The notes below the pieces were generated by a model that saw only the letters and a program-made list of their open reading frames with translations, made no database searches and was not told the origin of the DNA. A stretch of DNA of 63,371 nt, taken from positions 1-63,371 of the forward strand of contig LVBW01000004.1 of assembly GCA_001604585.1 (NCBI GenBank). Direction: 5' to 3'. The DNA comes from Puniceicoccales bacterium Verruco_02 (GTDB lineage Bacteria; Verrucomicrobiota; Verrucomicrobiia; Opitutales; Oceanipulchritudinaceae). Both the position numbers and the translations under genes were made by a program. This document shows, piece by piece, positions 1-63,371 of this stretch. The stretch's first letter is position 1, and every line of letters starts with the position of its first letter.

Positions 1-356
1 GGCTAACGATAGATTCGACCAACCCCGCGCATCAGGACTACCTAAGCCCTGAGCAAGCTGCACTGGTTTACGAACAGATGCACATTGCCTCCCGCGCCCT
101 GCTTCTGGACGCCGAGGGCAACGTGGGCCGCCTGTACGGGGCGGTGACTACTCCGCACATCTACGTTATCGGCAAGGACGGCACCCTTCTCTATCAAGGC
201 GGACTGGACGACAAGCGCAGTAGCGACTCTGCCGACATAGCCAAGGCGCGCAACTACCTATTGGAGGCCGTGGAAGCAGCCGTGAACGGCAAGCCCATAG
301 ACAGCTCCTGGCAGAGCACGAGGCCCTACGGTTGCAGCATCAAGTACGCACAGTAA
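1..356 (+). CDS. Redoxin / thioredoxin-like protein, 3' part only
   Basis: The reading frame is open from the first bases of the window and ends with TAA at 354-356, so the 5' end, including the usual CxxC or peroxidatic cysteine, lies outside. The visible 117 or so residues match the C-terminal half of AhpC/TSA-type redoxins: the cis-Pro strand TTPHIYVIGKDG, then LLYQGGLDD, a helix, and the C-terminal signature RPYGCSIKY, whose cysteine is typical of this group. Members usually reduce thiols or peroxides and are often exported, but the signal region is not visible. Substrate and location cannot be judged. The in-frame ATG at 78 is internal to the fold and is not the true start. Confidence 0.8.
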   Translation, partial: LTIDSTNPAHQDYLSPEQAALVYEQMHIASRALLLDAEGNVGRLYGAVTTPHIYVIGKDGTLLYQGGLDDKRSSDSADIAKARNYLLEAVEAAVNGKPIDSSWQSTRPYGCSIKYAQ

Positions 357-414
357 CAGCACCTTGGCCAAGCGAGCACATGGGGCGTATCGGACATACG
401 ACCCCAAGGCTGGC

Positions 415-885
415 CTAGAAACACTTGTGCAGGTAAACGAGCGTCAGCCTGTCATTGATTTGGCGCAATTCCCGTTTCTCGTAGCCCATGCTCTCGTAGA
501 AACGTATGTTGTCCTCGCTAAGGCTGCCCGTGAACAGCTCTGCGGAACTAGCATCAGGGAAGCGTTCCTCAATGGCCCCGAGCAATGCCCGTCCAATGCC
601 ACGGCCCTGATACTCGGGCCTTACGGAGAGTCTCCCAACATGTAGGACTGTGCCCTCCATGCGTCCACGAATGGAGCCGACAAGCAGCCCGCCGACTCTG
701 GCAACGAGGATCCGATGAGTGGCAAAGGCAAGGCGCAACTCTTCGATAGACTCCAGCAGGGGCGCAATCTGCCAGTCACCGCAACGCTCTGCCTCGCGAC
801 GAAACGCCGCACGCTGGGCATCAAGGACAAGGGCCAGGTCATCCAAGACAGCCTCACAGACAACAATAGCAGCATTTGCACTCAC
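415..885 (-). CDS. GNAT family N-acetyltransferase
   Basis: This is a 156-residue protein with the GNAT acetyl-CoA fold. The strand RLSVRPEYQGRGIGRALL contains the Q/RxxGxG/A pyrophosphate-binding loop (QGRGIG). It is followed by a helix and the late strand and helix ELFTGSLSEDNIRFYESMGY, where the family usually carries NxxAxxLYxxxGF. The enzyme should transfer an acetyl group from acetyl-CoA to an amine, and the acceptor cannot be predicted. I placed the start at a GTG (885) because it gives MSANAAIVV just before the first strand. A TTG at 921 would add 12 residues. There is no clear Shine-Dalgarno at either. The gene stands alone, convergent with the redoxin gene. Confidence 0.82.
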   Translation of the reverse strand: MSANAAIVVCEAVLDDLALVLDAQRAAFRREAERCGDWQIAPLLESIEELRLAFATHRILVARVGGLLVGSIRGRMEGTVLHVGRLSVRPEYQGRGIGRALLGAIEERFPDASSAELFTGSLSEDNIRFYESMGYEKRELRQINDRLTLVYLHKCF

Positions 886-997
886 AACACCGAGGCAACA
901 GGCGTCAACCAAAGCCCTCAAGCAAAAAAACCTATAGTCAAAGAACAGGCAAACCTTGACCCAGAGCGCCTGACATGTAGTTTCTGCCTTTTCCCAA

Positions 998-1192
<195 letters not shown>

Positions 1193-1215
1193 GTTCCGAC
1201 GAACACCGTTACGCT

Positions 1216-2067
1216 CTAGCCATGCCATTGGGTGGCCATTGCCAACAACTCCCCTGCGCTAAGCCCACGCGCTCGCAGCTCCGCGATCGACAGCCCAGCG
1301 GCACGCTTGGCCAGACGCCGCCCTTGGGCATCCCTCACTAGCGGGCAATGACAGAACAAAGGCGGCGCCCATCCGAGAGCCTCGTAAAGTAGAATCTGAC
1401 GCGCCGTGGACAAGAGCAGATCTGCTCCACGCACTACCTCGCTGACGCCCATCGCCGCATCGTCGGCCACCACGGCCAGCTCGTAACTGGGCCAGCCATC
1501 CTTGCGCCACACAAGGAAATCGCCAAAGTCCCGCCCGGCGACAAACTCACAGTCCCCGGCCAAGGCATCGCGAAAGCGAACTACCCGCCCATAGGGCAGA
1601 CGAATGCGCCAGTTGACAGCACCCGGCTCTTCCACCCTCTCAAAACTCTCCGGGCGCAACTGGGCTGGAAACACAGGCCCCTCCTCCCCCTCATGCGGCG
1701 CACTTAGGGCACGCTCCACATCCCGCCTCGAATGCGCAGAAGGATAAATATGGCCCGCAGCATTCAACCTGCGCCAGGCATCCAGATACAGGGGAAGACG
1801 ACGACTCTGCTCGTAGGGCGCGAAAGGCCCCCCGCAGTCCGGCCCCTCGTCCCAATCAATACCCAGCCAGCGCAAATCCTCGATAATCCCACTCACAAAC
1901 TCGGGCCGACAACGGGGGGCATCCAAGTCCTCGACTCGTAAAACAAGCGCCCCACCCGCCTGCCGCGCCCGCTCCCAGGCTCTGGCAAAAGTGAGCGCAT
2001 GGCCAATGTGCAAGGAACCGGACGGAGTCGGGGCCAATCGCCCCCGGTAGCTACTCTTAGCACTCAT
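1216..2067 (-). CDS. gluQ: Glutamyl-Q tRNA(Asp) synthetase
   Basis: GluQRS (283 aa) is a truncated glutamyl-tRNA synthetase paralogue. It attaches glutamate to queuosine-34 of tRNA-Asp and lacks the anticodon-binding half of GluRS. The class I catalytic core is plain: APTPSGSLHIGH near the N-terminus, RVEDLD, GIDWDEGP, WPSYELAVVADDAAMGVSEVVRG, and a KMSKS-like loop RRLAKRAAG near residue 260. The cysteines that bind zinc in many family members, after the IYP element, are absent here (YPSAHSRRDVE). The start is ATG 2067; a GTG directly upstream would add one residue. It is divergent from the hypothetical gene at 2164. Confidence 0.93.
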   Translation of the reverse strand: MSAKSSYRGRLAPTPSGSLHIGHALTFARAWERARQAGGALVLRVEDLDAPRCRPEFVSGIIEDLRWLGIDWDEGPDCGGPFAPYEQSRRLPLYLDAWRRLNAAGHIYPSAHSRRDVERALSAPHEGEEGPVFPAQLRPESFERVEEPGAVNWRIRLPYGRVVRFRDALAGDCEFVAGRDFGDFLVWRKDGWPSYELAVVADDAAMGVSEVVRGADLLLSTARQILLYEALGWAPPLFCHCPLVRDAQGRRLAKRAAGLSIAELRARGLSAGELLAMATQWHG

Positions 2068-2163
2068 CACAGGACATCATGCAAGGCAGGACACAACGCG
2101 CAAGACGCCGATACGCGAGAGGTAAAACTTGCAAAAAAGGCCCCCAAGCCTTCATCTAAACCA

Positions 2164-2679
2164 ATGCCGAAAGTCGAACTTGAGCTAGTCAAAATGATCC
2201 TCCAGCGCAACGAGCTGGACCTGCGCCTCGTCTCGCAGATCATCGAGGACATCAGCACCGAAAGCAAAACCGCCGACGAGGAGGAGAAACCACCGCCAGT
2301 AAAAAAGCAGTTCGTCATCATGGTGTCCGACCCAAAGGGCGAGCTGGAAGGCAAGGACTTTGTCGGCTGGGTCATGCAGATCCCCGAAGACGATTCTCCC
2401 TTTGCCACCGAAGAGCGCGTCATACGCTCGGCCTACGAGTTCAACATCACGCCCAAGGGTCGCCGCCTGCCGGTGAAAACAGTGGCCGAAGTCTGCGAGC
2501 ATGTGCCCGCCCGCGTGGCAAAGGAACAGGGCCTGTGGATCAAAACCAAGGAGCCGGTGTACGTCCTGCGCACGAGCGGCAAGGTGCCCCTCGACGAGAT
2601 TAAGAAAAAGATGAAGCAGGCCAACCGCGACCAAGCCGAGGACGAAGGCTACGTGGACGAGGAAGAGGACGTGCTGTAA
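2164..2679 (+). CDS. Conserved hypothetical protein, charged, acidic C-terminus
   Basis: I do not recognise a named family for this 171-residue soluble protein, which has no signal peptide or membrane segment. It begins with an amphipathic helix (VKMILQRNELDLRLVSQIIEDI). A mixed alpha/beta region follows, containing FVIMVSDPKGEL and FVGWVMQIPEDDS, then a segment with LPVKTVAEVCEHVPARV, and it ends in a run of Asp/Glu. The start is uncertain. ATG 2164 is the only internal ATG, and the same frame is open further upstream into the gluQ promoter region with GAGAGG at 2116-2121. It is followed 23 nt later by menG on the same strand, so co-transcription is likely. A regulatory or scaffold role would be a guess. 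Confidence 0.7.
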   Translation: MPKVELELVKMILQRNELDLRLVSQIIEDISTESKTADEEEKPPPVKKQFVIMVSDPKGELEGKDFVGWVMQIPEDDSPFATEERVIRSAYEFNITPKGRRLPVKTVAEVCEHVPARVAKEQGLWIKTKEPVYVLRTSGKVPLDEIKKKMKQANRDQAEDEGYVDEEEDVL

Positions 2680-2702
2680 CATGCACAGCGATATATCAAT
2701 AG

Positions 2703-3419
2703 ATGCCAAAGGCTGAACAGGTACAAAACGTATTCAGGTCCGTAGCTCGCCGCTACGATCTGGCCAACAGGGCAATATCCCTTGGCCGGGACGAAAGCTG
2801 GCGGCGCGATGTGGTGCACATGGCCGTGGCGCGAAAGCCCCGCGTGGTGCTAGACCTAGCAACGGGCAGCGGCGACCTTGCCTTTGCCCTGCGAAAGGCC
2901 ATGCCCGAAGAGGTTACTGTCAGCGGGCTGGATTTTTGCGAACCGATGCTGGAGCAGGCCCGCGCCAAGCAGGCCCGTCGCCCTTGGGCCGCGTCCATAC
3001 GCTTCTATCAGGGCGACTGCATGGCCCTGCCACTGCCCGACTCCAGCGTGGACGTGCTGACAATAGCCTGGGGCCTGCGCAACCTCGAAGACCGCGGCGC
3101 GGGCCTTGCCCAGATGCACCGCGTGCTCCGCCCGGGCGGGGTGCTCTACTGCCTTGAGGCCAGCCAGCCGCACCGCCTTGTCCGCCGCCCCTATTACCTG
3201 TATCTGGACCACGTGGTTCCCATGATCGCCCGCCTCATAACCGGGCAGCGCGGTGCCTACGAATACCTAGCCAACACGATTGGCAGCTTCCCGGACAGAG
3301 AGCTACTTTCGGACGAAATGCGCCTCGCAGGCTTTGGCTCCGTAACGACACATCCGCGCATGTTCGGCGGCATCTGCATACACGAAGCGGTCAAAGCAGG
3401 CCCCCGGCCAGCTCAATAA
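2703..3419 (+). CDS. menG: Demethylmenaquinone methyltransferase (UbiE/MenG)
   Basis: This 238-residue class I SAM-dependent methyltransferase catalyses the last step of menaquinone synthesis, C-methylation of demethylmenaquinone. The N-terminal VFRSVARRYDLANRAISLG is the UbiE signature (F..IA..YD..N...S.G). The SAM motif is VLDLATGSGDLA, with DFCEPML after it. WGLRNLEDRGAGLAQMHRVLRPGG is the second family signature. The length is typical. No ubiquinone genes are visible and nuo subunits follow, so a menaquinone-based respiratory chain is the sensible reading. The start ATG 2703 fits the usual N-terminus. Confidence 0.95.
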   Translation: MPKAEQVQNVFRSVARRYDLANRAISLGRDESWRRDVVHMAVARKPRVVLDLATGSGDLAFALRKAMPEEVTVSGLDFCEPMLEQARAKQARRPWAASIRFYQGDCMALPLPDSSVDVLTIAWGLRNLEDRGAGLAQMHRVLRPGGVLYCLEASQPHRLVRRPYYLYLDHVVPMIARLITGQRGAYEYLANTIGSFPDRELLSDEMRLAGFGSVTTHPRMFGGICIHEAVKAGPRPAQ

Positions 3420-3499
3420 GTCGGCTGCGATTGCCTTAGACCCTCTTTTTTCCTTTTGCTACCGGCCCCGTACTGGCTAAAGTCGCCATTTAACAAGCG

Positions 3500-4132
3500 A
3501 TGCAAGACACAACGCAGTCCGCCTCCATAAAAGAAGCCTTTCCCTGGCTGGCCGTCCGTCCATCAGTGGACTGCCCGGCATTCAACTGCCCCGCTGAACG
3601 CGTGCAGGCCCTGATGCTCGGCCTTCGCGACGACCAAGGCTATGCCCAGCTAAGCGACCTTACGGCCGTTGACTGGGGGCAGGACGCCTCGCCCCGCTTC
3701 ACCGTATTCTACCACCTCTATTCCATGCAGCGGAACGACTACCTGCGCATTGCGACGGACTGCCCCGGCGGCTCCGAGCCATACATGCCCAGTGTCAGCT
3801 CCATATGGCAGGGGGCCAACTGGCTGGAAAGGGAAGCATACGACATGTTCGGCATAACTTTCCGCGGCCATCCGGACCTGCGGCGCATCCTGATGTGGGA
3901 AAACTATCCCTACCACCCCTTGCGCAAGGACTTCCCTCTTGCAGGACTGGAAGCGCCCCTGCCCTCCGAAGACCCAATCGGCAACGAAATGCTAGGCGGG
4001 CACACCCAGCCGGCCCCGATGGCAGGCGGCCCCTTCGCGGCAGGCAGCGGCAAGCCCATGAGCAAGACCGAGCCTCGCGCAAAGGACGAGAGCTGGAACG
4101 AGAAGTGCCCCAAGTCACAAGCGGGCGAATAA
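3500..4132 (+). CDS. nuoC: NADH-quinone oxidoreductase subunit C
   Basis: NuoC (30 kDa subunit) is a hydrophilic subunit of the peripheral arm of complex I. The family core is present: LSDLTAVDWG, FTVFYHLYSM, the diagnostic WLEREAYDMFGITFRGHPDLRRIL, and YPLRKDFPL-like (YHPLRKDFPL). A proline-rich 50-residue tail that is not conserved ends the 210-aa chain. It is a single NuoC rather than a NuoCD fusion. Downstream comes an unrelated membrane protein and then nuoD, so the usual nuoB-C-D order is broken up, and other nuo genes must lie elsewhere. Confidence 0.96.
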   Translation: MQDTTQSASIKEAFPWLAVRPSVDCPAFNCPAERVQALMLGLRDDQGYAQLSDLTAVDWGQDASPRFTVFYHLYSMQRNDYLRIATDCPGGSEPYMPSVSSIWQGANWLEREAYDMFGITFRGHPDLRRILMWENYPYHPLRKDFPLAGLEAPLPSEDPIGNEMLGGHTQPAPMAGGPFAAGSGKPMSKTEPRAKDESWNEKCPKSQAGE

Positions 4133-4155
4133 CTTTGTAACACTGGTGCCAAGGC

Positions 4156-4800
4156 ATGTTGTTCGGCAGACGCAGCGAACCCGCCCCCAGCGACGGGGAC
4201 AAGCAGACCTTCACGCAGAAGGGCTATGGCTGGACTATAAGCATATCTCTGGACAAAAACAGCATAGCATACAATTACGCCAGCCGCTCGGGCGAGAGCA
4301 GCTTCAGCGTGGACTACGAGCAGGTTGACCCGCAGAGCGGCTCCTACGTGGAGAAAAACCCTCTGCTGCTAAGTAGCGCCCTGCTCATCCTGTTCTTCGC
4401 CATTGTGGAGGCAGTCCGCTGCGCCACGGGCACGGGCATGGCCGGGCTGGCCGGACTGCTGGCTGGGACCGCCACGGGACTTTTCACAGCCCTTGCCCTG
4501 CACGGGCGCCGCGCCTTCAGCACAATCGTGACGGCCAAGGGCAGAATGCTCATAGCCTGCGACAAGGCGCACGACGAGATACTGCGTGCCCTGCATACGC
4601 GCCGCGTGACCGTTCTGCGCGGCAAATACCTCCAGATAGACCACCAGAACCTGCCAAGGGCAGAGCTGGCCAAGTATAACTGGCTGCGCCAAATGGCCGC
4701 CATTACCGACATTGAGCACGCGCAGTTCGCCTCGATGCTGCGCGGGGGTACAGACCCGGCCCCCGGACAGCGCCAGCCACCAACCATTTCCCTCAACTAG
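4156..4800 (+). CDS. Unknown membrane protein between nuoC and nuoD
   Basis: This 214-residue protein has two closely spaced hydrophobic segments (about residues 73-90 and 96-113), a soluble N-terminal beta-rich part (KGYGWTISISLDKNSIAYNY) and a C-terminal cytosolic part (TAKGRMLIACDKAHDEILRAL). This layout, with a PH-like strand set split by a membrane hairpin, recalls small bacterial PH-like membrane proteins of unknown function, but I cannot name the family with certainty. It starts 23 nt after nuoC and ends 15 nt before nuoD on the same strand, so it is almost certainly co-transcribed with both. A role in complex I assembly is possible from context only. Confidence 0.75.
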   Translation: MLFGRRSEPAPSDGDKQTFTQKGYGWTISISLDKNSIAYNYASRSGESSFSVDYEQVDPQSGSYVEKNPLLLSSALLILFFAIVEAVRCATGTGMAGLAGLLAGTATGLFTALALHGRRAFSTIVTAKGRMLIACDKAHDEILRALHTRRVTVLRGKYLQIDHQNLPRAELAKYNWLRQMAAITDIEHAQFASMLRGGTDPAPGQRQPPTISLN

Positions 4801-4815
4801 AAGAGACACTTGACG

Positions 4816-6057
4816 ATGTCCACAAAGACACGAGACCTTTCCTTCGGCGACAGTGCCGCACGCGGCGCCTCTTTTCAGGACCGCATTCAGGGCGACAAGA
4901 TGGAAATAAACATCGGCCCCAGCCACCCCGCCACGCACGGCGTGCTGCGCCTGAATATCGAGATCGACGGCGAAATCATAACCCGTTGCGACCCGGTCAT
5001 AGGCTACCTGCACAGGGGCGAGGAAAAAATCGCCGAGAACATGACTTACAACCAGTTCGTGCCCTACACTGACCGTCTGGACTACATCGGCCCCATACAC
5101 AACAACGTCACCTTCGCCCTTGCAGCCGAAAAGTTGGCCGGTATCGAAGTGCCCGCCCGCTGCATGGCCATTCGCGTGATATGTTGCGAGCTTGCCCGGC
5201 TACAGAGCCACCTAGTCGGCCTTGGCTGCTTTGGCATGGACGCAGGCGCGCTGACAGTGTTCATGTACACCTTCACCGAGCGCGAAAAGATCTACAATCT
5301 GATGGAGGAGCTGTGCGGGGCACGCTTCACGACCAACTACACCCGCATCGGCGGCCTTATGCGCGACATTCCCGACGGCTGGCTGGGCCGGGTGCTGAAG
5401 GTCTGCGCGGACATAGAGGCCGTCAACGAGGAGGTGGACAAGCTCTTGACTCGCAACCGCATCTTTTACGACCGCTGCGTTGGCATAGGCATCCTGAGCA
5501 AGGAGGACGTGCTAAACTGGGGCATATCCGGGCCGAACGCGCGCGGAAGCGGCGTGGCCGCCGACCTGCGCAAGGACCGCCCCTACCTCGGCTACGAAAA
5601 CTACGACTTCGACGTGCCCGTGGGCACCACGGGCGACTGCTACGACCGCTGGCTAGTCCGCGTGGAGGAAGTGCGCCAGAGCATACGCATCATCCGGCAG
5701 GCCGTGGACAAGATGCCGGACGGTCTCTGGTACAACGACGAGGCTAAGAAGATATTCCGCCCCTCCAAGGACAAGGTCCTCTCCAGCATGGAAGAGCTTA
5801 TCCAGAACTTCATGCTCGTCACCGAAGGCCCCCAGCTACCCGCCGGAGAGTGCTTCTTTGAGGCCGAGAACCCCAAGGGACGTCAGGCCTTTTTCATCGT
5901 GAGCAAGGGCGGCGGCGTCCCCCACCGCCTGCGCATCCACGGGCCCAGCTTCAGCGCCCTGTCCAGCCTCACCAAGCTGATGGTTGGCGCACTGGTGCCG
6001 GACATACCGATCATCCTCGGCAGCATAGACTTCGTCATGGGCGACTGCGACAGATAG
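4816..6057 (+). CDS. nuoD: NADH-quinone oxidoreductase subunit D
   Basis: NuoD (49 kDa subunit, 413 aa) forms part of the quinone-binding site of complex I with NuoB. Clear motifs are INIGPSHPATHGVLR, YLHRGEEKIAENMTYNQ, YTDRLDY, ELARLQSHL, RFTTNYTRIGG, and the C-terminal LMVGALVPDIPIILGSIDFVMGD(C)DR ending that is near universal in the family. The His and Tyr of the quinone pocket (PSHPATHG, TDRLDY) are intact. The start is ATG 4816, preceded by AAGAGA at 4801; an upstream TTG two codons earlier is less likely. It converges on dnaX, with an 83-nt gap. Confidence 0.97.
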   Translation: MSTKTRDLSFGDSAARGASFQDRIQGDKMEINIGPSHPATHGVLRLNIEIDGEIITRCDPVIGYLHRGEEKIAENMTYNQFVPYTDRLDYIGPIHNNVTFALAAEKLAGIEVPARCMAIRVICCELARLQSHLVGLGCFGMDAGALTVFMYTFTEREKIYNLMEELCGARFTTNYTRIGGLMRDIPDGWLGRVLKVCADIEAVNEEVDKLLTRNRIFYDRCVGIGILSKEDVLNWGISGPNARGSGVAADLRKDRPYLGYENYDFDVPVGTTGDCYDRWLVRVEEVRQSIRIIRQAVDKMPDGLWYNDEAKKIFRPSKDKVLSSMEELIQNFMLVTEGPQLPAGECFFEAENPKGRQAFFIVSKGGGVPHRLRIHGPSFSALSSLTKLMVGALVPDIPIILGSIDFVMGDCDR

Positions 6058-6140
6058 TGCAGCCCATCCACGAGGCAGCCGCGCGAGGGTCGCGCCACGA
6101 TCTCCCATCTGGCGAAGCCGTGGATATATCCCTGCGAGCG

Positions 6141-6770
6141 TCAGTCTTCCGGCGTCTCGGGCTGGATATCTTCGACAGCCTCGCTGTCGCGCTGCTTCTT
6201 GGCAACTCGGTCCTTTGCCGCTGGCGAAGGTTCGCGGCTTACGAGGGCGTTGACCGTGGTCTTGAATGTGTCGCGCAGAAAGTCGATCGCCTCGGGCGGT
6301 ATCTGATGCAGAGCCTCTGGCAGACTGATGCGGGGCTTGGCTACCTTGCGGGACTTTGCCACGCGCTGCGGGGCTGAAGTCGGGGCTGGACGGGCGGCAT
6401 CTGCTGCCCAGTCCCGCGTCATAGTGCCCTGCCAGCGTTCCACATCGTCGGCATCGCAGCTTTGAGGGACGGCATGCGGTTCTGCGGCCTCTTCCTCGGC
6501 TGCGTCCTCGTCGTCCCGCAAGGCGTCGGCCAAGAGCTTGGCTTGGCGAGGCAATTCGGATTCCTCCGACCGCGCAAGGTCGGAACCGGGGAGTGTCACC
6601 TCATCGGCAACAGGCAAAGCGGCGAGAGGAGAAGACTCGGCGTCGGCGACATTCACCTTTGCTGCTGCAAGGGCCATGCTATCCGCAACTGCGGGTGCGG
6701 ACCTAGGGCCGGGACTGTACGAAGGCCCTGCCGCTTCAGCCCTGCGCTGGGGAGCTAGTAACGGGGCGTT
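6141..6770 (-). CDS. dnaX: tau-specific C-terminal region of DnaX (-1 frame)
   Basis: This frame directly continues the dnaX gamma frame if the reading phase shifts by -1 within the A9 run at 6777-6769. The fused product (tau) would be about 589 aa: 380 from the shared part plus 209 from here. After a Pro/Ala-rich linker it carries acidic helices ([16 protein letters not shown]) and a conserved-looking block, [22 protein letters not shown], near the end. Such a tail would supply the polymerase- and helicase-binding domains that tau has and gamma lacks. An ATG at 6677 lies inside the frame, but I see no reason to call an independent gene there. It ends with TGA at 6143-6141. Confidence 0.75.
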
Positions 6771-7909
6771 TTTTTTTCAGCCTCCGCCGCCGGGAGGCGG
6801 TCGGCAATGCCGGAAAGCTCGCGTATTACCTCGTCAATGGCGCGGACTCTTGAAGCCTCGACGGCGCGGAAGAGGGCGATTTCGAAGCTCACCCTCTCGG
6901 AGAGGCCCCTTTGCACGGACACGGCTCCGTGATGCAGGGCCTCCTGCATCCGAAGGAGCGACTCTGTGCCCATGTCGCGCCCTAGCAGGCGGCTGCGTCC
7001 GCCATTGGCAATGGCGTCGAGCATGGCTGTGCGCGCGCGTTCAGCAAGGTCGCCAAGGACACGGAAAAGGTCTCGCCCTTCGGCAGAAAGGGTGTCCACG
7101 GCGGCCATTATGGCCGGGTAGTCCCCTGCCGCAAGAGCCGCAGCCAGCTCCCGCAGCGAGGCCGAGCCAGCGAGGCCATACACGTCCATGACGTCGCTTT
7201 CGGCCACTTTTTCGCCACAAAAAGAGATCATCTGGTCGAGTATGCTCTGGGCGTCGCGCATACCGCCGTTGGCAAGGCGGGCTATGGCCTTCAGGGCCTC
7301 CGGCTCCACATCTATCCTTTCCGAAAGGGCGATTTCGCCAAGGCGCTTGCAGATAAGCTCGTCCGGGATGGGGCGGAACTCGAACCTCTGGCAGCGCGAA
7401 ACTATGGTAGGCAGGAGCTTTGCGGCCTCGGTAGTGGCAAAGATGAACTTCACGTGCGGGGGCGGCTCCTCAAGGGTCTTGAGCAGGGCGTTGAACGCCG
7501 CAGCCGTCAGCATGTGGACTTCGTCAATTATGTAAATCTTGAAGCTGCACTGACTTGGAGCGTATTGGCAATCCTCGCGCAAGTCGCGCACCTGATCGAC
7601 GGAGTTGTTCGAAGCGCCGTCGATTTCGATTACGTCCATGCAGCTACCGGCCATGATGTCGCGCGCGGTGCGGGAGCTGTCGTCGGGCGATACGCAGGGG
7701 CCACCCTCGGCGTTGAGGGCCTTGGCGAATATGCGGGCAGTGCTCGTCTTGCCAGTGCCGCGGGGGCCTACAAAGAGGTAGGCGTGCGCGATGCGTTTGC
7801 GCAGTATGGCGTTCTTGAGGGTGCGCACGATATGGTCCTGCCCGACCAGTTCATCGAACTGCTTCGGACGCCAGCGGCGGGCGATTACCTGATATCCTCC
7901 TTCTGCCAT
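6755..7909 (-). CDS. dnaX: DNA polymerase III clamp-loader subunit gamma (DnaX, 0 frame)
   Basis: DnaX is the ATPase motor of the sliding-clamp loader. Visible motifs are [16 protein letters not shown] at the start, Walker [10 protein letters not shown], Walker B IIDEVHML, sensor 1 [11 protein letters not shown], the SRC motif SRCQRFEF, and sensor 2 [13 protein letters not shown]. The 0 frame ends soon after the A9 run (EKKTPRY, TAG at 6757-6755), giving a 384-aa gamma form. The zinc module normally found after the Walker A helix is eroded: only one of the four cysteines is recognisable (GGPC). I chose ATG 7909 because [15 protein letters not shown] is the normal N-terminus. The SRP RNA gene lies upstream on the same strand. 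Confidence 0.95.
6769..6785 (-). promoter_or_regulatory. dnaX slippage site: A9 run after GGAGG
   Basis: On the coding strand the order is GGAGG (6785-6781), CTG, then nine A (6777-6769), then CGCCCC. In the 0 frame the codons are GAA AAA AAA ACG, with a stop four codons later. A -1 shift, or transcripts with one extra A, joins the 209-codon open tail. A9 runs in dnaX are known to support transcriptional slippage (Thermus), and A-AAA-AAG with an upstream Shine-Dalgarno-like element supports ribosomal frameshifting in E. coli dnaX. Which mechanism acts here cannot be told from sequence. Confidence 0.82.
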
Positions 7910-8069
7910 GCGGGGTGTTGCACATGAGCATTGCGAAGGGTGCGAACAAGGGCAAGGAGATAGTCCGCGCAAGTTCACGCAGGAAGGTGCAAGAACTTGC
8001 TCATCCGTATGTTAAGGTAATGTCCGATAATTCCGGCACGCACTGGCGCGCGGCACCCGTACAGCAAAA

Positions 8070-8167
8070 GGGCCAGGCACCCTACGGCACACGACTCTCC
8101 TGGCTACCGTTGCTGCATTCCTGCCCTGGCGGGGTTCACCGGTCGGTCATTGCATAGGACCCGGCCC
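8070..8167 (-). ncRNA. ffs: Signal recognition particle RNA (small bacterial type)
   Basis: The minus strand folds as a 98-nt hairpin of the 4.5S type. The apical domain is GCCAGG-GCA-GGAA-TGC-AGCAAC: a GGAA tetraloop (8121-8118) closed by GCA/TGC, with the symmetric CAGG/AGCA internal loop that binds Ffh M domain. The 5' flank GTGAACCCC and the 3' flank CGTGTGCCGTAGGGTGCCTGG also match conserved parts of bacterial SRP RNA. The ends pair as GGGCCGGG with CCTGGCCC, and TTTT follows at 8069-8066 as a likely terminator. It lies directly upstream of dnaX on the same strand, a neighbourhood seen in other bacteria. It takes part in co-translational membrane targeting with Ffh. Confidence 0.93.
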
Positions 8168-8321
8168 AAGCGGCAAGAATCGCCCATGCGCCCGGACTTA
8201 TCAACCCTTTTCTCCATTTCTCGCTCCATGCGGGTGCGGCAACAGGCCAAGTATCGGCCCATAATGACGAATCGAAAAACTTCGCTGGAATTGCCGCGTC
8301 TTTGCTGCATCATTAACAGGC

Positions 8322-9713
8322 ATGGCATTGGGATACGCGGACATATCCGGGGCTCTCGAAAGAACCCCGCTCTTTGAACACAAGACATGGCGCATTTCTC
8401 CCGAGGCATGGCCTATCGACGCTGCGCAGCTAGCCGAGCTGGAGAAGATTGGCGGCTATTGCCTTGAGTTTCTACTGGCTCAGGAGCGCCTCTACACCCG
8501 CTCCTGGCAGGACAAGCGCATACTGCGCAACCGCGACCTGCGCGCCCCCTGGGTGGCCGAATATCTCGACAGGGGCAAGCCTGCGGACCTGATTGCCCAT
8601 GCGCGCGCCGAGAAGCTGCGCGGCAGCGTGCCCCCGGTGATAAGGCCGGACCTGCTGATGACCGACTCCGGCTTTGCCCTGACAGAGATGGACAGCGTGC
8701 CCGGCGGAATAGGACTTACGGCCTTTCTGAACGATCTCTACGGGGGCGAAGCGGGGGGAATCATCGGCGCTGACTCCATGTTTGAGCGTTTCTACCAATC
8801 TCTGGCGGGGCTTGTCCCCACAAAGAGCGAGCCGCTGATTGCCATACTGGTAAGCGACGAGAGCGACACCTACCGCCCGGAGATGGATTACGCGGCGGCG
8901 GAACTGCGAAAGATGGGCCGAAAGGTGTATTGCGCACACAGCTCTGACCTGATGCAGCTTGGCGATTCCTTCTGTCTGGACGTGGACGGAAGCCCCGAGG
9001 AGGTGGATGTGGTCTATCGCTTCTGGGAGCTGTACGACCGGCGCAGCATCCCGGCGATGAACGCCCTGATGGAGGCCGCCGAGGAGGGACGCATATGCGT
9101 GGCTCCGCCGATGAAGCCCTTTCAGGAAGAGAAGCTGAATCTGGCCCTGCTTCATCACCACCTGCTGGCCGAATATTGGAAGGAGAACCTCTCGCGCGAG
9201 GCCCTGCGCTGGCTCTTGGCGCATGTGCCCCAGTCCTGGATAATGGACCCCGCGCCCCTGCCTCCCGGTGCCGTGCTGGACGGACCTCTTGTCGGCGCGC
9301 GGGCAATGCACAACTGGCGCCAACTGGCCGAGGCCTCGCAGAAGGAGCGCGAACTGATAGTTAAAATCAGCGGCTTCGACGCCAACGCTTGGGGCGCGCG
9401 CGGAGTCTTGCTGGGCAGCGACGCCAGCCGCGAAGAATGGCAGAAGGGCATCGATGAGGCAATGGAGCTATCCACCCGCGCCTTGCACATCGTCCAGCAG
9501 TACCGAAAGCCCACCCGACTTTCCCACCCTGTGTATTCTGCGGACGGGAGCGGCATTGTGCAGATGCAGGGCCGGGTGCGCCTCTGTCCATATTACTTTG
9601 TCGATGGCGGAAGGGCCAGACTCTCGGGCGTTCTTTCCACCTTCTGCCCGGCCGACAAGAAGATAATCCACGGTATGCGCGACGCGGCCCTGATTCCCTG
9701 CCGCGCAGTGTAG
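8322..9713 (+). CDS. Putative ATP-grasp-like enzyme (tentative)
   Basis: I do not firmly recognise this 463-residue soluble protein. Segments suggest a circularly permuted ATP-grasp enzyme of the glutathionylspermidine-synthase-like kind: VIRPDLLMTDSG followed by ALTEMDSVPGGIG (acidic residue and glycine-rich turn), a central LIAILVSDESDTY / EVDVVYRFWELYD Rossmann-like part, PPMKPFQEEK, and a late LIVKISGFDANAWGARGV with a lysine and a G-rich loop. If this is right, it would form an amide bond at the expense of ATP, with unknown substrates. It has no signal peptide. The next gene starts 46 nt downstream on the same strand and encodes a secreted esterase, so the two may be co-expressed. The start ATG 8322 is the first in the frame. 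Confidence 0.6.
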   Translation: MALGYADISGALERTPLFEHKTWRISPEAWPIDAAQLAELEKIGGYCLEFLLAQERLYTRSWQDKRILRNRDLRAPWVAEYLDRGKPADLIAHARAEKLRGSVPPVIRPDLLMTDSGFALTEMDSVPGGIGLTAFLNDLYGGEAGGIIGADSMFERFYQSLAGLVPTKSEPLIAILVSDESDTYRPEMDYAAAELRKMGRKVYCAHSSDLMQLGDSFCLDVDGSPEEVDVVYRFWELYDRRSIPAMNALMEAAEEGRICVAPPMKPFQEEKLNLALLHHHLLAEYWKENLSREALRWLLAHVPQSWIMDPAPLPPGAVLDGPLVGARAMHNWRQLAEASQKERELIVKISGFDANAWGARGVLLGSDASREEWQKGIDEAMELSTRALHIVQQYRKPTRLSHPVYSADGSGIVQMQGRVRLCPYYFVDGGRARLSGVLSTFCPADKKIIHGMRDAALIPCRAV

Positions 9714-9759
9714 GCCGTTGTGGACAGAAGCGGCTATTGGCGCGTATCATGGCGGCATT

Positions 9760-11466
9760 ATGCCGAGCTTTCACGTCGCCAGCCTGCTTCTCCTTTTCTT
9801 CTGCCAGCAACTTTCAGCATATAGTAACCTTGCCTCCGATAACTGGATGCACCATGCCGGGGATGTCGCGGTGGATGCCGACACTTCCGCCCCCGGCTGG
9901 CGAGCGCTCAATTTTGGCATATCCTGGGAGGGGCAGGGCATTCGCAACTGGGAAAGGGCATGGCTGCGGCAAGAGGCATTAATCCCCGAGGAACTGCGCG
10001 GGAAGAGCCTTTTTTGCGAGTTTCGCCTGCTGGCCCAGAGCGTGGAGCTGTATTTCAACGGCAGATCGCTTGGCCGCGTGGAAGGAAGTATGCAGAGGGC
10101 GCGCTTTTACCTGCCAAGGGGCGAGATAATCTGGGGCAGGCGCAACAGCATTGCCCTGAAGGTGGACGGGCACCAGTGGAGTGGAGGCGTGCCCACGGAT
10201 TACTTCGTGCTGCTCTGCGAGGGGCAGCCCTTGCCGGATGTCACGATAGGGGCGGACTTTGAAAAAGCGGACCATGTGATTGCCGACGGTTCGTCCGTGA
10301 CCCTTTCAGGCGCCATTGCGCTGGAGGGAGTGGACGGCATTGCAGGCACCCTGCGCCTTAGGCTGGAAAATGACTTCCATCAGGTGCTTCTGGATCGCAG
10401 CCAGCCCTTCGAGATGGAGGCCGAGGGCGCGGAGTGGAGCATAGGGCCGGGCAGACTGCCACCGGGGTTTTACCGGCTGAGCGTACAGTTCGACTCCCCG
10501 CTTGTTCACTCGCAGAAACTGGCCAGCTTTGCCGTGGAGCCGGAGAACATCCCCTCGACGCCATCGCCCGAGCCGGACGCCGCAGCCTATTGGCAGAGGG
10601 CGAGGGCGGAACTGGCCACCGTGGCGCCGGACTTTGTCCTAATCGAAGAGCCGGAAAAGAGCACAGAGCGTCACAAGGTGTACACCGTTCAGATGCAGAG
10701 CCTTGACGGGGTGACGCTGCGCGGCTGGTACGTGGTCCCGAGGGCGGCCAGCGGCCCCTGCCCCGCCGTTCTGGACCTGCCCGGCTACGGCTTTGCATGG
10801 CAGCCGGAGTATGTGATGGGCGAAGACGATGTCATACACTTGGCCCTTGATATACGCGGACAGGGGCGCAGTGCGGATGTCGTGCGGCCCGGCTTCGGGA
10901 TGCCCGGACAGGTGCATCACAATGTTCTGGAGCCGGAGAAGTATTTTTACCGGCAGGCATACATGGACTGCGGCCGTGCGCTGGAGTTTCTACACAGCCG
11001 CCCGGAAGTGGACAAGGCGCGCGTGGCTGTCTCGGGCAGCTCTCAGGGCGGTGGCCTTGCCTTTGCCAGCGCGGCGCTCTTCCCTGACATGGTGGCATAC
11101 TGCGTGGCGGCAGTGCCCTACCTAGGCAACTTTGGCGAGCATATCCGCCTGCGCGAGGTTTACGAATGGGAGATGCGCCAGTATCTGGAAATTACAGGGC
11201 AGTCCGGGCGTTGGCCGGAACTAGTGCGCACGATGAACTACGTGGACACGATGAACCTTGCCGCCAGCATCCGCTGCCCAGTGCTGATGATGAGCGCCCT
11301 TCTCGACGACGACTGTCCGCCGCGCATCGGTTTTGCAGTTTACAATCTGCTCGAAGGGCGCAAGGAATACAAAATCTTCCCCGAGAGCGCGCACATAATC
11401 GGCGAGGAAGGCGATGCTTACTCCAGAGACTGGCTGCGCAGGCAGTTCGGCTTGGCGGATGAATAG
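9760..11466 (+). CDS. Secreted acetyl xylan esterase / cephalosporin-C deacetylase-like hydrolase
   Basis: A signal peptide (MPSFHVASLLLLFFCQQLSA) starts at ATG 9760; the TTG at 9718 would spoil it. Residues about 25-260 form a beta-sandwich like the sugar-binding N-terminal domain of family 2 glycosidases (SVELYFNGRSLGRVEGS, RNSIALKVDG). The C-terminal half is an alpha/beta hydrolase of the AXE1 family: LDLPGYGF, LDIRGQGRS, the nucleophile in GSSQGGGLA, the acid in LLDDDCPP, and the histidine in FPESAHI. Such enzymes remove acetyl groups from xylans or small esters outside the cytoplasm. The 568-residue length fits a sandwich-plus-esterase architecture. It follows the putative ATP-grasp gene after 46 nt. 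Confidence 0.85.
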   Translation: MPSFHVASLLLLFFCQQLSAYSNLASDNWMHHAGDVAVDADTSAPGWRALNFGISWEGQGIRNWERAWLRQEALIPEELRGKSLFCEFRLLAQSVELYFNGRSLGRVEGSMQRARFYLPRGEIIWGRRNSIALKVDGHQWSGGVPTDYFVLLCEGQPLPDVTIGADFEKADHVIADGSSVTLSGAIALEGVDGIAGTLRLRLENDFHQVLLDRSQPFEMEAEGAEWSIGPGRLPPGFYRLSVQFDSPLVHSQKLASFAVEPENIPSTPSPEPDAAAYWQRARAELATVAPDFVLIEEPEKSTERHKVYTVQMQSLDGVTLRGWYVVPRAASGPCPAVLDLPGYGFAWQPEYVMGEDDVIHLALDIRGQGRSADVVRPGFGMPGQVHHNVLEPEKYFYRQAYMDCGRALEFLHSRPEVDKARVAVSGSSQGGGLAFASAALFPDMVAYCVAAVPYLGNFGEHIRLREVYEWEMRQYLEITGQSGRWPELVRTMNYVDTMNLAASIRCPVLMMSALLDDDCPPRIGFAVYNLLEGRKEYKIFPESAHIIGEEGDAYSRDWLRRQFGLADE

Positions 11467-11500
11467 AGCGTTTCTCACAAACAAACCAAATACCTGATGT

Positions 11501-11545
11501 GTTGATCCGCAGATGAAAAAGGATTAACACCGGATTACGAGCGAC
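11501..11545. repeat. Degenerate CGCAGAT-type intergenic repeat
   Basis: The stretch GATCCGCAGATGAAAAAGG followed by ATTAACACCGGATTA has the look of the dispersed intergenic units built from repeats of CCGCAGAT / CACGGATT that occur in many genomes. Related remnants are at 17835, 27219 and 38131 in this window. An AT-rich inverted repeat, CAATAATT (11562-11569) with AATTATTG (11580-11587), lies just downstream between two convergent genes. Confidence 0.5.
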
Positions 11546-11656
11546 ATATATCCTTATCCTTCAATAATTCGCGAACAACAATTATTGCGACTGTATTCTT
11601 TGGTTAACATATGGGGCTGCGCAACCCAGCGCGCGGCAGGAAAAGATTCGCTGTGT

Positions 11657-12697
11657 TCAGCGTTTTGAGGCGGCGCGGCACAGGCGATCGTTTATTGCAT
11701 CGCCAAGACCTCCCGAAGGGGCCATTTCCATCAAGATTCGGCCGTAGCTGCCCTCGTCAAGACGACGCAGGAGCGCAAACACATTGCGAGCGGCCTCGGC
11801 GCTCTGCCCGCTCTCGCTAAGCCAGAAAAGTTCAACGCCCTGCTGCTCCATATGCGAATACGTCTCCGCAGGACGGGCAAAATGTACAAGAGCCAGCGGA
11901 TCTCCATTGTTGACAAGACATAGCGCCCCCGCCTTCGGGACAGAACCATGTGCAAACAGCTCCAGCGGCGTAGCCGGGCTGTAATGGCGGGTCAACATTC
12001 CGGGGGCCTCCACGGGGCCTTCATCTCCCACCTCCCTTGGCAGGGGAAGGAACACTTCGCGGCCAAGCGCCGAAGATAGTTCATTGGCCGATACCGCACC
12101 GGGGCGGAGCAAGGTGGGCCTTTCCGGGTCGGCAAGACTTACGATGCTGCTTTCTATGCCAATGTCGCAGGGGCCACCGTCCAGCACGTAGTCGATTAGC
12201 TCGCCAAGGCCTGCTTCCACATGCTCTGCCCTCGTGGGAGACACGTAGCCGAAGCGGTTTGCGCTAGGCGCTGCGAGGCCAAGACCGCAGAGCGAGAGCA
12301 GGCGGCGCGTCAGCGGGTGGCTTGGGCAGCGCAGGGCCACGGTGGGCAGTCCGGCAGAGACAATGTCCGGCACGCAGGCCCTCTTGCGCATCACGATGGT
12401 GAGCGGGCCGGGCCAGAAACGCTCCATTAAAAGACGCGCATCATCGCCAAGATATGCCAGTTCGGCGGCGTGCTCGGGACCGCGCACATGCACGATAAGC
12501 GGGTCGATGAGCGGTCGGCCCTTGACCTCGAAGATTCGACGACAGGCTACCACGTCCAAGGCATTGGCGGCCAGTCCGTACACCGTCTCGGTCGGGATGG
12601 CCACTAGCGAGCCGGAGCGCAAAGCAGCGGCCAGCTCCCGCATCTGCGCGTCGGAGCCTGTGTAACGGCGTATTCGCTGCCCGTCTTCACCCTTCAT
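11657..12697 (-). CDS. tsaC: L-threonylcarbamoyladenylate synthase, Sua5 type
   Basis: This enzyme condenses threonine, bicarbonate and ATP to threonylcarbamoyl-AMP, the first step of the t6A37 modification of ANN-decoding tRNAs. The N-terminal YrdC domain shows SLVAIPTETVYGLAANA, IFEVKGRPLIDPLIVHV, FWPGPLTIV, RCPSHPL, APSANRFGYVSPT and the strand SSIVSL. A linker with GMLTRHYSPATP leads into a C-terminal Rossmann-like Sua5 domain, so at 346 aa this is the long form, not the short TsaC/YrdC. One variation is Asp for Asn in the RPxxNPL motif. The start is ATG 12697. It is followed upstream on the same strand by rpsR about 105 nt away. Confidence 0.94.
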   Translation of the reverse strand: MKGEDGQRIRRYTGSDAQMRELAAALRSGSLVAIPTETVYGLAANALDVVACRRIFEVKGRPLIDPLIVHVRGPEHAAELAYLGDDARLLMERFWPGPLTIVMRKRACVPDIVSAGLPTVALRCPSHPLTRRLLSLCGLGLAAPSANRFGYVSPTRAEHVEAGLGELIDYVLDGGPCDIGIESSIVSLADPERPTLLRPGAVSANELSSALGREVFLPLPREVGDEGPVEAPGMLTRHYSPATPLELFAHGSVPKAGALCLVNNGDPLALVHFARPAETYSHMEQQGVELFWLSESGQSAEAARNVFALLRRLDEGSYGRILMEMAPSGGLGDAINDRLCRAASKR

Positions 12698-12802
12698 GTG
12701 CGTGATTCCAATGGATCCTGTACAAGTTCAAAGCCCGCTCCACACGGAAGCAGGCTTGGTAAAAACACATACCGGCACCGGCAAATGCGGCACCGCGGCA
12801 CA

Positions 12803-13012
12803 CTACTTCATCAGAAGCATCGAGCGCGAACGCTTGATCTCAGTGGTAATGTGACGCTGCTGCACGGCGGTAAGGCCGGTGATGCGGCGGGGCAGGATCT
12901 TGCCCGTCTCTGTGACGTAACGCTGAAGGGATTCCACGTCGAGAAACGTCGTATCCATCGGGTTGCGGGACTGCTGCTGCGGAGCGGCCGCGTTCTGTGT
13001 TTCTGGGACCAT
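12803..13012 (-). CDS. rpsR: 30S ribosomal protein S18
   Basis: The C-terminal block LQRYVTETGKILPRRITGLTAVQQRHITTEIKRSR is diagnostic of S18, which sits on the 30S platform beside S6. With ATG 13012 the protein is 69 aa and begins MVPETQNAAAPQQQ, which is normal for the short S18 of this group. An ATG at 13048 would add 12 residues (MFRLFTETTEFD) and has GAGGGG further upstream, so it is a real alternative. rpsF, ssb and rplI, the usual neighbours, are absent. The gene is flanked by tsaC and tRNA-Pro. Confidence 0.93.
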   Translation of the reverse strand: MVPETQNAAAPQQQSRNPMDTTFLDVESLQRYVTETGKILPRRITGLTAVQQRHITTEIKRSRSMLLMK

Positions 13013-13192
13013 GTCAAACTCTGTTGTTTCAGTGAAAAGTCTGAACATTTGCCAGAAGCGCCCCTCTCGGTCAAGCGGGATTTTCGCCAAGAGCCAAGGC
13101 GGGCAATTTTCCAATGAAAAAGAGAAAGGCAGCAACTTGACAGATTGGGTATTGACCTTGGGCAAAAAGCTGATTGATTGCTCAACTTTCTT

Positions 13193-13270
13193 CGGGATGT
13201 AGCTCAGCCTGGATAGAGCACACGCCTGGGGGGCGTGGTGTCGCTGGTTCGAATCCAGTCATCCCGACCA
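13193..13270 (+). tRNA. tRNA-Pro(GGG)
   Basis: A 78-nt cloverleaf is visible: acceptor CGGGATG paired with CATCCCG, D arm GTAGCTCAGCCTGGATAGAGC, anticodon arm CACGC-CTGGGGG-GCGTG carrying GGG, T arm CTGGTTCGAATCCAG, discriminator A and encoded CCA. A T5 run follows at once (13271-13275). The next gene on the far side is an Mrr-type restriction gene, a typical tRNA-adjacent acquisition. Confidence 0.97.
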
Positions 13271-13393
13271 TTTTTCCCCCGCCGACTTGGATATGCAATC
13301 CGCATACTGTATCTCTGTAATGTGCGCTATTTCAGCACTTCGCTAGCCGCCACTTGCAGAATAATGATGGCAATGATACAGGCACCCCTTCCG

Positions 13394-14308
13394 TCAAGCC
13401 TTGTCTTCGGAGAAGTAGTCGCTGTCCATGCGCTTGATTTCTATCAACTTCTGCACCGACACACCCACGTTGAAATCGATCATGTAGTCGGCAAGCTGCT
13501 CCCCGTCTATCAAAATGATGCGAGTATCCAGATTGCGACAAAAGCTGCGGGCGCTTTCCGTGAATGATGAGGTCGTAATAAAGATGCCCTTTTTCGCCCG
13601 TTGACCCTGAAGGGCACCTGCGAAGCCTTGCAGATCTGGACGGCCAACCGCGCCTGCCCAACGCTTTGCCTGCAAATAGATGACATCAAGCCCGAGGCGG
13701 TCCTCCTTGATGATGCCGTCTATACCTTCGTCGTTAGTGTACTGCGTGGCCTGTCCGGCTTCGCGGATACTGCCCCCGTAACCCATCTTGACGATAAGAT
13801 CCACAACCAGTTGTTCAAAAAATCGCGGCGAACAGGTTTTGATTTTGTCCAGCAATTCATCAGCGAGAGCGTCTCGCATACGAACGGATTGCTCTTCTAT
13901 GATTTCATCAGGCGTCCGTTCCTCCATTGCCACTGTATCCGTTACGTCAGACTGCCTTTCCATTCCTGTTGGAAAGAGAAACCTCCTGAACTCCTCAAAC
14001 TGCTTCAAAAAAGCGATGTCGATTCTACTAGGATGCTGCGCGATGACATTGATCCCGCGATTGGTGATATTGAAATGCCCCCTGCTTTTCGATTCCAACA
14101 GTCCAGCCTTCTTCAGGTGGATACACGCCCAATTGACGCGATTGCCCAACCTCGTATTACCGCTATTCAAGAGTTCTTTTCTGTCTTCCTCGGTCAAGCC
14201 CATCACGGATGCAACCCTATCCCGAATTTCGGAACTGGAACGCTCTTCGCCATCGCGAAGAAACTCAACAACAGGCAGCATCATGTCCTGAAAAGCTGGA
14301 ACACTCAT
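13394..14308 (-). CDS. mrr: Mrr-family restriction endonuclease
   Basis: This 304-residue protein has the Mrr layout. An N-terminal winged-helix half (FQDMMLPVVEFLRDGEERSSSEIRD, GNRVNWACIHLKKAGLL, FNITNRGINVI) probably binds DNA. The C-terminal PD-(D/E)xK nuclease half contains FFEQLVVDLIVKMGYGG, DEGIDGII and the catalytic QAKRW (a QxK variant), then GRPDLQGFAGAL and KGIFITTSSFTESA. Mrr enzymes are Type IV systems that cut foreign methylated DNA. No methylase accompanies it, as expected. Base composition looks more AT-rich than its neighbours, and tRNA-Pro lies 123 nt away, both pointing to acquisition by transfer. The start ATG 14308 matches the family N-terminus. Confidence 0.93.
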   Translation of the reverse strand: MSVPAFQDMMLPVVEFLRDGEERSSSEIRDRVASVMGLTEEDRKELLNSGNTRLGNRVNWACIHLKKAGLLESKSRGHFNITNRGINVIAQHPSRIDIAFLKQFEEFRRFLFPTGMERQSDVTDTVAMEERTPDEIIEEQSVRMRDALADELLDKIKTCSPRFFEQLVVDLIVKMGYGGSIREAGQATQYTNDEGIDGIIKEDRLGLDVIYLQAKRWAGAVGRPDLQGFAGALQGQRAKKGIFITTSSFTESARSFCRNLDTRIILIDGEQLADYMIDFNVGVSVQKLIEIKRMDSDYFSEDKA

Positions 14309-14531
14309 TGCAGCTGATTGGCCAGCAATCAGTTCGAGAGCAAGCTACTGTCATCAAGAACCGGCATTTCAACCTGCCGGAATACAGATTTGACCCTTTG
14401 CGATGCGCAGGCACGGCGTGAGCTGCACAATGATACCGCACCTTGGGTCGAGGCATGTCAAAACATTCACATGGGCTTGCACCATACCCGGTAGCTTCCT
14501 AGCATTCTTTGTCTTTTGTGCAAGTCAAGCC

Positions 14532-17048
14532 GTGCCCTCCAGAGAACCAAAACGGACATACTCACCACTGGCGATCGAAACCTGGTTCGACCGCCTGCTT
14601 TCGCGCTGGGAACTTTATTTCGACCGCGAGGAACTGGAACGGGCACGCGGGCTGTACCGCGACTGCCACGTAAGGGAGCTTCAGCTCGACTGCGACACCC
14701 TGATCGTGCACCGCCGCAACGGACGCGAGGACATGTACTCGGTGGTGGAATGGGAAAACGGCGCGCCCAATGTGCGCTCTGGCACTGCCGACAGGCTGGA
14801 AGGCCGTGCCCTAGCCGCTGCCGGTCTTTACGAGGCCGAGGAACTCGTTTCGCTCGAAATCTCGCCCCTGCCCCCGGACCAGAGCGCACAGGAGCGCAAA
14901 ACTCTCTACAAAGCTGAGCCTGAAAAAGGCACACAGGAAGCAGCCCCTGCCGGGCCAGCGCCCCACCTACGTCTCCGACTTGCGGCCACCTCGCAGGGGA
15001 TCCGCCTTAGCGGCTATTGGGTGGAGGCGCAGAAGGAGCTGCCAGCCTTTGCCGCCCTGAAAGCAGGGCAGGAACAGACAGACCAGCGCAAGCGAGAGAT
15101 GCTAATCCGCCTTACGGGCAAGGCGCGGCAAGCAGGCTTTTCCTTCCGCCCCGGCAAGGGCGACTACCTCATGCGCGACGCCTCTGCCATATCCACATTT
15201 GTCCGACGCGACCTGCCCCGCTGGCGCGGCGCCTTCGACGTGGAGGCAGACCCGCGCCTGCAAAACTTTGCCGACGGTGTGCGCAAAGTCAGCATACGCG
15301 CCAGTGCAAAGACCCTTGGCGGCAACGCCGTCGGGCTTGACTGGAGCGCATGGATAGACAGCGAAGTGCTCGAAAGGGCGCACGCATCCGCCCTGCTGCG
15401 CCGCCCCGGACAGGTGCTCATAAGCCCGGAGCTGGGCCTTTTGCGCATCGACGGGGCACAGAGCGCGGAACTGGCGGACTGGACACAGGCAGGCAATAGC
15501 GACGCCGTTACCTCCATCCCCCATTACATGCTCTTCTCGCTATTCCAGAGCGAAAGCCTGCCCCTGACCCTTAGCGGGGAGCTGGATGCATGGCGGGACA
15601 GAGTGCTCAAAATGCCCGAAGAGGGCGAAGATGCATCGTTGCCCGCCATCCTGCGCCCGTATCAACGCCGGGGTGTGGCCTGGATGCGGCACCTTCTATC
15701 CAACGGCTGCCACTGCCTGCTTGCCGACGAAATGGGCCTTGGCAAGACCGTGCAAGTGCTCTCCCTGCTATCGACGGCACAGGTTGAGGGCAGGCCCAGC
15801 CTGATAGTCTGCCCGGCCAGCGTCGTCCCTGTGTGGAAGGCAGAGGCTGCGAAGTTCTTCCCCGCCCTGCGGATGGAGACCCTCCAAAGCGGCAACAACT
15901 GGGCGCAGGACAAACAGGCCTGCGTCTGGGTGGCCAGCTACACACAATTGCGCCGTCACAGAGCCATCGCCGCCACAGAGCAGTTCGACTGCGTTGTGCT
16001 CGACGAGGCACAGTTCATCAAAAACCCCGACGCAAAGGTGACACAGGTCTGCCTATCGCTGAAGGCAGAGCGGCGCATTGCCGTGACCGGCACCCCGGTG
16101 GAAAATCGTGAGCTGGACCTCTGGACCATATTCCGCTTCATTATGCCGGGCCTACTGGGCACGCGCGGAAGGCTGGAAAAGATGGTCGCGAGCGACCCCG
16201 AGGCCCTGCGCGAACGCCTGCGCCGTCAGGTGGCCCCCTTTGTACTACGCCGCAGCAAGAGCGAGGTAGCCGCGGAACTGCCGCCCAAGATAGAGAGCGT
16301 ATTGAACTGCCCTCTGACTCAGCTTCAGCAGGGCGAATATCAGCGCCTTGCCCGCGAAGGGCTGGCCAGCCTTGGCGACGACCTCAAAAAGAGCGTGCAG
16401 GAGCGCGCCCTGCCCTTCTTCACCCTGTTGACGCGCCTGCGCCAGACCTGCTGCGACCCCGGCCTACTTCCTTGGACAAGCTGCCCGCCCCGCCAGAGCG
16501 GAAAGGTGCTGGCCCTTCTGGACAAGTTGCACGAGCTGCTGGCCCACGGGCGCAAGGCTGTTGTGTTCAGCCAGTTCGCGAGCCTGCTCCACCGCGTGGA
16601 CGGCGTTCTTCGCGAGGAATTCCCACAGCTGCCCATACACATTTTGACCGGCTCAACGCCCGAGCGCGACAAGCCCGTGCGCGAGTTTCAGAAGGCCGAC
16701 GGGGCGGCAATAATGCTAGTTTCGCTGAAGGCTGGCGGCACGGGCATTACCCTCAGCGCCGCGGAATATGTGTTCCTGCTGGACCCTTGGTGGAACCCCG
16801 CCGTCGAGGCACAGGCCATAGACCGGGTCCACCGCATCGGGCAGGACCGCACCGTGTTCATATACCGCCTGATAGCTTCCGGCACGATAGAGGAGCGCAT
16901 CGAAAAGCTAAAGGAGCAAAAGCGAGACCTGTTCGACGGCACAGTGGGCCGCTTGGCGGACATGTCCCGCTTTGGCAACTACTTCAGCAGCCTGTCCGAA
17001 CTGATTGGCGCGGAAGCTTTGCCGCCCGAAGAAGGCCAAGAGGAATGA
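14532..17048 (+). CDS. SNF2-family DNA helicase/ATPase
   Basis: This is an 838-residue Swi2/Snf2-type translocase. The first 420 or so residues form a variable N-terminal region (FDREELERARGLYRDCHVRELQL and a long mixed domain). The motor follows with LRPYQRRGVAWM, motif I LADEMGLGKTVQ, motif Ia IVCPASVVPVW, motif II VLDEAQFIKN (DEAQ box), motif III VTGTPVENRELDLW, then RRSKSEVAAELPPK, VFSQFASLLHRVDG, SLKAGGTGITLSAAEYVFLLDPWWNPAVEAQAIDRVHRIGQ and the VFIYRLIASGTIEERI ending. Such proteins remodel DNA-protein complexes. No CxCx SWIM zinc finger is seen. I chose GTG 14532; upstream ATGs at 14403 and 14430 would add a hydrophobic leader that makes no sense for a cytosolic helicase. Confidence 0.92.
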   Translation: MPSREPKRTYSPLAIETWFDRLLSRWELYFDREELERARGLYRDCHVRELQLDCDTLIVHRRNGREDMYSVVEWENGAPNVRSGTADRLEGRALAAAGLYEAEELVSLEISPLPPDQSAQERKTLYKAEPEKGTQEAAPAGPAPHLRLRLAATSQGIRLSGYWVEAQKELPAFAALKAGQEQTDQRKREMLIRLTGKARQAGFSFRPGKGDYLMRDASAISTFVRRDLPRWRGAFDVEADPRLQNFADGVRKVSIRASAKTLGGNAVGLDWSAWIDSEVLERAHASALLRRPGQVLISPELGLLRIDGAQSAELADWTQAGNSDAVTSIPHYMLFSLFQSESLPLTLSGELDAWRDRVLKMPEEGEDASLPAILRPYQRRGVAWMRHLLSNGCHCLLADEMGLGKTVQVLSLLSTAQVEGRPSLIVCPASVVPVWKAEAAKFFPALRMETLQSGNNWAQDKQACVWVASYTQLRRHRAIAATEQFDCVVLDEAQFIKNPDAKVTQVCLSLKAERRIAVTGTPVENRELDLWTIFRFIMPGLLGTRGRLEKMVASDPEALRERLRRQVAPFVLRRSKSEVAAELPPKIESVLNCPLTQLQQGEYQRLAREGLASLGDDLKKSVQERALPFFTLLTRLRQTCCDPGLLPWTSCPPRQSGKVLALLDKLHELLAHGRKAVVFSQFASLLHRVDGVLREEFPQLPIHILTGSTPERDKPVREFQKADGAAIMLVSLKAGGTGITLSAAEYVFLLDPWWNPAVEAQAIDRVHRIGQDRTVFIYRLIASGTIEERIEKLKEQKRDLFDGTVGRLADMSRFGNYFSSLSELIGAEALPPEEGQEE

Positions 17049-17211
17049 GGCTGACGCCCGTGCGTGTGGAGGAAAGAGAGCCACTCAACAGTCCTTTCGC
17101 CCGCTCCATGACGATGAAGCCGTACGCGCAGTAGGGCATCGGCACCGTCTTGTCGTTACAACTTAAGGCCATAGGTGCGCCCCAGTCCGGCATCTAGGCG
17201 TCGTTCTGAAC

Positions 17212-17766
17212 TTAAACAGCAAGACTGGCCCGGTCAGCCACGTGCTGACGGCCCAGAATCATGAACGTATAATCAATCCCGTTTTCGGACGAATCCCGTC
17301 TGTATTCCACAGGGCCAAACCACTCTTTCCAATCCGGCATGTACCTGTCTCCCTCATACTTGTTGTGGATGCGGGTTATGTACAGTTTGTCCACTTGAGG
17401 GAAGGACTCTTCATAAATGCGCACACCACCGCAGATCCACACAGGCAACCCGGACTCTACGGCGGCGTCAACGGCCTCCATCGTGCTGCCAAAAACCTGA
17501 GTGTGGGGGCCAGCCAAAGAACGGTCTGCCGACACGACAAAATACTTACGCTGACCATTTGATACGGTGCCGCCGTTCAACATGGCTTCGTAGGATAGGC
17601 GACCAATAACACAAGCGCCACCCTTAGTATGGTTCAAAAACCACTTCCAGTCCTCCCGGATTCTCCAAGGGAGACCTGTGCGGCAACCTATCAGATTATT
17701 CTCATCACAGGCGACTATTGCACTTATTGTCCCGGCCTGCGTCGGCATGATTTGTGCGTGTGTCAT
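17212..17766 (-). CDS. folA: Dihydrofolate reductase
   Basis: DHFR reduces dihydrofolate to tetrahydrofolate with NADPH. The 184-aa chain shows ISAIVACDENNLIGCRTGLPW, the catalytic acid as Glu in REDWKWF (Asp in E. coli), the NADPH segment ACVIGRLSYEAM, and the ICGGVRIYEE glycine pair before KLYITRI. ATG 17766 is preceded by AAGGAAAAAGG, which settles the start over the longer frame. thyA is not visible nearby. It sits upstream of the convergent SNF2 gene and downstream of a short repeat-bearing gap after hisF. Confidence 0.94.
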   Translation of the reverse strand: MTHAQIMPTQAGTISAIVACDENNLIGCRTGLPWRIREDWKWFLNHTKGGACVIGRLSYEAMLNGGTVSNGQRKYFVVSADRSLAGPHTQVFGSTMEAVDAAVESGLPVWICGGVRIYEESFPQVDKLYITRIHNKYEGDRYMPDWKEWFGPVEYRRDSSENGIDYTFMILGRQHVADRASLAV

Positions 17767-17834
17767 CCTTTTTCCTTGTACAAAGTAACCTTGCTTGAAA
17801 TGTCTGAAAAGAAAACAAAAAAACACACATAAAT

Positions 17835-17873
17835 AATTACGCAGTAAAAAGCGTCTGCTTTAGCCTGCGGTAA
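17835..17873. repeat. Small inverted repeat of the CGCAG type
   Basis: TTACGCAG near 17835 and CTGCGGTAA near 17864 form imperfect inverted ends around an AT-rich centre that also contains GTCTGC. It lies between hisF and folA and resembles the other CGCAGAT/ATCTGCG intergenic remnants of the window. Confidence 0.35.
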
Positions 17874-17888
17874 ATAACCACGCAATTT

Positions 17889-18647
17889 CTACAACCTCAC
17901 CGGGATGCCCCTGCGCTTCAGGTGCTCCTTGGCCTGTGCTATGGTGTATGTGCCGAAGTGGAAAATGGATGCGGCGAGCACCGCGCTGGCACCGCCCTTC
18001 AGGATGCCATCGGCCATGTGTTCCAGATTGCCCACCCCACCACTCGCTATCACGGGCACCTCCACCGCGTCGCTCACAGTGCGCGTAAGCTCTATGTCGT
18101 AGCCGTCCTTTGTGCCGTCGCAATCCATGCTCGTAAGGAGCAGCTCGCCCGCGCCGCGCCGGACAACCTCCCGCGCCCAGTCCACGGCATCGCGCCCGGT
18201 GTCGTTGCGCCCCCCGTGGGTGAACACGTTCCACTTGCCGGGGGCCACGCACTTGGCGTCGATAGCCACCACGATGCACTGGTTGCCGAAGAACGAAGCC
18301 GCCTCAGAGACAAGATCCGGGTTCTGCACCGCTGCGGTGTTCAGGCTCACCTTGTCCGCGCCCGCGTTGAGCATCTCGCGAATGTTGTCCACGCTGCGCA
18401 GACCCCCACCCACAGTCAGGGGCATGAAGCACTGGTCCGCCGTCTTGCGCACAACGTCGAGCATTATCCCCCGATTGTCGCTCGAAGCTGTGATGTCCAG
18501 AAACACCAGCTCGTCGGCACCTTGAAGCTCGTAGGCACGGGCCGCCTCCACCGGGTCGCCAGCATCGACAAGGTCAACGAAGTTGACCCCCTTGACGACG
18601 CGACCCTTGTTCACATCAAGACAGGGAATTACACGGGCGGAAAGCAT
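17889..18647 (-). CDS. hisF: Imidazole glycerol phosphate synthase, cyclase subunit
   Basis: HisF is the (beta/alpha)8 cyclase half of IGP synthase. It converts PRFAR plus ammonia from HisH into IGP and AICAR. The two catalytic aspartates are in [11 protein letters not shown] (about residue 11) and IVVAIDAK (about 128). Phosphate-binding glycines are at [10 protein letters not shown] and PVIASGGVG. The full 252-aa length is present with nothing missing. hisH and the other his genes are not nearby, so the pathway genes are scattered. An adenylate-kinase-like gene lies 81 nt upstream on the same strand. Confidence 0.97.
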
Positions 18648-18728
18648 GATGCCCCACTCTACTAGCAGTAGCGCGGGAAGATTGCACGCCCTACTTGATG
18701 CAGCGAGCGAGCCTCACCCAGCACGCGC

Positions 18729-19427
18729 TTACAGCGCCCGGCGAATGTTGGCCTGCACCTCTTCGATGCCTAGCTGGGCGTCTATCACATGATAGGGGAA
18801 CACGCCCTCCAGCGCCTTGAGCGGCTCGTGCGTCAACTCGATGAAAGTCGTGTAACGGGCGCGGGCTGCCTCGGGGTCTGTGTCGGTCTTGCGCAGCTCT
18901 TCGCCAGCGGCCCTTGCCTTGGCCCCTCGGGAAAGCTGCCTCTCGACACTCGTCGCCTCGTCCACCATCAGGACCACTACCTGAAAAACCGGGTCCGGCT
19001 TTGCAGCGTCCCTGCCGTGCAGCTCCTTAAGGCGGGCGAAAAGCACCTTCAGACACTCGGCCTGCACGCCCGTGCGCGGGAAACCATCGACGATCACCCC
19101 CGCCCCGCCCAGCTTCACAAGGGCGCGAAGCATGAGGCCAATCACCTCCTCGTCGCCCACCATAAGGCCCATGTCCTTGAGCTTCTTCGCCTCCGGGCTT
19201 TGCAACAGATCGCTTATCACAACAGGCTCTGCGGAAAGACCGCGGCACTGCATGATGAAGCGCGTCTGGGTGCCCTTGCCAGCGCCCGGCGCACCATTGA
19301 GCCAGAATATCTCGGCCGGGAACACGAGGGCAGCTTCGCCCAGTTCATCGACAAGAGCAGACCACGCGGCATCCATTATCCGGCGGGCCTTTGCGCTCAG
19401 TTCGGATTCACAATTGTTACAAGACAT
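18729..19427 (-). CDS. Adenylate-kinase-like nucleoside monophosphate kinase
   Basis: The 232-aa protein has the NMP-kinase fold. P-loop IFWLNGAPGAGKGTQT begins near residue 40, the NMP-binding part SDLLQSPEAKKLKDMGLMVGDEEV follows, then IVDGFPRTGVQAECL (the DGFPR motif), and a late RARYTTFIELTHEPLKAL matching the usual RLxxYxxxTxPLxxxY region. The LID appears short (LSRGAKARAAGEELRKTDTD). The N-terminal extension of about 38 residues, starting MSCNNCESE, sets it apart from housekeeping Adk, so it may be a second, group-specific kinase. Substrate preference cannot be read from sequence. It is divergent from lnt. Confidence 0.88.
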   Translation of the reverse strand: MSCNNCESELSAKARRIMDAAWSALVDELGEAALVFPAEIFWLNGAPGAGKGTQTRFIMQCRGLSAEPVVISDLLQSPEAKKLKDMGLMVGDEEVIGLMLRALVKLGGAGVIVDGFPRTGVQAECLKVLFARLKELHGRDAAKPDPVFQVVVLMVDEATSVERQLSRGAKARAAGEELRKTDTDPEAARARYTTFIELTHEPLKALEGVFPYHVIDAQLGIEEVQANIRRAL

Positions 19428-19539
19428 ACGGGGGTAGTGTTAACCAATCTTCAAGCGCCCTTGCCCCCACCCGGTCAAGCCCAAATGCCTGCTGCCCGGT
19501 GTTGCACCCAATGCTCTAGCCCCCTATTTAGCACTTATC

Positions 19540-21276
19540 ATGAGCGACACCCCGCCCCGATGGCGCGCCACAGCCGCCGCCCTGCTGGCCGCCAGCCTCT
19601 TTGCCCTGCTGCACACGGCTGCCTTCCCCTTCGCCTTTGCCGATGGCAGGCCGCTCTGCGTGTCGGAGTCGGCCTACCTGTTCCTCGTCCCCATCGCCCT
19701 CTGGCTAATGGAAAAGCGCAGCCTGCGAGCCACACTTGCCGTGTCGCTTCTGGCCGGCTGGCTTAGCTGGACGGCGCTCCTATTCTGGATACGGCATGTC
19801 ACCCTGTCCGGAACCATCGTCCTAGGCCTCTTCATGGCGCTGTTCCCCATGCTTTGGACGCTGGGGGCGCGGCTTGCCCTGCCCGGCATATCCCGCCGCC
19901 CCGCCCCGGCCCGCATTGGGATAATCGCCGCACTCGCTGCCCTATGGGTGCTGCTTGAGTGGCTGCGCGGGCATCTACTAACGGGCTTCCCCTGGCTGCC
20001 TCTGGCCGCAAGTCAGTGGGAAAGACCAGCACTACTCCAGATACTGACACTCACCGGCTGGAGCGGCCTTAGCTGGCTGCTTGCCTACTTCAACCTCGCC
20101 ATTGCCTCCTACGCCACGACGATCATCCGTCCGCGGCGCGACCTAGTCTGGTGGCGCAGGCTGAACCCGGAGCTGTACAGCGCCCTGTTCCTTCTTGCGG
20201 GCAGCGTTGCGGGGACTCTCAGCAGCGTCCACGGACACGCCAACCCCGAAACCCTGTGCAGGGCCTCGCTCGTCCAGCCCTACGTGGAGGGCACCCTGAA
20301 GTGGGACCCTGCCCTGGACAAGGACAACATGGATAGGCTGGACCGGCTGAGCTACTTCGCCTCCCTGCAAGAAGCCGAGATAATCTTCTGGCCCGAGAGC
20401 GCCACACCCTGGCCCATACTGGCGCCCGACCCCACAACGCGCCTCTGGGCGGAGAGCGTGAGCGCGAACGCAAAGGCCCCGATAGTGCTGGGCAGCTACG
20501 CCCGCCTGATGGGCAGCGATCGAGAGGAGCAGTTCCTCAACGGTATCTTCGCCGTGGACCCCGAGCAGGGGCTTGGCAATGACTGGTATGCCAAGGAGAA
20601 GCTCGTGCCCTTTGGCGAGTACGACCCCTTCGGCCCGGTATCGCGCCTGTTCTTCGAATGGCCCACGGCCTACTTCACAAGCGGCCGCGCCCTTGGGAAA
20701 AGTGAGCTTAACCTGAAGGTTCCGCTTGGCTCCGGCACGGAGCTACGCATCGGCCCCCTGCTCTGCTACGAGGACATTTTCCCAGCCCTTGCCCGCGCAC
20801 GCACCCTCGAAGGGGCCGACTTTCTCTTTGTGGCGACAAACAACGCCTGGTACGGCGAAGAGGCCGGTGCATACCAACACGCCCTGCACAGCATCCTGCG
20901 CGCAGTGGAAAACCGCCGCCCTGTCCTGCGCTGTGGCAACGGGGGCTGGAGCGGCCTCATCGACGAATACGGAGCCATACGCCACATTGCCACCCGCCCC
21001 GGAGAGGGCGTATACTTCGAGGGCGAGGACGTAATCAGTCTTCAGCGGGATGAACAATGGAGCACGCGCTTCACCTTCTACACGCGCAACGGCGACTGGT
21101 TTGTGGCCCTCTGCGCTCTGTTTGTTGGCGCTGCGGGCCTGTACGTACGCCGCATCCCGGCACCGGAACCGACCTCCGAGAGCAGCCCCGACGGCATCAG
21201 CGAGGACCGGCGCAAGGCAAGGGAACTGCTAAGAAGGGGCAAATTCCGCCTGTCAAGAAGGGTTGGAAGGCTGTAA
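19540..21276 (+). CDS. lnt: Apolipoprotein N-acyltransferase
   Basis: Lnt (578 aa) adds the third acyl chain to lipoproteins at the inner membrane, allowing Lol export. Several N-terminal membrane spans precede HLLTGFPWLPLAASQW and the periplasmic nitrilase domain. The catalytic triad is visible: Glu in IFWPESATPWP, Lys in YAKEKLVPFGEYDPF, and Cys in PLLCYEDIFP. One more membrane span (WFVALCALFVGAAGLYV) and a basic tail end the protein. The ATG 19540 start is well supported, directly in front of the first span. tatD begins 12 nt downstream, so the two are probably co-transcribed. Its presence implies a typical diderm lipoprotein pathway. Confidence 0.96.
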   Translation: MSDTPPRWRATAAALLAASLFALLHTAAFPFAFADGRPLCVSESAYLFLVPIALWLMEKRSLRATLAVSLLAGWLSWTALLFWIRHVTLSGTIVLGLFMALFPMLWTLGARLALPGISRRPAPARIGIIAALAALWVLLEWLRGHLLTGFPWLPLAASQWERPALLQILTLTGWSGLSWLLAYFNLAIASYATTIIRPRRDLVWWRRLNPELYSALFLLAGSVAGTLSSVHGHANPETLCRASLVQPYVEGTLKWDPALDKDNMDRLDRLSYFASLQEAEIIFWPESATPWPILAPDPTTRLWAESVSANAKAPIVLGSYARLMGSDREEQFLNGIFAVDPEQGLGNDWYAKEKLVPFGEYDPFGPVSRLFFEWPTAYFTSGRALGKSELNLKVPLGSGTELRIGPLLCYEDIFPALARARTLEGADFLFVATNNAWYGEEAGAYQHALHSILRAVENRRPVLRCGNGGWSGLIDEYGAIRHIATRPGEGVYFEGEDVISLQRDEQWSTRFTFYTRNGDWFVALCALFVGAAGLYVRRIPAPEPTSESSPDGISEDRRKARELLRRGKFRLSRRVGRL

Positions 21277-21288
21277 GGAGTATAGCCA

Positions 21289-22080
21289 ATGTTGATCGAC
21301 AGCCATTGCCATCTGGACTGCTTCTGCGGACCGGGCGAACTTGACGCCATGCTTGAGCGTGCCAAGGCCGCAGGCGTGGACGCAATGATCACAGTCGGTA
21401 CCAGTATCTCTGACTGGGCAGTGTATGCGAAAATGGCTGCCGCCCACCCCGGCATCATACACTGGACAGCAGGGCTGCATCCGACGGAAATAGACGAGGA
21501 CTGGAAAGATCAGCTCGCAAGCCTTGCCTCATGGTTTGCCACCGCACCCTGCCCCATCGGCATTGGCGAAGTGGGCCTCGACTACTACCACCTGCCAAAG
21601 GACAAGGCAAAGGCGGCCCCGATTATCGAAAGACAGAAGGCGGCCTTCACAGCACAGCTCGAAATTGCCCTCCAGCTCGACTGCCCCCTCGTGGTCCACT
21701 CCCGCAACGCATTTGCCGACACCCTAGCCATGATAGGCAAGAGCGGCATCGACTGGCGCAAGGTGGTTTACCACTGCTTCAGCGAAGGGCCGGCGGAAAT
21801 CCGCGCCCTGAACGAACGCGGCGGGCGCGGCTCCTTCACCGGGGTTGTGACATACAAGAACGCAGGCAGGACACTGGAAGCGGCCATCGCTCAGGGGCCG
21901 GAGCTACTGATGTTGGAAACCGACTGCCCCTGGCTGACGCCGGAGCCTCTGCGAGGCCGGCGCAACGAACCTGCCCTCCTGCCCCTGACCCTGCAATGCC
22001 TTGCCTCTGCGATGAATCTGCCCGTCAAAGAGCTGGAAATGCGCGCCGAACACGCCACCCGAAGCTTCTTTGGAATTTGA
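21289..22080 (+). CDS. tatD: TatD-family metal-dependent hydrolase (DNase)
   Basis: The 263-aa TIM-barrel amidohydrolase carries all metal ligands of the TatD family: HxH in LIDSHCHLD, Glu in IGIGEVGLDYY, His in LVVHSRNAF, His in VYHCFSEGP, and Asp in MLETDCPWLTPEPLRGRRNEP. TatD proteins are 3'-5' exonucleases linked to DNA repair and RNA quality control; some act on D-aminoacyl or phosphoester substrates. A good Shine-Dalgarno (AAGGAG at 21276) sits before ATG 21289. It shares a transcript with lnt. Confidence 0.95.
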   Translation: MLIDSHCHLDCFCGPGELDAMLERAKAAGVDAMITVGTSISDWAVYAKMAAAHPGIIHWTAGLHPTEIDEDWKDQLASLASWFATAPCPIGIGEVGLDYYHLPKDKAKAAPIIERQKAAFTAQLEIALQLDCPLVVHSRNAFADTLAMIGKSGIDWRKVVYHCFSEGPAEIRALNERGGRGSFTGVVTYKNAGRTLEAAIAQGPELLMLETDCPWLTPEPLRGRRNEPALLPLTLQCLASAMNLPVKELEMRAEHATRSFFGI

Positions 22081-22243
22081 TTCCACCCTGCCGGAAGCAC
22101 CCGCCCCTTCGCTCTGGAAAGGGAACCAACAACGTTATTTACGACAATTGGCGGAATCTTCTCAAGGTTCTTGAAAAAATGCCCTAAAAGCGTCAGCTTG
22201 GCTTACCGTTACTCACTTTGGCGCATTCCGCCATCGCCCATCT

Positions 22244-22249
22244 TATAAT
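22244..22249 (+). promoter_or_regulatory. Possible -10 element upstream of cheX
   Basis: A perfect TATAAT stands 53 nt before the cheX ATG in an otherwise GC-rich gap. No convincing -35 lies 16-18 nt upstream (TTGGCG is 20 nt away), so it is a candidate only. Confidence 0.3.
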
Positions 22250-22302
22250 ATATCGGCTAAGGCAACCCCCGGCCCTGCCGCTTACCCCAACATTCTACGT
22301 AA

Positions 22303-22830
22303 ATGGAAGAAATCTCCTTTCCAAAGGTCGAGGTACTGGAAGGCCTCTTGGTCCAGTCCATGCAAAACGTCTTCGCGACTATGCTCTCGAAGAAAATCGT
22401 GTTCAAGGCCCGTTACGGACGCGACAAGGCAGGAATCAAGCCCTTCTATTCGCTCGGATCAAAAGACCCGCTCGTAGTCGGCTCGATCGGCTTTGTTGGA
22501 GAGGCAAACGGCGTTGTTTACATTTACATGCATCAGGACGTGGCCTTTCTGATCGCAGCGGCAATGACGGGCATGGAGGTGGCCGAGGTGGCGAGCGAGT
22601 TCGACATCGTAAAGGACGTGGTGGGCGAGGTGTCCAACATGGCCATAGGCAGCTTCAAGAACGGCATCTGCGACATGGGCTTCAACTGCCGCGTCACTCT
22701 GCCCACGGTGCTTAGAGGCAGCCAGATGGAGGTTGACTCTGTGCAGTCGGCAAAGCGCGAGACCTTCCACTTCGACTTTGAAGGCCAGCCCATCGTAATG
22801 GACCTCTTCCTTCAAGAAACGCTGAACTAG
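22303..22830 (+). CDS. cheX: CheX-like chemotaxis phosphatase
   Basis: The 175-residue protein has the CheC/CheX/FliY phosphatase motif, with Glu and Asn in DVVGEVSNMAIGSFKN (ExxxN), near residue 108. A beta-rich N-terminal half carries VVGSIGFVGEANGVVYIYM and a late VTLPTVLRG, as in CheX dimers. CheX dephosphorylates CheY-P. It is followed after 2 nt by a CheY-like receiver, so the pair may form a small signal-termination unit. It differs from full CheC in having a single motif copy. Chemotaxis kinase genes are not adjacent; cheR and cheB lie 38 kb away at 60.3-62.3 kb. Confidence 0.85.
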   Translation: MEEISFPKVEVLEGLLVQSMQNVFATMLSKKIVFKARYGRDKAGIKPFYSLGSKDPLVVGSIGFVGEANGVVYIYMHQDVAFLIAAAMTGMEVAEVASEFDIVKDVVGEVSNMAIGSFKNGICDMGFNCRVTLPTVLRGSQMEVDSVQSAKRETFHFDFEGQPIVMDLFLQETLN

Positions 22831-22832
22831 AA

Positions 22833-23240
22833 ATGACGCACACCAAAGACATGGTAAAAGGGGCAAAGGTGCTTATCGGCGACGATTCCGCACTGGCGCG
22901 CAACCTTTATTCCAAGTCTCTGGAAAGCTTGGGCGTAGAGATTATCGAAGCCATCAGCGGCAACGGTGTCATCCGCGCCCTTAACCAGCACAAGCCGGAC
23001 CTCTTGATACTGGACATATCCATGCCCTACCCCGACGGGCTGACGATACTGCGCAAAATGCGAGAGGACGAGGAGTTTGCTGAACTACCCGTAATCATGT
23101 GCTCGGTGGAAAATGGCCCGATGGAAAGGGCGGAGGCGGAAATACTGGGCGTATCAGGCTTCCTTACAAAACCCCTGAACATGAAGCTGCTGCGCGAAAT
23201 GGCAGCGGAGGCGATAGCGACAAGAAAGAGCCGCTTATGA
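22833..23240 (+). CDS. CheY-like single-domain response regulator
   Basis: A 135-residue receiver: acidic pair in VLIGDDSALARN, phospho-acceptor Asp in LLILDISMPYPDG, Thr/Ser position in VIMCSVENG, and conserved Lys in GFLTKPLNMKLL. There is no output domain, so it acts by protein contact like CheY. A short N-terminal tail MTHTKDMVKGAK comes before the first strand; ATG 22851 is an alternative start. The start lies 2 nt after cheX stop, so translation is likely coupled. The cognate kinase is unknown. Confidence 0.9.
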   Translation: MTHTKDMVKGAKVLIGDDSALARNLYSKSLESLGVEIIEAISGNGVIRALNQHKPDLLILDISMPYPDGLTILRKMREDEEFAELPVIMCSVENGPMERAEAEILGVSGFLTKPLNMKLLREMAAEAIATRKSRL

Positions 23241-23243
23241 AAA

Positions 23244-23279
23244 TAGCTTATTCATTCCCTAATGCATGAATAATAGCTT
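23244..23279. other. Inverted repeat between cheY and atpB
   Basis: TTATTCAT (23248-23255) pairs with ATGAATAA (23266-23273) across a 10-nt loop, extended by TAGC/GCT arms with a two-base bulge. It could end the cheX-cheY transcript or regulate the atp promoter just downstream. There is no T tract. Confidence 0.45.
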
Positions 23280-23305
23280 GACCCCGCTCCGCTTCGAGAG
23301 ATAAA
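23278..23305 (+). promoter_or_regulatory. Candidate promoter of the atp operon
   Basis: TTGACC (23278-23283) and GATAAA (23300-23305) are separated by 16 nt, 32 nt before atpB. This is a plausible sigma-70-like pair ahead of an eight-gene operon. It overlaps the right end of the inverted repeat at 23244-23279. Confidence 0.4.
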
Positions 23306-23337
23306 GCTTGTGAACTTGGTTAGGCCACTACTCCACG

Positions 23338-24330
23338 ATGCTTAACAAAATAGCAATTGCAGCATTCGCAGCCCTGTTCCTCATTGGGCAAGGCTCGGCA
23401 TTGGCGGAAAGCGTCGCACACAGCGGGGCCGATACAGCTATCCACGCCCCCGCAGCACATGGGGCAGGCGAGCAGACACAGGCTCTGGCCGAAGAAGCGC
23501 ACGCTGGCAACTCGCACGCCGCCGAGCACAAGGGCGTATCGCCCAAGCCATACATACTTTTCCGCATCCCAGTGGGCTTTGGCGAAGGCCTGCCGGTGAC
23601 AAATTCGATGGTGACAGGCTGGGCTATCTCGCTGCTGCTGATAATTGTCCTTCGCATTGCGGTGGGCAAGGCCAGCATCATCCCCGGCCGAGGGCAGGCC
23701 GTTGTGGAAACAATGGTCGGGGGCCTTCGCGACCTCTACGAGGGCATCGTTGGCAAGCAGATGATTGGCAAGACCTTTCCCCTACTCATCGCCCTATTTG
23801 TCTTCATCCTGACGCAGAACTGGAGCGGACTTCTCCCCGGAGTTGGCAGCTTCGGCATCGTTGAGGACGGGCATCTGAAGTATTTCTTCCGCCCGGCGAA
23901 CACGGACCTCAGCATGACGCTGGGCCTTGCCATTGTCCACTTTGTAGCCTGGCTCTACTTTGTCCTGCGCTTTGTCGGTCCCGGCCACCTCATTTACGAT
24001 CTATTCGGCAACAAGGCGGACAAAAAGGAAGTCCCCGGCCCGGTGTATTATCCGCTCTTCATCGTGTTCTTCATGGTGGGCTGCATCGAGGTCTTTTCGA
24101 TCGTGCTGCGCCTTGTGTCGCTCTCGGTCCGTCTTTACGGCAACAGCTTCGGCGGCGAAAGCCTGCTTACGAGCATATCCGGCATGATGGCCTGGCTAAT
24201 GCCCGTACCCTTCATGTTCCTTGAGACCCTCATAGGCCTTGTACAGGCGCTGGTGTTCTCGCTACTAGTGGCCGTTTACATCGGCCTTATCTGCAACAAG
24301 GACGAGGAGCACGGCGAACACGCGCACTAG
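23338..24330 (+). CDS. atpB: ATP synthase Fo subunit a
   Basis: Subunit a (330 aa) forms the proton half-channels next to the c-ring. The conserved Arg is in LRLVSLSVRLYGNSFGGESLL, the late helix is FMFLETLIGLVQALVFSLLVAVYIGL, and FILTQNWSGLLPG is also typical. The N-terminus is long: a signal-like stretch (MLNKIAIAAFAALFLIGQGSALA) followed by a His/Ala/Glu-rich region of about 50 residues comes before the first core helix. This suggests the N-terminus crosses the membrane and is processed, as proposed for other long-leader subunits a. It is the first gene of atpBEFHAGDC. Confidence 0.95.
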   Translation: MLNKIAIAAFAALFLIGQGSALAESVAHSGADTAIHAPAAHGAGEQTQALAEEAHAGNSHAAEHKGVSPKPYILFRIPVGFGEGLPVTNSMVTGWAISLLLIIVLRIAVGKASIIPGRGQAVVETMVGGLRDLYEGIVGKQMIGKTFPLLIALFVFILTQNWSGLLPGVGSFGIVEDGHLKYFFRPANTDLSMTLGLAIVHFVAWLYFVLRFVGPGHLIYDLFGNKADKKEVPGPVYYPLFIVFFMVGCIEVFSIVLRLVSLSVRLYGNSFGGESLLTSISGMMAWLMPVPFMFLETLIGLVQALVFSLLVAVYIGLICNKDEEHGEHAH

Positions 24331-24372
24331 CCAAACACTTTTCCAAGATTCACACCTAAGTCCCAAAGAGAA

Positions 24373-24585
24373 ATGCAACAGATCATCGCAGAAGTCACCA
24401 TCAACGCGGGTGAAATCAAGGCCGGCATGGTCGCCGGTGCAGCAGCCATCGGCGTGGCCCTCGTCGGCCTCACCGCAGTATCCGCCGTCGGCCGCAACCC
24501 CGGCGCATCCGGCAAAGTCCTCGTGCAGGCCATCATCGGCATGGCCCTTGTCGAAGGCCTAGGCCTCATCGCCCTGTTCCTCTAG
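24373..24585 (+). CDS. atpE: ATP synthase Fo subunit c
   Basis: A 70-residue hairpin of two membrane helices. The first is glycine/alanine-rich (MVAGAAAIGVALVGL), the polar loop is GRNPGAS, and the second helix carries the ion-binding Glu61 in IIGMALVEGLGLIALF. The sodium-site pattern (paired Gln and Ser/Thr) is not evident, so protons are the likely coupling ion. It lies 42 nt after atpB and 36 nt before atpF. Confidence 0.97.
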   Translation: MQQIIAEVTINAGEIKAGMVAGAAAIGVALVGLTAVSAVGRNPGASGKVLVQAIIGMALVEGLGLIALFL

Positions 24586-24621
24586 TTTATTTGTTTTAAC
24601 CCCCCTTCCCGAAAGGGCCAA

Positions 24622-25173
24622 GTGAACCCGATACCGCCAGTCATTGCCGCCGCCCTCGCGGACCGGCTCCTCGTCATCGTGGACAAGTTCGGTCTGGACG
24701 TATGGACCGTCACCGCGCAGGCGCTGAACTTCTGCATAGTGGCGGCGGTTCTCTACTACGGCTTCTTCCGCAAGGTGCTGCGCACCATGGACGAGCGCAA
24801 GGCCAAGATAGAGTCGGGCCTTGCCTACGCCGAAGAGATGAGGGAAAAGCTCGCCAAGGCCGAGGAACAGCAGGCCGAGATTATCCGCGAGGCGCGTGCC
24901 CAGTCTCAGGAAATTATCGCCGAGGCCCGCAACAGCGCCAAGACCTATCAGGACGAGCAGGCGAAGCAGACCGCGGCCAAGATTGAGCAAATGCTCGCCC
25001 GTGGCCGCGAGGCCATGGAACTGGAGCGTCGCAAGACCTTCGACGAACTGAAGGCCGAAGTGTCCCGCTTGGTCGTTCTTACGACTTCGCGCGTGCTCTC
25101 CCGCGAGCTTGGCGAGGCCGAAAAAAAGAACCTCAACACCCGCGCCGCCGAAGAGCTGGCCCGCAGCAACTAG
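24622..25173 (+). CDS. atpF: ATP synthase Fo subunit b
   Basis: The peripheral stalk subunit (183 aa) starts at GTG 24622. It has one membrane helix (ALNFCIVAAVLYYGFFRKVL), then MDERKAKIESGLAYAEEM and a long charged coiled coil rich in Ala, Glu and Lys reaching to near the C-terminus. That is the usual right-handed stalk pattern. A preceding segment of about 30 residues (MNPIPPVIAAALADRLLVIVDKF) is longer than in E. coli. atpH follows after 12 nt, also with a GTG start. Confidence 0.95.
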   Translation: MNPIPPVIAAALADRLLVIVDKFGLDVWTVTAQALNFCIVAAVLYYGFFRKVLRTMDERKAKIESGLAYAEEMREKLAKAEEQQAEIIREARAQSQEIIAEARNSAKTYQDEQAKQTAAKIEQMLARGREAMELERRKTFDELKAEVSRLVVLTTSRVLSRELGEAEKKNLNTRAAEELARSN

Positions 25174-25185
25174 GAACGCCTACAG

Positions 25186-25566
25186 GTGAAAGCAAACGCA
25201 AAAGTCACGACACTGGCCCGCAAGCTGGCACAGGCCAGCCTCGAAAGGGGCGCGCCCGCCGAGCAAAAGGTCGGTGCCGTTCTTGAGGCTCTGCGCAAGC
25301 TGCCGCCTGCACGCCGCAAACCGCTCCTAATTGCCTATCTTGGCCAGATGCGCCGGGCCGAGGCGCTGCGCACCCTGACTATCGAGCGAGCCGGGCCGCT
25401 CGACGAAGCCGCGCGCAAGAGCCTCGTCGAAGGCATGAGCCGCAAGAGCGGCCTGAGCCTCAAAGTGACTGAGCGCGAGAACAAGGCCCTGCTTGGCGGG
25501 CTGAAGCTGCGCCTTGGCGACGACGAATACGACGCATCCATTGCCGGAATGCTGGCAAGACTGTAA
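25186..25566 (+). CDS. atpH: ATP synthase F1 subunit delta (short)
   Basis: Identified mainly by its place between atpF and atpA and by the C-terminal signature [29 protein letters not shown], which matches the end of delta/OSCP (LIGGxxxxxGDxxxDxSxxxxL). At 126 aa it is about 50 residues shorter than the usual 175-180, with the N-terminal six-helix bundle reduced to [17 protein letters not shown] and two or three more helices. The start is GTG 25186; no room exists for a longer N-terminus because atpF stops 12 nt upstream. The subunit links the peripheral stalk to the top of F1. Confidence 0.87.
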
Positions 25567-25645
25567 GCCCCACCCACCCTTTATCAGCACACAATCCTCG
25601 CGCGAAACTCGCTGCCAAGCATACATTTCCCACCTTTTTCCACCG

Positions 25646-27181
25646 ATGAGCGACATTCTTAGCCAGATAGAATCCGAAATAGCCTCCCTTGGCACCGGCA
25701 TTGCCCAACGCAACACGGGAAAAATCCTGTCCATAGCCGACGGCGTGGCACGAATCGAGGGCCTGTCCAAGCTGATGAGCAACGAGATGATCGAGTTCCC
25801 CGGCGGGCTGTACGGCATGGCGCTCAACCTTGAAGCCGATACGGTGGGCGCCGTCGTCATGGGCGACGTGTCAGCGCTGAAGGAGGGCGACGAGTGCAAG
25901 ACCACCGGTCGCCTGCTCTCGGTCCCCGTGGGCAAGGAACTGTTGGGCCGCGTGGTGGATGTGCTCGGCCAGCCTGTGGACGGCAAAGGCCCCATTGCCT
26001 GCAAGGAGACCCTGCCCGTCGAACGCATAGCACCCGGCATCTTGCCGCGCAAGGGCGTGGACCAACCCGTGCAGACGGGCATCATGGCCATAGACGCGAT
26101 GATCCCCGTTGGCCGCGGCCAGCGCGAACTCATCATCGGCGACCGCCAGACGGGCAAGACCACGATCGCCATCGACACCATCATTTCACAGGCCCGCATT
26201 AACAAAGATGGAGAAAAGAGCGGCGACCCGGACTTCCGCCCCATGTATTCGATATACGTGGCCATCGGGCAGAAGAACTCCACTATCGCGCGCACCATCC
26301 GCACGCTCGAAAAGGCGGACGCTCTGGACTACTGCATCATCGTCACGGCCCCGGCGGCGGACAACCCGGCCAACCAGTACATCGCCCCCTACTCCGGCTG
26401 CGCGATGGGCGAATGGTTCATGGAAAACGGCATGGACGCCCTCATCGTGTATGACGACCTCTCCAAGCACGCCGTGGCCTACCGCCAGATATCGCTCGTT
26501 CTCAAGCGCCCCTCGGGCCGCGAAGCCTACCCGGGCGACGTTTTCTACCTGCACAGCCGCCTTCTGGAGCGCTCGGCCCGCCTGAACAAGGACAACGGCA
26601 ACGGCTCGCTGACAGCCTTGCCCATCATCGAGACTCAGGCTGGCGACGTGTCCGCCTACATCCCGACAAACGTCATTTCCATTACCGACGGGCAGATATT
26701 TCTCGAAACGGACCTATTCAACAAGGGCATCCGCCCGGCAATCTCTGTGGGCCTCTCGGTCTCACGAGTTGGCAGCGCGGCGCAGATCAAGGCGCTCAAG
26801 CAGGTGGCGGGCAAGATGAAGCTGCAACTGGCCCAGTTCCGCGAACTGGAGGCCTTCTCGCAATTCGGCAGCGACCTGGACGCCCGCACCAAGGCCACGC
26901 TGGACCGCGGTTCGCGCCTTGTGGAGCTGCTCAAGCAGCCCAACTCCAGCCCGAAGAGCGCGGCAATACAAGTGTCCCTAATCTGGGCGGCGCAGAACAA
27001 CTACTTCGACAAGATTCCGATAAATGGCATGGTCGCCGCCGCCAAGAGCCTCGAAGAATACCTTCAGGGCAGCGCCAGCGCAGTGCTGAACCGTATAAGC
27101 AGAGAAAAGAAGCTCGACGACTCGCTGACAGCAGAACTGAAAGCAGCCGTGGAAAACTGGCTCGGGGGCTACGGGGCGTAG
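25646..27181 (+). CDS. atpA: ATP synthase F1 subunit alpha
   Basis: Subunit alpha (511 aa) carries the non-catalytic nucleotide sites. Motifs are Walker [48 protein letters not shown] and the signature [24 protein letters not shown]. The start is ATG 25646 ([12 protein letters not shown]); upstream extension in the same frame runs into atpH. The gap of 79 nt after atpH is the first sizeable space in the operon. All key residues, including the alpha Arg finger within SVSRVG, are present. Confidence 0.98.
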
Positions 27182-27218
27182 ATACCAGCAACTGTCTTTC
27201 TGACCGAAGATTGCACAT

Positions 27219-27291
27219 AACCCACAGATATCTTCAGCCCTAGAATCTTCTTTCTTTCATATCATCTGCGAATATCTGCGGTTAAATAATC
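27219..27291. repeat. CGCAGAT-type repeat between atpA and atpG
   Basis: The 123-nt atpA-atpG gap contains CCACAGATAT near 27220 and, facing it, ATCTGCG followed by ATATCTGCGGTTAA ending near 27286. The arms CC(A/G)CAGATAT / ATATCTGCGG are inverted. Such elements are common in intergenic gaps of many bacteria; here one has entered a core operon without breaking it. Confidence 0.45.
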
Positions 27292-27304
27292 CATCCTTCT
27301 TCCC

Positions 27305-28210
27305 ATGCCAAACCTCCGCGACATCAAGCGCCGCATCCGCTCGGTCAAGAACACCGGGAAGATAACCCGCGCCATGCAGCTTGTGGCTTCGTCCAAGATG
27401 AAGCGGGCGCAGAATGCCGCCATCGCCGCCCGCCCCTACGCGCAGATGCTGGCCGAGGTGCTGGCCTCCATACACCGCGACGAAGACTGTGCAGACGCCT
27501 GCGGAATCAACCCCTTCATAGCCAAACGCGAAGCTATTACACGCGGCATACTCATCCTGTCCACGGACAAGGGCCTTGCCGGGCCGCTCAACTCCAACAT
27601 GTTCCGCTACATAGGCACGGAACTGAAGGATGAAAAGGTCCGCTTCTTCGCCGTAGGGCGCAAAGGCTCGCAGTTTCTTGCCCGCACGGCGCGCGACCTT
27701 GCCGCCAGCTTCTCGGTCAGCGACCGCGTCCCTTACAAGGAAGTGCGCCCCGTTGTAGAGTCGCTCACACAGGCCTACCTGTCCGGCGAGATCGACACAA
27801 TCGAAGTCCTCTACCCGCGCTTTATCAACAACCTGCGTCAGGAGGTGACGCTCGAACCCATCGCGCCCATCCCATCGCTTGACAAGCTGCTGGAGCTTTA
27901 CAAAGGGCGCCCGGACGAAACGGCCGAGCCGCCCATTGCCAACGACACGCGCGAAATGATCTTCGAACCGGATGTAAAAAGCATCCTTGACGAAATTATC
28001 GACCTCTACATCCGCCGCGTTGTCCACCAGATGATGCTGGAGGCACAGGCCAGCGAGCAGAGCGCCCGCATGGTGGCCATGAAGACGGCAACCGACAACG
28101 CCAAGGACCTAGAAAGTCGCCTGACGCTCAAATACAACAAGGCCCGTCAGAGCGCTATCACGCAGGAACTGGTCGAAATAAGCGCGGCAACTATGCTCGC
28201 CCAGCAATAA
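27305..28210 (+). CDS. atpG: ATP synthase F1 subunit gamma
   Basis: The central rotor subunit (301 aa). The N-terminal helix is LRDIKRRIRSVKNTGKITRAMQLVASSKMKRAQ, the mid-part ILILSTDKGLAGPLNSNMFR (GLCG-type loop), and the C-terminal helix QSARMVAMKTATDNAKDLESRLTLKYNKARQSAITQELVEI. All are standard. It precedes atpD by 42 nt. Confidence 0.97.
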   Translation: MPNLRDIKRRIRSVKNTGKITRAMQLVASSKMKRAQNAAIAARPYAQMLAEVLASIHRDEDCADACGINPFIAKREAITRGILILSTDKGLAGPLNSNMFRYIGTELKDEKVRFFAVGRKGSQFLARTARDLAASFSVSDRVPYKEVRPVVESLTQAYLSGEIDTIEVLYPRFINNLRQEVTLEPIAPIPSLDKLLELYKGRPDETAEPPIANDTREMIFEPDVKSILDEIIDLYIRRVVHQMMLEAQASEQSARMVAMKTATDNAKDLESRLTLKYNKARQSAITQELVEISAATMLAQQ

Positions 28211-28237
28211 CATGCACACCCACTTTTTCTTCGCTAA

Positions 28238-29680
<1,443 letters not shown>

Positions 29681-29683
29681 ACG

Positions 29684-30091
29684 ATGGCACTGCTCTTGGA
29701 AATAGTCACCCCCGACCGCCGCGTGTTCTGCGAAAAGGTGGAGCACGTGGTGCTGCCTAGCTCGACGGGGGAAATCGACATCCTGCCGGGGCACATACCC
29801 CTGCTCTCGATGCTCGTGCCCGGAGAGCTGCGCTACTCTCAGGATGGCAAAACCAGCTCTATGGCCATCGACAAGGGCTTCATACAGGTGCGCGGCGACA
29901 AGGTAAGCATTCTGGCAGAGGCGGCCATAGACGTGTCCAAGATAGACCTCTCTGCCGTGGACGATGCCCGCAAGGCCGCGCAGGACGCACTCGAAGAGGC
30001 CCGCCTGAAGGGCGAGGACCCGGCCATAATAGAAGAGCTGGAGACAAAGGCCCGCTTCACGGTCATACAAAGCCTTGTCAAGAGGCACTGA
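29684..30091 (+). CDS. atpC: ATP synthase F1 subunit epsilon
   Basis: A 135-aa subunit with an N-terminal beta-sandwich (LEIVTPDRRVFCEKVEHVVLPSSTGEIDILPGHIPLLSML) and a C-terminal helical hairpin (DDARKAAQDALEEARL...EELETKARFTVIQSLVKR), the part that can inhibit hydrolysis. Last gene of the atp operon; the next gene starts 28 nt on and may be read through. Confidence 0.95.
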   Translation: MALLLEIVTPDRRVFCEKVEHVVLPSSTGEIDILPGHIPLLSMLVPGELRYSQDGKTSSMAIDKGFIQVRGDKVSILAEAAIDVSKIDLSAVDDARKAAQDALEEARLKGEDPAIIEELETKARFTVIQSLVKRH

Positions 30092-30119
30092 CGAACACGC
30101 CTTAAGAGGATTACCGATC

Positions 30120-30650
30120 ATGGACATTGGAAAAATCAGTGAATCCCTGATGGTCATGTCGGAGCGGACCTGGGAACGCCATGCCAACCCTTGGAGCGGA
30201 TGGACGAGGCTGGCCAGTTTCCCCGTGCTTTTCCTTGCGGCCTGGAGTCATGTGTGGATAGGCATATACAGCCTGATTCCGATTGGCATCACCTGCCTGT
30301 GGATATGGCTCAACCCACGCTTGTTTCCCGTTCCCCGTTCGAGCGACTCGTGGATGTCCAGAGTTGTCAAAGGGGAAAGGATATGGATTGCCCGAAAGAA
30401 ATGCCCAATCCCCCGGGGACATGAAAAGGCAGTATTCTGGATTAATCTCATTTCTCTGACCGGGCTGGGCGTCTGCGCATACGGCTTCATAGCCGGTGAA
30501 TTCTGGCCAGCGTTCATGGGCTGGAATACATCGGTACTATGCAAAATGTGGTTTGCCGACCGGATGGTATGGCTCTACGAGGACACGCAGCGCAAGACGA
30601 TGGCGCATGGGAATGATCACAGGACATCCTGCAACGCAGACAGGGGCTGA
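30120..30650 (+). CDS. DUF6653-like membrane protein
   Basis: The 176-aa protein opens with SERTWERHANPWSGWTR, a phrase I associate with the DUF6653 family, whose function is unknown. Three hydrophobic segments follow: FPVLFLAAWSHVWIGIYSLI, PIGITCLWIWLNP and FWINLISLTGLGVCAYGF, with WNTSVLCKMWFADRMVWLYED near the end. Short tracts of Trp are frequent. The ATG 30120 start directly precedes MDIGKISESLMVMS, with AAGAGG at 30103. It lies 28 nt after atpC on the same strand and converges with the XylR-like gene. A link to ATP synthesis is not implied by the family. Confidence 0.75.
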   Translation: MDIGKISESLMVMSERTWERHANPWSGWTRLASFPVLFLAAWSHVWIGIYSLIPIGITCLWIWLNPRLFPVPRSSDSWMSRVVKGERIWIARKKCPIPRGHEKAVFWINLISLTGLGVCAYGFIAGEFWPAFMGWNTSVLCKMWFADRMVWLYEDTQRKTMAHGNDHRTSCNADRG

Positions 30651-30675
30651 AAAACACCATGTATCCCGCGTCGCC

Positions 30676-31851
30676 CTACTCTCCGGCCTGCCCCTTGTGG
30701 CGCTGGCGATAGTCGCGAGGGCTTTCCCCGGTCAGGCGCTTGAACATGACGCTGAGATACTCGGGGTGCTCAAAGCCCGTTATTTCGGCGATCTCCTCCA
30801 ACTTCTTGTCCGTGTCGATAAGGTAGTGCTTGGCCCTTGCAATGCGGGCGTTGCGTATCTCCTCCTGAGGGCTGCGGCGCAGATACTTGCGGAAGCGCCT
30901 CTCAAGAAGGCTGCGGCTTATGCAGACACGGCGGGCAAGATCGTCCACGCGAAGGCTCTGGCAGGCCTCCTGATGTATTATCATGAGCGCCTGCACAACG
31001 GCCGGATCGTCCACGGCCAGGGTATCCGTCGAACGACGCACGACAACGGGCATCGGCTCGATGAAAGTCAGTTCCGGGGCCTGCTGCCCTTGGAGTATGG
31101 CATCCATAGCCCTGGCCCCTGCCTGTCCCCATTCAAAAGTGTTCATCGGCACACTCGAGAGCGGAGGATGCGAAAGCTCGGCACGGATGGACTCGTTGTT
31201 TGCGCCAAGAACGGCCACCTCGTCCGGGATGACAAAGCCAGCCTCCAGCACCGCGTCAATGACCTGAAGGGCGCGCATGTCGTTGCAGGCCATCAGACCC
31301 GCCGGGCGCGGCAGACTCTCCACCCACTTGCGTATGGCGTCTCGCTCCTGCATATCCCAGTCGGGAGTCAGCTCGTAGGAATAGGCCGTCTCGAACACGC
31401 TGCAAGGGCGCCCCATCGTTTCCAGCGCCTCCACAAAGCCTCGTTTGCGCTCAAGTGACCACATCTCACTCGAAAAGCCGCAAAAGCCGTAGGATCCAAA
31501 GCCGCGCTCCAGAAGGTGCTCCGCGCCAGTGTGCCCCACAGCCCGGTTGTCGGGCCTTACCTTTGGCACGCCGCGCACGACATATTCGGAATCCTCCAAA
31601 TCCACGCAAGGCACCCCGCGCGCACGGCATTCCTCAAGCAGCAACGAGAAGCGGTGACGGCATATAACCCCGTCCCACTTGCGCCGGAAAAGCCAGGAAG
31701 GATTGGCCACTGCCATTGCCTGATCGTCCAGAAAAAAGCGCCAGTTGGCGTTGCTGCGCTCGTAGTGGGCTATGCCCTTGAGTATGCCCGCGTTCTCCGG
31801 CAGGCGGGTCTGCATTACCAGTGCAATATGCTTGGGCTGGGATTCCAACAT
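30676..31851 (-). CDS. XylR-like AraC-family sugar regulator
   Basis: The 391-aa regulator combines a periplasmic-binding-like sensor (about residues 8-270) with a C-terminal AraC-type DNA-binding domain of two helix-turn-helix units (VDDLARRVCISRSLLERRFRKYL and LEEIAEITGFEHPEYLSVMFKRLTGESPRDYRQ). Sensor landmarks are GVPCVDLED, GAEHLLERGFGSYGFCG, PAGLMACNDMRALQVIDA and VPDEVAVLGANNE-like (IPDEVAVLGANNE). This architecture is that of XylR, which responds to a sugar and activates its uptake genes. It is divergent from the TonB receptor across a 302-nt gap holding an inverted repeat. ATG 31851 is preferred to TTG 31860. Confidence 0.92.
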   Translation of the reverse strand: MLESQPKHIALVMQTRLPENAGILKGIAHYERSNANWRFFLDDQAMAVANPSWLFRRKWDGVICRHRFSLLLEECRARGVPCVDLEDSEYVVRGVPKVRPDNRAVGHTGAEHLLERGFGSYGFCGFSSEMWSLERKRGFVEALETMGRPCSVFETAYSYELTPDWDMQERDAIRKWVESLPRPAGLMACNDMRALQVIDAVLEAGFVIPDEVAVLGANNESIRAELSHPPLSSVPMNTFEWGQAGARAMDAILQGQQAPELTFIEPMPVVVRRSTDTLAVDDPAVVQALMIIHQEACQSLRVDDLARRVCISRSLLERRFRKYLRRSPQEEIRNARIARAKHYLIDTDKKLEEIAEITGFEHPEYLSVMFKRLTGESPRDYRQRHKGQAGE

Positions 31852-32153
31852 CAGATTCAAGTTATGGTTGAATGTGAAAAGAAGGCAACATAAAAGGCCC
31901 TCGAAATCACAAAATATCTAAGAAAACCGAAACAAAACTCAAGAACGCACCAATGTGGCAGCTTGAGCCAGATAAAACCGTCAAGCATGTGCAATCTTTT
32001 CACGGCGGATTGCATGTTAACGTTTGAACGCAAGGGGTAGAATCTTGTCTGCTTTAATCCCTGCCAACACAGGGTATGTAAGTACAGCCGCGGATCAGCT
32101 TCCGGTCGGCTGAAAAGTGTCAGACAAACTACACAGAAACCCTACCCCCACAC
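31852..32153. other. Divergent regulatory gap between regulator and TonB receptor
   Basis: No gene is seen. The gap is AT-richer than its surroundings and separates two divergent starts. It carries the candidate operator at 31986-32016 and a likely long 5' leader for the receptor. I could not pick out a convincing -35/-10 pair. Confidence 0.6.
31986..32016. promoter_or_regulatory. Candidate operator: imperfect inverted repeat
   Basis: CATGTGCAATC (31986-31996) faces GATTGCATG (32008-32016) across 11 nt; the left arm has two extra bases. The position between the divergent XylR-like gene and the receptor suits a binding site for that regulator. Confidence 0.4.
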
Positions 32154-35100
32154 ATGAGATATCCCGCACGCTTCACAAGCAGGGCTCTTATTCTCGGTTC
32201 CACGCTGCTTTGCGCGTCCCAGATGACCGCACAAGACGCAGCAACAGCCGACGAAGACATCGTTTACCTCAGCCCATTCGAGGTAACATCTGAAGGCACC
32301 CTGGGTTATTCAACCACACAAACGCTCGCAGGCACGCGCCTGCGCACCGACCTTCGCGACCTGGCCAACTCGATCAGCGTCGTCAACAGCGAGTTCCTCA
32401 AGGACACCGGCGCCACCAGCTCGCAGGACCTGCTCGTTTACACCGCAAACACGGAAGTGGGCGGCGTTTACGGCAACTTCTCCGGCGCAGGCGGCAGCTC
32501 CACCTACAACGAAAACACCAAGCTGATTCGTCCCAGCGAGAACACCCGCGTACGCGGCCTAGACTCTGCCGACAACACCCGCGACTACTTCCTGACGGAA
32601 GCCCCGTGGGACAGCTACAATGTCGAGCGCGTCGAACTTCAACGCGGCCCCAACTCCATCCTCTTCGGTGTGGGTAGCCCCGCCGGTATCATCAACGCCG
32701 GCACCAAGGGTGCGGTGTTCAAGGATCAGGGCAGCATCGAAGCGCGCATCGGCAGCTACGGCTCGGTCCGCGGCAGCATCGACGTAAACCGCGAGATCAT
32801 CGACGACGTTCTCTCCGTGCGCGTCATCGGCCTCTACAAGGACACCAAGTACCAGCAGCAGCCGGCCTACGAGCAGGACGACCGCGTGTATCTGGCCCTG
32901 CGCTTCGAGCCGAAACTGTTCGGAAAGAACGCCAACACATCGATTCGCGCCAACTTCGAACAGGGCGACATCGAGGCCAACCGCCCTCGCTCCCTGCCCC
33001 CGATCGACGCCATCACGCCTTGGTTCCAGACTGGCACATCCAACGGATATGCCAACCTGAACAAGCTGACGCTCAACCCGAACATCACTTGGGACCAGTA
33101 TGGCAACTACAATGGCGTGACCGACCAGATGTATCCTTGGTTCCGCGAAGCGTTCCTTGGCCGCATCATGAGCTCCAATCCCGCGACGTTCTATGACGCC
33201 AACGGGGCCACAGCTCCCGTCTCGATGATGGGCATGATCGGAACGAGCAAGGGCCGCAGCGACACCGGCCTTCAGGACGGCACCATCGGCGGCATCGAGT
33301 TCTCCCGCCTCTGGGGTATTGCCACCTACAACAATTACGCACGCGGCGCCATTCAGGGCGGCCAGTACTACTCGAACTACTCCATCTCCGACTCCAGCAT
33401 CTTCGACTTTTACAACAAGTTGATGGACGGAGACAACAAGAAGGAGTGGCAGAAATGGAAGACGGGCAACTTCTCGCTCGCCCAGACCTTCCTCAGCAAC
33501 CGTGTAGGCTTCGAACTGTCGCACTTCTTCCAGAACTACGAAGAAGGCCAGTACGGCTTCCTCAACGGCGACCAGTATGCCATCTCGGTGGACATCAACA
33601 CCCACCTTTCCGACGGCACCATCAACCCGAACTGCGGCCGTGCCTACGTTGCCAACAGCGGCTACTACGGAAACTCGGAGAACTACGTCACCCGCCACAG
33701 CTCCCGCGCCACAGCGTTTGCCGACCTGCGCTCGACGGACTTCCTCGAAGAGTCCTGGCTGACCCGCATCCTCGGTCACCACCTCTTCTCGGCTCTCGCC
33801 GCCAAGGACATCCGCAAGAACGACTACCGCACCTTCGCACGTTGGGCCTACGACACAGACTACACCGACGCAACCGGTGGTGATGCCAAGCTTACGGGCG
33901 GTCTGCGCACCTACGACTGGGTCGCCTACATCGGCCCCGACATGCGTGGCTCCTCCTACACGAGCGCCTCTGGCCTGAACCTCTCGAACGTCACTACGAC
34001 GATCAACCCGAGCGGTACAGCCAGCGTCAAGTACTTCGACTCGACATGGAATGCCGGTAACATCTACGGCGATCCCTACACCTACTACACCTACGACCGC
34101 AACGGCGAGCTTGAGGAAACCGTAGGCACGCAGTCTGACAATCCGGCCAACTATGTTGGTTGGACTACCAAGACCTTCAACATCCTCAGTGCTGAGAATG
34201 GGGATCTCGAAGACCTGTACACTGGCATAACCAAGTCCCGCAACCGCATCATGTCGACGGGACTGACACTCCAGAGCTACATGTTCGACGAGAACGTCGT
34301 GTTCACCTACGGCTGGCGCAAGGACAAGGTCCAGACCCTCAGCCGTCAGGCAAGCAAGAACAGCCTCGACGTGGCCAACCCGAACTTCTCGCCCACACTG
34401 GACGATGCCAACACCAACGCAAACTATGCCGAAGGTCAGAGCCGCACATGGGGTGTTGTGGTCCACACGCCTGACTTCATCAGCCGCAACCTGCCCGCCG
34501 GCCTCAAGATCTCGGCATTCTACGGCTCGGGTCAGAACTTCAAGGCTGACGCCCCCCGTGGCGACGTGTTCGGCAACCAGATCGACAATCCTGAGGGCAA
34601 GACCAAGGACTACGGTTTCATAGTCTCCGCCCTGGACAACCGCATCTCGCTGAAGACCACCTGGTATGAAACCAAGGTGAAGAACGCCTCCCTTGGCGCC
34701 GACAGCGCAGGCTTCTCCGGCAGCCTCTACTATGTATGGGCAATACCCTACTGGGGCGCAACACACGCTCTGGCCGCTCTGGACGGTATCTCCGATCCTC
34801 AGCTTCGTCAGGGTAACTGGGGCTGGCCCTGGAACGGGATTGCCACACACGTCGTTGACGGCGAGGAAGTTCCGGACACTACCCGTATCTATGAAATCGT
34901 GCAGGACTTCTTCAAGAACTTCCCGCTCGACCAGAACTTCGCAGACGAGTACGGCCTTGGCCTGAATGTCGCTGCGATGAAGTCCGCCAGCACCCCCGCC
35001 CAGTACTACGCCTCCGTGCCGACCTACGGTCTTCTGAACGGCGTGTATAACACAGCGGAAGGTTCCGGTGCCAGCGGCCTAGGCCTACAGCCCGCCTATG

Positions 35101-35783
35101 CCGGCTCCCTCAAGAGCTTCGGCTCTGCTCCCGTTGCCAGTGTCGACACCACCTCCAAGGGTGTTGAGCTTGAACTGACCGCCCGCATACTCGACAACTG
35201 GAACGTCATGCTGAACGTCTCCAAGACCGAGGCTTCGCGCACGGCCATCAGCCCGACAATCGACGCCTGGATCGAAACCTACACCAAGTTCCTCGACGGC
35301 GATGCTGGTCTTCTCAAGCTCTGGGGCGGCGACACATTCCGCACCAACTGGAAGAACAACGTCCTCGGGCCCTACTCGGTGCTCAAGGCCCAGATCGGCA
35401 GCACGGCTCCCGAAGTGGCCCCCTGGCGCTTCAACGTGATCACCAACTACTCCTTCAACGAAGGCAAGCTCAAGGGAGCATTCGTCGGAGCAGCATATCG
35501 TTGGGAAGACAAGCGCGTCCTTGGTTACGAGTATGATTCGACCACGGACTCGCTCGACATCAACAAGCCTTGGTATGGCGACACGGACGATCATATCGAC
35601 CTCTGGGTCGGTTACTCCCGCAAGATCAGCGAAAAGGTGAACTGGCGCGTGCAGCTCAACCTCCGCAACGTCGGAGAGAGCGCAAGCCTAGTACCGGTGA
35701 CCATGAACCCCGATGGTAGCGTGGCTCTGTCCCGCATATCCGAAGGGATGACCTGGTTCCTCACCAACACGTTCGAGTTCTAA
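32154..35783 (+). CDS. TonB-dependent outer membrane receptor
   Basis: At 1209 aa this is a large TonB-dependent transporter. A signal peptide (about residues 1-27, ending MTAQ) is followed by the short N-terminal segment VYLSPFEVTSEG, a motif frequent in Opitutae receptors that probably includes the TonB box. The plug domain has TRLRTDLRDLANSISVVNSEFLKDTGATSSQDLL and RVRGLDSADNTRDYFL, then VERVELQRGPNSILFGVGSPAGIIN, the classic plug signature. The rest is a 22-strand barrel ending in an aromatic residue (TWFLTNTFEF). The substrate is unknown, but a XylR-like regulator on one side and a sugar symporter on the other suggest an oligosaccharide. A strong terminator follows. Confidence 0.95.
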   Translation: MRYPARFTSRALILGSTLLCASQMTAQDAATADEDIVYLSPFEVTSEGTLGYSTTQTLAGTRLRTDLRDLANSISVVNSEFLKDTGATSSQDLLVYTANTEVGGVYGNFSGAGGSSTYNENTKLIRPSENTRVRGLDSADNTRDYFLTEAPWDSYNVERVELQRGPNSILFGVGSPAGIINAGTKGAVFKDQGSIEARIGSYGSVRGSIDVNREIIDDVLSVRVIGLYKDTKYQQQPAYEQDDRVYLALRFEPKLFGKNANTSIRANFEQGDIEANRPRSLPPIDAITPWFQTGTSNGYANLNKLTLNPNITWDQYGNYNGVTDQMYPWFREAFLGRIMSSNPATFYDANGATAPVSMMGMIGTSKGRSDTGLQDGTIGGIEFSRLWGIATYNNYARGAIQGGQYYSNYSISDSSIFDFYNKLMDGDNKKEWQKWKTGNFSLAQTFLSNRVGFELSHFFQNYEEGQYGFLNGDQYAISVDINTHLSDGTINPNCGRAYVANSGYYGNSENYVTRHSSRATAFADLRSTDFLEESWLTRILGHHLFSALAAKDIRKNDYRTFARWAYDTDYTDATGGDAKLTGGLRTYDWVAYIGPDMRGSSYTSASGLNLSNVTTTINPSGTASVKYFDSTWNAGNIYGDPYTYYTYDRNGELEETVGTQSDNPANYVGWTTKTFNILSAENGDLEDLYTGITKSRNRIMSTGLTLQSYMFDENVVFTYGWRKDKVQTLSRQASKNSLDVANPNFSPTLDDANTNANYAEGQSRTWGVVVHTPDFISRNLPAGLKISAFYGSGQNFKADAPRGDVFGNQIDNPEGKTKDYGFIVSALDNRISLKTTWYETKVKNASLGADSAGFSGSLYYVWAIPYWGATHALAALDGISDPQLRQGNWGWPWNGIATHVVDGEEVPDTTRIYEIVQDFFKNFPLDQNFADEYGLGLNVAAMKSASTPAQYYASVPTYGLLNGVYNTAEGSGASGLGLQPAYAGSLKSFGSAPVASVDTTSKGVELELTARILDNWNVMLNVSKTEASRTAISPTIDAWIETYTKFLDGDAGLLKLWGGDTFRTNWKNNVLGPYSVLKAQIGSTAPEVAPWRFNVITNYSFNEGKLKGAFVGAAYRWEDKRVLGYEYDSTTDSLDINKPWYGDTDDHIDLWVGYSRKISEKVNWRVQLNLRNVGESASLVPVTMNPDGSVALSRISEGMTWFLTNTFEF

Positions 35784-35811
35784 TCAATCCGTCGGTTTTA
35801 CACCGACTTAC

Positions 35812-35843
35812 AGAAGCCCCGGCGCAAGCCGGGGCTTCTTTGT
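35812..35843 (+). terminator. Rho-independent terminator of the TonB receptor gene
   Basis: A 12-bp perfect stem, AGAAGCCCCGGC (35812-35823) with GCCGGGGCTTCT (35828-35839), is capped by a GCAA tetraloop and followed by TTGT. It is 29 nt after the stop codon. Confidence 0.93.
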
Positions 35844-36306
35844 ATCCATATACACGTCCTCAAACGTCAACAACTTCCCGATAATGTGAAGCGCAACGCT
35901 CTGGCATTAATCGAAACGCCACGCTTTCTTTGTTAAGTAGGAAACGAAGGCTCGACATACATAGCAAGCGACACAGAATTACACTCCGGTCCTACCCCGA
36001 ACCCTGACCCCAACTTGGGCTAGTGACCTTATTCCCTTACTCCAACCAACCCTTTGCCTTTCGCCCCTGACCTTGACTCCAAGCCACAGGATGCAGCCAA
36101 CATTTCATCCCGTTGTCTAGAGGCATGTGCATATCGAAGATACGCACATCTATAACGCAAGGCCAATGGCAGGCTAGAGGGAATTTCAATTACCCACAGG
36201 CTCCGCGTCAGCAAACTGAATTCTGTCTCAGGCTACCCACAAGCCTGCCCCTTCAGCCTTAACTCACAAACTGACGCCCAGTCCTCCAATCTCACACACT
36301 ACAACG
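35844..36306. other. Intergenic region before the sugar symporter
   Basis: About 460 nt, AT-richer than the flanking genes, without a credible gene on either strand. It must hold the symporter promoter, since a terminator closes the upstream transcript. CATGTGCATATCG near 36124 and GATACGCACATC near 36139 form an imperfect inverted repeat and might bind a regulator, but similarity to the 31986 site is weak. Confidence 0.5.
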
Positions 36307-37833
36307 ATGAGCAAATCGGACAGAATACCCTTCACTGAGAAACTATCCTACGGCTTCGGAGACCTCGCCTCCTGCCTCTATTGGCAGACCTTCATGGTCT
36401 ATCTGATGTTCTTTTATACCGACGTATTCGGCATAAGCGGCAAAGCCGTCGGCACAATGCTCCTAGTAGCACGCATCTGGGACGGCGTCAACGATCCCAT
36501 GATGGGCGTAGTAGCCGACCGCACCAACACCCGCTGGGGCAAGTTCCGCCCCTATTTCATCTGGATGGTCGTGCCACTGGCCATATTCGGCTGGCTCACC
36601 TTCACTACGCCCGACCTTGGCATAAGCGGCAAGATAGCATGGGCCTACGGCACCTACATCCCGCTGATGATGCTCTACACGGCAATCAACATCCCCTACA
36701 CGGCCCTCCTCGGAGTCATATCGCCCAACCCCGTGGACCGCACCACGGTATCGTCCATCAAGTTCATGTTCGCCTTCGGAGCAGGGACGCTCATTTCCTT
36801 CTTCCTCCTGCCCATGACAAAGAGCCTTGGCGGGGTGAAAAGCTTCTACGAAGCCAACAAAGAAACCGTCGATGCATGGCTGGCGGCAAACCCAGGCAGC
36901 AAACTCGACGCCTACCCGGAAATCCTCGCCCGCACCCAGAACGGATGGTCGATGGCCTTCGCCCTCATCGGCGTCATGGTCATTGTGTTCTTCCTAATCA
37001 CTTTCTTCGGCACCAAGGAGCGCGTGACTCCGCCAAAGAACCAGAAGACCAACATCAAGCAGGACCTGCTAGACCTGCGCAAGAACAAGCCTTGGTGGCT
37101 GCTTGTCGGAACGACGATCAGCTACATCATGTTCACGGCCATCCGCTCGACCAGTTCCGCCCATTACTTCAAGTACTACGTGGGAGAGCAGAACGTCACA
37201 TGGCTCTTCTTCTCGGACAGTTACGTGCCCTACATCGGCACCAAGGCAATGGACTTTGAAGGCATTGTGTCGCTATTTAACGGCGTCGGGCAGATAGCCT
37301 CCATCGCTGGCGTCCTCTCCCTGCCGCTACTAGTGGCCTTTATCGGCAAGAAGAAGTCCTTCTACACGCTGATGACAACCGCTGTCATCGGCACGGCCTC
37401 CTTCTTCCTCTTTAGGCCCGATCAGGTCACGCTGATGCTCGTTCTCCAAGTGCTCGGCTCCTTTGGCGGCGGCACGATAGCGGCGCTACTCTGGGCCATG
37501 TATGCCGACACCGCCGACTATTCCGATTGGAAGAACGGCCGCCGCGCAACGGGGCTCGTGTTCTCTGCCTCGACGATGACACAGAAGTACGGCTGGGCCT
37601 TTGCCGCCCTGTTCGTAGGCTGGATGCTGGACCTTTCGGGCTTTGTGGCCAACACCGAGCCGAACGAGACAGTTAAGAGCAACCTCACCCTAATGATGAG
37701 CCTCTTCCCTGCGGTGTTCGGCATAATCTCGATGGTCGTCATCAGCTTCTACCCCCTCCACGACAAGAAAGTGGCGGAAATAGAGAGCGACCTAAAGGAC
37801 CGCAAAGCCAGCGAAGAAGCCGCCGGAGCATAG
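36307..37833 (+). CDS. MFS sugar:cation symporter (GPH/MelB family)
   Basis: A 508-residue transporter with about 12 membrane helices. The GPH family marks are SYGFGDLASCLYWQTFMVYLMFFYTDVFG at the start, RIWDGVNDPMMGVVADRTNTRWGKFRPYFIW (the Asp pair of the cation site and the loop RGxFRP), ANIPYTALLGVIS-like (NIPYTALLGVIS), and ADTADYSDWKNGRRATGLVFSASTM near the C-terminus. Family members import glycosides, pentosides or hexuronides with Na+ or H+. Here it could take up sugar released after transport by the upstream receptor. The gene has its own start region and ends 36 nt before a hairpin. Confidence 0.93.
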   Translation: MSKSDRIPFTEKLSYGFGDLASCLYWQTFMVYLMFFYTDVFGISGKAVGTMLLVARIWDGVNDPMMGVVADRTNTRWGKFRPYFIWMVVPLAIFGWLTFTTPDLGISGKIAWAYGTYIPLMMLYTAINIPYTALLGVISPNPVDRTTVSSIKFMFAFGAGTLISFFLLPMTKSLGGVKSFYEANKETVDAWLAANPGSKLDAYPEILARTQNGWSMAFALIGVMVIVFFLITFFGTKERVTPPKNQKTNIKQDLLDLRKNKPWWLLVGTTISYIMFTAIRSTSSAHYFKYYVGEQNVTWLFFSDSYVPYIGTKAMDFEGIVSLFNGVGQIASIAGVLSLPLLVAFIGKKKSFYTLMTTAVIGTASFFLFRPDQVTLMLVLQVLGSFGGGTIAALLWAMYADTADYSDWKNGRRATGLVFSASTMTQKYGWAFAALFVGWMLDLSGFVANTEPNETVKSNLTLMMSLFPAVFGIISMVVISFYPLHDKKVAEIESDLKDRKASEEAAGA

Positions 37834-37869
37834 GAATAGAGACACACGCTAATTACAGACACTCGACAA

Positions 37870-37904
37870 AGACGCGGTTCAGCATATGGACCGCGTCTTA
37901 TTGT
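37870..37904 (+). terminator. Terminator after the sugar symporter gene
   Basis: AGACGCGGT (37870-37878) pairs with ACCGCGTCT (37890-37898), and three more pairs continue inward to a GCATA loop. TATTGT follows. It lies 36 nt after the stop codon. Confidence 0.8.
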
Positions 37905-37975
37905 ATGCAAAGCTTACATACACCATAAAGCGAACCCAATAGTTTACCGAAATTGTGCAGTGTAATCCAGAGCTT

Positions 37976-38066
37976 ACGCATCGGAGAGGCGTCCCTACCT
38001 CTGCCCTCGCAACACGTTGACAATCTTGCAGGTAGGGACGACTATCCCAGCCGTCCGAGTGGCGCG
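37976..38066. repeat. Inverted-repeat element CGTCCCTACCT/AGGTAGGGACG
   Basis: Two perfect 11-nt arms (37990-38000 and 38030-38040) enclose 29 nt. Outside the arms come CGGAGAGG on the left and CTATCCCAGCCGTCCG on the right, giving the look of a compound palindromic dispersed element. No coding content. It is part of the 37834-38252 gap. Confidence 0.55.
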
Positions 38067-38130
38067 ATCATCTGTCAATTGCGCAAGCTGCGCTGGGGGT
38101 CCCTATTGACATACACAATAACCGCATGTT

Positions 38131-38177
38131 ACGCAGATAAAGAACTTGAAACTCTTTGTTCCTTAGTAATCTGCGGT
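38131..38177. repeat. CGCAGAT-type inverted repeat
   Basis: TTACGCAGATAAAG near 38129 and TAATCTGCGGTTCC near 38166 are inverted ends around an AT-rich centre, the best-kept of the four similar elements in this window. It lies between two neighbouring genes that face each other (symporter on plus, prfB on minus). Confidence 0.5.
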
Positions 38178-38252
38178 TCCACTTAATGGTTCTATTTGGG
38201 TCATCTTATGGACATAGCACTAAACCACAACACCGTGGCGATATTGTCTTCT

Positions 38253-39396
<1,144 letters not shown>

Positions 39397-39487
39397 GGGC
39401 AAAGAGAGTGAATGATTTTTTTGCCTGACTCAATAGGCTACTCGAACAAGTGCCCGCGCTGCGAAAGCAGTTGTTCGATATAGGCAT

Positions 39488-39518
39488 AAAAAAAGAGAGC
39501 CGTCTTTCAACGACTCTC
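39488..39518 (-). terminator. Terminator of fba
   Basis: On the minus strand GAGAGTCGT pairs with ACGGCTCTC (9 bp, one G-U) around a six-base loop and is followed by seven T (39494-39488). The orientation matters: on the plus strand the stem has a mismatch. It lies 33 nt after the fba stop. Confidence 0.9.
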
Positions 39519-39550
39519 GCAAAAAGACAATCTATGATAACGCTGCGCGC

Positions 39551-40543
39551 TTAGGCCTGACCGGCGGAACCGAGAACGGTCTGGTTCTTGTCCACGATCA
39601 TCTTCACCAGTTCGTCGCGGGCGGGGCCGAGATACTTGCGCGGGTCGAATTCGCCGGGTTTTTCGGCAAAGACCTTGCGAATCAAGGCCGTAAACACTAG
39701 GCGTCCGTCGGAGTCGATGTTGATCTTGCACACGGCAGACTTTGCGGCGCGGCGAAGCTGTTCGGCGGGGATGCCCACCGCTGCGTCCATCTTGCCGCCG
39801 TACTGAGTGATGATCTTCACATACTGCGGAAGCACCGAGCTGGATCCGTGCAGGACGATGGGGAATCCGGGTATGCGCTTTTCGATTTCTTCGAGGATGT
39901 CGAAACGAAGTTCCGGCGGGACCAGAACGCCCTCGGCGTTCAGTGTGCACTGTTCGGGCTTGAACTTGAACGCACCGTGCGAGGTGCCGATCGAAATGGC
40001 CAGCGAATCGACGCCCGTCTTGGCGACGAACTCTTCCACTTCGGAAGGCTGCGTGTAATGCGAGTGCTCGGAGGAGACTTCGTCTTCCACGCCCGCGAGA
40101 ACGCCGAGTTCACCTTCGACGGTGACATCATGCGCATGGGCATATTCGACAACCTTCTTCGTAAGCTCGATGTTCTCGGCGAACGAAAGGTGCGAGCCGT
40201 CGATCATGACCGACGAAAAACCGCTGTCGATACACTCCTTGCAGGTCTCGAAGGTATCGCCGTGGTCCAGATGCAGCGCAACCGGGATGGAATAACCCTT
40301 GGACTTTGCCATTTCCACGGCACCCTGACCCATGTAGCGGAGCAGCACTTCGTTGGCATACTGGCGAGCGCCCTTGGAAACCTGCAAAATCACAGGCGAC
40401 TTCGACTTGCCGCAGCCATCTATGATGGCCTGGAGCTGCTCCATGTTGTTAAAATTGTAGGCGGGAATGGCATACTTTCCTGCCATTGCCTTCTTGAACA
40501 TCTCCTTGGTGTTCACAAATCCGAGCGTCTTGTAACTGACCAT
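39551..40543 (-). CDS. fba: Class II fructose-bisphosphate aldolase
   Basis: A 330-residue zinc-dependent aldolase that cleaves fructose 1,6-bisphosphate to DHAP and GAP. Marks are IPAYNFNNMEQLQAI, the first zinc histidine in VALHLDHGDT, VEGELGVLAGVED, LAISIGTSHGAFK with the second ligand, VLHGSSSV, and the NIDSDGRLVFT ending. ATG 40543 has AGGGAG nine nucleotides upstream. TTGATT (40612-40607) and TATATC (40591-40586) upstream could be its promoter, although the spacer is only 15 nt. A separate terminator ends the gene, so it is likely transcribed alone. Confidence 0.97.
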   Translation of the reverse strand: MVSYKTLGFVNTKEMFKKAMAGKYAIPAYNFNNMEQLQAIIDGCGKSKSPVILQVSKGARQYANEVLLRYMGQGAVEMAKSKGYSIPVALHLDHGDTFETCKECIDSGFSSVMIDGSHLSFAENIELTKKVVEYAHAHDVTVEGELGVLAGVEDEVSSEHSHYTQPSEVEEFVAKTGVDSLAISIGTSHGAFKFKPEQCTLNAEGVLVPPELRFDILEEIEKRIPGFPIVLHGSSSVLPQYVKIITQYGGKMDAAVGIPAEQLRRAAKSAVCKINIDSDGRLVFTALIRKVFAEKPGEFDPRKYLGPARDELVKMIVDKNQTVLGSAGQA

Positions 40544-40663
40544 GCGTTCTCCCTGGTAATTGTGGTGTGAATTGTAAATTTGTAGGATATAACGTCGGCA
40601 CACGGCAATCAAGGAAGAATCTTCATCGGTTCCAACGCCACGTCCACATCCTAGGGCTGTAGT

Positions 40664-41944
40664 TCAGTAGTGCGCCCTCGTGTCGGACATCGCGTTCCTA
40701 GTTGCTGCCGCCTTGCTGCTTATTAGCTCCCACTCCCCTTCCAACCTGCCGCGCAACCTGTCGATTATTGTCAGACTGTCCGGGGCGGCTCCGTTCATCG
40801 CCCTCCTGCCCCGCCGAAGCCGTTCGTAAAGGCTCAGCATACGCGCCGCCGTATGCCTGCGATCATAAGGGCGAACCATTTCCCGCGCAGTCGCTCCCAT
40901 CGCCCTTCTGCGCGCAGGATCGGCCAAGAGCGCGCCAAGCTCCCGTGCAAATACGGAAAAGGAGCTGTCGGCGGGAAGGAGCAAGCCGCTCTCACCATTG
41001 CGCACAGCCTCCCTTGCGCCCGGTGCGTCGAGGGCCGCTATTGGCAGACCGGCGGCCATAGCTTCGGCAAGGACAATGCCCTGGGTGTCGCTCAAGGACG
41101 CAAATGTGAAAATGTCCAATGCGCTGTACGCGTCTGCAAGCTCCTGCCCTTGGAAGGAGCCGGGCAAGATCAGTCGCTCTCCGAGTCCTTCGCTTGCGAA
41201 CAGCTCCCTAGCCCTCCCGGAAAAGGCTCCGCTGCCGATCAGTAGAAAGCGCGCCAACGGGTCTGCACGGCATACGTCGAGCGCCGCCCTGCACAGCCAT
41301 TCGAGGTTCTTCTCCGCCCCGATGCGGCCCACATAGCCAAAGGCGCGGGCCTCCTGCGGCAGGCCCAGCAGGGCGCGGCCTCTCTCGCGGCTGCCGTTGG
41401 CGAATGTGCCCATGTCTATACCCGTGGGTATGACCTCGATGCTGCTCGTAACGCCCATGCGACGGATGATGGCCTCGAGGCTGCGGCTGGGGGCCACGAC
41501 GCAGTCGCAGAGCTTGGCGTATTCCACGCTCAGGTTGACGACGATGTTCTTTGTCACCTCGTTGGGGAAGAAGTCTCCGTACCTGTCCCACTGGGTATGG
41601 TAACTAAGCACCAGTGGCACGCCCAGCCTGCGGGCGTTGCGCAGGGCGCTGTCGCCCATCAGGAAGGGGTGGTGGGCGTGTATAATGTCCGGGGCAAAGT
41701 CGTCCATGTGCGCAGTGACCAGCCCCGGGATGGGCAGGTGCAGCGAGAAGGCAGAGCCGCCGATGTTTTTCAGCGCGGGCACGTGCAGCACCTCCTCGCT
41801 GCTGTCCTCTGCCCCGTCCATCTCGGGTGTCACCACAAGGCAACGGTGCCCGGCCTTGCGGAAGTCTTCGGCGAATGTCGCAACCGACCTCTCGATGCCT
41901 CCCAGCATCGGGACGAAGGTATTGCTGAACATCGCGATGTTCAT
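40664..41944 (-). CDS. Family 4 glycosyltransferase
   Basis: The 426-aa GT-B enzyme shows a family GT4 layout: N-terminal MFSNTFVPMLGGIERSVATFAEDF, acceptor-side IIHAHHPFLMGDSAL and YHTQWDRYGDFFP, then the donor domain with IPTGIDMGTF, YVGRIGAEKNLEWL, LLIGSGAFSGRARELF, and the EAMAAGLPIAALDAPGAREAV Ex7E motif. The pattern is close to diacylglycerol and lipid-linked glycosyltransferases, so a lipid acceptor is possible, but neither sugar nor acceptor can be named. A helical, basic C-terminal tail follows the domain. It lies 69 nt after lysA and 120 nt before fba, all on the minus strand. Confidence 0.9.
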   Translation of the reverse strand: MNIAMFSNTFVPMLGGIERSVATFAEDFRKAGHRCLVVTPEMDGAEDSSEEVLHVPALKNIGGSAFSLHLPIPGLVTAHMDDFAPDIIHAHHPFLMGDSALRNARRLGVPLVLSYHTQWDRYGDFFPNEVTKNIVVNLSVEYAKLCDCVVAPSRSLEAIIRRMGVTSSIEVIPTGIDMGTFANGSRERGRALLGLPQEARAFGYVGRIGAEKNLEWLCRAALDVCRADPLARFLLIGSGAFSGRARELFASEGLGERLILPGSFQGQELADAYSALDIFTFASLSDTQGIVLAEAMAAGLPIAALDAPGAREAVRNGESGLLLPADSSFSVFARELGALLADPARRRAMGATAREMVRPYDRRHTAARMLSLYERLRRGRRAMNGAAPDSLTIIDRLRGRLEGEWELISSKAAATRNAMSDTRAHY

Positions 41945-42013
41945 TCAGGAAGGCCGGAATGTGATGGATTGGGCACCCGAAGGCGGGCGCAGCGTGCGAA
42001 AAAGCTCCGACTC

Positions 42014-43273
42014 TCAGGGCAGAATCTCGTTCCCGATTATCTGCTCCAGCGTCTGGCGGCGGCGGATGAGTGCAAGCGAGCCGTCGCAGCGCAGGAGTAG
42101 TTCGGGCGCTTCGGGGAAGCTGTTGTAATTCTTGGCCGACATTGCCGCGCTGTACGCGCCCGCACCCTCTATGACGCAGAGATCGCCAATCGCGGCCTCG
42201 GGCAGCTCGCGCGGCAGCAGGCCCTCGGGGTCCGCCGGGGCTGGCGTAAGTATGTCGCCGGACTCGCAGCAGTGCCCCGCCACTAGATAAGGCAGGCGGC
42301 GCCCCGTGTCCTTTGCCGGATACAGGTTCACCCCGTGCTGAGCGCCGTACAGAGAGGGGCGTAACAGCTCGGTCATGCCCGTGTCGAGCTTGAGGAAATT
42401 GTAGCCATCCGCACCCGTGTCCACGATGTCCTGAACGCTGGATACTATGGCCCCACACTGGGCGGCGAGATAGGTGCCCGGCTCGATTTCGAGCCTGATG
42501 TGGCGGCCAGTCTCGCGGGCAAAGTCTTCGAGCATGGCGGCCACGGCGCGGCCCACCACCTGAAGGTCGGTCTGCTTTTCGCCGGGCACGCGCGCTATCT
42601 TGAAGCCGCCGCCCATGTTGAGAGTATGCGCGTCGGGCAGGCTGCGCAGAGTGTCGAGGTTCATCCCGGCCACCCTTGCCCATACCTCGGGATCGGCACC
42701 GGAGCCTATGTGCGTGTGCAGCACACCTATGCGCAGCCCGTACTTTGCGCAAATGGCGAGCGCCTGGGGCAGTTTCTCGTGCCAGATGCCGAAGCTGCTC
42801 GAGGGGCCGCCCACGTTTGTTCGCCTGCTGTGCCCGGAGCCTAGACCCGGGTTTACGCGCAGCGAAAGTTCAGCGCCGGGGAAGAGCTTTCCGTATTCCT
42901 CAAGCTGGTGCAGAGAGCAGGCGTCGTAGCGGACGCCCTTGCGCACTATGGAGCCGAGGTCGGCGGGCAGTTCCTGACTGCTTAGCGAGATTTCCGCCGC
43001 GGGTATTCCGGCCAGAATCAGGCGTTCGGCCTCGTAAACGCTCGATGCGTCGAAACCGAGGCCCAAAGAGTGGAAAAGGCGCAGTATGGCGGCGCTCGGG
43101 CAGGCCTTGATGGCAAAGCGGGCCTTCAGACCGTAGGGCGCGGGAAAGGCGAGCACTTCCGCAGCGCGGCGGCGCAGAAGCTGCTCGGAATACACATAGG
43201 CGGGCGTACCTGCGAGGGCACGCACTGACTCGGCCTCAGTGGCCCCGATCAATGGTCTGAAAAGCTCTTCCAT
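42014..43273 (-). CDS. lysA: Diaminopimelate decarboxylase
   Basis: LysA (419 aa) decarboxylates meso-DAP to lysine with PLP. The lysine that binds PLP is in KARFAIKACPSAAIL, followed by GFDASSVYEAERL, LRVNPGLGSGHS, LHTHIGSGADPEVW, LNMGGGFKIAR, LEIEPGTYLAAQCG, AGHCCESGDILTP and the late AGAYSAAMSAKNYNSFP. HCCESGD and the GAY region hold the family active-site cysteine and tyrosine. ATG 43273 is part of a 61-bp segment repeated at 44915-44975 beyond the toxin cassette. A carboxynorspermidine decarboxylase would share the fold, but the motifs read better as LysA. Confidence 0.92.
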   Translation of the reverse strand: MEELFRPLIGATEAESVRALAGTPAYVYSEQLLRRRAAEVLAFPAPYGLKARFAIKACPSAAILRLFHSLGLGFDASSVYEAERLILAGIPAAEISLSSQELPADLGSIVRKGVRYDACSLHQLEEYGKLFPGAELSLRVNPGLGSGHSRRTNVGGPSSSFGIWHEKLPQALAICAKYGLRIGVLHTHIGSGADPEVWARVAGMNLDTLRSLPDAHTLNMGGGFKIARVPGEKQTDLQVVGRAVAAMLEDFARETGRHIRLEIEPGTYLAAQCGAIVSSVQDIVDTGADGYNFLKLDTGMTELLRPSLYGAQHGVNLYPAKDTGRRLPYLVAGHCCESGDILTPAPADPEGLLPRELPEAAIGDLCVIEGAGAYSAAMSAKNYNSFPEAPELLLRCDGSLALIRRRQTLEQIIGNEILP

Positions 43274-43315
43274 GGAGTGTTACAGGCTGAAGCAAGGTTT
43301 CGCGTGCAGTCAAGC
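43255..43315. repeat. 61-bp direct repeat, lysA copy
   Basis: Begins with GTCTGAAAAGCTCTTCC and ends with GTGCAGTCAAGC. It covers the first codons of lysA (MEELFR) plus about 42 nt of its upstream region, including TTGACT on the minus strand. It matches 44915-44975 at 60 of 61 positions. Confidence 0.95.
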
Positions 43316-43531
43316 CCGGTCTCGCATTCCCGGCCTTTGCATTGAATGTCCCCAATCGAGGCCAGAAGCCTCAAAATCCAGCAGAAATCACATCTGATTC
43401 TCCTTGCTCGCCATGATAAGCTCCACACCCTCAGAATTCAATTTCCTATCAGTCAAGGGCGTATGAGCTCGCTGCGCTCTGTTATCCCTCACCCTTCTCA
43501 CAGACTGCCCTCAAGCTTGCCAAGGAAACCA
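43316..43531. other. Upstream region of the toxin gene and of lysA
   Basis: This 216-nt gap must hold the promoters of the divergent toxin gene and, in part, of lysA. The frame of the toxin gene is open from an ATG at 43346, but the added 62 residues are not protein-like. AAGGAAACC directly before ATG 43532 fixes the start. Confidence 0.5.
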
Positions 43532-44128
43532 ATGAATAGACTGCTCCTCTTACTCATCTCTCTCCTGCTACCAGTCGTCAGTCCGCTTTATGGGTCGCCG
43601 GACGAATTGCCGACCCTTCGTCCAGCAGCGCAAATCATTATGGATGGCGTCAGCGTGCTCCTTCCCCGCATCTATGACCCGCAGTCGGGCCGTTTCCTCA
43701 GCGCTGACCCTATCGTCCAGCAGCCTGAAAATCTCCAGGCATATAACCGATACTCATACGTCCTAAACAACCCGCTTACTCATGTGAACTATGACGGCTA
43801 CCAAGCCACCGGAACGATGTCCATAACTGCTGCCGCGATTTATGGCGCTTCTCGCAGTACAATGACCGTTTCTCTTACATTCGAACAAGCGGTAAGCCTC
43901 AGGGCTGGCCTCACTGCCGCTTTGCCCGCAGGTGCCGCAATGAACGGATTAGAGGCGAGGACACACGCTGAACTCGCTAGAAGCGCGGAGTACCTTGGTA
44001 AACTCGTAGATGAGGGTCACATAACTCTGGATCAAGCCAAGGATATACAAGCAAAGGTCGCAGGAGAGCTTGATTCACTGAAGGGAATGCGATGTATCCC
44101 CGCAGCTTGGCTGCAGCGCGTATCATAA
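43532..44128 (+). CDS. Secreted RHS-core protein, N-terminal part of a toxin
   Basis: A 198-residue protein with a signal peptide ([21 protein letters not shown]) and then the RHS-associated core: [17 protein letters not shown], then [15 protein letters not shown], and VNYDGYQ in place of the usual DPSGY. The long YD-repeat shell of full RHS proteins is absent, so this is a mini or remnant form. An Ala-rich helical region follows and the frame closes with TAA at 44126-44128. The next frame overlaps it by 37 nt and carries the toxin-like tail. Whether the two make one protein by frameshift or two by re-initiation is open. Base composition is AT-richer than the surroundings. Confidence 0.85.
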
Positions 44129-44574
44129 ACCCCGAGGTCTCGAATACTGTCCAGCAGAATCAAGCGGCCGCCGCACTGGCTAGTCAGAATTCAGAATCCA
44201 CGCCAGCCGAGAGTAAACTTGATGGGGTTCAACAACGAACAAGTGACGGGACAATAGACCAAACTCAATCTGCGGCCGGTGCTCTGGACCCAGGCGGCGA
44301 AGGTCCCAATAGTAAACTCACAAACGAACAACTTCAGAAATCAGAGAAGTCGTATGAGAAGCTGAAAAGTGAGCATGAAAAGAAGTTGGCTGACTATAAA
44401 GCGAATCCCGATGCGCACGACAACAAGGGACGTTTGGCTGGGGCGAAGACGCCCGAAGAGCGGCAGAGAATCATTGATGGGCGAGTAAAGGAACTTGAAG
44501 CTCAGATCAAGAAGCACGAAGGAGAGTTGAGAAAGATACAAGAAGAGATTCGCAGGAGAGGAAATGCACAATGA
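44092..44574 (+). CDS. Polymorphic-toxin-like C-terminal protein
   Basis: The 160-aa product begins at ATG 44092 inside the preceding frame (offset -1), with AAGGGA at 44081-44086 as Shine-Dalgarno. The frame is closed upstream by TGA at 44071. After a Gln/Ala/Ser-rich linker it ends in a charged helical module, [57 protein letters not shown]. This resembles C-terminal modules found in polymorphic toxins, for which I know no proven activity. Two reasons favour toxin function: the RHS core directly upstream and the small acidic gene overlapping the stop. It might instead be the C-terminus of one frameshifted RHS protein. Confidence 0.75.
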
Positions 44575-44882
44575 GCCAAGATACAAGCACAGTTGGGATC
44601 GATGAACTGAATCAACTTTGGGGAAAGGTGGTCGCCAAGATTGCTTTCACTTTCGACGAAAGAGTCAATCTTGGCGAGATTGATTATTACTGGAACGTTG
44701 ATTCATCGGTAGCTTTCGACACATCGAAAGAAGAAGCGCCGGTCGTTGGATCACTCTTCGACGACGTCCAAGAACTAAGGAAACTTCTTAGCGAGATAGA
44801 ACGTCCTACAACAGTAGTGGACCTCGAACGGTTTTCTTCTCTCATCAAAGCAATAGCTTATCTCGCGCTGGTTGAGAAGTAG
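44571..44882 (+). CDS. Putative immunity protein
   Basis: A small acidic cytosolic protein (103 aa, no signal peptide, no membrane helix) whose ATG overlaps the toxin gene stop as ATGA at 44571-44574, with AGGAGAGG upstream. It contains FTFDERVNLGEIDYYWNVD, FDDVQELRKLLSEIE and VDLERFSSLIKAIAYLALVEK. No family is recognised. Its place, size and charge are those of immunity proteins that protect the producer from its own toxin. The role is inferred from context only. It ends 33 nt before the distal copy of the 61-bp repeat. Confidence 0.72.
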   Translation: MSQDTSTVGIDELNQLWGKVVAKIAFTFDERVNLGEIDYYWNVDSSVAFDTSKEEAPVVGSLFDDVQELRKLLSEIERPTTVVDLERFSSLIKAIAYLALVEK

Positions 44883-44914
44883 CGGGTATGTTCCGCTTTC
44901 GATGAAAACCACAA

Positions 44915-44975
44915 GTCTGAAAAGCTCTTCCGTGGAGTGTTACAGGCTGAAGCAAGGTTTCGCGTGCAGTCAAGC
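44915..44975. repeat. 61-bp direct repeat, distal copy with lost start codon
   Basis: Matches 43255-43315 at 60 of 61 positions. The single change turns the lysA start codon ATG into ACG on the minus strand, so this copy cannot start lysA. The distance between copies is 1660 nt and equals the toxin cassette. Confidence 0.95.
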
Positions 44976-45115
44976 TCGCTCTCTTTGCAAGTGTGTAATC
45001 AGGGGCTTCGCATTCAGTATTGACTGGCACGAATGTATGGTAATATTAAATACATGCTTCAACGCTGTCGCGTTTGTGGTGTTGCGGCTCATTTACCCCA
45101 CATATTTCACTACTG

Positions 45116-45679
45116 ATGAATAAATTGATATCCCGTGTTCTGGGCATTACCTCGGCGTCACTGTTAATGGCAGGTTGCGCCACACCATACCAACAGTTCA
45201 CCGCGTTCACGATGACCGGTGGATACGATCAGAAGGACATGGGACGGGACGTGTACCGCGTCAGCTTCGGGGCCAACGGCTATACTTCCCGCGAAACCGC
45301 CCAGTGCTACTTTCTTTATCGCTGTGCGGAGCTCACCCTCGAAAAGGGCTTTGACGGCTTCGAGATCATTTCGGATATCCGACTTGCCGACATCCAAAGC
45401 CCCGAGCGTGCCTTCGGGTTGCCGGAGCGGACCTTTGAGCCCGTGCAGTACGTGCCCATAATCATTCCTATCGACGAGAGCAGCAAACCCTATTTCGAGG
45501 CGGACATACTGATGCTCAAGGCGCCTCTGCAGGTTAATCCTCCGCGCGTGTTCGACGCCCGCAAGCTGAAGGAGGCTCTGGATCCACTCATCGCTCCGGC
45601 AAAGTCCGGCAACAACGTTAAGCCGCATATTCACGAGTATCTTCTGCCCGAGGGCAAACTGAACGGGTCCAGAATATAG
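45116..45679 (+). CDS. Lipoprotein of the CC0125/CC1285 type
   Basis: The 187-residue protein has a lipobox (LLMAGC, cysteine at about residue 20) after a short signal MNKLISRVLGITSASLLMAGC. A beta-rich body follows with GGYDQKDMGRDVYRVSFGANGYTSRETAQCYFLYRCAELTLEKGFDGFEII, a pattern well known from small outer-membrane lipoproteins of unknown function. ATG 45116 is chosen because it gives the signal; the GTG/TTG-type extension at 45074 does not. It should be acylated and anchored by Lnt (19.5 kb). No neighbour explains its role. Confidence 0.87.
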   Translation: MNKLISRVLGITSASLLMAGCATPYQQFTAFTMTGGYDQKDMGRDVYRVSFGANGYTSRETAQCYFLYRCAELTLEKGFDGFEIISDIRLADIQSPERAFGLPERTFEPVQYVPIIIPIDESSKPYFEADILMLKAPLQVNPPRVFDARKLKEALDPLIAPAKSGNNVKPHIHEYLLPEGKLNGSRI

Positions 45680-46084
45680 CCCCCAAGGGCAGATCAATAT
45701 ACCTTGGGTTTCTGCTACGGACGTGCTTTGCGGCGAAGGGGTAGGGATTAGCCTGCTTATACGAAGGGCTTTGCCCTTGCGGACGACCGCGTCCGCCTGT
45801 CACAGGCTATTCGGAGCCAATGCGTGAGCACCGGATGTACTGGGCCTGAGCCCTGCCCATCCATCCGCAAAGGCTTCTTGTCGAAGGCACAACCTCTATG
45901 TGGATCTGCCCTCTGGCGATTTGCGTTGCCAATCCCCATCAGGCCGCGATGCGGGTCTGGCGTGGACTGGGTGTGTATTGCCTCAGTGTCTGTAGCTTGG
46001 CATTCGCCTCTGAAGCATTGTTTGCTGGACGCGGGGGATGGGTGCGGTGTATCTGTTTGTCTTTAGCCAACTGGAGCTTTGCCG
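45680..46084. other. Intergenic region upstream of pheS
   Basis: No credible gene. At the start CCCAAGG (45682-45688) and CCTTGGG (45702-45708) could form a weak terminator for the lipoprotein gene, followed by TTTCTG. Further on are two tight hairpins side by side: AAGGGC/GCCCTT (45764-45778) and GCGGACG/CGTCCGC (45779-45796), a REP-like arrangement. The rest holds the pheS promoter. I see no Phe-rich leader peptide and no T-box. Confidence 0.5.
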
Positions 46085-47128
46085 ATGGAACAAGAACTCA
46101 ATCAGATCGTGGCCGGGGCGGAACAGAGCCTTGCCGGTATCGACAACATGCCGCTCTTCGAGGCGGTCAAGGCCACTATCGTGGGCCCCAACGGCTCATT
46201 CACCAACGTTCGCAAGAACATTGGCAAAATTCCCAAGGAGGAGCGCCCCGCCGCCGGTAAGCTCATCAACGAGGCCAAGGACAAAATCGAGGCCCTGCTG
46301 GCCGCCGCCCTTGAGCGCATACGCCGAGCCGAGCTTGCCGCCCGCGTAGGCCCCGCCGTGGATGTCACCCTGCCCACGCCGGGCGCAGTGGCCGGGAGCC
46401 GCCACCTTATAATGCAGATCCGCGAGGAAATCTGCACCATCATGCGCCGCGCCGGATTTGCAGTGGCCGAGGGGCCGGAGGTGGAGACGGAGTTCTACTG
46501 CTTCGATGCGCTCAACACCCCGCCGGAGCACCCCGCCCGTGCCGAGCAGGACACCTATTACCTGCCCGAGGGTGCGGTGTTCGGCAACGTGTCACGCAAG
46601 GGCGCCGAGCGCTACCTGTTGCGCACGCACACATCCACGGTGCAGATACGCGAGATGCTCAAGGTCAAGCAGCCCCCCGTGCGCATAGTGTCGCCGGGCC
46701 GCTGCTACCGCCGCGACACTACCGACGCCACGCACAGCGCCAGCTTCCACCAGCTAGAATGCCTGGCCGTGGACGAGGGCGTGTCCGTCAGGGATCTGAA
46801 GGCCATCCTGGACCATCTTTTCAAGAGCCTGCTGGGCGAAGAGAGCAAGGTGCGCTTCCGCCCGCACTTCTTCCCCTACACGGAACCGAGCTTCGAAGTG
46901 GACTTTTACAGCGGCCACCTGCCCAAGGTGGGCAAGGAATGGGTGGAAATTGGCGGCTGCGGCATGGTGGACCCCAATGTGTTCAGCGCCGTCGGCTACG
47001 ACCCGGAAAAGTGGAGCGGCTACGCCTTCGGCTTCGGCCTTGAGCGCATAGCGATGATACTGTCCGGCGTGGACGACATCCGCTACTTCTACCAGAACGA
47101 CGTGCGCTTCCTCTCGCAGTTCGCATAG
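46085..47128 (+). CDS. pheS: Phenylalanyl-tRNA synthetase alpha subunit
   Basis: PheS (347 aa) is the catalytic class II half of the alpha2beta2 enzyme. After the N-terminal coiled coil (NVRKNIGKIPKEERPAAGKLINEAK) the catalytic core shows RHLIMQIREEICTIMRRAGF, EGPEVETEFYCFDALNTPPEHPARAEQDTYYL, LLRTHTSTVQIREM, RVIS-like RIVSPGRCYRRDTTDATHSASFHQLE, FFPYTEPSFEVDF, and motif 3 GFGLERIAMILSGVDDIR. The start is ATG 46085; a TTG two codons earlier is less likely. pheT follows after 45 nt. Confidence 0.97.
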   Translation: MEQELNQIVAGAEQSLAGIDNMPLFEAVKATIVGPNGSFTNVRKNIGKIPKEERPAAGKLINEAKDKIEALLAAALERIRRAELAARVGPAVDVTLPTPGAVAGSRHLIMQIREEICTIMRRAGFAVAEGPEVETEFYCFDALNTPPEHPARAEQDTYYLPEGAVFGNVSRKGAERYLLRTHTSTVQIREMLKVKQPPVRIVSPGRCYRRDTTDATHSASFHQLECLAVDEGVSVRDLKAILDHLFKSLLGEESKVRFRPHFFPYTEPSFEVDFYSGHLPKVGKEWVEIGGCGMVDPNVFSAVGYDPEKWSGYAFGFGLERIAMILSGVDDIRYFYQNDVRFLSQFA

Positions 47129-47173
47129 GCGCTCGCCACAGGGCAACAGGCTAACAATCATACATTTGCTACG

Positions 47174-49615
47174 ATGAAACTTTCCCTCAGCTGGCTGAAC
47201 AAATATGTGGACCTTTCCGCCAAGAGCGTGGACGAGATCGCCAAGGCGCTCGTGCAGATAGGCTTCGAGGTCGAGGGCGTGGAAACTTGCGGACTGCCGA
47301 AGATCGACAATCTTGTCGTGGGGCAGGTGATGAGCCGCGAGCAGCACCCCAATGCCGACCGCCTCGGCGTGTGCCGCGTGGACGTGGGCGACGGCACATT
47401 GCGCCAGATAGTGTGCGGAGCGTCGAACTACGTCGTAGGCGACCGCGTACCCGTGGCCCTTGTGGGGGCCGTGCTGCCCGGCGGATTCGAGATCAAGCGC
47501 AGCGCCCTGCGCGGCGTGGACAGCGAGGGCATGATGTGCAGCGCGCGCGAGCTGGGCATGGGCGAGGACCACAGCGGCCTGCTCATCCTGACGGAGCGCC
47601 CCGAAGTAGGCACACCAATAAACGACGTTTTCCCCGGTGCGGACACCGTTTACGACATCGAGGTGACGCCCAACCGCCCGGACTGCCTTTGCTACGTGGG
47701 CATGGCGCGCGAGCTGGCCGCTTACTTCGACATCGGGATGAACTATCCCGACATAGTAACCGAGATGGAGCTGGATAAGGCCCCATCGCTCATCGACGAA
47801 CTGCGCGTCGATGTGCCCGACACCTGCCCTCACTACCGCGGCTACTCGATTCGCGGCGTGAAAATCGCACCCAGCCCGGAATGGCTCGCAAGCGCCCTCA
47901 AGAGCGCGGGCCTGCGTCCCATCAACAATGTCGTGGACGTTACAAACTACGTCCTTATGGAGCTTGGGCAGCCCCTGCACGCCTTTGATGCGGCGAAGAT
48001 TCGCGGCAGGAAGATTGCGGTCCGCAACGCCGCTGCGGGAGAAAAGATTACCACTCTCGACGGCAAGGAGCGCACGCTCGACCCCACGATGATGGTGATT
48101 GCCGACGCGGAGCGTCCTCTCGTAGTCGCGGGTGTCATGGGCAGCATCGATGCCGAGGTGGACGATTCCACCGTGGACATATTCCTTGAGGCGGCTTACT
48201 TCGCCCCCGTTTCCATACGCTTCACGGCGCGCAAGCTGGGCCTATCCACGGACAGCTCCTACCGTTTCGAGCGCGGCGTGGACCCTTGCGGGCAGGAATT
48301 TGCCGCCATGCGGGCCATCGACCTCATCCTGGAGGTGGCAGGTGGCGAGCTGGCCGGAAGCCCGCAGATAGCAGGCGAGCCGCTCAGCCTTGAACGCCAC
48401 ATCGAGTTCACCGGCGACTACATGCGCCGGATGCTGGGCTTCGAGGTAAGCGACGTCACCATACAGAGCGTACTCTCCCGCCTTGAGCTGGAAGTGGGCC
48501 GCTTCGCCCAGAGCGAGCTTGGCATGGCCTTTCGCGTCGATGTGCCCAGCTTTCGCGTGGACCTGGAGCGCCCGATAGACCTCGTGGAGGAATTTCTGCG
48601 CATATACGGTACGGACAAAATTCCCACCGCTCCCGTTGTGTCCGCCGCCCTCGTGGGCGGGGACGACCCGATGGCCCGTTTCTCCCGCGCCGCGGCCAAT
48701 GCCCTGACAGCCCGCGGCTTTGCCGAGTGCGTCAACTATCCCCTTCGTGCCGAGGCCGACACGGCCCTGTGGAGCGGCATCGAGGCGGCAAAGTTCGCGC
48801 TGGCCAACCCCCTTTCCGCAGATCAGAGCCACCTGCGCCCGAGCATACTGCCGGGCCTGCTCGACAACCTGCTCCTCAACCAATCCCGCGGGAACGATCT
48901 TGCGGGCCTGTACGAGCTTGGCAGGGTGTTCAAGTTCAACGGCGGCAAGCTCTGGGAGCATTTTTCTGTTGGCCTAGTCCTGCCAGCAGAGCGCGACAAC
49001 GCTTGGCGCAAGACACCGGCACCGGACTTTTACACTGCTTCGGCCCTGGCGCTGGACCTGCTGCGCGCAGGTGGCGTGCGTGCCGATTCGGCCAACCTGC
49101 GCCCACTCAAGGCCGAAGGCGTCTGGCAGGATGGGCACAGTGCGGAGTTTGCCAACCCGGCCTTCTCCATGCGCTGCGGCCTATTGGACCTAGCCATGAC
49201 GCAGAAGCTGGGCATTCGCGGCGATGTGTACGCGGTGGAAATCTCCTTCCTGCCCGCCACGCTGGAAAAGAACCTCTCCGGCGGCATGGGCTACAAATAC
49301 AAGGCCCTCAGCCAGCAGCCCGCCGCCACAAGGGACCTAGCCCTCGTCGTGCCCGCAGCGGAAAGCTCCGCAAAGGTGGCCTCGGCCCTCGCCAAGGCGG
49401 CGAAGGAGGCGCTCAAAGGTGCGGACTTCGAGCTTGAGAGCCTGCGCGTGTTCGACCTATACGAAGGCAAGGGCCTGCCGGAGGGCTGCAAGTCGCTCGC
49501 CTACACGCTGCTCTTCCGCTCGGCCACGCGCACGCTGACCGATGCAGAGGTGAACGCCGTGTTCGAGAAAACCCGCGCCCTCGTTGCAAAGGCCGGTTAC
49601 GCCGCGCGCGCCTAG
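47174..49615 (+). CDS. pheT: Phenylalanyl-tRNA synthetase beta subunit
   Basis: PheT (813 aa) includes the N-terminal EMAP/OB-like tRNA-binding domain (NLVVGQVMSREQHPNADRLGVCRVDVG), the editing domain with B3/B4 folds (YSIRGVKIAPSPEWLASALKSAGLRPINNVVDVTNYVLMELGQPLHAFDA), the B5 domain, the catalytic-like core (SHLRPSILPGLLDNLLLNQSRG), and the C-terminal anticodon-binding FDX-ACB domain ending SATRTLTDAEVNAVFEK. It is complete and continuous, with the beta editing site that removes mischarged Tyr. Co-transcribed with pheS. Confidence 0.97.
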   Translation: MKLSLSWLNKYVDLSAKSVDEIAKALVQIGFEVEGVETCGLPKIDNLVVGQVMSREQHPNADRLGVCRVDVGDGTLRQIVCGASNYVVGDRVPVALVGAVLPGGFEIKRSALRGVDSEGMMCSARELGMGEDHSGLLILTERPEVGTPINDVFPGADTVYDIEVTPNRPDCLCYVGMARELAAYFDIGMNYPDIVTEMELDKAPSLIDELRVDVPDTCPHYRGYSIRGVKIAPSPEWLASALKSAGLRPINNVVDVTNYVLMELGQPLHAFDAAKIRGRKIAVRNAAAGEKITTLDGKERTLDPTMMVIADAERPLVVAGVMGSIDAEVDDSTVDIFLEAAYFAPVSIRFTARKLGLSTDSSYRFERGVDPCGQEFAAMRAIDLILEVAGGELAGSPQIAGEPLSLERHIEFTGDYMRRMLGFEVSDVTIQSVLSRLELEVGRFAQSELGMAFRVDVPSFRVDLERPIDLVEEFLRIYGTDKIPTAPVVSAALVGGDDPMARFSRAAANALTARGFAECVNYPLRAEADTALWSGIEAAKFALANPLSADQSHLRPSILPGLLDNLLLNQSRGNDLAGLYELGRVFKFNGGKLWEHFSVGLVLPAERDNAWRKTPAPDFYTASALALDLLRAGGVRADSANLRPLKAEGVWQDGHSAEFANPAFSMRCGLLDLAMTQKLGIRGDVYAVEISFLPATLEKNLSGGMGYKYKALSQQPAATRDLALVVPAAESSAKVASALAKAAKEALKGADFELESLRVFDLYEGKGLPEGCKSLAYTLLFRSATRTLTDAEVNAVFEKTRALVAKAGYAARA

Positions 49616-50071
49616 TTTACGGGCTGGCTGATGCACTTCCCATCTATAAAGTGCCGAAAGCGCCCATAGGTATAACGGCGTTATATCTATGCCAACACCT
49701 CGCGCGACACGCTCTGGCGCAAATACGTTGCGCCAAGACAGTCTGCCATTGTAACGAGTTTGAGATATATGGCACCTATCGTCATTGCGCGTGTCAGCCT
49801 TGATGGGGCTTCACATCGCATGTAAAAGCCCTGTAAAGATACCAGCGCGCAAATCCATGTCCTTGAGATGATTGAGACAGCGCCGATCCTCTTTCCGGTG
49901 GACCATGCCTCTACGCCATTGTCATACGCGTACAAGGCATGTATGCTTTGAACTTATTCATATCTCTTGCGCAGTCTGCGCATTGTTTCAGCTTTGTAAC
50001 TTGAAATGCGAGAAAAACATAGTCTTTCCCCATAGACTACTGCTCCGAACAGGGGGCCTTTGACTTAGTCA
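49616..50071. other. Intergenic region between pheT and the hybrid kinase
   Basis: About 455 nt with no convincing gene. Palindromic pieces occur: GCACTT/AAGTGC (49633-49654), TATAACGGCGTTATA (about 49671-49685), and TGGCGCAA/TTGCGCCA around ATACG (49715-49735). None has a T tract. They look like REP-like or regulatory hairpins. The stretch before ATG 50072 is AT-richer and likely holds the kinase promoter. Confidence 0.5.
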
Positions 50072-52195
50072 ATGTTTGAACCCATATCCATGCCCGGAAT
50101 GATGGCGCAGGTTGACCAGACCGACCTGCGCTCCCTTGTCGATTGCAGTTACAGCATAGGGACCGACGCCACACTGGAAGAGGCACACAGGACATTCCAG
50201 CGCCACGGGCACGAGTTCATGGCTGTGCTGGACGGGGAACGACTCCTTGGCATCTGCTCGCGCAGCGGCATAGGAATGGTGCTCGGCTCGCGCTTCGGCT
50301 TTTCCATCTTCTCGAAAAAACCCATCGGCGAGCACATGCTCCCCTCGCCCGTCATAATAAAGGTGGGCACCCCCCTGCGCGGAGTTCTGGACACGGTATT
50401 CTCCCGCGCGAGCGACGAATTCTACGACGACATCGCACTAATCGACAGCCGGGGCCTCTTTGCGGGACTCATACAGGTGCACTCGCTTGTAAAGCTCCAG
50501 CACCGCATGTTGCTCGAAAAGCTCAAGCAGGTGGAGATGCAGGAGCGCAACCTGCGCAGCGCCAACCACCAACTGGAGCGCATGGCCGCAGAGGTCAGCG
50601 CGGCGAACGCAGAACTGGCCAAGGCAAGGGACATGGCCCTAGAGGGCACGCGAATGAAGAGCGAGTTTCTCGCCAACATGAGCCACGAAATCCGCACGCC
50701 CATGAACGGGGTGATCGGCATGGTGAACCTGCTCATGGAGACCCCGCTCAACCCCGAGCAGGTAATGTTCGCCAAGACGCTCCGCAGTAGCGGAGAGGCG
50801 CTTCTGGACATCATTAACGACATTCTCGACTTTTCCAAGATAGAGGCAGGCAAGCTTGAGGTAAGTAACCACGAGTTCGACATCCGCGAGGTGCTCGAAA
50901 GCAGCGTCCACCTGCTCGTGGAGCGCGCGGCGGCCAAAGGGCTGGAACTAATCTGGGACATTGATCACGATGTGCCAGCCAAGGCCCTCGGAGACTCCAC
51001 ACGCATACGCCAGATAGTGGTGAACCTGGTGGGCAATGCCGTGAAGTTCACCGCCGAGGGCGAGGTCATCGTATCAGCCTCGTTCTCAGATCTGGACAAG
51101 ATCCTGCGCGTCGAAGTACGCGACAGCGGGCCGGGAATATCCGAGCATGTGATGGCAAAGCTCTTTGCCCCGTTCACACAGGCGGACGGCTCCACAACGC
51201 GCAAGCACGGAGGCACGGGCCTTGGTCTTTCCATATCCAAACGCCTTGCCGAACTGATGGGAGGGCGCATCGGTTGCACGAGCGAACTGGGGCGCGGCTC
51301 CACGTTCTGGTTCGAGGTGCCACTAGCGGAAATCGAGGGTTCTGGCAAGGGACGGGACTACGACTTTGGCGCCCAGAGGCTGCTTGTAATCGAGCCAAAC
51401 CAATCTCTGCGCAAAGTACTTATGCGCCACCTTTCGGGCTTCAACCTAGCCTGCAAGGCCTGTGCGAACCTCGAAGAAGCGCGCGCGCACATGGAAACTG
51501 CTCTCGCTGCGGAAGAGCCGTTCCAGTATCTGCTTCTGGACCTATCGGGCACAGGCGGAGAACTTGGCCCCTTCTGCAACGCACTGCGAGAAGACAATCG
51601 CTTTAGCGGACTCGGCATAGTGGGTATGACTAGCGTCGGACACGCCGCACAGAGCCTCATAAACGAGCGCGACCTTATTACGCGCCACATTTACAAGCCC
51701 ATTCGCTTTGTGGACCTTTGCGCCTGCATTGAGGGCATGTCGCGCAGCGGACTGGGACGGGAAGGGGTTCATGTACATACCCCGGAGCGCGAGCTTGCCC
51801 CGTCCGCCCGCCCGCTTCAGGTGCTGATAGTGGAGGACACGCAGACAAATCAGGTCGTTGCCCGCATGATGGTCGAAAAGTTGGGACACAGGTGCGTAGT
51901 GGCCTCGAACGGGCTTGAAGCTCTGGAACTTCTCCGCAGGCAGCACTTTGACTGCATACTTATGGACTGCATGATGCCGGAAATGGACGGCTTTGAAACC
52001 ACACGGCGCATCCGCTCCGGCTTCTGCGGCGAGGGACAGCAGGACATACACATCATCGCCATGACGGCCAACGCCATGCGTGGGGACCGCGAACGCTGCA
52101 TAGAGTCCGGCATGGACGAGTACATATCCAAACCCATACGCAGGCCCGAGCTGATAGCCCGGCTTGAGAACGCACAGCGTCAGCTCTACGCATAG
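50072..52195 (+). CDS. CBS-domain hybrid histidine kinase with two receivers
   Basis: The 707-aa cytosolic kinase has two CBS-like motifs (about 20-140: [20 protein letters not shown] and [21 protein letters not shown]), a coiled coil (143-195), HisKA with the phospho-accepting His205 ([11 protein letters not shown]), and HATPase_c ([40 protein letters not shown]). Two receivers follow. The first ([15 protein letters not shown]...LLLDLSG) lacks the acidic pair and is probably a pseudo-receiver. The second is complete ([34 protein letters not shown]). CBS pairs bind adenine nucleotides, so the sensed signal may be energy state. There are no membrane spans. Confidence 0.93.
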
Positions 52196-52343
52196 AAACG
52201 CCCCTGCGGCTCTCTCTCGTGCAAAGATACTGCAAATAAGCGCACTTTCCCGTGCGGCGCTGTTGTAAGCGACGCCCTTCTGCGTCATTGTGTGGAACTG
52301 CTGCCAGTCGTACGTATTGCAGACAGAACCTCCACCATTGTTC

Positions 52344-54527
52344 ATGAACAGCAAGAGTCCCCAATCAGCCTACAAGTGGCGCTTCTTTCGCGCCGGAGGC
52401 GTTGACCAGATACTCATACAGAACGGCGCGGACATCGCGCGACTGCCAGAGCTGGACCTGAAGCTGTGGTTTGCCCTAGCCATGCCCTGCGAAGGGGTGG
52501 AGGCAGACCCGGTCCTATTGGCAATGCTGGACAGCGACAAGGACGGACGCATCCGCCCGCCCGAAATAGCCGCCGCCGCGAGCTGGGCCGACTCTGCCTT
52601 CGTGGACCTGAACGACCTCTTCAGCCCTGCCGACTCCATAGCAATATCGCGAATAAAGGATGCTGAAATACGCGCCAGCGCTCGGCAGGTGCTCGACTCT
52701 CTGGGCAAGACCGAGGCAAAAGACATATCTCTATCCGACCTTGGCAGCGTGTACAAGGGCCTTGCCAGCACCCTTTTGAACGGCGACGGAGTGATACCGC
52801 CAGACGAGGCTCTGGAGCCGGAGACAAGGCAGGCCGTGGCCGACATACTATCCTGCATGGGCGGAGTGCCCGACCGCAGCTCGAAACTGGGCATAGACAG
52901 CGACATACTGGACCGCTTTTTCTCGCAGGCGGCGGCCCTTGTGGCATGGATGGACCTTGGAAGAGCAAATGCGCACAGCCTACTGCCCGCCGGGGAAGGC
53001 ACAGCCGATGCCCTCGCTGCACTCAACGCCGTACGAGCCAAAGTGGACGACTTTTTTGCAAGGGTAAGGCTGGCGGACTTTGACCCCCGCGCGCTGGAGG
53101 CGCTGAACCGCAGCGAGAGCGAGTATCTCGCCCTTGCGGCTAAAGACATGACTATCGAGGCCGCCGAACTGGCCGCCTTCCCTCTGGCTCTGGTGAAGCC
53201 CGGGGCCTCGCTACCGCTCGAAAAGGGCCTAAACCCGGCATGGGAAGGCGCGATAGCGAGCTTTATAGACAAGACAATCGAGCCATTGATCGGCAGTGCC
53301 GGCCGCCTGTCCTCGGCAGACTGGGAAGGGCTGAAGTCCGCTCTTGAGCCGTTCCAGAAGTGGCAGGCCGCCAAGCCCGCCACAAGCGTGGGGGCATTGG
53401 GCGAGACCCGGCTGCGCGAGCTTCTAGGAAGCGGGCAAAAGGCGCGCATAGCCACCCTAATGGCCGAGGACGCCGCGCTTAAGCCGCGCTTTGACAGGCT
53501 GGACGCGGTGGAAAAGCTCCTGCGTATGCGCATGGGCTTTGTGCGCCTGCTCAACAATTACGTGAACTTTGCAGAGTTTTACCAGACCCGCAGCTCCATC
53601 TTTCTCGCAGGCGATTTGTATTTGGACGCGCGCGCCTGCCACCTTTGCCTAGATGTGGCGGATGCCGGGCGGCACGCCGCACTGGCAGGCCTATCGGGCA
53701 TATACCTCGCCTACTGCGACCTCAGACGCGAAGGCGGGCAGAAACGCAGCATCGTGGCCGCCTTTACAGACGGCGATGCGGACAACCTCATGCCGGGGCG
53801 CAACGGCGTGTTCTTCGACCGCAAGGGGCGGGACTGGGACGCGAGCATCACGAAAATCGTCAGTAACCCCATAAGCATACGCGAGGCGTTCTGGAGTCCC
53901 TACAAGAAGCTTCAGCGCACGATTGAGGAGATGATAGCCAAGCGCGCGGCGGGGGCCGAGGCCGGGGCAAGCGACAAGCTGACAAACTTGGCGGCAAGCG
54001 CCGTAAACCTAGACAAGGCAAAACCGGACGCCATTCCAAAGAAGATAGACGTTGGCACTGTGGCGGCAATGGGCGTGGCTCTTGGCGCGATAGGCGCGGG
54101 GCTATCCGCATTGGCAACGGGGCTTATGGGGCTTGCGTGGTGGCAGATTCCGCTGGTCTTTGTGGGCCTGGTCCTGCTCATTTCGCTCCCGTCCATGATT
54201 CTTGCATGGATGAAGCTGAAGCGGCGCAACATTGCACCACTGCTGGACGCCAACGGCTGGGCCGTGAACACAAGGGCGAGGATAAACACGCCCTTCGGCG
54301 CGGCGATGACGGACAGGGCAAAGGTCTCAGCAAGAGTATCCGGCTCTGTTAAGGATCCCTTTGCCGAAAGGCGCACACGCTGGCCCTTTGTCGTGGCACT
54401 CCTTCTTGTAGTGGCGGCCTGCCTTTGGACATTGGACCGCAGGGGCAGCCTTAACCGCTGGAGCGGCGGCCTCATAGGCACGGCTGCGCAGAGTGTGGAG
54501 TGCCCAGCCAGAGATACAGCGCAGTAG
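52344..54527 (+). CDS. EF-hand membrane protein of unknown function
   Basis: A 727-aa protein I do not recognise as a family. A canonical EF-hand loop DSDKDGRIRPPE lies at 63-74 (Asp1, Asp3, Asp5, Gly6, Ile8, Glu12), and LNGDGVIPPDE some 110 residues on is a weaker second site. A long helical, Ala/Leu/Glu-rich middle has no cysteine clusters. The segment FTDGDADNLMPGRNGVFFDRKGRDWDASI comes before a C-terminal membrane part with spans at about 600-635 (AAMGVALGAIGAGLSAL...), 643-660 and a last one near 690-708 (WPFVVALLLVVAACLW). It has no signal peptide, so the EF-hand is cytosolic unless export is unusual. It lies between two kinase genes, all on the plus strand. Confidence 0.82.
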   Translation: MNSKSPQSAYKWRFFRAGGVDQILIQNGADIARLPELDLKLWFALAMPCEGVEADPVLLAMLDSDKDGRIRPPEIAAAASWADSAFVDLNDLFSPADSIAISRIKDAEIRASARQVLDSLGKTEAKDISLSDLGSVYKGLASTLLNGDGVIPPDEALEPETRQAVADILSCMGGVPDRSSKLGIDSDILDRFFSQAAALVAWMDLGRANAHSLLPAGEGTADALAALNAVRAKVDDFFARVRLADFDPRALEALNRSESEYLALAAKDMTIEAAELAAFPLALVKPGASLPLEKGLNPAWEGAIASFIDKTIEPLIGSAGRLSSADWEGLKSALEPFQKWQAAKPATSVGALGETRLRELLGSGQKARIATLMAEDAALKPRFDRLDAVEKLLRMRMGFVRLLNNYVNFAEFYQTRSSIFLAGDLYLDARACHLCLDVADAGRHAALAGLSGIYLAYCDLRREGGQKRSIVAAFTDGDADNLMPGRNGVFFDRKGRDWDASITKIVSNPISIREAFWSPYKKLQRTIEEMIAKRAAGAEAGASDKLTNLAASAVNLDKAKPDAIPKKIDVGTVAAMGVALGAIGAGLSALATGLMGLAWWQIPLVFVGLVLLISLPSMILAWMKLKRRNIAPLLDANGWAVNTRARINTPFGAAMTDRAKVSARVSGSVKDPFAERRTRWPFVVALLLVVAACLWTLDRRGSLNRWSGGLIGTAAQSVECPARDTAQ

Positions 54528-54637
54528 CAGCAGCACCCTGAGAGAGAACACAGTCTAGATACTCCCGCGATAGCCTCCCCCCTTACCCATTCGCTTCCAC
54601 TTGCAAGCCGCTCTTTGCGCATGCATATTCGCCTGTC

Positions 54638-56356
54638 ATGGACAAGGCCCACCCGCATGGCAGGACAAGCCCGGCAGTCACTCAGGCGCTATACAATATC
54701 AGCCGCCTGCCCGGCACCTGTGCGGACGGTCGGGAGGCCCTGAACATAATACTGGACCAGATACTGGCCGTACTGCCAGCCACAAGCGGCAGCATCAACC
54801 TGATTAACCCCGACTCGCGAATGCTGGAGCTGGAAGTGCTGCGCGGGATGCCCGAACGCTCCAAGCAGCTTCAGCTAAGCCTTGGCGAAGGAGTAACAGG
54901 CTGGGTGGCCCTACACGGCAGGCCCATGCTGGTGCCCGACGTTACGCAGGACATTCACTACGTGCCTGTGTCCGCAAGGGTGCGGAGCGAAATGGCGGCA
55001 CCGATGGCGGACCGCGGGGCGGTGGTGGGAGTAATCAACCTTGATAGCGACGTTAAGGAAGCCTTCGACGAAAAAGACCTCGAAACGCTGGCCCTCTTGA
55101 GCAACGAGGCCGCCCGCGCCATGAGCCTTATCTGGCACATGGACCTGATGCAGATAAAATCCCGCCAGCTCGAATCGCTCGTCAATGCCTCGCGCGAACT
55201 GGTGGGCCATCTGGACATGTCCAGCCTGCTTGCGCAGATTACGAACGTGGCCCTGACGCTGGGCAACTTCCGCCTCGCGGCCCTGTTCCTGTACGACCCG
55301 GCCACTCAGCGCCTCTCGATGGAAACCATCGCGGGCATTCGCAACATAGGCAGTTACAGCGAAACCCTGCTGCTGGAGGAAAGCGCCATAGGCACAGCCA
55401 TCCGCCGTCGCAAACAGGTGGAAGTGCCCGACCTGCCCCGAAGCGAGGAGCACCACTTTGTTGATGTCGTTTACAGCGAGGGCCTAGTCTCCATGCTGGC
55501 TACGCCCCTGATGTTCGAGGACAAGGTGCTGGGCGTTCTCAACATTTATACGGACAGAAGGCACCGCTTCAGTAACGACGAGCGCAACCTCATGGCCGCG
55601 CTCTGCGGGATTAGCGCCCTTTCCATAATCAACGCCCGCCTGTACGACCGCGTCTTCCGCACCGAGGACACACTGCGTCGCAACGACCGCCTGACAACGC
55701 TCGGACTACTCTCGGCCGAGATAGCGCACGAGATACGCAACCCCCTCACCGTCATAAAGCTGCTCTTTGGCAGCATGAATCTGGAATTTGCCAGCGACGA
55801 CATGCGCTGCCGCGACGTGGAGATAATCGCCGAAAAGCTCGACCAGCTCGAAGGCATCGTAACGCGCGTCCTCAGCTTTGGCAAAAACAGCGAGGGCCTG
55901 CACTCGCACTGGGATCTAGTCCGCATAGTGGACGACACCCTGCACCTTGTGCGCCTCAAGCTGCGCCAAAGCGGCATACGGCTGGACTTCAGCCATCCGG
56001 GCCGCCCGCTGAGGGTGGAGGCCAGCAAGGGTCAGCTCCAGCAGGCCGTGCTGAACATTGTGATGAACGCCGTTCAGGCCATGCCCGAGGGCGGAGCGCT
56101 GGAGCTGGGCATACAGGTGGAGAGCGGCCCAGAGGGCGATGTTGGCGTAATCCGCGTTCACGACACGGGCCGAGGCATACCAGAGGAGATACGAAGCCGC
56201 ATTTTCGACTCCTTCCTCACTGGCAAGGCAACGGGAACGGGTCTTGGCCTGAACATCTCCAAGCGCATCCTGAAAAGCCACAACGGCGATATTGAGGTGG
56301 AAAAAAGCAGCCCGGAAGGAACTGTGGTGAAGCTGTGGCTACCGCTCGCAAGATGA
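54638..56356 (+). CDS. GAF-GAF sensor histidine kinase
   Basis: The 572-aa kinase has two GAF domains (about 15-165 and 180-330: SLGEGVTGWVALHGRPMLVPDV, AAPMADRGAVVGVINLDSD, then LLLEESAIGTAIRRRKQVEV, GVLNIYTDRRHRFSNDE). A HisKA region follows with LSAEIAHEIRNPLTVIK (His near 365), then HATPase_c with QAVLNIVMNAVQAMPEGG, HDTGRGIPEE, and TGTGLGLNISKRILKSHNGDI. The NtrB/AtoS-like type fits a two-component sensor of small ligands or redox. There are no membrane spans. The nearest response regulator is on the opposite strand at 56.9-58.1 kb and is a natural candidate partner. Confidence 0.94.
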   Translation: MDKAHPHGRTSPAVTQALYNISRLPGTCADGREALNIILDQILAVLPATSGSINLINPDSRMLELEVLRGMPERSKQLQLSLGEGVTGWVALHGRPMLVPDVTQDIHYVPVSARVRSEMAAPMADRGAVVGVINLDSDVKEAFDEKDLETLALLSNEAARAMSLIWHMDLMQIKSRQLESLVNASRELVGHLDMSSLLAQITNVALTLGNFRLAALFLYDPATQRLSMETIAGIRNIGSYSETLLLEESAIGTAIRRRKQVEVPDLPRSEEHHFVDVVYSEGLVSMLATPLMFEDKVLGVLNIYTDRRHRFSNDERNLMAALCGISALSIINARLYDRVFRTEDTLRRNDRLTTLGLLSAEIAHEIRNPLTVIKLLFGSMNLEFASDDMRCRDVEIIAEKLDQLEGIVTRVLSFGKNSEGLHSHWDLVRIVDDTLHLVRLKLRQSGIRLDFSHPGRPLRVEASKGQLQQAVLNIVMNAVQAMPEGGALELGIQVESGPEGDVGVIRVHDTGRGIPEEIRSRIFDSFLTGKATGTGLGLNISKRILKSHNGDIEVEKSSPEGTVVKLWLPLAR

Positions 56357-56400
56357 AAAGGCGAAGGGCCACAGCCCGCATTCAAGCGACCTAGGACGTG

Positions 56401-56928
56401 TCATTGCCCGAACTGTGCAAGAAAAGCGTCCTTCCACAAATAGCCGTCGAGCAGGGCCGGGCAGTCGCTGCCCATTATTCGCAATGCCGCGTACAGGGCC
56501 TCGATCGTCGCAAGGCCGCAGTCGGGATCTTCCGTCATCTTCGACACCCTCGGATACGCCGTCCTTATCCCTACTGGCAGACTGCGCTCCAGTGGCAGGC
56601 CCTCTATCATGCGCCGCATTCCCGGCAAGAGTCGCCAGGTGCTGTCCAAGAGCAGCAGCGGCCTCAAGGCCCTGCCCGCCTCGTCGCGAACAAGGTAATG
56701 CGCCCTGTCCCCGCAAAAGGCCCCTTCCTCGGCAAGGTCAAGCAAACCGTCGGCTGGGGAAATCACCGGCGCTCCCGGCGCGAGCAACAAAAAGCCCGTG
56801 CCATCGAATGAAAAGCCCGGCTTGGCACGGTGGAAGAAAGTCCCCTCCCACTCTTCGAGCGGCAGTAGAGAGCATTTGGAACGCTTCTCCTTGGGGTGAC
56901 GAACAGCTACTATGCGTGGAATCGGCAT
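56401..56928 (-). CDS. DTW-domain / Tsr3-like protein
   Basis: The 175-aa protein carries LLLLDSTWRLLPGMRRMI, which contains the DTW-type motif (D-S-T-W), and then SLPVGIRTAYPRVSKMTEDPDCGLATIEALYAAL, the region where the family has R-x-R...P...LST-E-A. The N-terminus RIVAVRHPKEKRSKCSLLPLEEW is also in keeping. Families with this domain transfer an aminocarboxypropyl group from SAM to rRNA or tRNA. The call as a modifying enzyme is plausible, not proven. ATG 56928 is preferred to TTG 56955. It is 30 nt downstream of the response regulator on the same strand. Confidence 0.62.
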   Translation of the reverse strand: MPIPRIVAVRHPKEKRSKCSLLPLEEWEGTFFHRAKPGFSFDGTGFLLLAPGAPVISPADGLLDLAEEGAFCGDRAHYLVRDEAGRALRPLLLLDSTWRLLPGMRRMIEGLPLERSLPVGIRTAYPRVSKMTEDPDCGLATIEALYAALRIMGSDCPALLDGYLWKDAFLAQFGQ

Positions 56929-56958
56929 CTTGGTGCTGGGGCTGCAATCTGCCAAGAC

Positions 56959-58131
56959 TCAAAGCCCGGTCCGCGAGGGAGCGGAGAGCGCCTCGCCAAC
57001 CACGCTGCGCAACTCACCACGACTGAAGGGTTTGCGCAGCATCGCATCGAAACCATAACGGGCGTGATCGCGCATGACAGGATCGTTCCATGCCCCGCTC
57101 ATAACGATGGCCCTTATGCCTGGGCATATGGCGCGAAGGGAGCTTAGCAGCTCCGCCCCTCCTCCCGAGCCGGGCACCGAGAGGTCCAGAATCACAAGGC
57201 CAAAGGGGTTTCCATCCTGCATCGCGTTGCGGAAAAGGCGCAGTGCCTCCTCGTCGCTCACGGCAACATCCACGCTGTGGCCGGACTTGTCGAGCAGGCG
57301 GCGAATGCTGCGCGAGACCACCTCGTAATCCTCCAGCACCAGAACGCGGACGGGCCGCGGCTCTGCAAGCGACGCCTGACAATCTGGCACAGCCGTCCCG
57401 GCCTCTTCGCGAAGGCCCGAACTCTCGGCCACAAAAAACACTCTCCTGCCAGTCCAGGGGCCGTCAATAAGGCGGAGCTGACGCACGCGCACGGGCAGCT
57501 GTCCGCGTTCCCGGCACCGTATGCTGACAAGCTGGGGGGATCCGTCCGCCCCGGTCACTATGTCCAGCCCCGGCATCAGATCCTGCACCGGGCGACCACC
57601 TGCGCGCCAGACGCAGTCAAAGGCGCTTGCAAAGGCATCGTTCATCAGGAGCACCTCGCCATCGTCAGAGCAGAGCAGCGCCGCTTCCGGCAAAGAGCGA
57701 AAAAGGGCCGAATCCGCCCCCTCGTCCCCACCAGTCCACAAAGGCCCGCCAAGGTCACGATTGCGTATGTCGCGGCGGATCCTTCGCGCCAGTATGCCAA
57801 GATGAACGGGGCTTACGAGGTAGTCATTGGCCCCGCTGTCGAAGGCGCGGTGTATGGCAGAGTCCTCGTCGTTGTCCGAATAGATGTAAACAGGCAGCCC
57901 TCCAGCACCGGGCATCTTGCGAATGCTTGAGCACATTTCCTCCACCCCGGCCCCGACAAGGCCCGAAGATAGCAGAACAGCGTCCGGCGCAGTCGTGCGG
58001 CAAAGGTCCATCAGCTCCTGAGAACTGGCAGCCTGCGCATACTCGAAGGCGCCTCCAAGCCCCATGCACAGGCTTTCCCGAAGGAAGCGGTCGCTCTCGG
58101 CCACGATGAGTCTGGGGATGCTCCGGTGCAT
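56959..58131 (-). CDS. Response regulator: pseudo-receiver, PAS, receiver
   Basis: A 390-aa protein with three parts. The first receiver-like domain (about 5-125: RLIVAESDRFLRESL, DAVLLSSGLVGAG, GANDYLVSPVHL) lacks the phospho-acceptor Asp and the Lys, so it is likely not phosphorylated. A PAS domain (about 145-240) contains LPEAALLCSDDGEVLLMNDAF. The last receiver (about 258-380) is complete: VLVLEDYEVVSRS, LVILDLSVPGSGG, AIVMSGAWND, MLRKPFSRGEL. There is no DNA-binding or enzymatic output. It may relay phosphate or act by binding. Its partner could be the GAF kinase next door or another kinase. Confidence 0.9.
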   Translation of the reverse strand: MHRSIPRLIVAESDRFLRESLCMGLGGAFEYAQAASSQELMDLCRTTAPDAVLLSSGLVGAGVEEMCSSIRKMPGAGGLPVYIYSDNDEDSAIHRAFDSGANDYLVSPVHLGILARRIRRDIRNRDLGGPLWTGGDEGADSALFRSLPEAALLCSDDGEVLLMNDAFASAFDCVWRAGGRPVQDLMPGLDIVTGADGSPQLVSIRCRERGQLPVRVRQLRLIDGPWTGRRVFFVAESSGLREEAGTAVPDCQASLAEPRPVRVLVLEDYEVVSRSIRRLLDKSGHSVDVAVSDEEALRLFRNAMQDGNPFGLVILDLSVPGSGGGAELLSSLRAICPGIRAIVMSGAWNDPVMRDHARYGFDAMLRKPFSRGELRSVVGEALSAPSRTGL

Positions 58132-58210
58132 GAGAAGTTTTTATACGCAAGAGGGCGCAACAATCAAACAGAGAAGAACGCGCGATGGGATGCGTTTGCA
58201 GATGCCCTCC

Positions 58211-59218
58211 CTAGCGTATCGGGTGCTCGGGCTTCAAGTCGCGGCTCATGAGGGCGGCGATGGCGTCCGAAGCCTTCATGCCCCCGAAGAGCAGGGCCTG
58301 CACCTGCATGAGTATGGGCGCGTCGATGCCGTTTCGCTGGCAGATGTCCACAAAGCTCTGGCAGGAATGGTAACCCTCCACGGTTTTGCCGGTGGCGAGC
58401 AGCTCCTCAATCGGCACTCCACGCGCGATTTTCTCGCCAAAAGTGCGGTTGCGGCTCTCCTGCCCATTGCAGGTAAGTACGAGGTCTCCAAAGCCGGAGA
58501 GGCCGAAAAAAGTCTCCATTCGCCCGCCAAGAGCCAGCCCAACGCGCACCATCTCGGCAAGCGAGCGTGTCAACAGGGCCGCCTTGGTGTTGTCGCCCAG
58601 CTCCAGCCCGTCGCAGCAGCCTGCGGCTATGGCGTACACGTTCTTGATACTTCCGCCTAGGCAGACGCCGCTCATGTCGTCGCTCGAATATACCCTTAGC
58701 GAGGCCCCGCTCATGGCCTGCTGAAGATCGCGCATAAGCTCCGGGGCATAGTTGCCCGCCAGAACAATTGCCGAAGGCTTGCCCTGCGCAACCTGCGTGG
58801 CAAAGGTCGGCCCGCTGAGTATGCCAACCCCGTACAGGTCGCCCAGTTCCTCCTCGGCCACCTTTGTGGATAGAAGCAGGCTCTCTTCCTCAAGGCCCTT
58901 TGTAAGAAGCACCACACTGCGCAGTCTTGCCGCGTCCCTTGCGGCGGCACGAATGCTCCGGCACACCCCGCGAAGAAAGCTGGACGGAGCACCTATTATG
59001 CAACATTCCGCCTCCAAGAGCGCGGGTTTTAGCTCCATGCCTATCTGCAAACGCTCCGGCAGATGAAAGCCGGGGAGAAAGGGACTCTCGCGGCGCGAGG
59101 TCATGTGCATGGCCTCGTCCATCCTGTAGGGCACAAGGGTCACAGTGTGCCCGAGGCGGTCAAGATGTATGGCCATAGCTGTGGACCAGGCTCCGGCGGG
59201 ATATAGGCAAAAGTTCAC
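58211..59218 (-). CDS. gpsA: Glycerol-3-phosphate dehydrogenase [NAD(P)+]
   Basis: GpsA makes sn-glycerol 3-phosphate from DHAP for phospholipids. The 335-aa chain starts at GTG 59218 (MNFCLYPAGAWSTAMAIHL); the usual dinucleotide motif GxGxWGTA reads YPAGAWSTA, so the first glycine position is changed. The rest is typical: LLTKGLEEESLLL, GILSGPTFATQVAQGKPSAIVLA, the catalytic Lys in LGGSIKNVYAIAAGCCDGLELGDNTKAALLTR, GLSGFGDLVLTCNGQESRNRTFG, TVEGYHSCQSF. It begins 6 nt after the panB stop, so the two form an operon. Confidence 0.95.
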   Translation of the reverse strand: MNFCLYPAGAWSTAMAIHLDRLGHTVTLVPYRMDEAMHMTSRRESPFLPGFHLPERLQIGMELKPALLEAECCIIGAPSSFLRGVCRSIRAAARDAARLRSVVLLTKGLEEESLLLSTKVAEEELGDLYGVGILSGPTFATQVAQGKPSAIVLAGNYAPELMRDLQQAMSGASLRVYSSDDMSGVCLGGSIKNVYAIAAGCCDGLELGDNTKAALLTRSLAEMVRVGLALGGRMETFFGLSGFGDLVLTCNGQESRNRTFGEKIARGVPIEELLATGKTVEGYHSCQSFVDICQRNGIDAPILMQVQALLFGGMKASDAIAALMSRDLKPEHPIR

Positions 59219-59223
59219 GTTTG

Positions 59224-60021
59224 CTACTGTTTGGGAGTTGTTACGGGAAAACGGCCCTCGCGCACGTCGGCCGCGTAGTCGCCAAAAGCCTTGGAAGCGG
59301 CGCTGCCTAGATCCGCGTACACCTTTGCAAAGGGCGGGCCTCCACCGGGGGTAAGGCCCAGAATGTCCGTGGAGACGATTATCTGCCCGTCGCAGCCAAG
59401 GCCGGAGCCTATGCCGATCAAGGGCACATTCAGCGCGGCGCTTATGGCCTCGGCAGTATCGTGACAGATCATCTCGCCAACGATGCAGAAGGCACCGGCG
59501 GCCTCCACGGCCTTTGCGTCGGCTATTAGCTGCACCCTCTCAACCTCGCTCTTGCCGAAGCGGCGGTATCCGCCAAGTTGTAGCACGCGCTGGGGCAGTA
59601 GGCCGATATGGCCCATGACGGGGATGCCAGCCGCGCAGAGGGCGGCAATTTTCGGAGCCATGTCCTCGCCGCCTTCGATCTTCACCGCATCGACACCGCT
59701 TTGCTGCATAAACACGGCACAGGCATCGAGGAGGCGCTCGAACGAGCCGCCCGCCACGGCAAAGGGCACATCCGCCACGACAAGGGCCGAGGGCCGCGCG
59801 CGAACAACCGCCGCGCAGTGATGCGCCATCATTTCGACAGTCACGGGGATCGTGCTCTCAAAGCCGAGAACGGCGTTGCCCATCGAATCGCCCACCAGTA
59901 TGAGGTCCACCCCCGCCCCGTCGGCAAGGGCTGCGAACGCGGCGTCGTACGCCGTTGTGCAGACGACCTTGCGGCCCTCCTTTTTCATCCGCCGTATGGC
60001 GGCTGTGTTTACGCGTCCCAT
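59224..60021 (-). CDS. panB: 3-methyl-2-oxobutanoate hydroxymethyltransferase
   Basis: PanB adds a hydroxymethyl group from methylenetetrahydrofolate to 2-oxoisovalerate, giving ketopantoate for pantothenate and CoA. Motifs: VCTTAYDAAFAALADGAGVDLILVGDSMGNAVLG, TVEMMAHHCAAVVR, DVPF, VKIEGGEDMAPKIAAL, IPVMGHIGLLPQRV, and LIGIGSGLGCDGQIIVSTDILGL. The 265-aa length is normal. ATG 60021 is chosen over the TTG two codons upstream. panC is not in the window. gpsA follows directly. Confidence 0.96.
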   Translation of the reverse strand: MGRVNTAAIRRMKKEGRKVVCTTAYDAAFAALADGAGVDLILVGDSMGNAVLGFESTIPVTVEMMAHHCAAVVRARPSALVVADVPFAVAGGSFERLLDACAVFMQQSGVDAVKIEGGEDMAPKIAALCAAGIPVMGHIGLLPQRVLQLGGYRRFGKSEVERVQLIADAKAVEAAGAFCIVGEMICHDTAEAISAALNVPLIGIGSGLGCDGQIIVSTDILGLTPGGGPPFAKVYADLGSAASKAFGDYAADVREGRFPVTTPKQ

Positions 60022-60304
60022 ATCCAAACAGGAAACACCCGCAAGGGCGCACGCTCAAGATTGAAAACTACCCTCTGTCATAAGATAGCACCCCAATGAG
60101 AAACTTCAAAATGCGGAAAACAATCATCAAGCAGATGTAAAACAGCGCACTCTGTGCTACTGTCCCTGACCAACGCTGCAACAATCCCCTTGCCTTGCGC
60201 CTCTTCAATAATTGCGCATACTGGCGTATAAATCCAAGGGAGCGTTTCTTCCAACAACACGCGTATTCGCGCCTCGTCCTGAGATAAGCACATACATACG
60301 AAAA
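60022..60304. other. Divergent gap between panB and cheR
   Basis: A 283-nt gap with promoters in both directions expected. No clear -35/-10 pair and no stable hairpin were found. A minus-strand frame of 71 codons (60078-60293) is open here but has no Shine-Dalgarno. Confidence 0.5.
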
Positions 60305-61198
60305 ATGAGTCCTTTCCCCTTCAGCTCACAGGATAGAAACGGCAGCCCCTTCTCCAGCCCGGCTCCGATAACGGCCGCCGAATACGAATTCATCCGCCAG
60401 ATAGTTTACGAGCACAGCCGCATCAACCTCGGCCCCAGCAAGAAGGAACTGGTAATGGCGCGCTTGTCCAAGCGCCTTCGCGCACTGAACCTTAACGGCT
60501 ATTCGGACTACATAAACATGCTGCGCACCCCGGCGGGCAAGGACGAGATGACCAACCTCATCGACTCCATCTCGACCAACCACACCTACTTTTTCCGCGA
60601 GCCGCAACACTTCGACTTTCTTACGCAAGTGGTGCTTCCCCAGTTCTGCGAACAGGACGGGGCCAAGCGTGGGGCGACAAGCGGCACCTTCAAGGTATGG
60701 AGCGCGGCCACTTCGAGCGGCGAGGAGCCGTACACCATCTCGCTACTGCTGGACGACTACTTTTCACGCATACGCGGCTGGAACTGGAACATACTCTGCA
60801 CCGATATTTCCACACGCGTGCTGGCCAAGGCCCAGGAGGGCATATTCTCCAAGGACCGCCTAGGCCCCGTTCGCCCCGACTGGCTTCAACGCTACTTCGA
60901 CAAGGGAGTTGGCGAGAGCGAAGGCTTCTACCGGGTCAAGCCCGAGCTTAGGCGCAACCTCAGCTTCCGCGCCCTGAACCTATTGGCTCCTAGCTACCCC
61001 TTCCGCGACAGCTTTCAGGTGGTGTTCCTGCGCAACGTGATGATATATTTCGACCGCGAGACTCAGGAAGAACTGGTCAACAAGATTTACCCCCTCATCC
61101 AGCCCGGCGGCTACCTCATAATCGGCCACGCCGAGAGCCTTACCAACGTCAAGCACCCCTTCAAGCTGGTCAAACCCTCCATCTACCGCAAGGCATAG
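60305..61198 (+). CDS. cheR: CheR-type chemoreceptor methyltransferase
   Basis: The 297-aa protein has a CheR N-terminal helical domain (AEYEFIRQIVYEHSRINLGPSKKELVMARLSKRLRAL) and a SAM-dependent catalytic domain: FFREPQHFDFL, KVWSAATSSGEEPYTISLLLDDY, LCTDISTRVLAKAQEGIFS, and VVFLRNVMIYFDRETQEEL with IIGHAESL near the end. It methylates glutamates on chemoreceptors. There is no TPR or pentapeptide-binding tail. ATG 60305 begins the real protein. cheB follows after 12 nt. No chemoreceptor, CheA or CheW gene is in the window. Confidence 0.95.
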   Translation: MSPFPFSSQDRNGSPFSSPAPITAAEYEFIRQIVYEHSRINLGPSKKELVMARLSKRLRALNLNGYSDYINMLRTPAGKDEMTNLIDSISTNHTYFFREPQHFDFLTQVVLPQFCEQDGAKRGATSGTFKVWSAATSSGEEPYTISLLLDDYFSRIRGWNWNILCTDISTRVLAKAQEGIFSKDRLGPVRPDWLQRYFDKGVGESEGFYRVKPELRRNLSFRALNLLAPSYPFRDSFQVVFLRNVMIYFDRETQEELVNKIYPLIQPGGYLIIGHAESLTNVKHPFKLVKPSIYRKA

Positions 61199-61210
61199 AC
61201 AGGCAACGCG

Positions 61211-62338
61211 ATGGCCAACGACAAAATCAAGGTTCTCATTGTTGACGACTCGCTTGTGGTGAGGCGGATGCTCTCGCGCATACTCAGCGAAGACCCTATG
61301 ATAGAGGTAGTGGGCACTGCGGAAGACCCCTACGACGCCGAGGGCAAGATTCTCCAGCTTAACCCGGATGTGCTGACCTTGGACATTGAAATGCCCAAGA
61401 TGGACGGGCTGACCTTCCTGAAAATCCTCATGGAAAAGCGGCCGATGCCCGTCATCGTCATGAGTTCGCTTAGCCAGGGAGGCTCCACTTACGCAATGGA
61501 TGCCCTTCAGTACGGCGCGGTCGAGGTGCTGGCAAAGCCTTACGGCCCGTACTCTGTGGGCAACGTTGGCGCACAGCTCGTGGACAAGGTGAAGGCCGCA
61601 GCAGCCTCGCGAAAGAGAATAGGCATACTTAAGCGCAGCTTCGCAAGCGCCAGCGCCGCCCAGCGCCAAGCATCTGCGCCGCCGCCTGCGCCCATCCCCG
61701 GAGCGCCGGTGCCAGTTGCAGCCCCGCCTCCGCCCGCGCCAGCGCCCGTACGCTTCCACTCTCGTCAGTTGATAGCCCTCGGGGCCTCCACCGGCGGCAC
61801 AGAGGCGCTGAAGGAAGTGCTCGTGGCCCTGCCTGCGGACATGCCGCCCATAGTCGTGGTTCAGCACATACCGCCCTACTTTTCCAAAGCCTTTGCGGAC
61901 CGCCTCAACGGCCTCTGCGCCCTGTCCGTAAAGGAGGCCGAGGAGGGCGACCTTGCCCGGCCAGGCACGGTCCTCGTTGCCCCCGGAGACTTCCACATGG
62001 TCGTTCACTGGGGAACGCAGGGCTATCAGGTATCGCTCAAGAAGGGGCCACAGGTCTGGCATCAGCGCCCCGCAGTGGACATCCTTTTCAAGACTGCCGC
62101 AGAGGCCGCTGGCAAGTACTGCATAGGCGCCCTCTTTACTGGCATGGGACGCGACGGAGCCGAGGGCCTGCTCGCCATCAAGAACAAGGGCGCGATGACC
62201 TACGCTCAGGACGAGGCTTCCTGCGTGGTCTATGGTATGCCAAAGGCCGCTGTTGAACTGGGGGCAGCGCAAAAAGTGGCCCCACTGGACAAAATAGCCG
62301 GCCTATTGCGCGAGAGTGCCATCGCTGGCAAGCTCTGA
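61211..62338 (+). CDS. cheB: Chemotaxis protein-glutamate methylesterase CheB
   Basis: The 375-aa response regulator-esterase. The receiver has KVLIVDDSLVVRRML with Asp58 in VLTLDIEMPKMDG, MSSLSQGG and Lys in VEVLAKPYGPYS. A Pro/Ala-rich linker of about 40 residues separates it from the CheB esterase: Ser in LGASTGGTEAL, His in VVQHIPPYFSKAFADRLN and Asp in TGMGRDGAEGLLAIK make the catalytic triad. Phosphorylation relieves inhibition of receptor demethylation. Together with CheR it sets adaptation. The linker is longer than in enteric CheB. It ends 140 nt before the next kinase. Confidence 0.96.
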   Translation: MANDKIKVLIVDDSLVVRRMLSRILSEDPMIEVVGTAEDPYDAEGKILQLNPDVLTLDIEMPKMDGLTFLKILMEKRPMPVIVMSSLSQGGSTYAMDALQYGAVEVLAKPYGPYSVGNVGAQLVDKVKAAAASRKRIGILKRSFASASAAQRQASAPPPAPIPGAPVPVAAPPPPAPAPVRFHSRQLIALGASTGGTEALKEVLVALPADMPPIVVVQHIPPYFSKAFADRLNGLCALSVKEAEEGDLARPGTVLVAPGDFHMVVHWGTQGYQVSLKKGPQVWHQRPAVDILFKTAAEAAGKYCIGALFTGMGRDGAEGLLAIKNKGAMTYAQDEASCVVYGMPKAAVELGAAQKVAPLDKIAGLLRESAIAGKL

Positions 62339-62478
62339 ACCGTCTATATCGCCACATAACTGCGTTGGAAGGAGGGATTTCCGATTTCCAAAGCGTTCTT
62401 TGCTTGTTTCAAGTCGCATTTAAGTTTTCATCGAGTAGAGAAATATCCTCATGGCTGGCAGAACGCCGGCACCTTAAG

Positions 62479-63371
62479 ATGGAACAGGCCACATATCCGA
62501 GCTTCAGACTTTGTCAGTTCGCGCTGGACAGCAAAGGGACTATCACGGGCGCCAGTGCGGACAGCGCCGACAGACTCTGCGCACCTGAAAGACAGGTGGA
62601 GGGAAGAAATATCCGCGATCTGCTCCTTTCCATAGAGGGCGGCTGGGCAAAGCTGCTGCCGGAGAACATTGCCCTGTGGCCAGAAGAGGTATTCCTGCCT
62701 TGGGAGGGCGAGGGCGCACGCTTTGCCGCCGGGCTTTCGGCCCACCTATTGCGCTGCGGCGCAGGCATAGTGCTGACTCTGGCCCCGGCTCTGGCTCCCG
62801 CAGAGGGCATGGCGCAGGCCTCGCTGCAAGACCTCCCGCACGACCCCTCCACAGTCGGTCAGCTGTTCCTTCGCCTGCGCACGGCAGAGAGCCGCCTGAA
62901 CAACTACCTGCACAATTTCCCCGGCATATTCTTCAGCCAAAGGCCGGACTTTTCCTTCAGCTACCTTGGCCCCGGCCTCTCGGACAAGCTGGAGATGAAC
63001 ACCCGGCCCCTGATGCGCAACGGCAGCCAGTTCCTAGACCTGATACTCAAGGCGGACCGCGCAGGTTTCCTCAAGGACATCGAGCAAAGCTCCATCCGCA
63101 GCGAGAGCTTCAGCATCAACTACCGCCTGAAAAGCCCGGTAACGGGCAGCGTCGTTTACATAATGGACGTGCGCACCCCACGGCTATCGCCCGGCGGCCT
63201 GCTGCTTGGCTACGAAGGGGTGCTTATAGACATAACCCGTCAGTCCATAGCCGAGGCGCGCCTTTCCCGCTCTGCGTGGAAGGAAAACCTCGCCACGATA
63301 ACAAGCGGCCTCATTCACGACTTTTCCAACGTCATGGCGGGCATATTCTCCCTGTCGGAGCTGTACTGCTC
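62479..63371 (+). CDS. PAS-type sensor histidine kinase, 5' part only
   Basis: The frame runs from ATG 62479 to the end of the window (297 residues visible) and is cut off. It begins with a possible PAS domain (about 5-110: MEQATYPSFRLCQF, LDSKGTITGASADSADRL), then a second PAS-like part (FPGIFFSQRPDFSFSYLGPGLS, FLKDIEQSSIRSESFSINYRL, GYEGVLIDITRQS) and the start of a HisKA with the phospho-accepting His in SGLIHDFSNVMAGIFSL. It looks like a cytosolic kinase with no membrane span in the visible part. It is 140 nt after cheB on the same strand, so a link with chemotaxis signalling is possible. Confidence 0.82.
   Translation, partial: MEQATYPSFRLCQFALDSKGTITGASADSADRLCAPERQVEGRNIRDLLLSIEGGWAKLLPENIALWPEEVFLPWEGEGARFAAGLSAHLLRCGAGIVLTLAPALAPAEGMAQASLQDLPHDPSTVGQLFLRLRTAESRLNNYLHNFPGIFFSQRPDFSFSYLGPGLSDKLEMNTRPLMRNGSQFLDLILKADRAGFLKDIEQSSIRSESFSINYRLKSPVTGSVVYIMDVRTPRLSPGGLLLGYEGVLIDITRQSIAEARLSRSAWKENLATITSGLIHDFSNVMAGIFSLSELYC

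Follow-up and report, generated by a model that had tools for sequence, protein, structure and literature searches.

To our knowledge, a role has been established for few bacterial EF-hand proteins. The nearest functional comparison that we found for the protein analyzed here is EfhP (PA4107) of Pseudomonas aeruginosa, which is described as having two EF hands, a predicted periplasmic location, and a Kd for Ca2+ of 13.7 µM (PMC9132961); this comparison is by description. Among the putative beta-barrel families of the outer membrane, one list includes DUF481 (PF04338; TCDB 1.B.75) (PMC4827864). Here, we analyze an EF-hand-type protein encoded in the window, i.e., the whole stretch of 63,371 nucleotides of DNA under study, together with its homologs in other genomes. 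The window protein and EfhP resemble each other in being bacterial EF-hand proteins outside the plain cytosol; however, the two EF hands and the predicted periplasmic location of EfhP contrast with the one canonical loop and the predicted cytoplasmic EF-hand domain of the window protein, and a beta domain and a membrane hairpin are features of the window protein by which it differs from EfhP. With calmodulin-like proteins (2aao, calcineurin B, NCS-1, polcalcin), the window protein shares profile similarity over the loop at residues 63-74 and over an NGDG loop, together with weak structural agreement; unlike these proteins, it has a single canonical loop and carries its EF-hand domain within a larger membrane protein. 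DUF481 is a recurrent neighbor and, in one case, the fusion partner of the family, yet it is a separate family. We propose, with a probability of about 0.45, that the window protein is an inner-membrane protein that responds to Ca2+ (or another divalent metal) and functions at the envelope alongside a DUF481 barrel of the outer membrane. We see here EF-hand chemistry of a known kind in a family of envelope proteins that is unnamed, has a recurrent partner, and differs from EfhP in location and architecture.

The window is an entire contig of a genome of 2.70 Mb in 101 contigs with 23 HisKA matches. The open reading frame as mechanically called begins 54 bases upstream of position 52344, at a GTG; the ATG at 52344 agrees with the start sites chosen in homologs and is used in Table 1. 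Structures were predicted for the whole protein and for its N-terminal domain. The original prediction, made from the DNA alone, described a perfect EF-hand loop, a long helical part, and C-terminal membrane spans. The helical part and the spans are indeed present in the model and in the hydropathy profile; however, the conserved beta domain at about residues 420-510 had been overlooked.

Table 1. Coordinates of the EF-hand gene, the parts of its product, and the flanking genes in the window.
Feature	Residues	Coordinates	Strand	Basis and remarks
EF-hand inner-membrane protein gene		52344..54527	+	727 aa, stop codon included; open reading frame and homologs
N-terminal EF-hand-type domain	1-214	52344..52985	+	Model, pLDDT 90.2; profile match to CDPK EF-hand chain
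Canonical 12-residue EF loop, DSDKDGRIRPPE	63-74	52530..52565	+	Sequence and alignment
Second EF-like loop, NGDG motif	144-155	52773..52808	+	First ligand position non-acidic; alignment
EF-like loop, DRSS..GI	177-188	52872..52907	+	Alignment; strand 182-184 then helix in model
Helical domain	212-415	52977..53588	+	Predicted model
Beta domain	420-510	53601..53873	+	Model; mean column identity 75%
Membrane helix 1	573-591	54060..54116	+	Model and hydropathy
Membrane helix 2	602-620	54147..54203	+	Model and hydropathy
Conserved basic segment, consensus KLRxRNLGPILDANGWAVN..., predicted cytoplasmic	623-678	54210..54377	+	Charge count, alignment
Membrane helix 3	680-698	54381..54437	+	Model and hydropathy
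Flanking CBS-HisKA-HATPase-receiver hybrid histidine kinase		50072..52195	+	Domain matches; judged outside the system
Flanking GAF-GAF-HisKA-HATPase histidine kinase		54638..56356	+	Domain matches; judged outside the system

Elsewhere in the window, the frame at 43346-44128 contains a translated stretch that we take to resemble the RHS core motif; this frame has no match in Pfam. The frame at 32154-35783 encodes 1209 aa and includes a TonB-dependent receptor plug domain; its opposite strand contains a 763-aa open frame (32559-34850) that is probably a by-product of base composition.

The original prediction also held that the family could not be named. Consistently, the window protein exceeds the cut-off of no Pfam or NCBIfam model: in Pfam it has no match at an E value of 1, including to kinase, receiver, phosphotransfer, or DUF481 (PF04338) domains, and in NCBIfam it has only sub-threshold matches. 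The best of the latter, to the XopAW calcium-binding effector (NF041410), covers residues 58-113 including the EF loop (E 0.0076); with 16.1 bits against a cut-off of 120, membership in the XopAW family was rejected. Homologs were found in 28 of 89 genomes, comprising the genome of the window and its relatives. Across the phylum, a profile of the beta domain detected the family in 152 of 288 sampled genomes, and nearly all of the positive genomes listed carry one family match. In named genomes, at least 581 of 591 candidate stretches were confirmed as members, and the best 80 were kept. By record title, these best 80 of at least 581 homologs are mostly from Verrucomicrobia; the other titles name Planctomycetes, Gemmatimonadetes, Lentisphaerae, myxobacteria, and other Deltaproteobacteria, as well as Nitrosomonas, Gallionella, Thauera, and Allochromatium. 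Many of these 80 records are metagenome bins, the titles of which may be wrong. An unannotated fragment of the family, corresponding to residues 331-479 of the query with 46% identity, is present on the conjugative plasmid pBY3 of Aeromonas salmonicida (locus L246, NZ_CP060033.1, 1679-2128), near a tet(Y) gene.

The EF loop was analyzed in an alignment (A2) of 80 proteins comprising the window protein and 79 of the 80 homologs from named genomes; the remaining locus, L052, is not represented, as gene calling gave no single focal gene there. Among the 79 ungapped rows, D occupies position 1 of the loop in 79, position 3 in 77, and position 5 in 78; position 6 is G in 74, and position 12 is E in 77 and D in two. 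The canonical pattern (D/N at positions 1, 3, and 5; G at 6; a hydrophobic residue at 8; E/D at 12) fits 72 of these rows, including that of the window protein, and fails in seven; one more row is truncated. Based on this alignment, the perfect loop that had originally been noted is canonical at residues 63-74 beyond what chance would give. A lack of conservation in homologs, which the original prediction had named as grounds against the idea, is not seen in the close family; however, among 30 further loci, 20 of which were chosen from lower in the phylum-wide list of profile matches, several distant members have a broken loop (e.g., L143, L145, L154, and L155), and metal binding is therefore not essential for the whole family. 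The distant members L142-L155 retain the C-terminal half, although several of them have a broken loop. Two further EF-like loops of the N-terminal domain are conserved as well. The NGDG motif at residues 146-149 is almost invariant (N146 in 80 of 80 rows, D148 in 78, and G149 in 80), and in the DRSS..GI loop, D177 is found in 78 of 80 rows and G183 in all 80.

Several comparisons point to an EF-hand-type N-terminal domain. In both predicted models, helices at residues 56-62 and 72-85 form a helix-loop-helix around the canonical loop. Searching PDB sequences with a profile of residues 1-214 (A5, 79 rows) returned the CDPK regulatory domain 2aao as the best match, with a whole-chain E value of 9.9e-5. 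This score sums three EF repeats, of which the best single one reaches 11.1 bits (E 1.8); the match thus supports EF-hand character rather than constituting one strong match. Polcalcins followed at E values of 0.0064 and 0.013, one of them across the NGDG region. A Pfam scan of 23 family members detected EF-hand_7 in two and EF-hand_5 in two, with best E values of 0.00019 and 0.0017, while the window protein alone matched no Pfam EF-hand model at an E value of 1. With the model of the N-terminal domain, EF-hand proteins dominate the best 50 Foldseek matches listed, including calcineurin B, NCS-1, ALG-2, calmodulin, and troponin C, each of them weak (best E 0.24). VIA-align 2 gave weak superpositions of residues 145-214 on calmodulin 21-93 (Z 4.1, rmsd 3.6, 62 residues) and of residues 97-143 on calmodulin 25-78 (Z 3.5, rmsd 2.8, 43 residues). 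From the profile, the loop, and the model together, we read the N-terminal domain as EF-hand-type, in which one loop is canonical and several others are degenerate.

It is also possible, although somewhat unlikely in our estimation, that the loop is structural, i.e., that a permanently bound metal would stabilize a scaffold or a channel-like envelope protein and that the protein is no sensor. Such a role would fit with the presence of one canonical loop beside EF-like loops that lack ligands, and with the distant members that have lost the loop and retain the rest. It would also fit with the finding that the beta domain (A6) is the most conserved among the three parts measured, with a mean column identity of 75% compared with 62% for the hairpin and basic segment (A7) and 59% for the EF-hand domain (A5). 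Nothing specific speaks against a structural loop: near-invariant loop ligands, as seen in the close family, would be as fitting for a structural site as for a sensor.

The whole-protein model (pLDDT 88.6, pTM 0.74) consists of helices up to residue 413 and the beta domain, here at about 423-506, followed by a long helix at 512-554 and C-terminal helices at 570-596, 601-626, and 680-699. Using this model, Foldseek found no match at an E value of 0.001 or better, a result that does not show a new fold, and the best VIA-align 2 match (Z 4.7, rmsd 3.4) covers 50 residues of the long helix at 510-559. The profile of the beta domain has only scattered matches in Pfam (best E 0.013), and a PHROGs search returned nothing better than an E value of 0.039. 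Structurally, the beta domain has weak tudor-like matches with Z scores of 2.9 to 3.4, several with an rmsd of 2.6 to 3.0 over 49 to 53 residues; we do not claim a tudor-like identity.

Basic segments of membrane proteins stay on the cytoplasmic side according to the positive-inside rule. In the segment at residues 624-679, K+R exceeds D+E in 79 of 80 aligned rows. Because this basic segment follows membrane helix 2, the rule predicts a cytoplasmic location for the segment itself and for the soluble N-terminal three quarters of the protein, which comprise the EF-hand-type, helical, and beta domains, and a periplasmic location for the C-terminal tail. No hydropathy peak was found at the N terminus; all three peaks lie elsewhere. 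A periplasmic sensor of the EfhP type was considered and rejected based on the lack of this N-terminal peak and on the basic segment, which puts the N terminus inside.

The gene lies on one strand between the CBS hybrid kinase and the GAF kinase, as originally described and as the domain matches and coordinates agree, with intergenic gaps of 148 and 110 bases, respectively. This arrangement would make co-transcription of the three genes possible, and the original prediction raised the possibility that the EF-hand protein links calcium to two-component signaling, here the histidine kinases on either side. The linkage, whose absence elsewhere the original prediction had named as grounds against the idea, is however not conserved. 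We surveyed 99 loci, at 98 of which exactly one focal gene was called. In a phmmer comparison, none of the 182 called immediate neighbors at these 98 other loci matched the catalytic domains of either window kinase, and none of the 84 loci with both neighbors called had a kinase on either side; of the 1029 ORFs called in the 99 loci, 12 were kinase genes. This survey used a crude codon-based gene caller and a narrow query of two kinases, and the 182 neighbors keep duplicates (L053 and L112 are one locus, and L050 is a near-duplicate). Using six-frame ORFs and an HMM built from the earlier hits, a kinase catalytic domain was found within 2.5 kb at eight of 185 deduplicated loci, twice on the same strand. 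The 650 HATPase matches in about 102 Mb from 29 genomes of the phylum predict roughly 3% of loci by background; the observed 4% is not far from this value, with the reservation that the two percentages are not the same measure, since HATPase_c includes non-kinases and some loci have short flanks. Similarly, neither HisKA nor HATPase is among the best 25 of 224 Pfam families listed for 135 of the 137 neighbors of at least 100 aa, where the 25th family has three members.

The same-genus relatives agree with this result. A tblastn search of the loci with both whole kinases gave 52 matches, of which those to the GAF kinase and those in the same genus were inspected. In G002, neither kinase matched in the 16.9 kb around the gene, in a contig that ends 1.7 kb downstream of it, and the closest kinase detected in G001 lies four genes from the EF-hand gene. 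Neither relative has a called kinase gene flanking the EF-hand gene, and the three genes, which the original prediction had asked about as a travelling group, occur together in neither. In G002 (locus L111, 9258-15245), the EF-hand gene adjoins, divergently, what is presumably a pheS-pheT pair, and the same presumed pair sits 5' of the hybrid kinase in the window. The G002 locus lacks the hybrid kinase, and a rearrangement distinguishes it from the window. The kinase neighbors in the window are also less surprising given that the region is rich in signaling genes: further signaling genes near the EF-hand gene, at 56962-58131 (-) and 60212-62338 (+), include one for a protein with receiver domains and frames that presumably encode CheR and CheB, which they resemble by translation. 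Neither domain content nor conserved linkage supports the EF-hand protein as a component of two-component signaling, and we consider coupling to the flanking kinases very unlikely.

The commonest neighbor family is instead DUF481, which accounts for nine of the 135 neighbors in the Pfam scan. The other recurrent neighbors (helix-hairpin-helix, lysine aminomutase-like, HhH-GPD, UvrC, and LplA), each with three to seven of the 135, may reflect shared gene order in close relatives. For the set of loci gathered before DUF481 was noticed (L031-L110, with the near-duplicate L050 removed), 10 of 79 loci have DUF481 within 1.5 kb, nine of them on the same strand, and both gene orders occur. The figure becomes 10 of 53 if 26 loci that are unlinked and have short flanks are omitted while linked loci are kept whatever their flanks. 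By their labels, the ten linked records belong to Verrucomicrobiota (six), Myxococcota (three), and Lentisphaerota (one). A chance estimate indicates that even five DUF481 copies in a 2-Mb genome would place one within 1.5 kb in about 1% of loci. Over all loci, a local HMM built from a cluster of nine neighbor proteins found DUF481 within 1.5 kb in 19 of 185; this is not an unbiased rate, as L160-L168 were chosen because both genes shared a contig, and seven of the 19 (L160, L161, L162, and L164-L167) were fetched in this way. PF04338 was confirmed in all eight of the DUF481 proteins tested. In the 19 linked loci, DUF481 is upstream on the same strand in 10, downstream on the same strand in seven, upstream on the other strand in one, and fused in one. 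At L168, the DUF481 gene is 3.3 kb away on the other strand. Some same-strand gaps are short (27 bases in L051, 18 in L063, and 38 or an overlap in L156) and others long (244 bases in L041, 306 in L099, and 1108 in L038). In the genome G363, the aligned stretches of both families are about 25 bases apart. On a FastTree phylogeny of 176 rows, the linkage requires at least 15 changes of state by parsimony, computed without shuffles and with gain and loss indistinguishable.

The association is facultative in its genomic distribution. DUF481 occurs in 155 of the 288 genomes of the phylum, with one to five matches each among the matches listed, and genomes with one family only occur both ways, so the EF-hand family and DUF481 are not mutually required. 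Neither of the two DUF481 genes in the genome of the window is on the contig of the EF-hand gene (they lie on C10 and C53); any pairing in this genome is therefore not by gene order, and the DUF481 partner would be encoded elsewhere than beside the EF-hand gene. YdiY is annotated as salt-induced. Our search of open-licence articles in PMC, by title and the start of the abstract, found no literature on the EF-hand family or its pairing with DUF481. With 43 of the 53 blind-set loci with usable flanks being unlinked to DUF481, it could also be that the protein acts alone as a gated inner-membrane pore or transporter, in which case the vicinity of DUF481 would reflect the shared expression of envelope genes. 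Membrane helix 1, which is often rich in glycine and alanine, and the conserved proline in membrane helix 2 would suit a pore. However, DUF481 is the commonest neighbor, is found in both orders and mostly on the same strand, and is fused once, and we regard a lone pore as unlikely.

The fusion was found in contig C8 of the genome G342, where both families are encoded in one open frame of 930 aa (L160:2257-5046, minus strand), with the EF-hand family match at residues 14-712 and the DUF481 match at 713-922. The barrel follows directly after a hydrophobic stretch at the position of the third membrane helix. Because an outer-membrane barrel must be exported, the fusion agrees with a periplasmic C terminus. 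The other 30 genomes of the same order contain no such fusion; G342 is the sole genome of its family among those examined. The fusion is known from one draft genome of 130 contigs, and an assembly error could still account for it.

Altogether, the anatomy seen in the models, the conservation of the loop, the topology signals, the gene linkage, and the one fused frame are computed observations, from which we infer metal binding, physical contact with the barrel, the direction of signaling, and the physiological role. According to our model of a metal-responsive inner-membrane protein acting with DUF481, a metal at the loop at residues 63-74 would change how the EF-hand domain packs against the helical and beta domains, and the effect would pass via the membrane hairpin and the third helix to the periplasm and then to the barrel. 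In its most specific form, the protein would be a trans-envelope device in which the cytoplasmic EF-hand domain reads free Ca2+ and, via the hairpin and the periplasmic tail, opens, closes, or recruits the barrel; we consider this form doubtful and quite unlikely. If it were true, it would constitute an unnamed route from calcium in the bacterial cytoplasm to control of the outer membrane. More generally, with a recurrent partner and a natural fusion, what was a single unknown protein becomes a pair that can be tested, and the EF-hand family becomes a candidate regulator for DUF481, which by its Pfam name is a family of unknown function.
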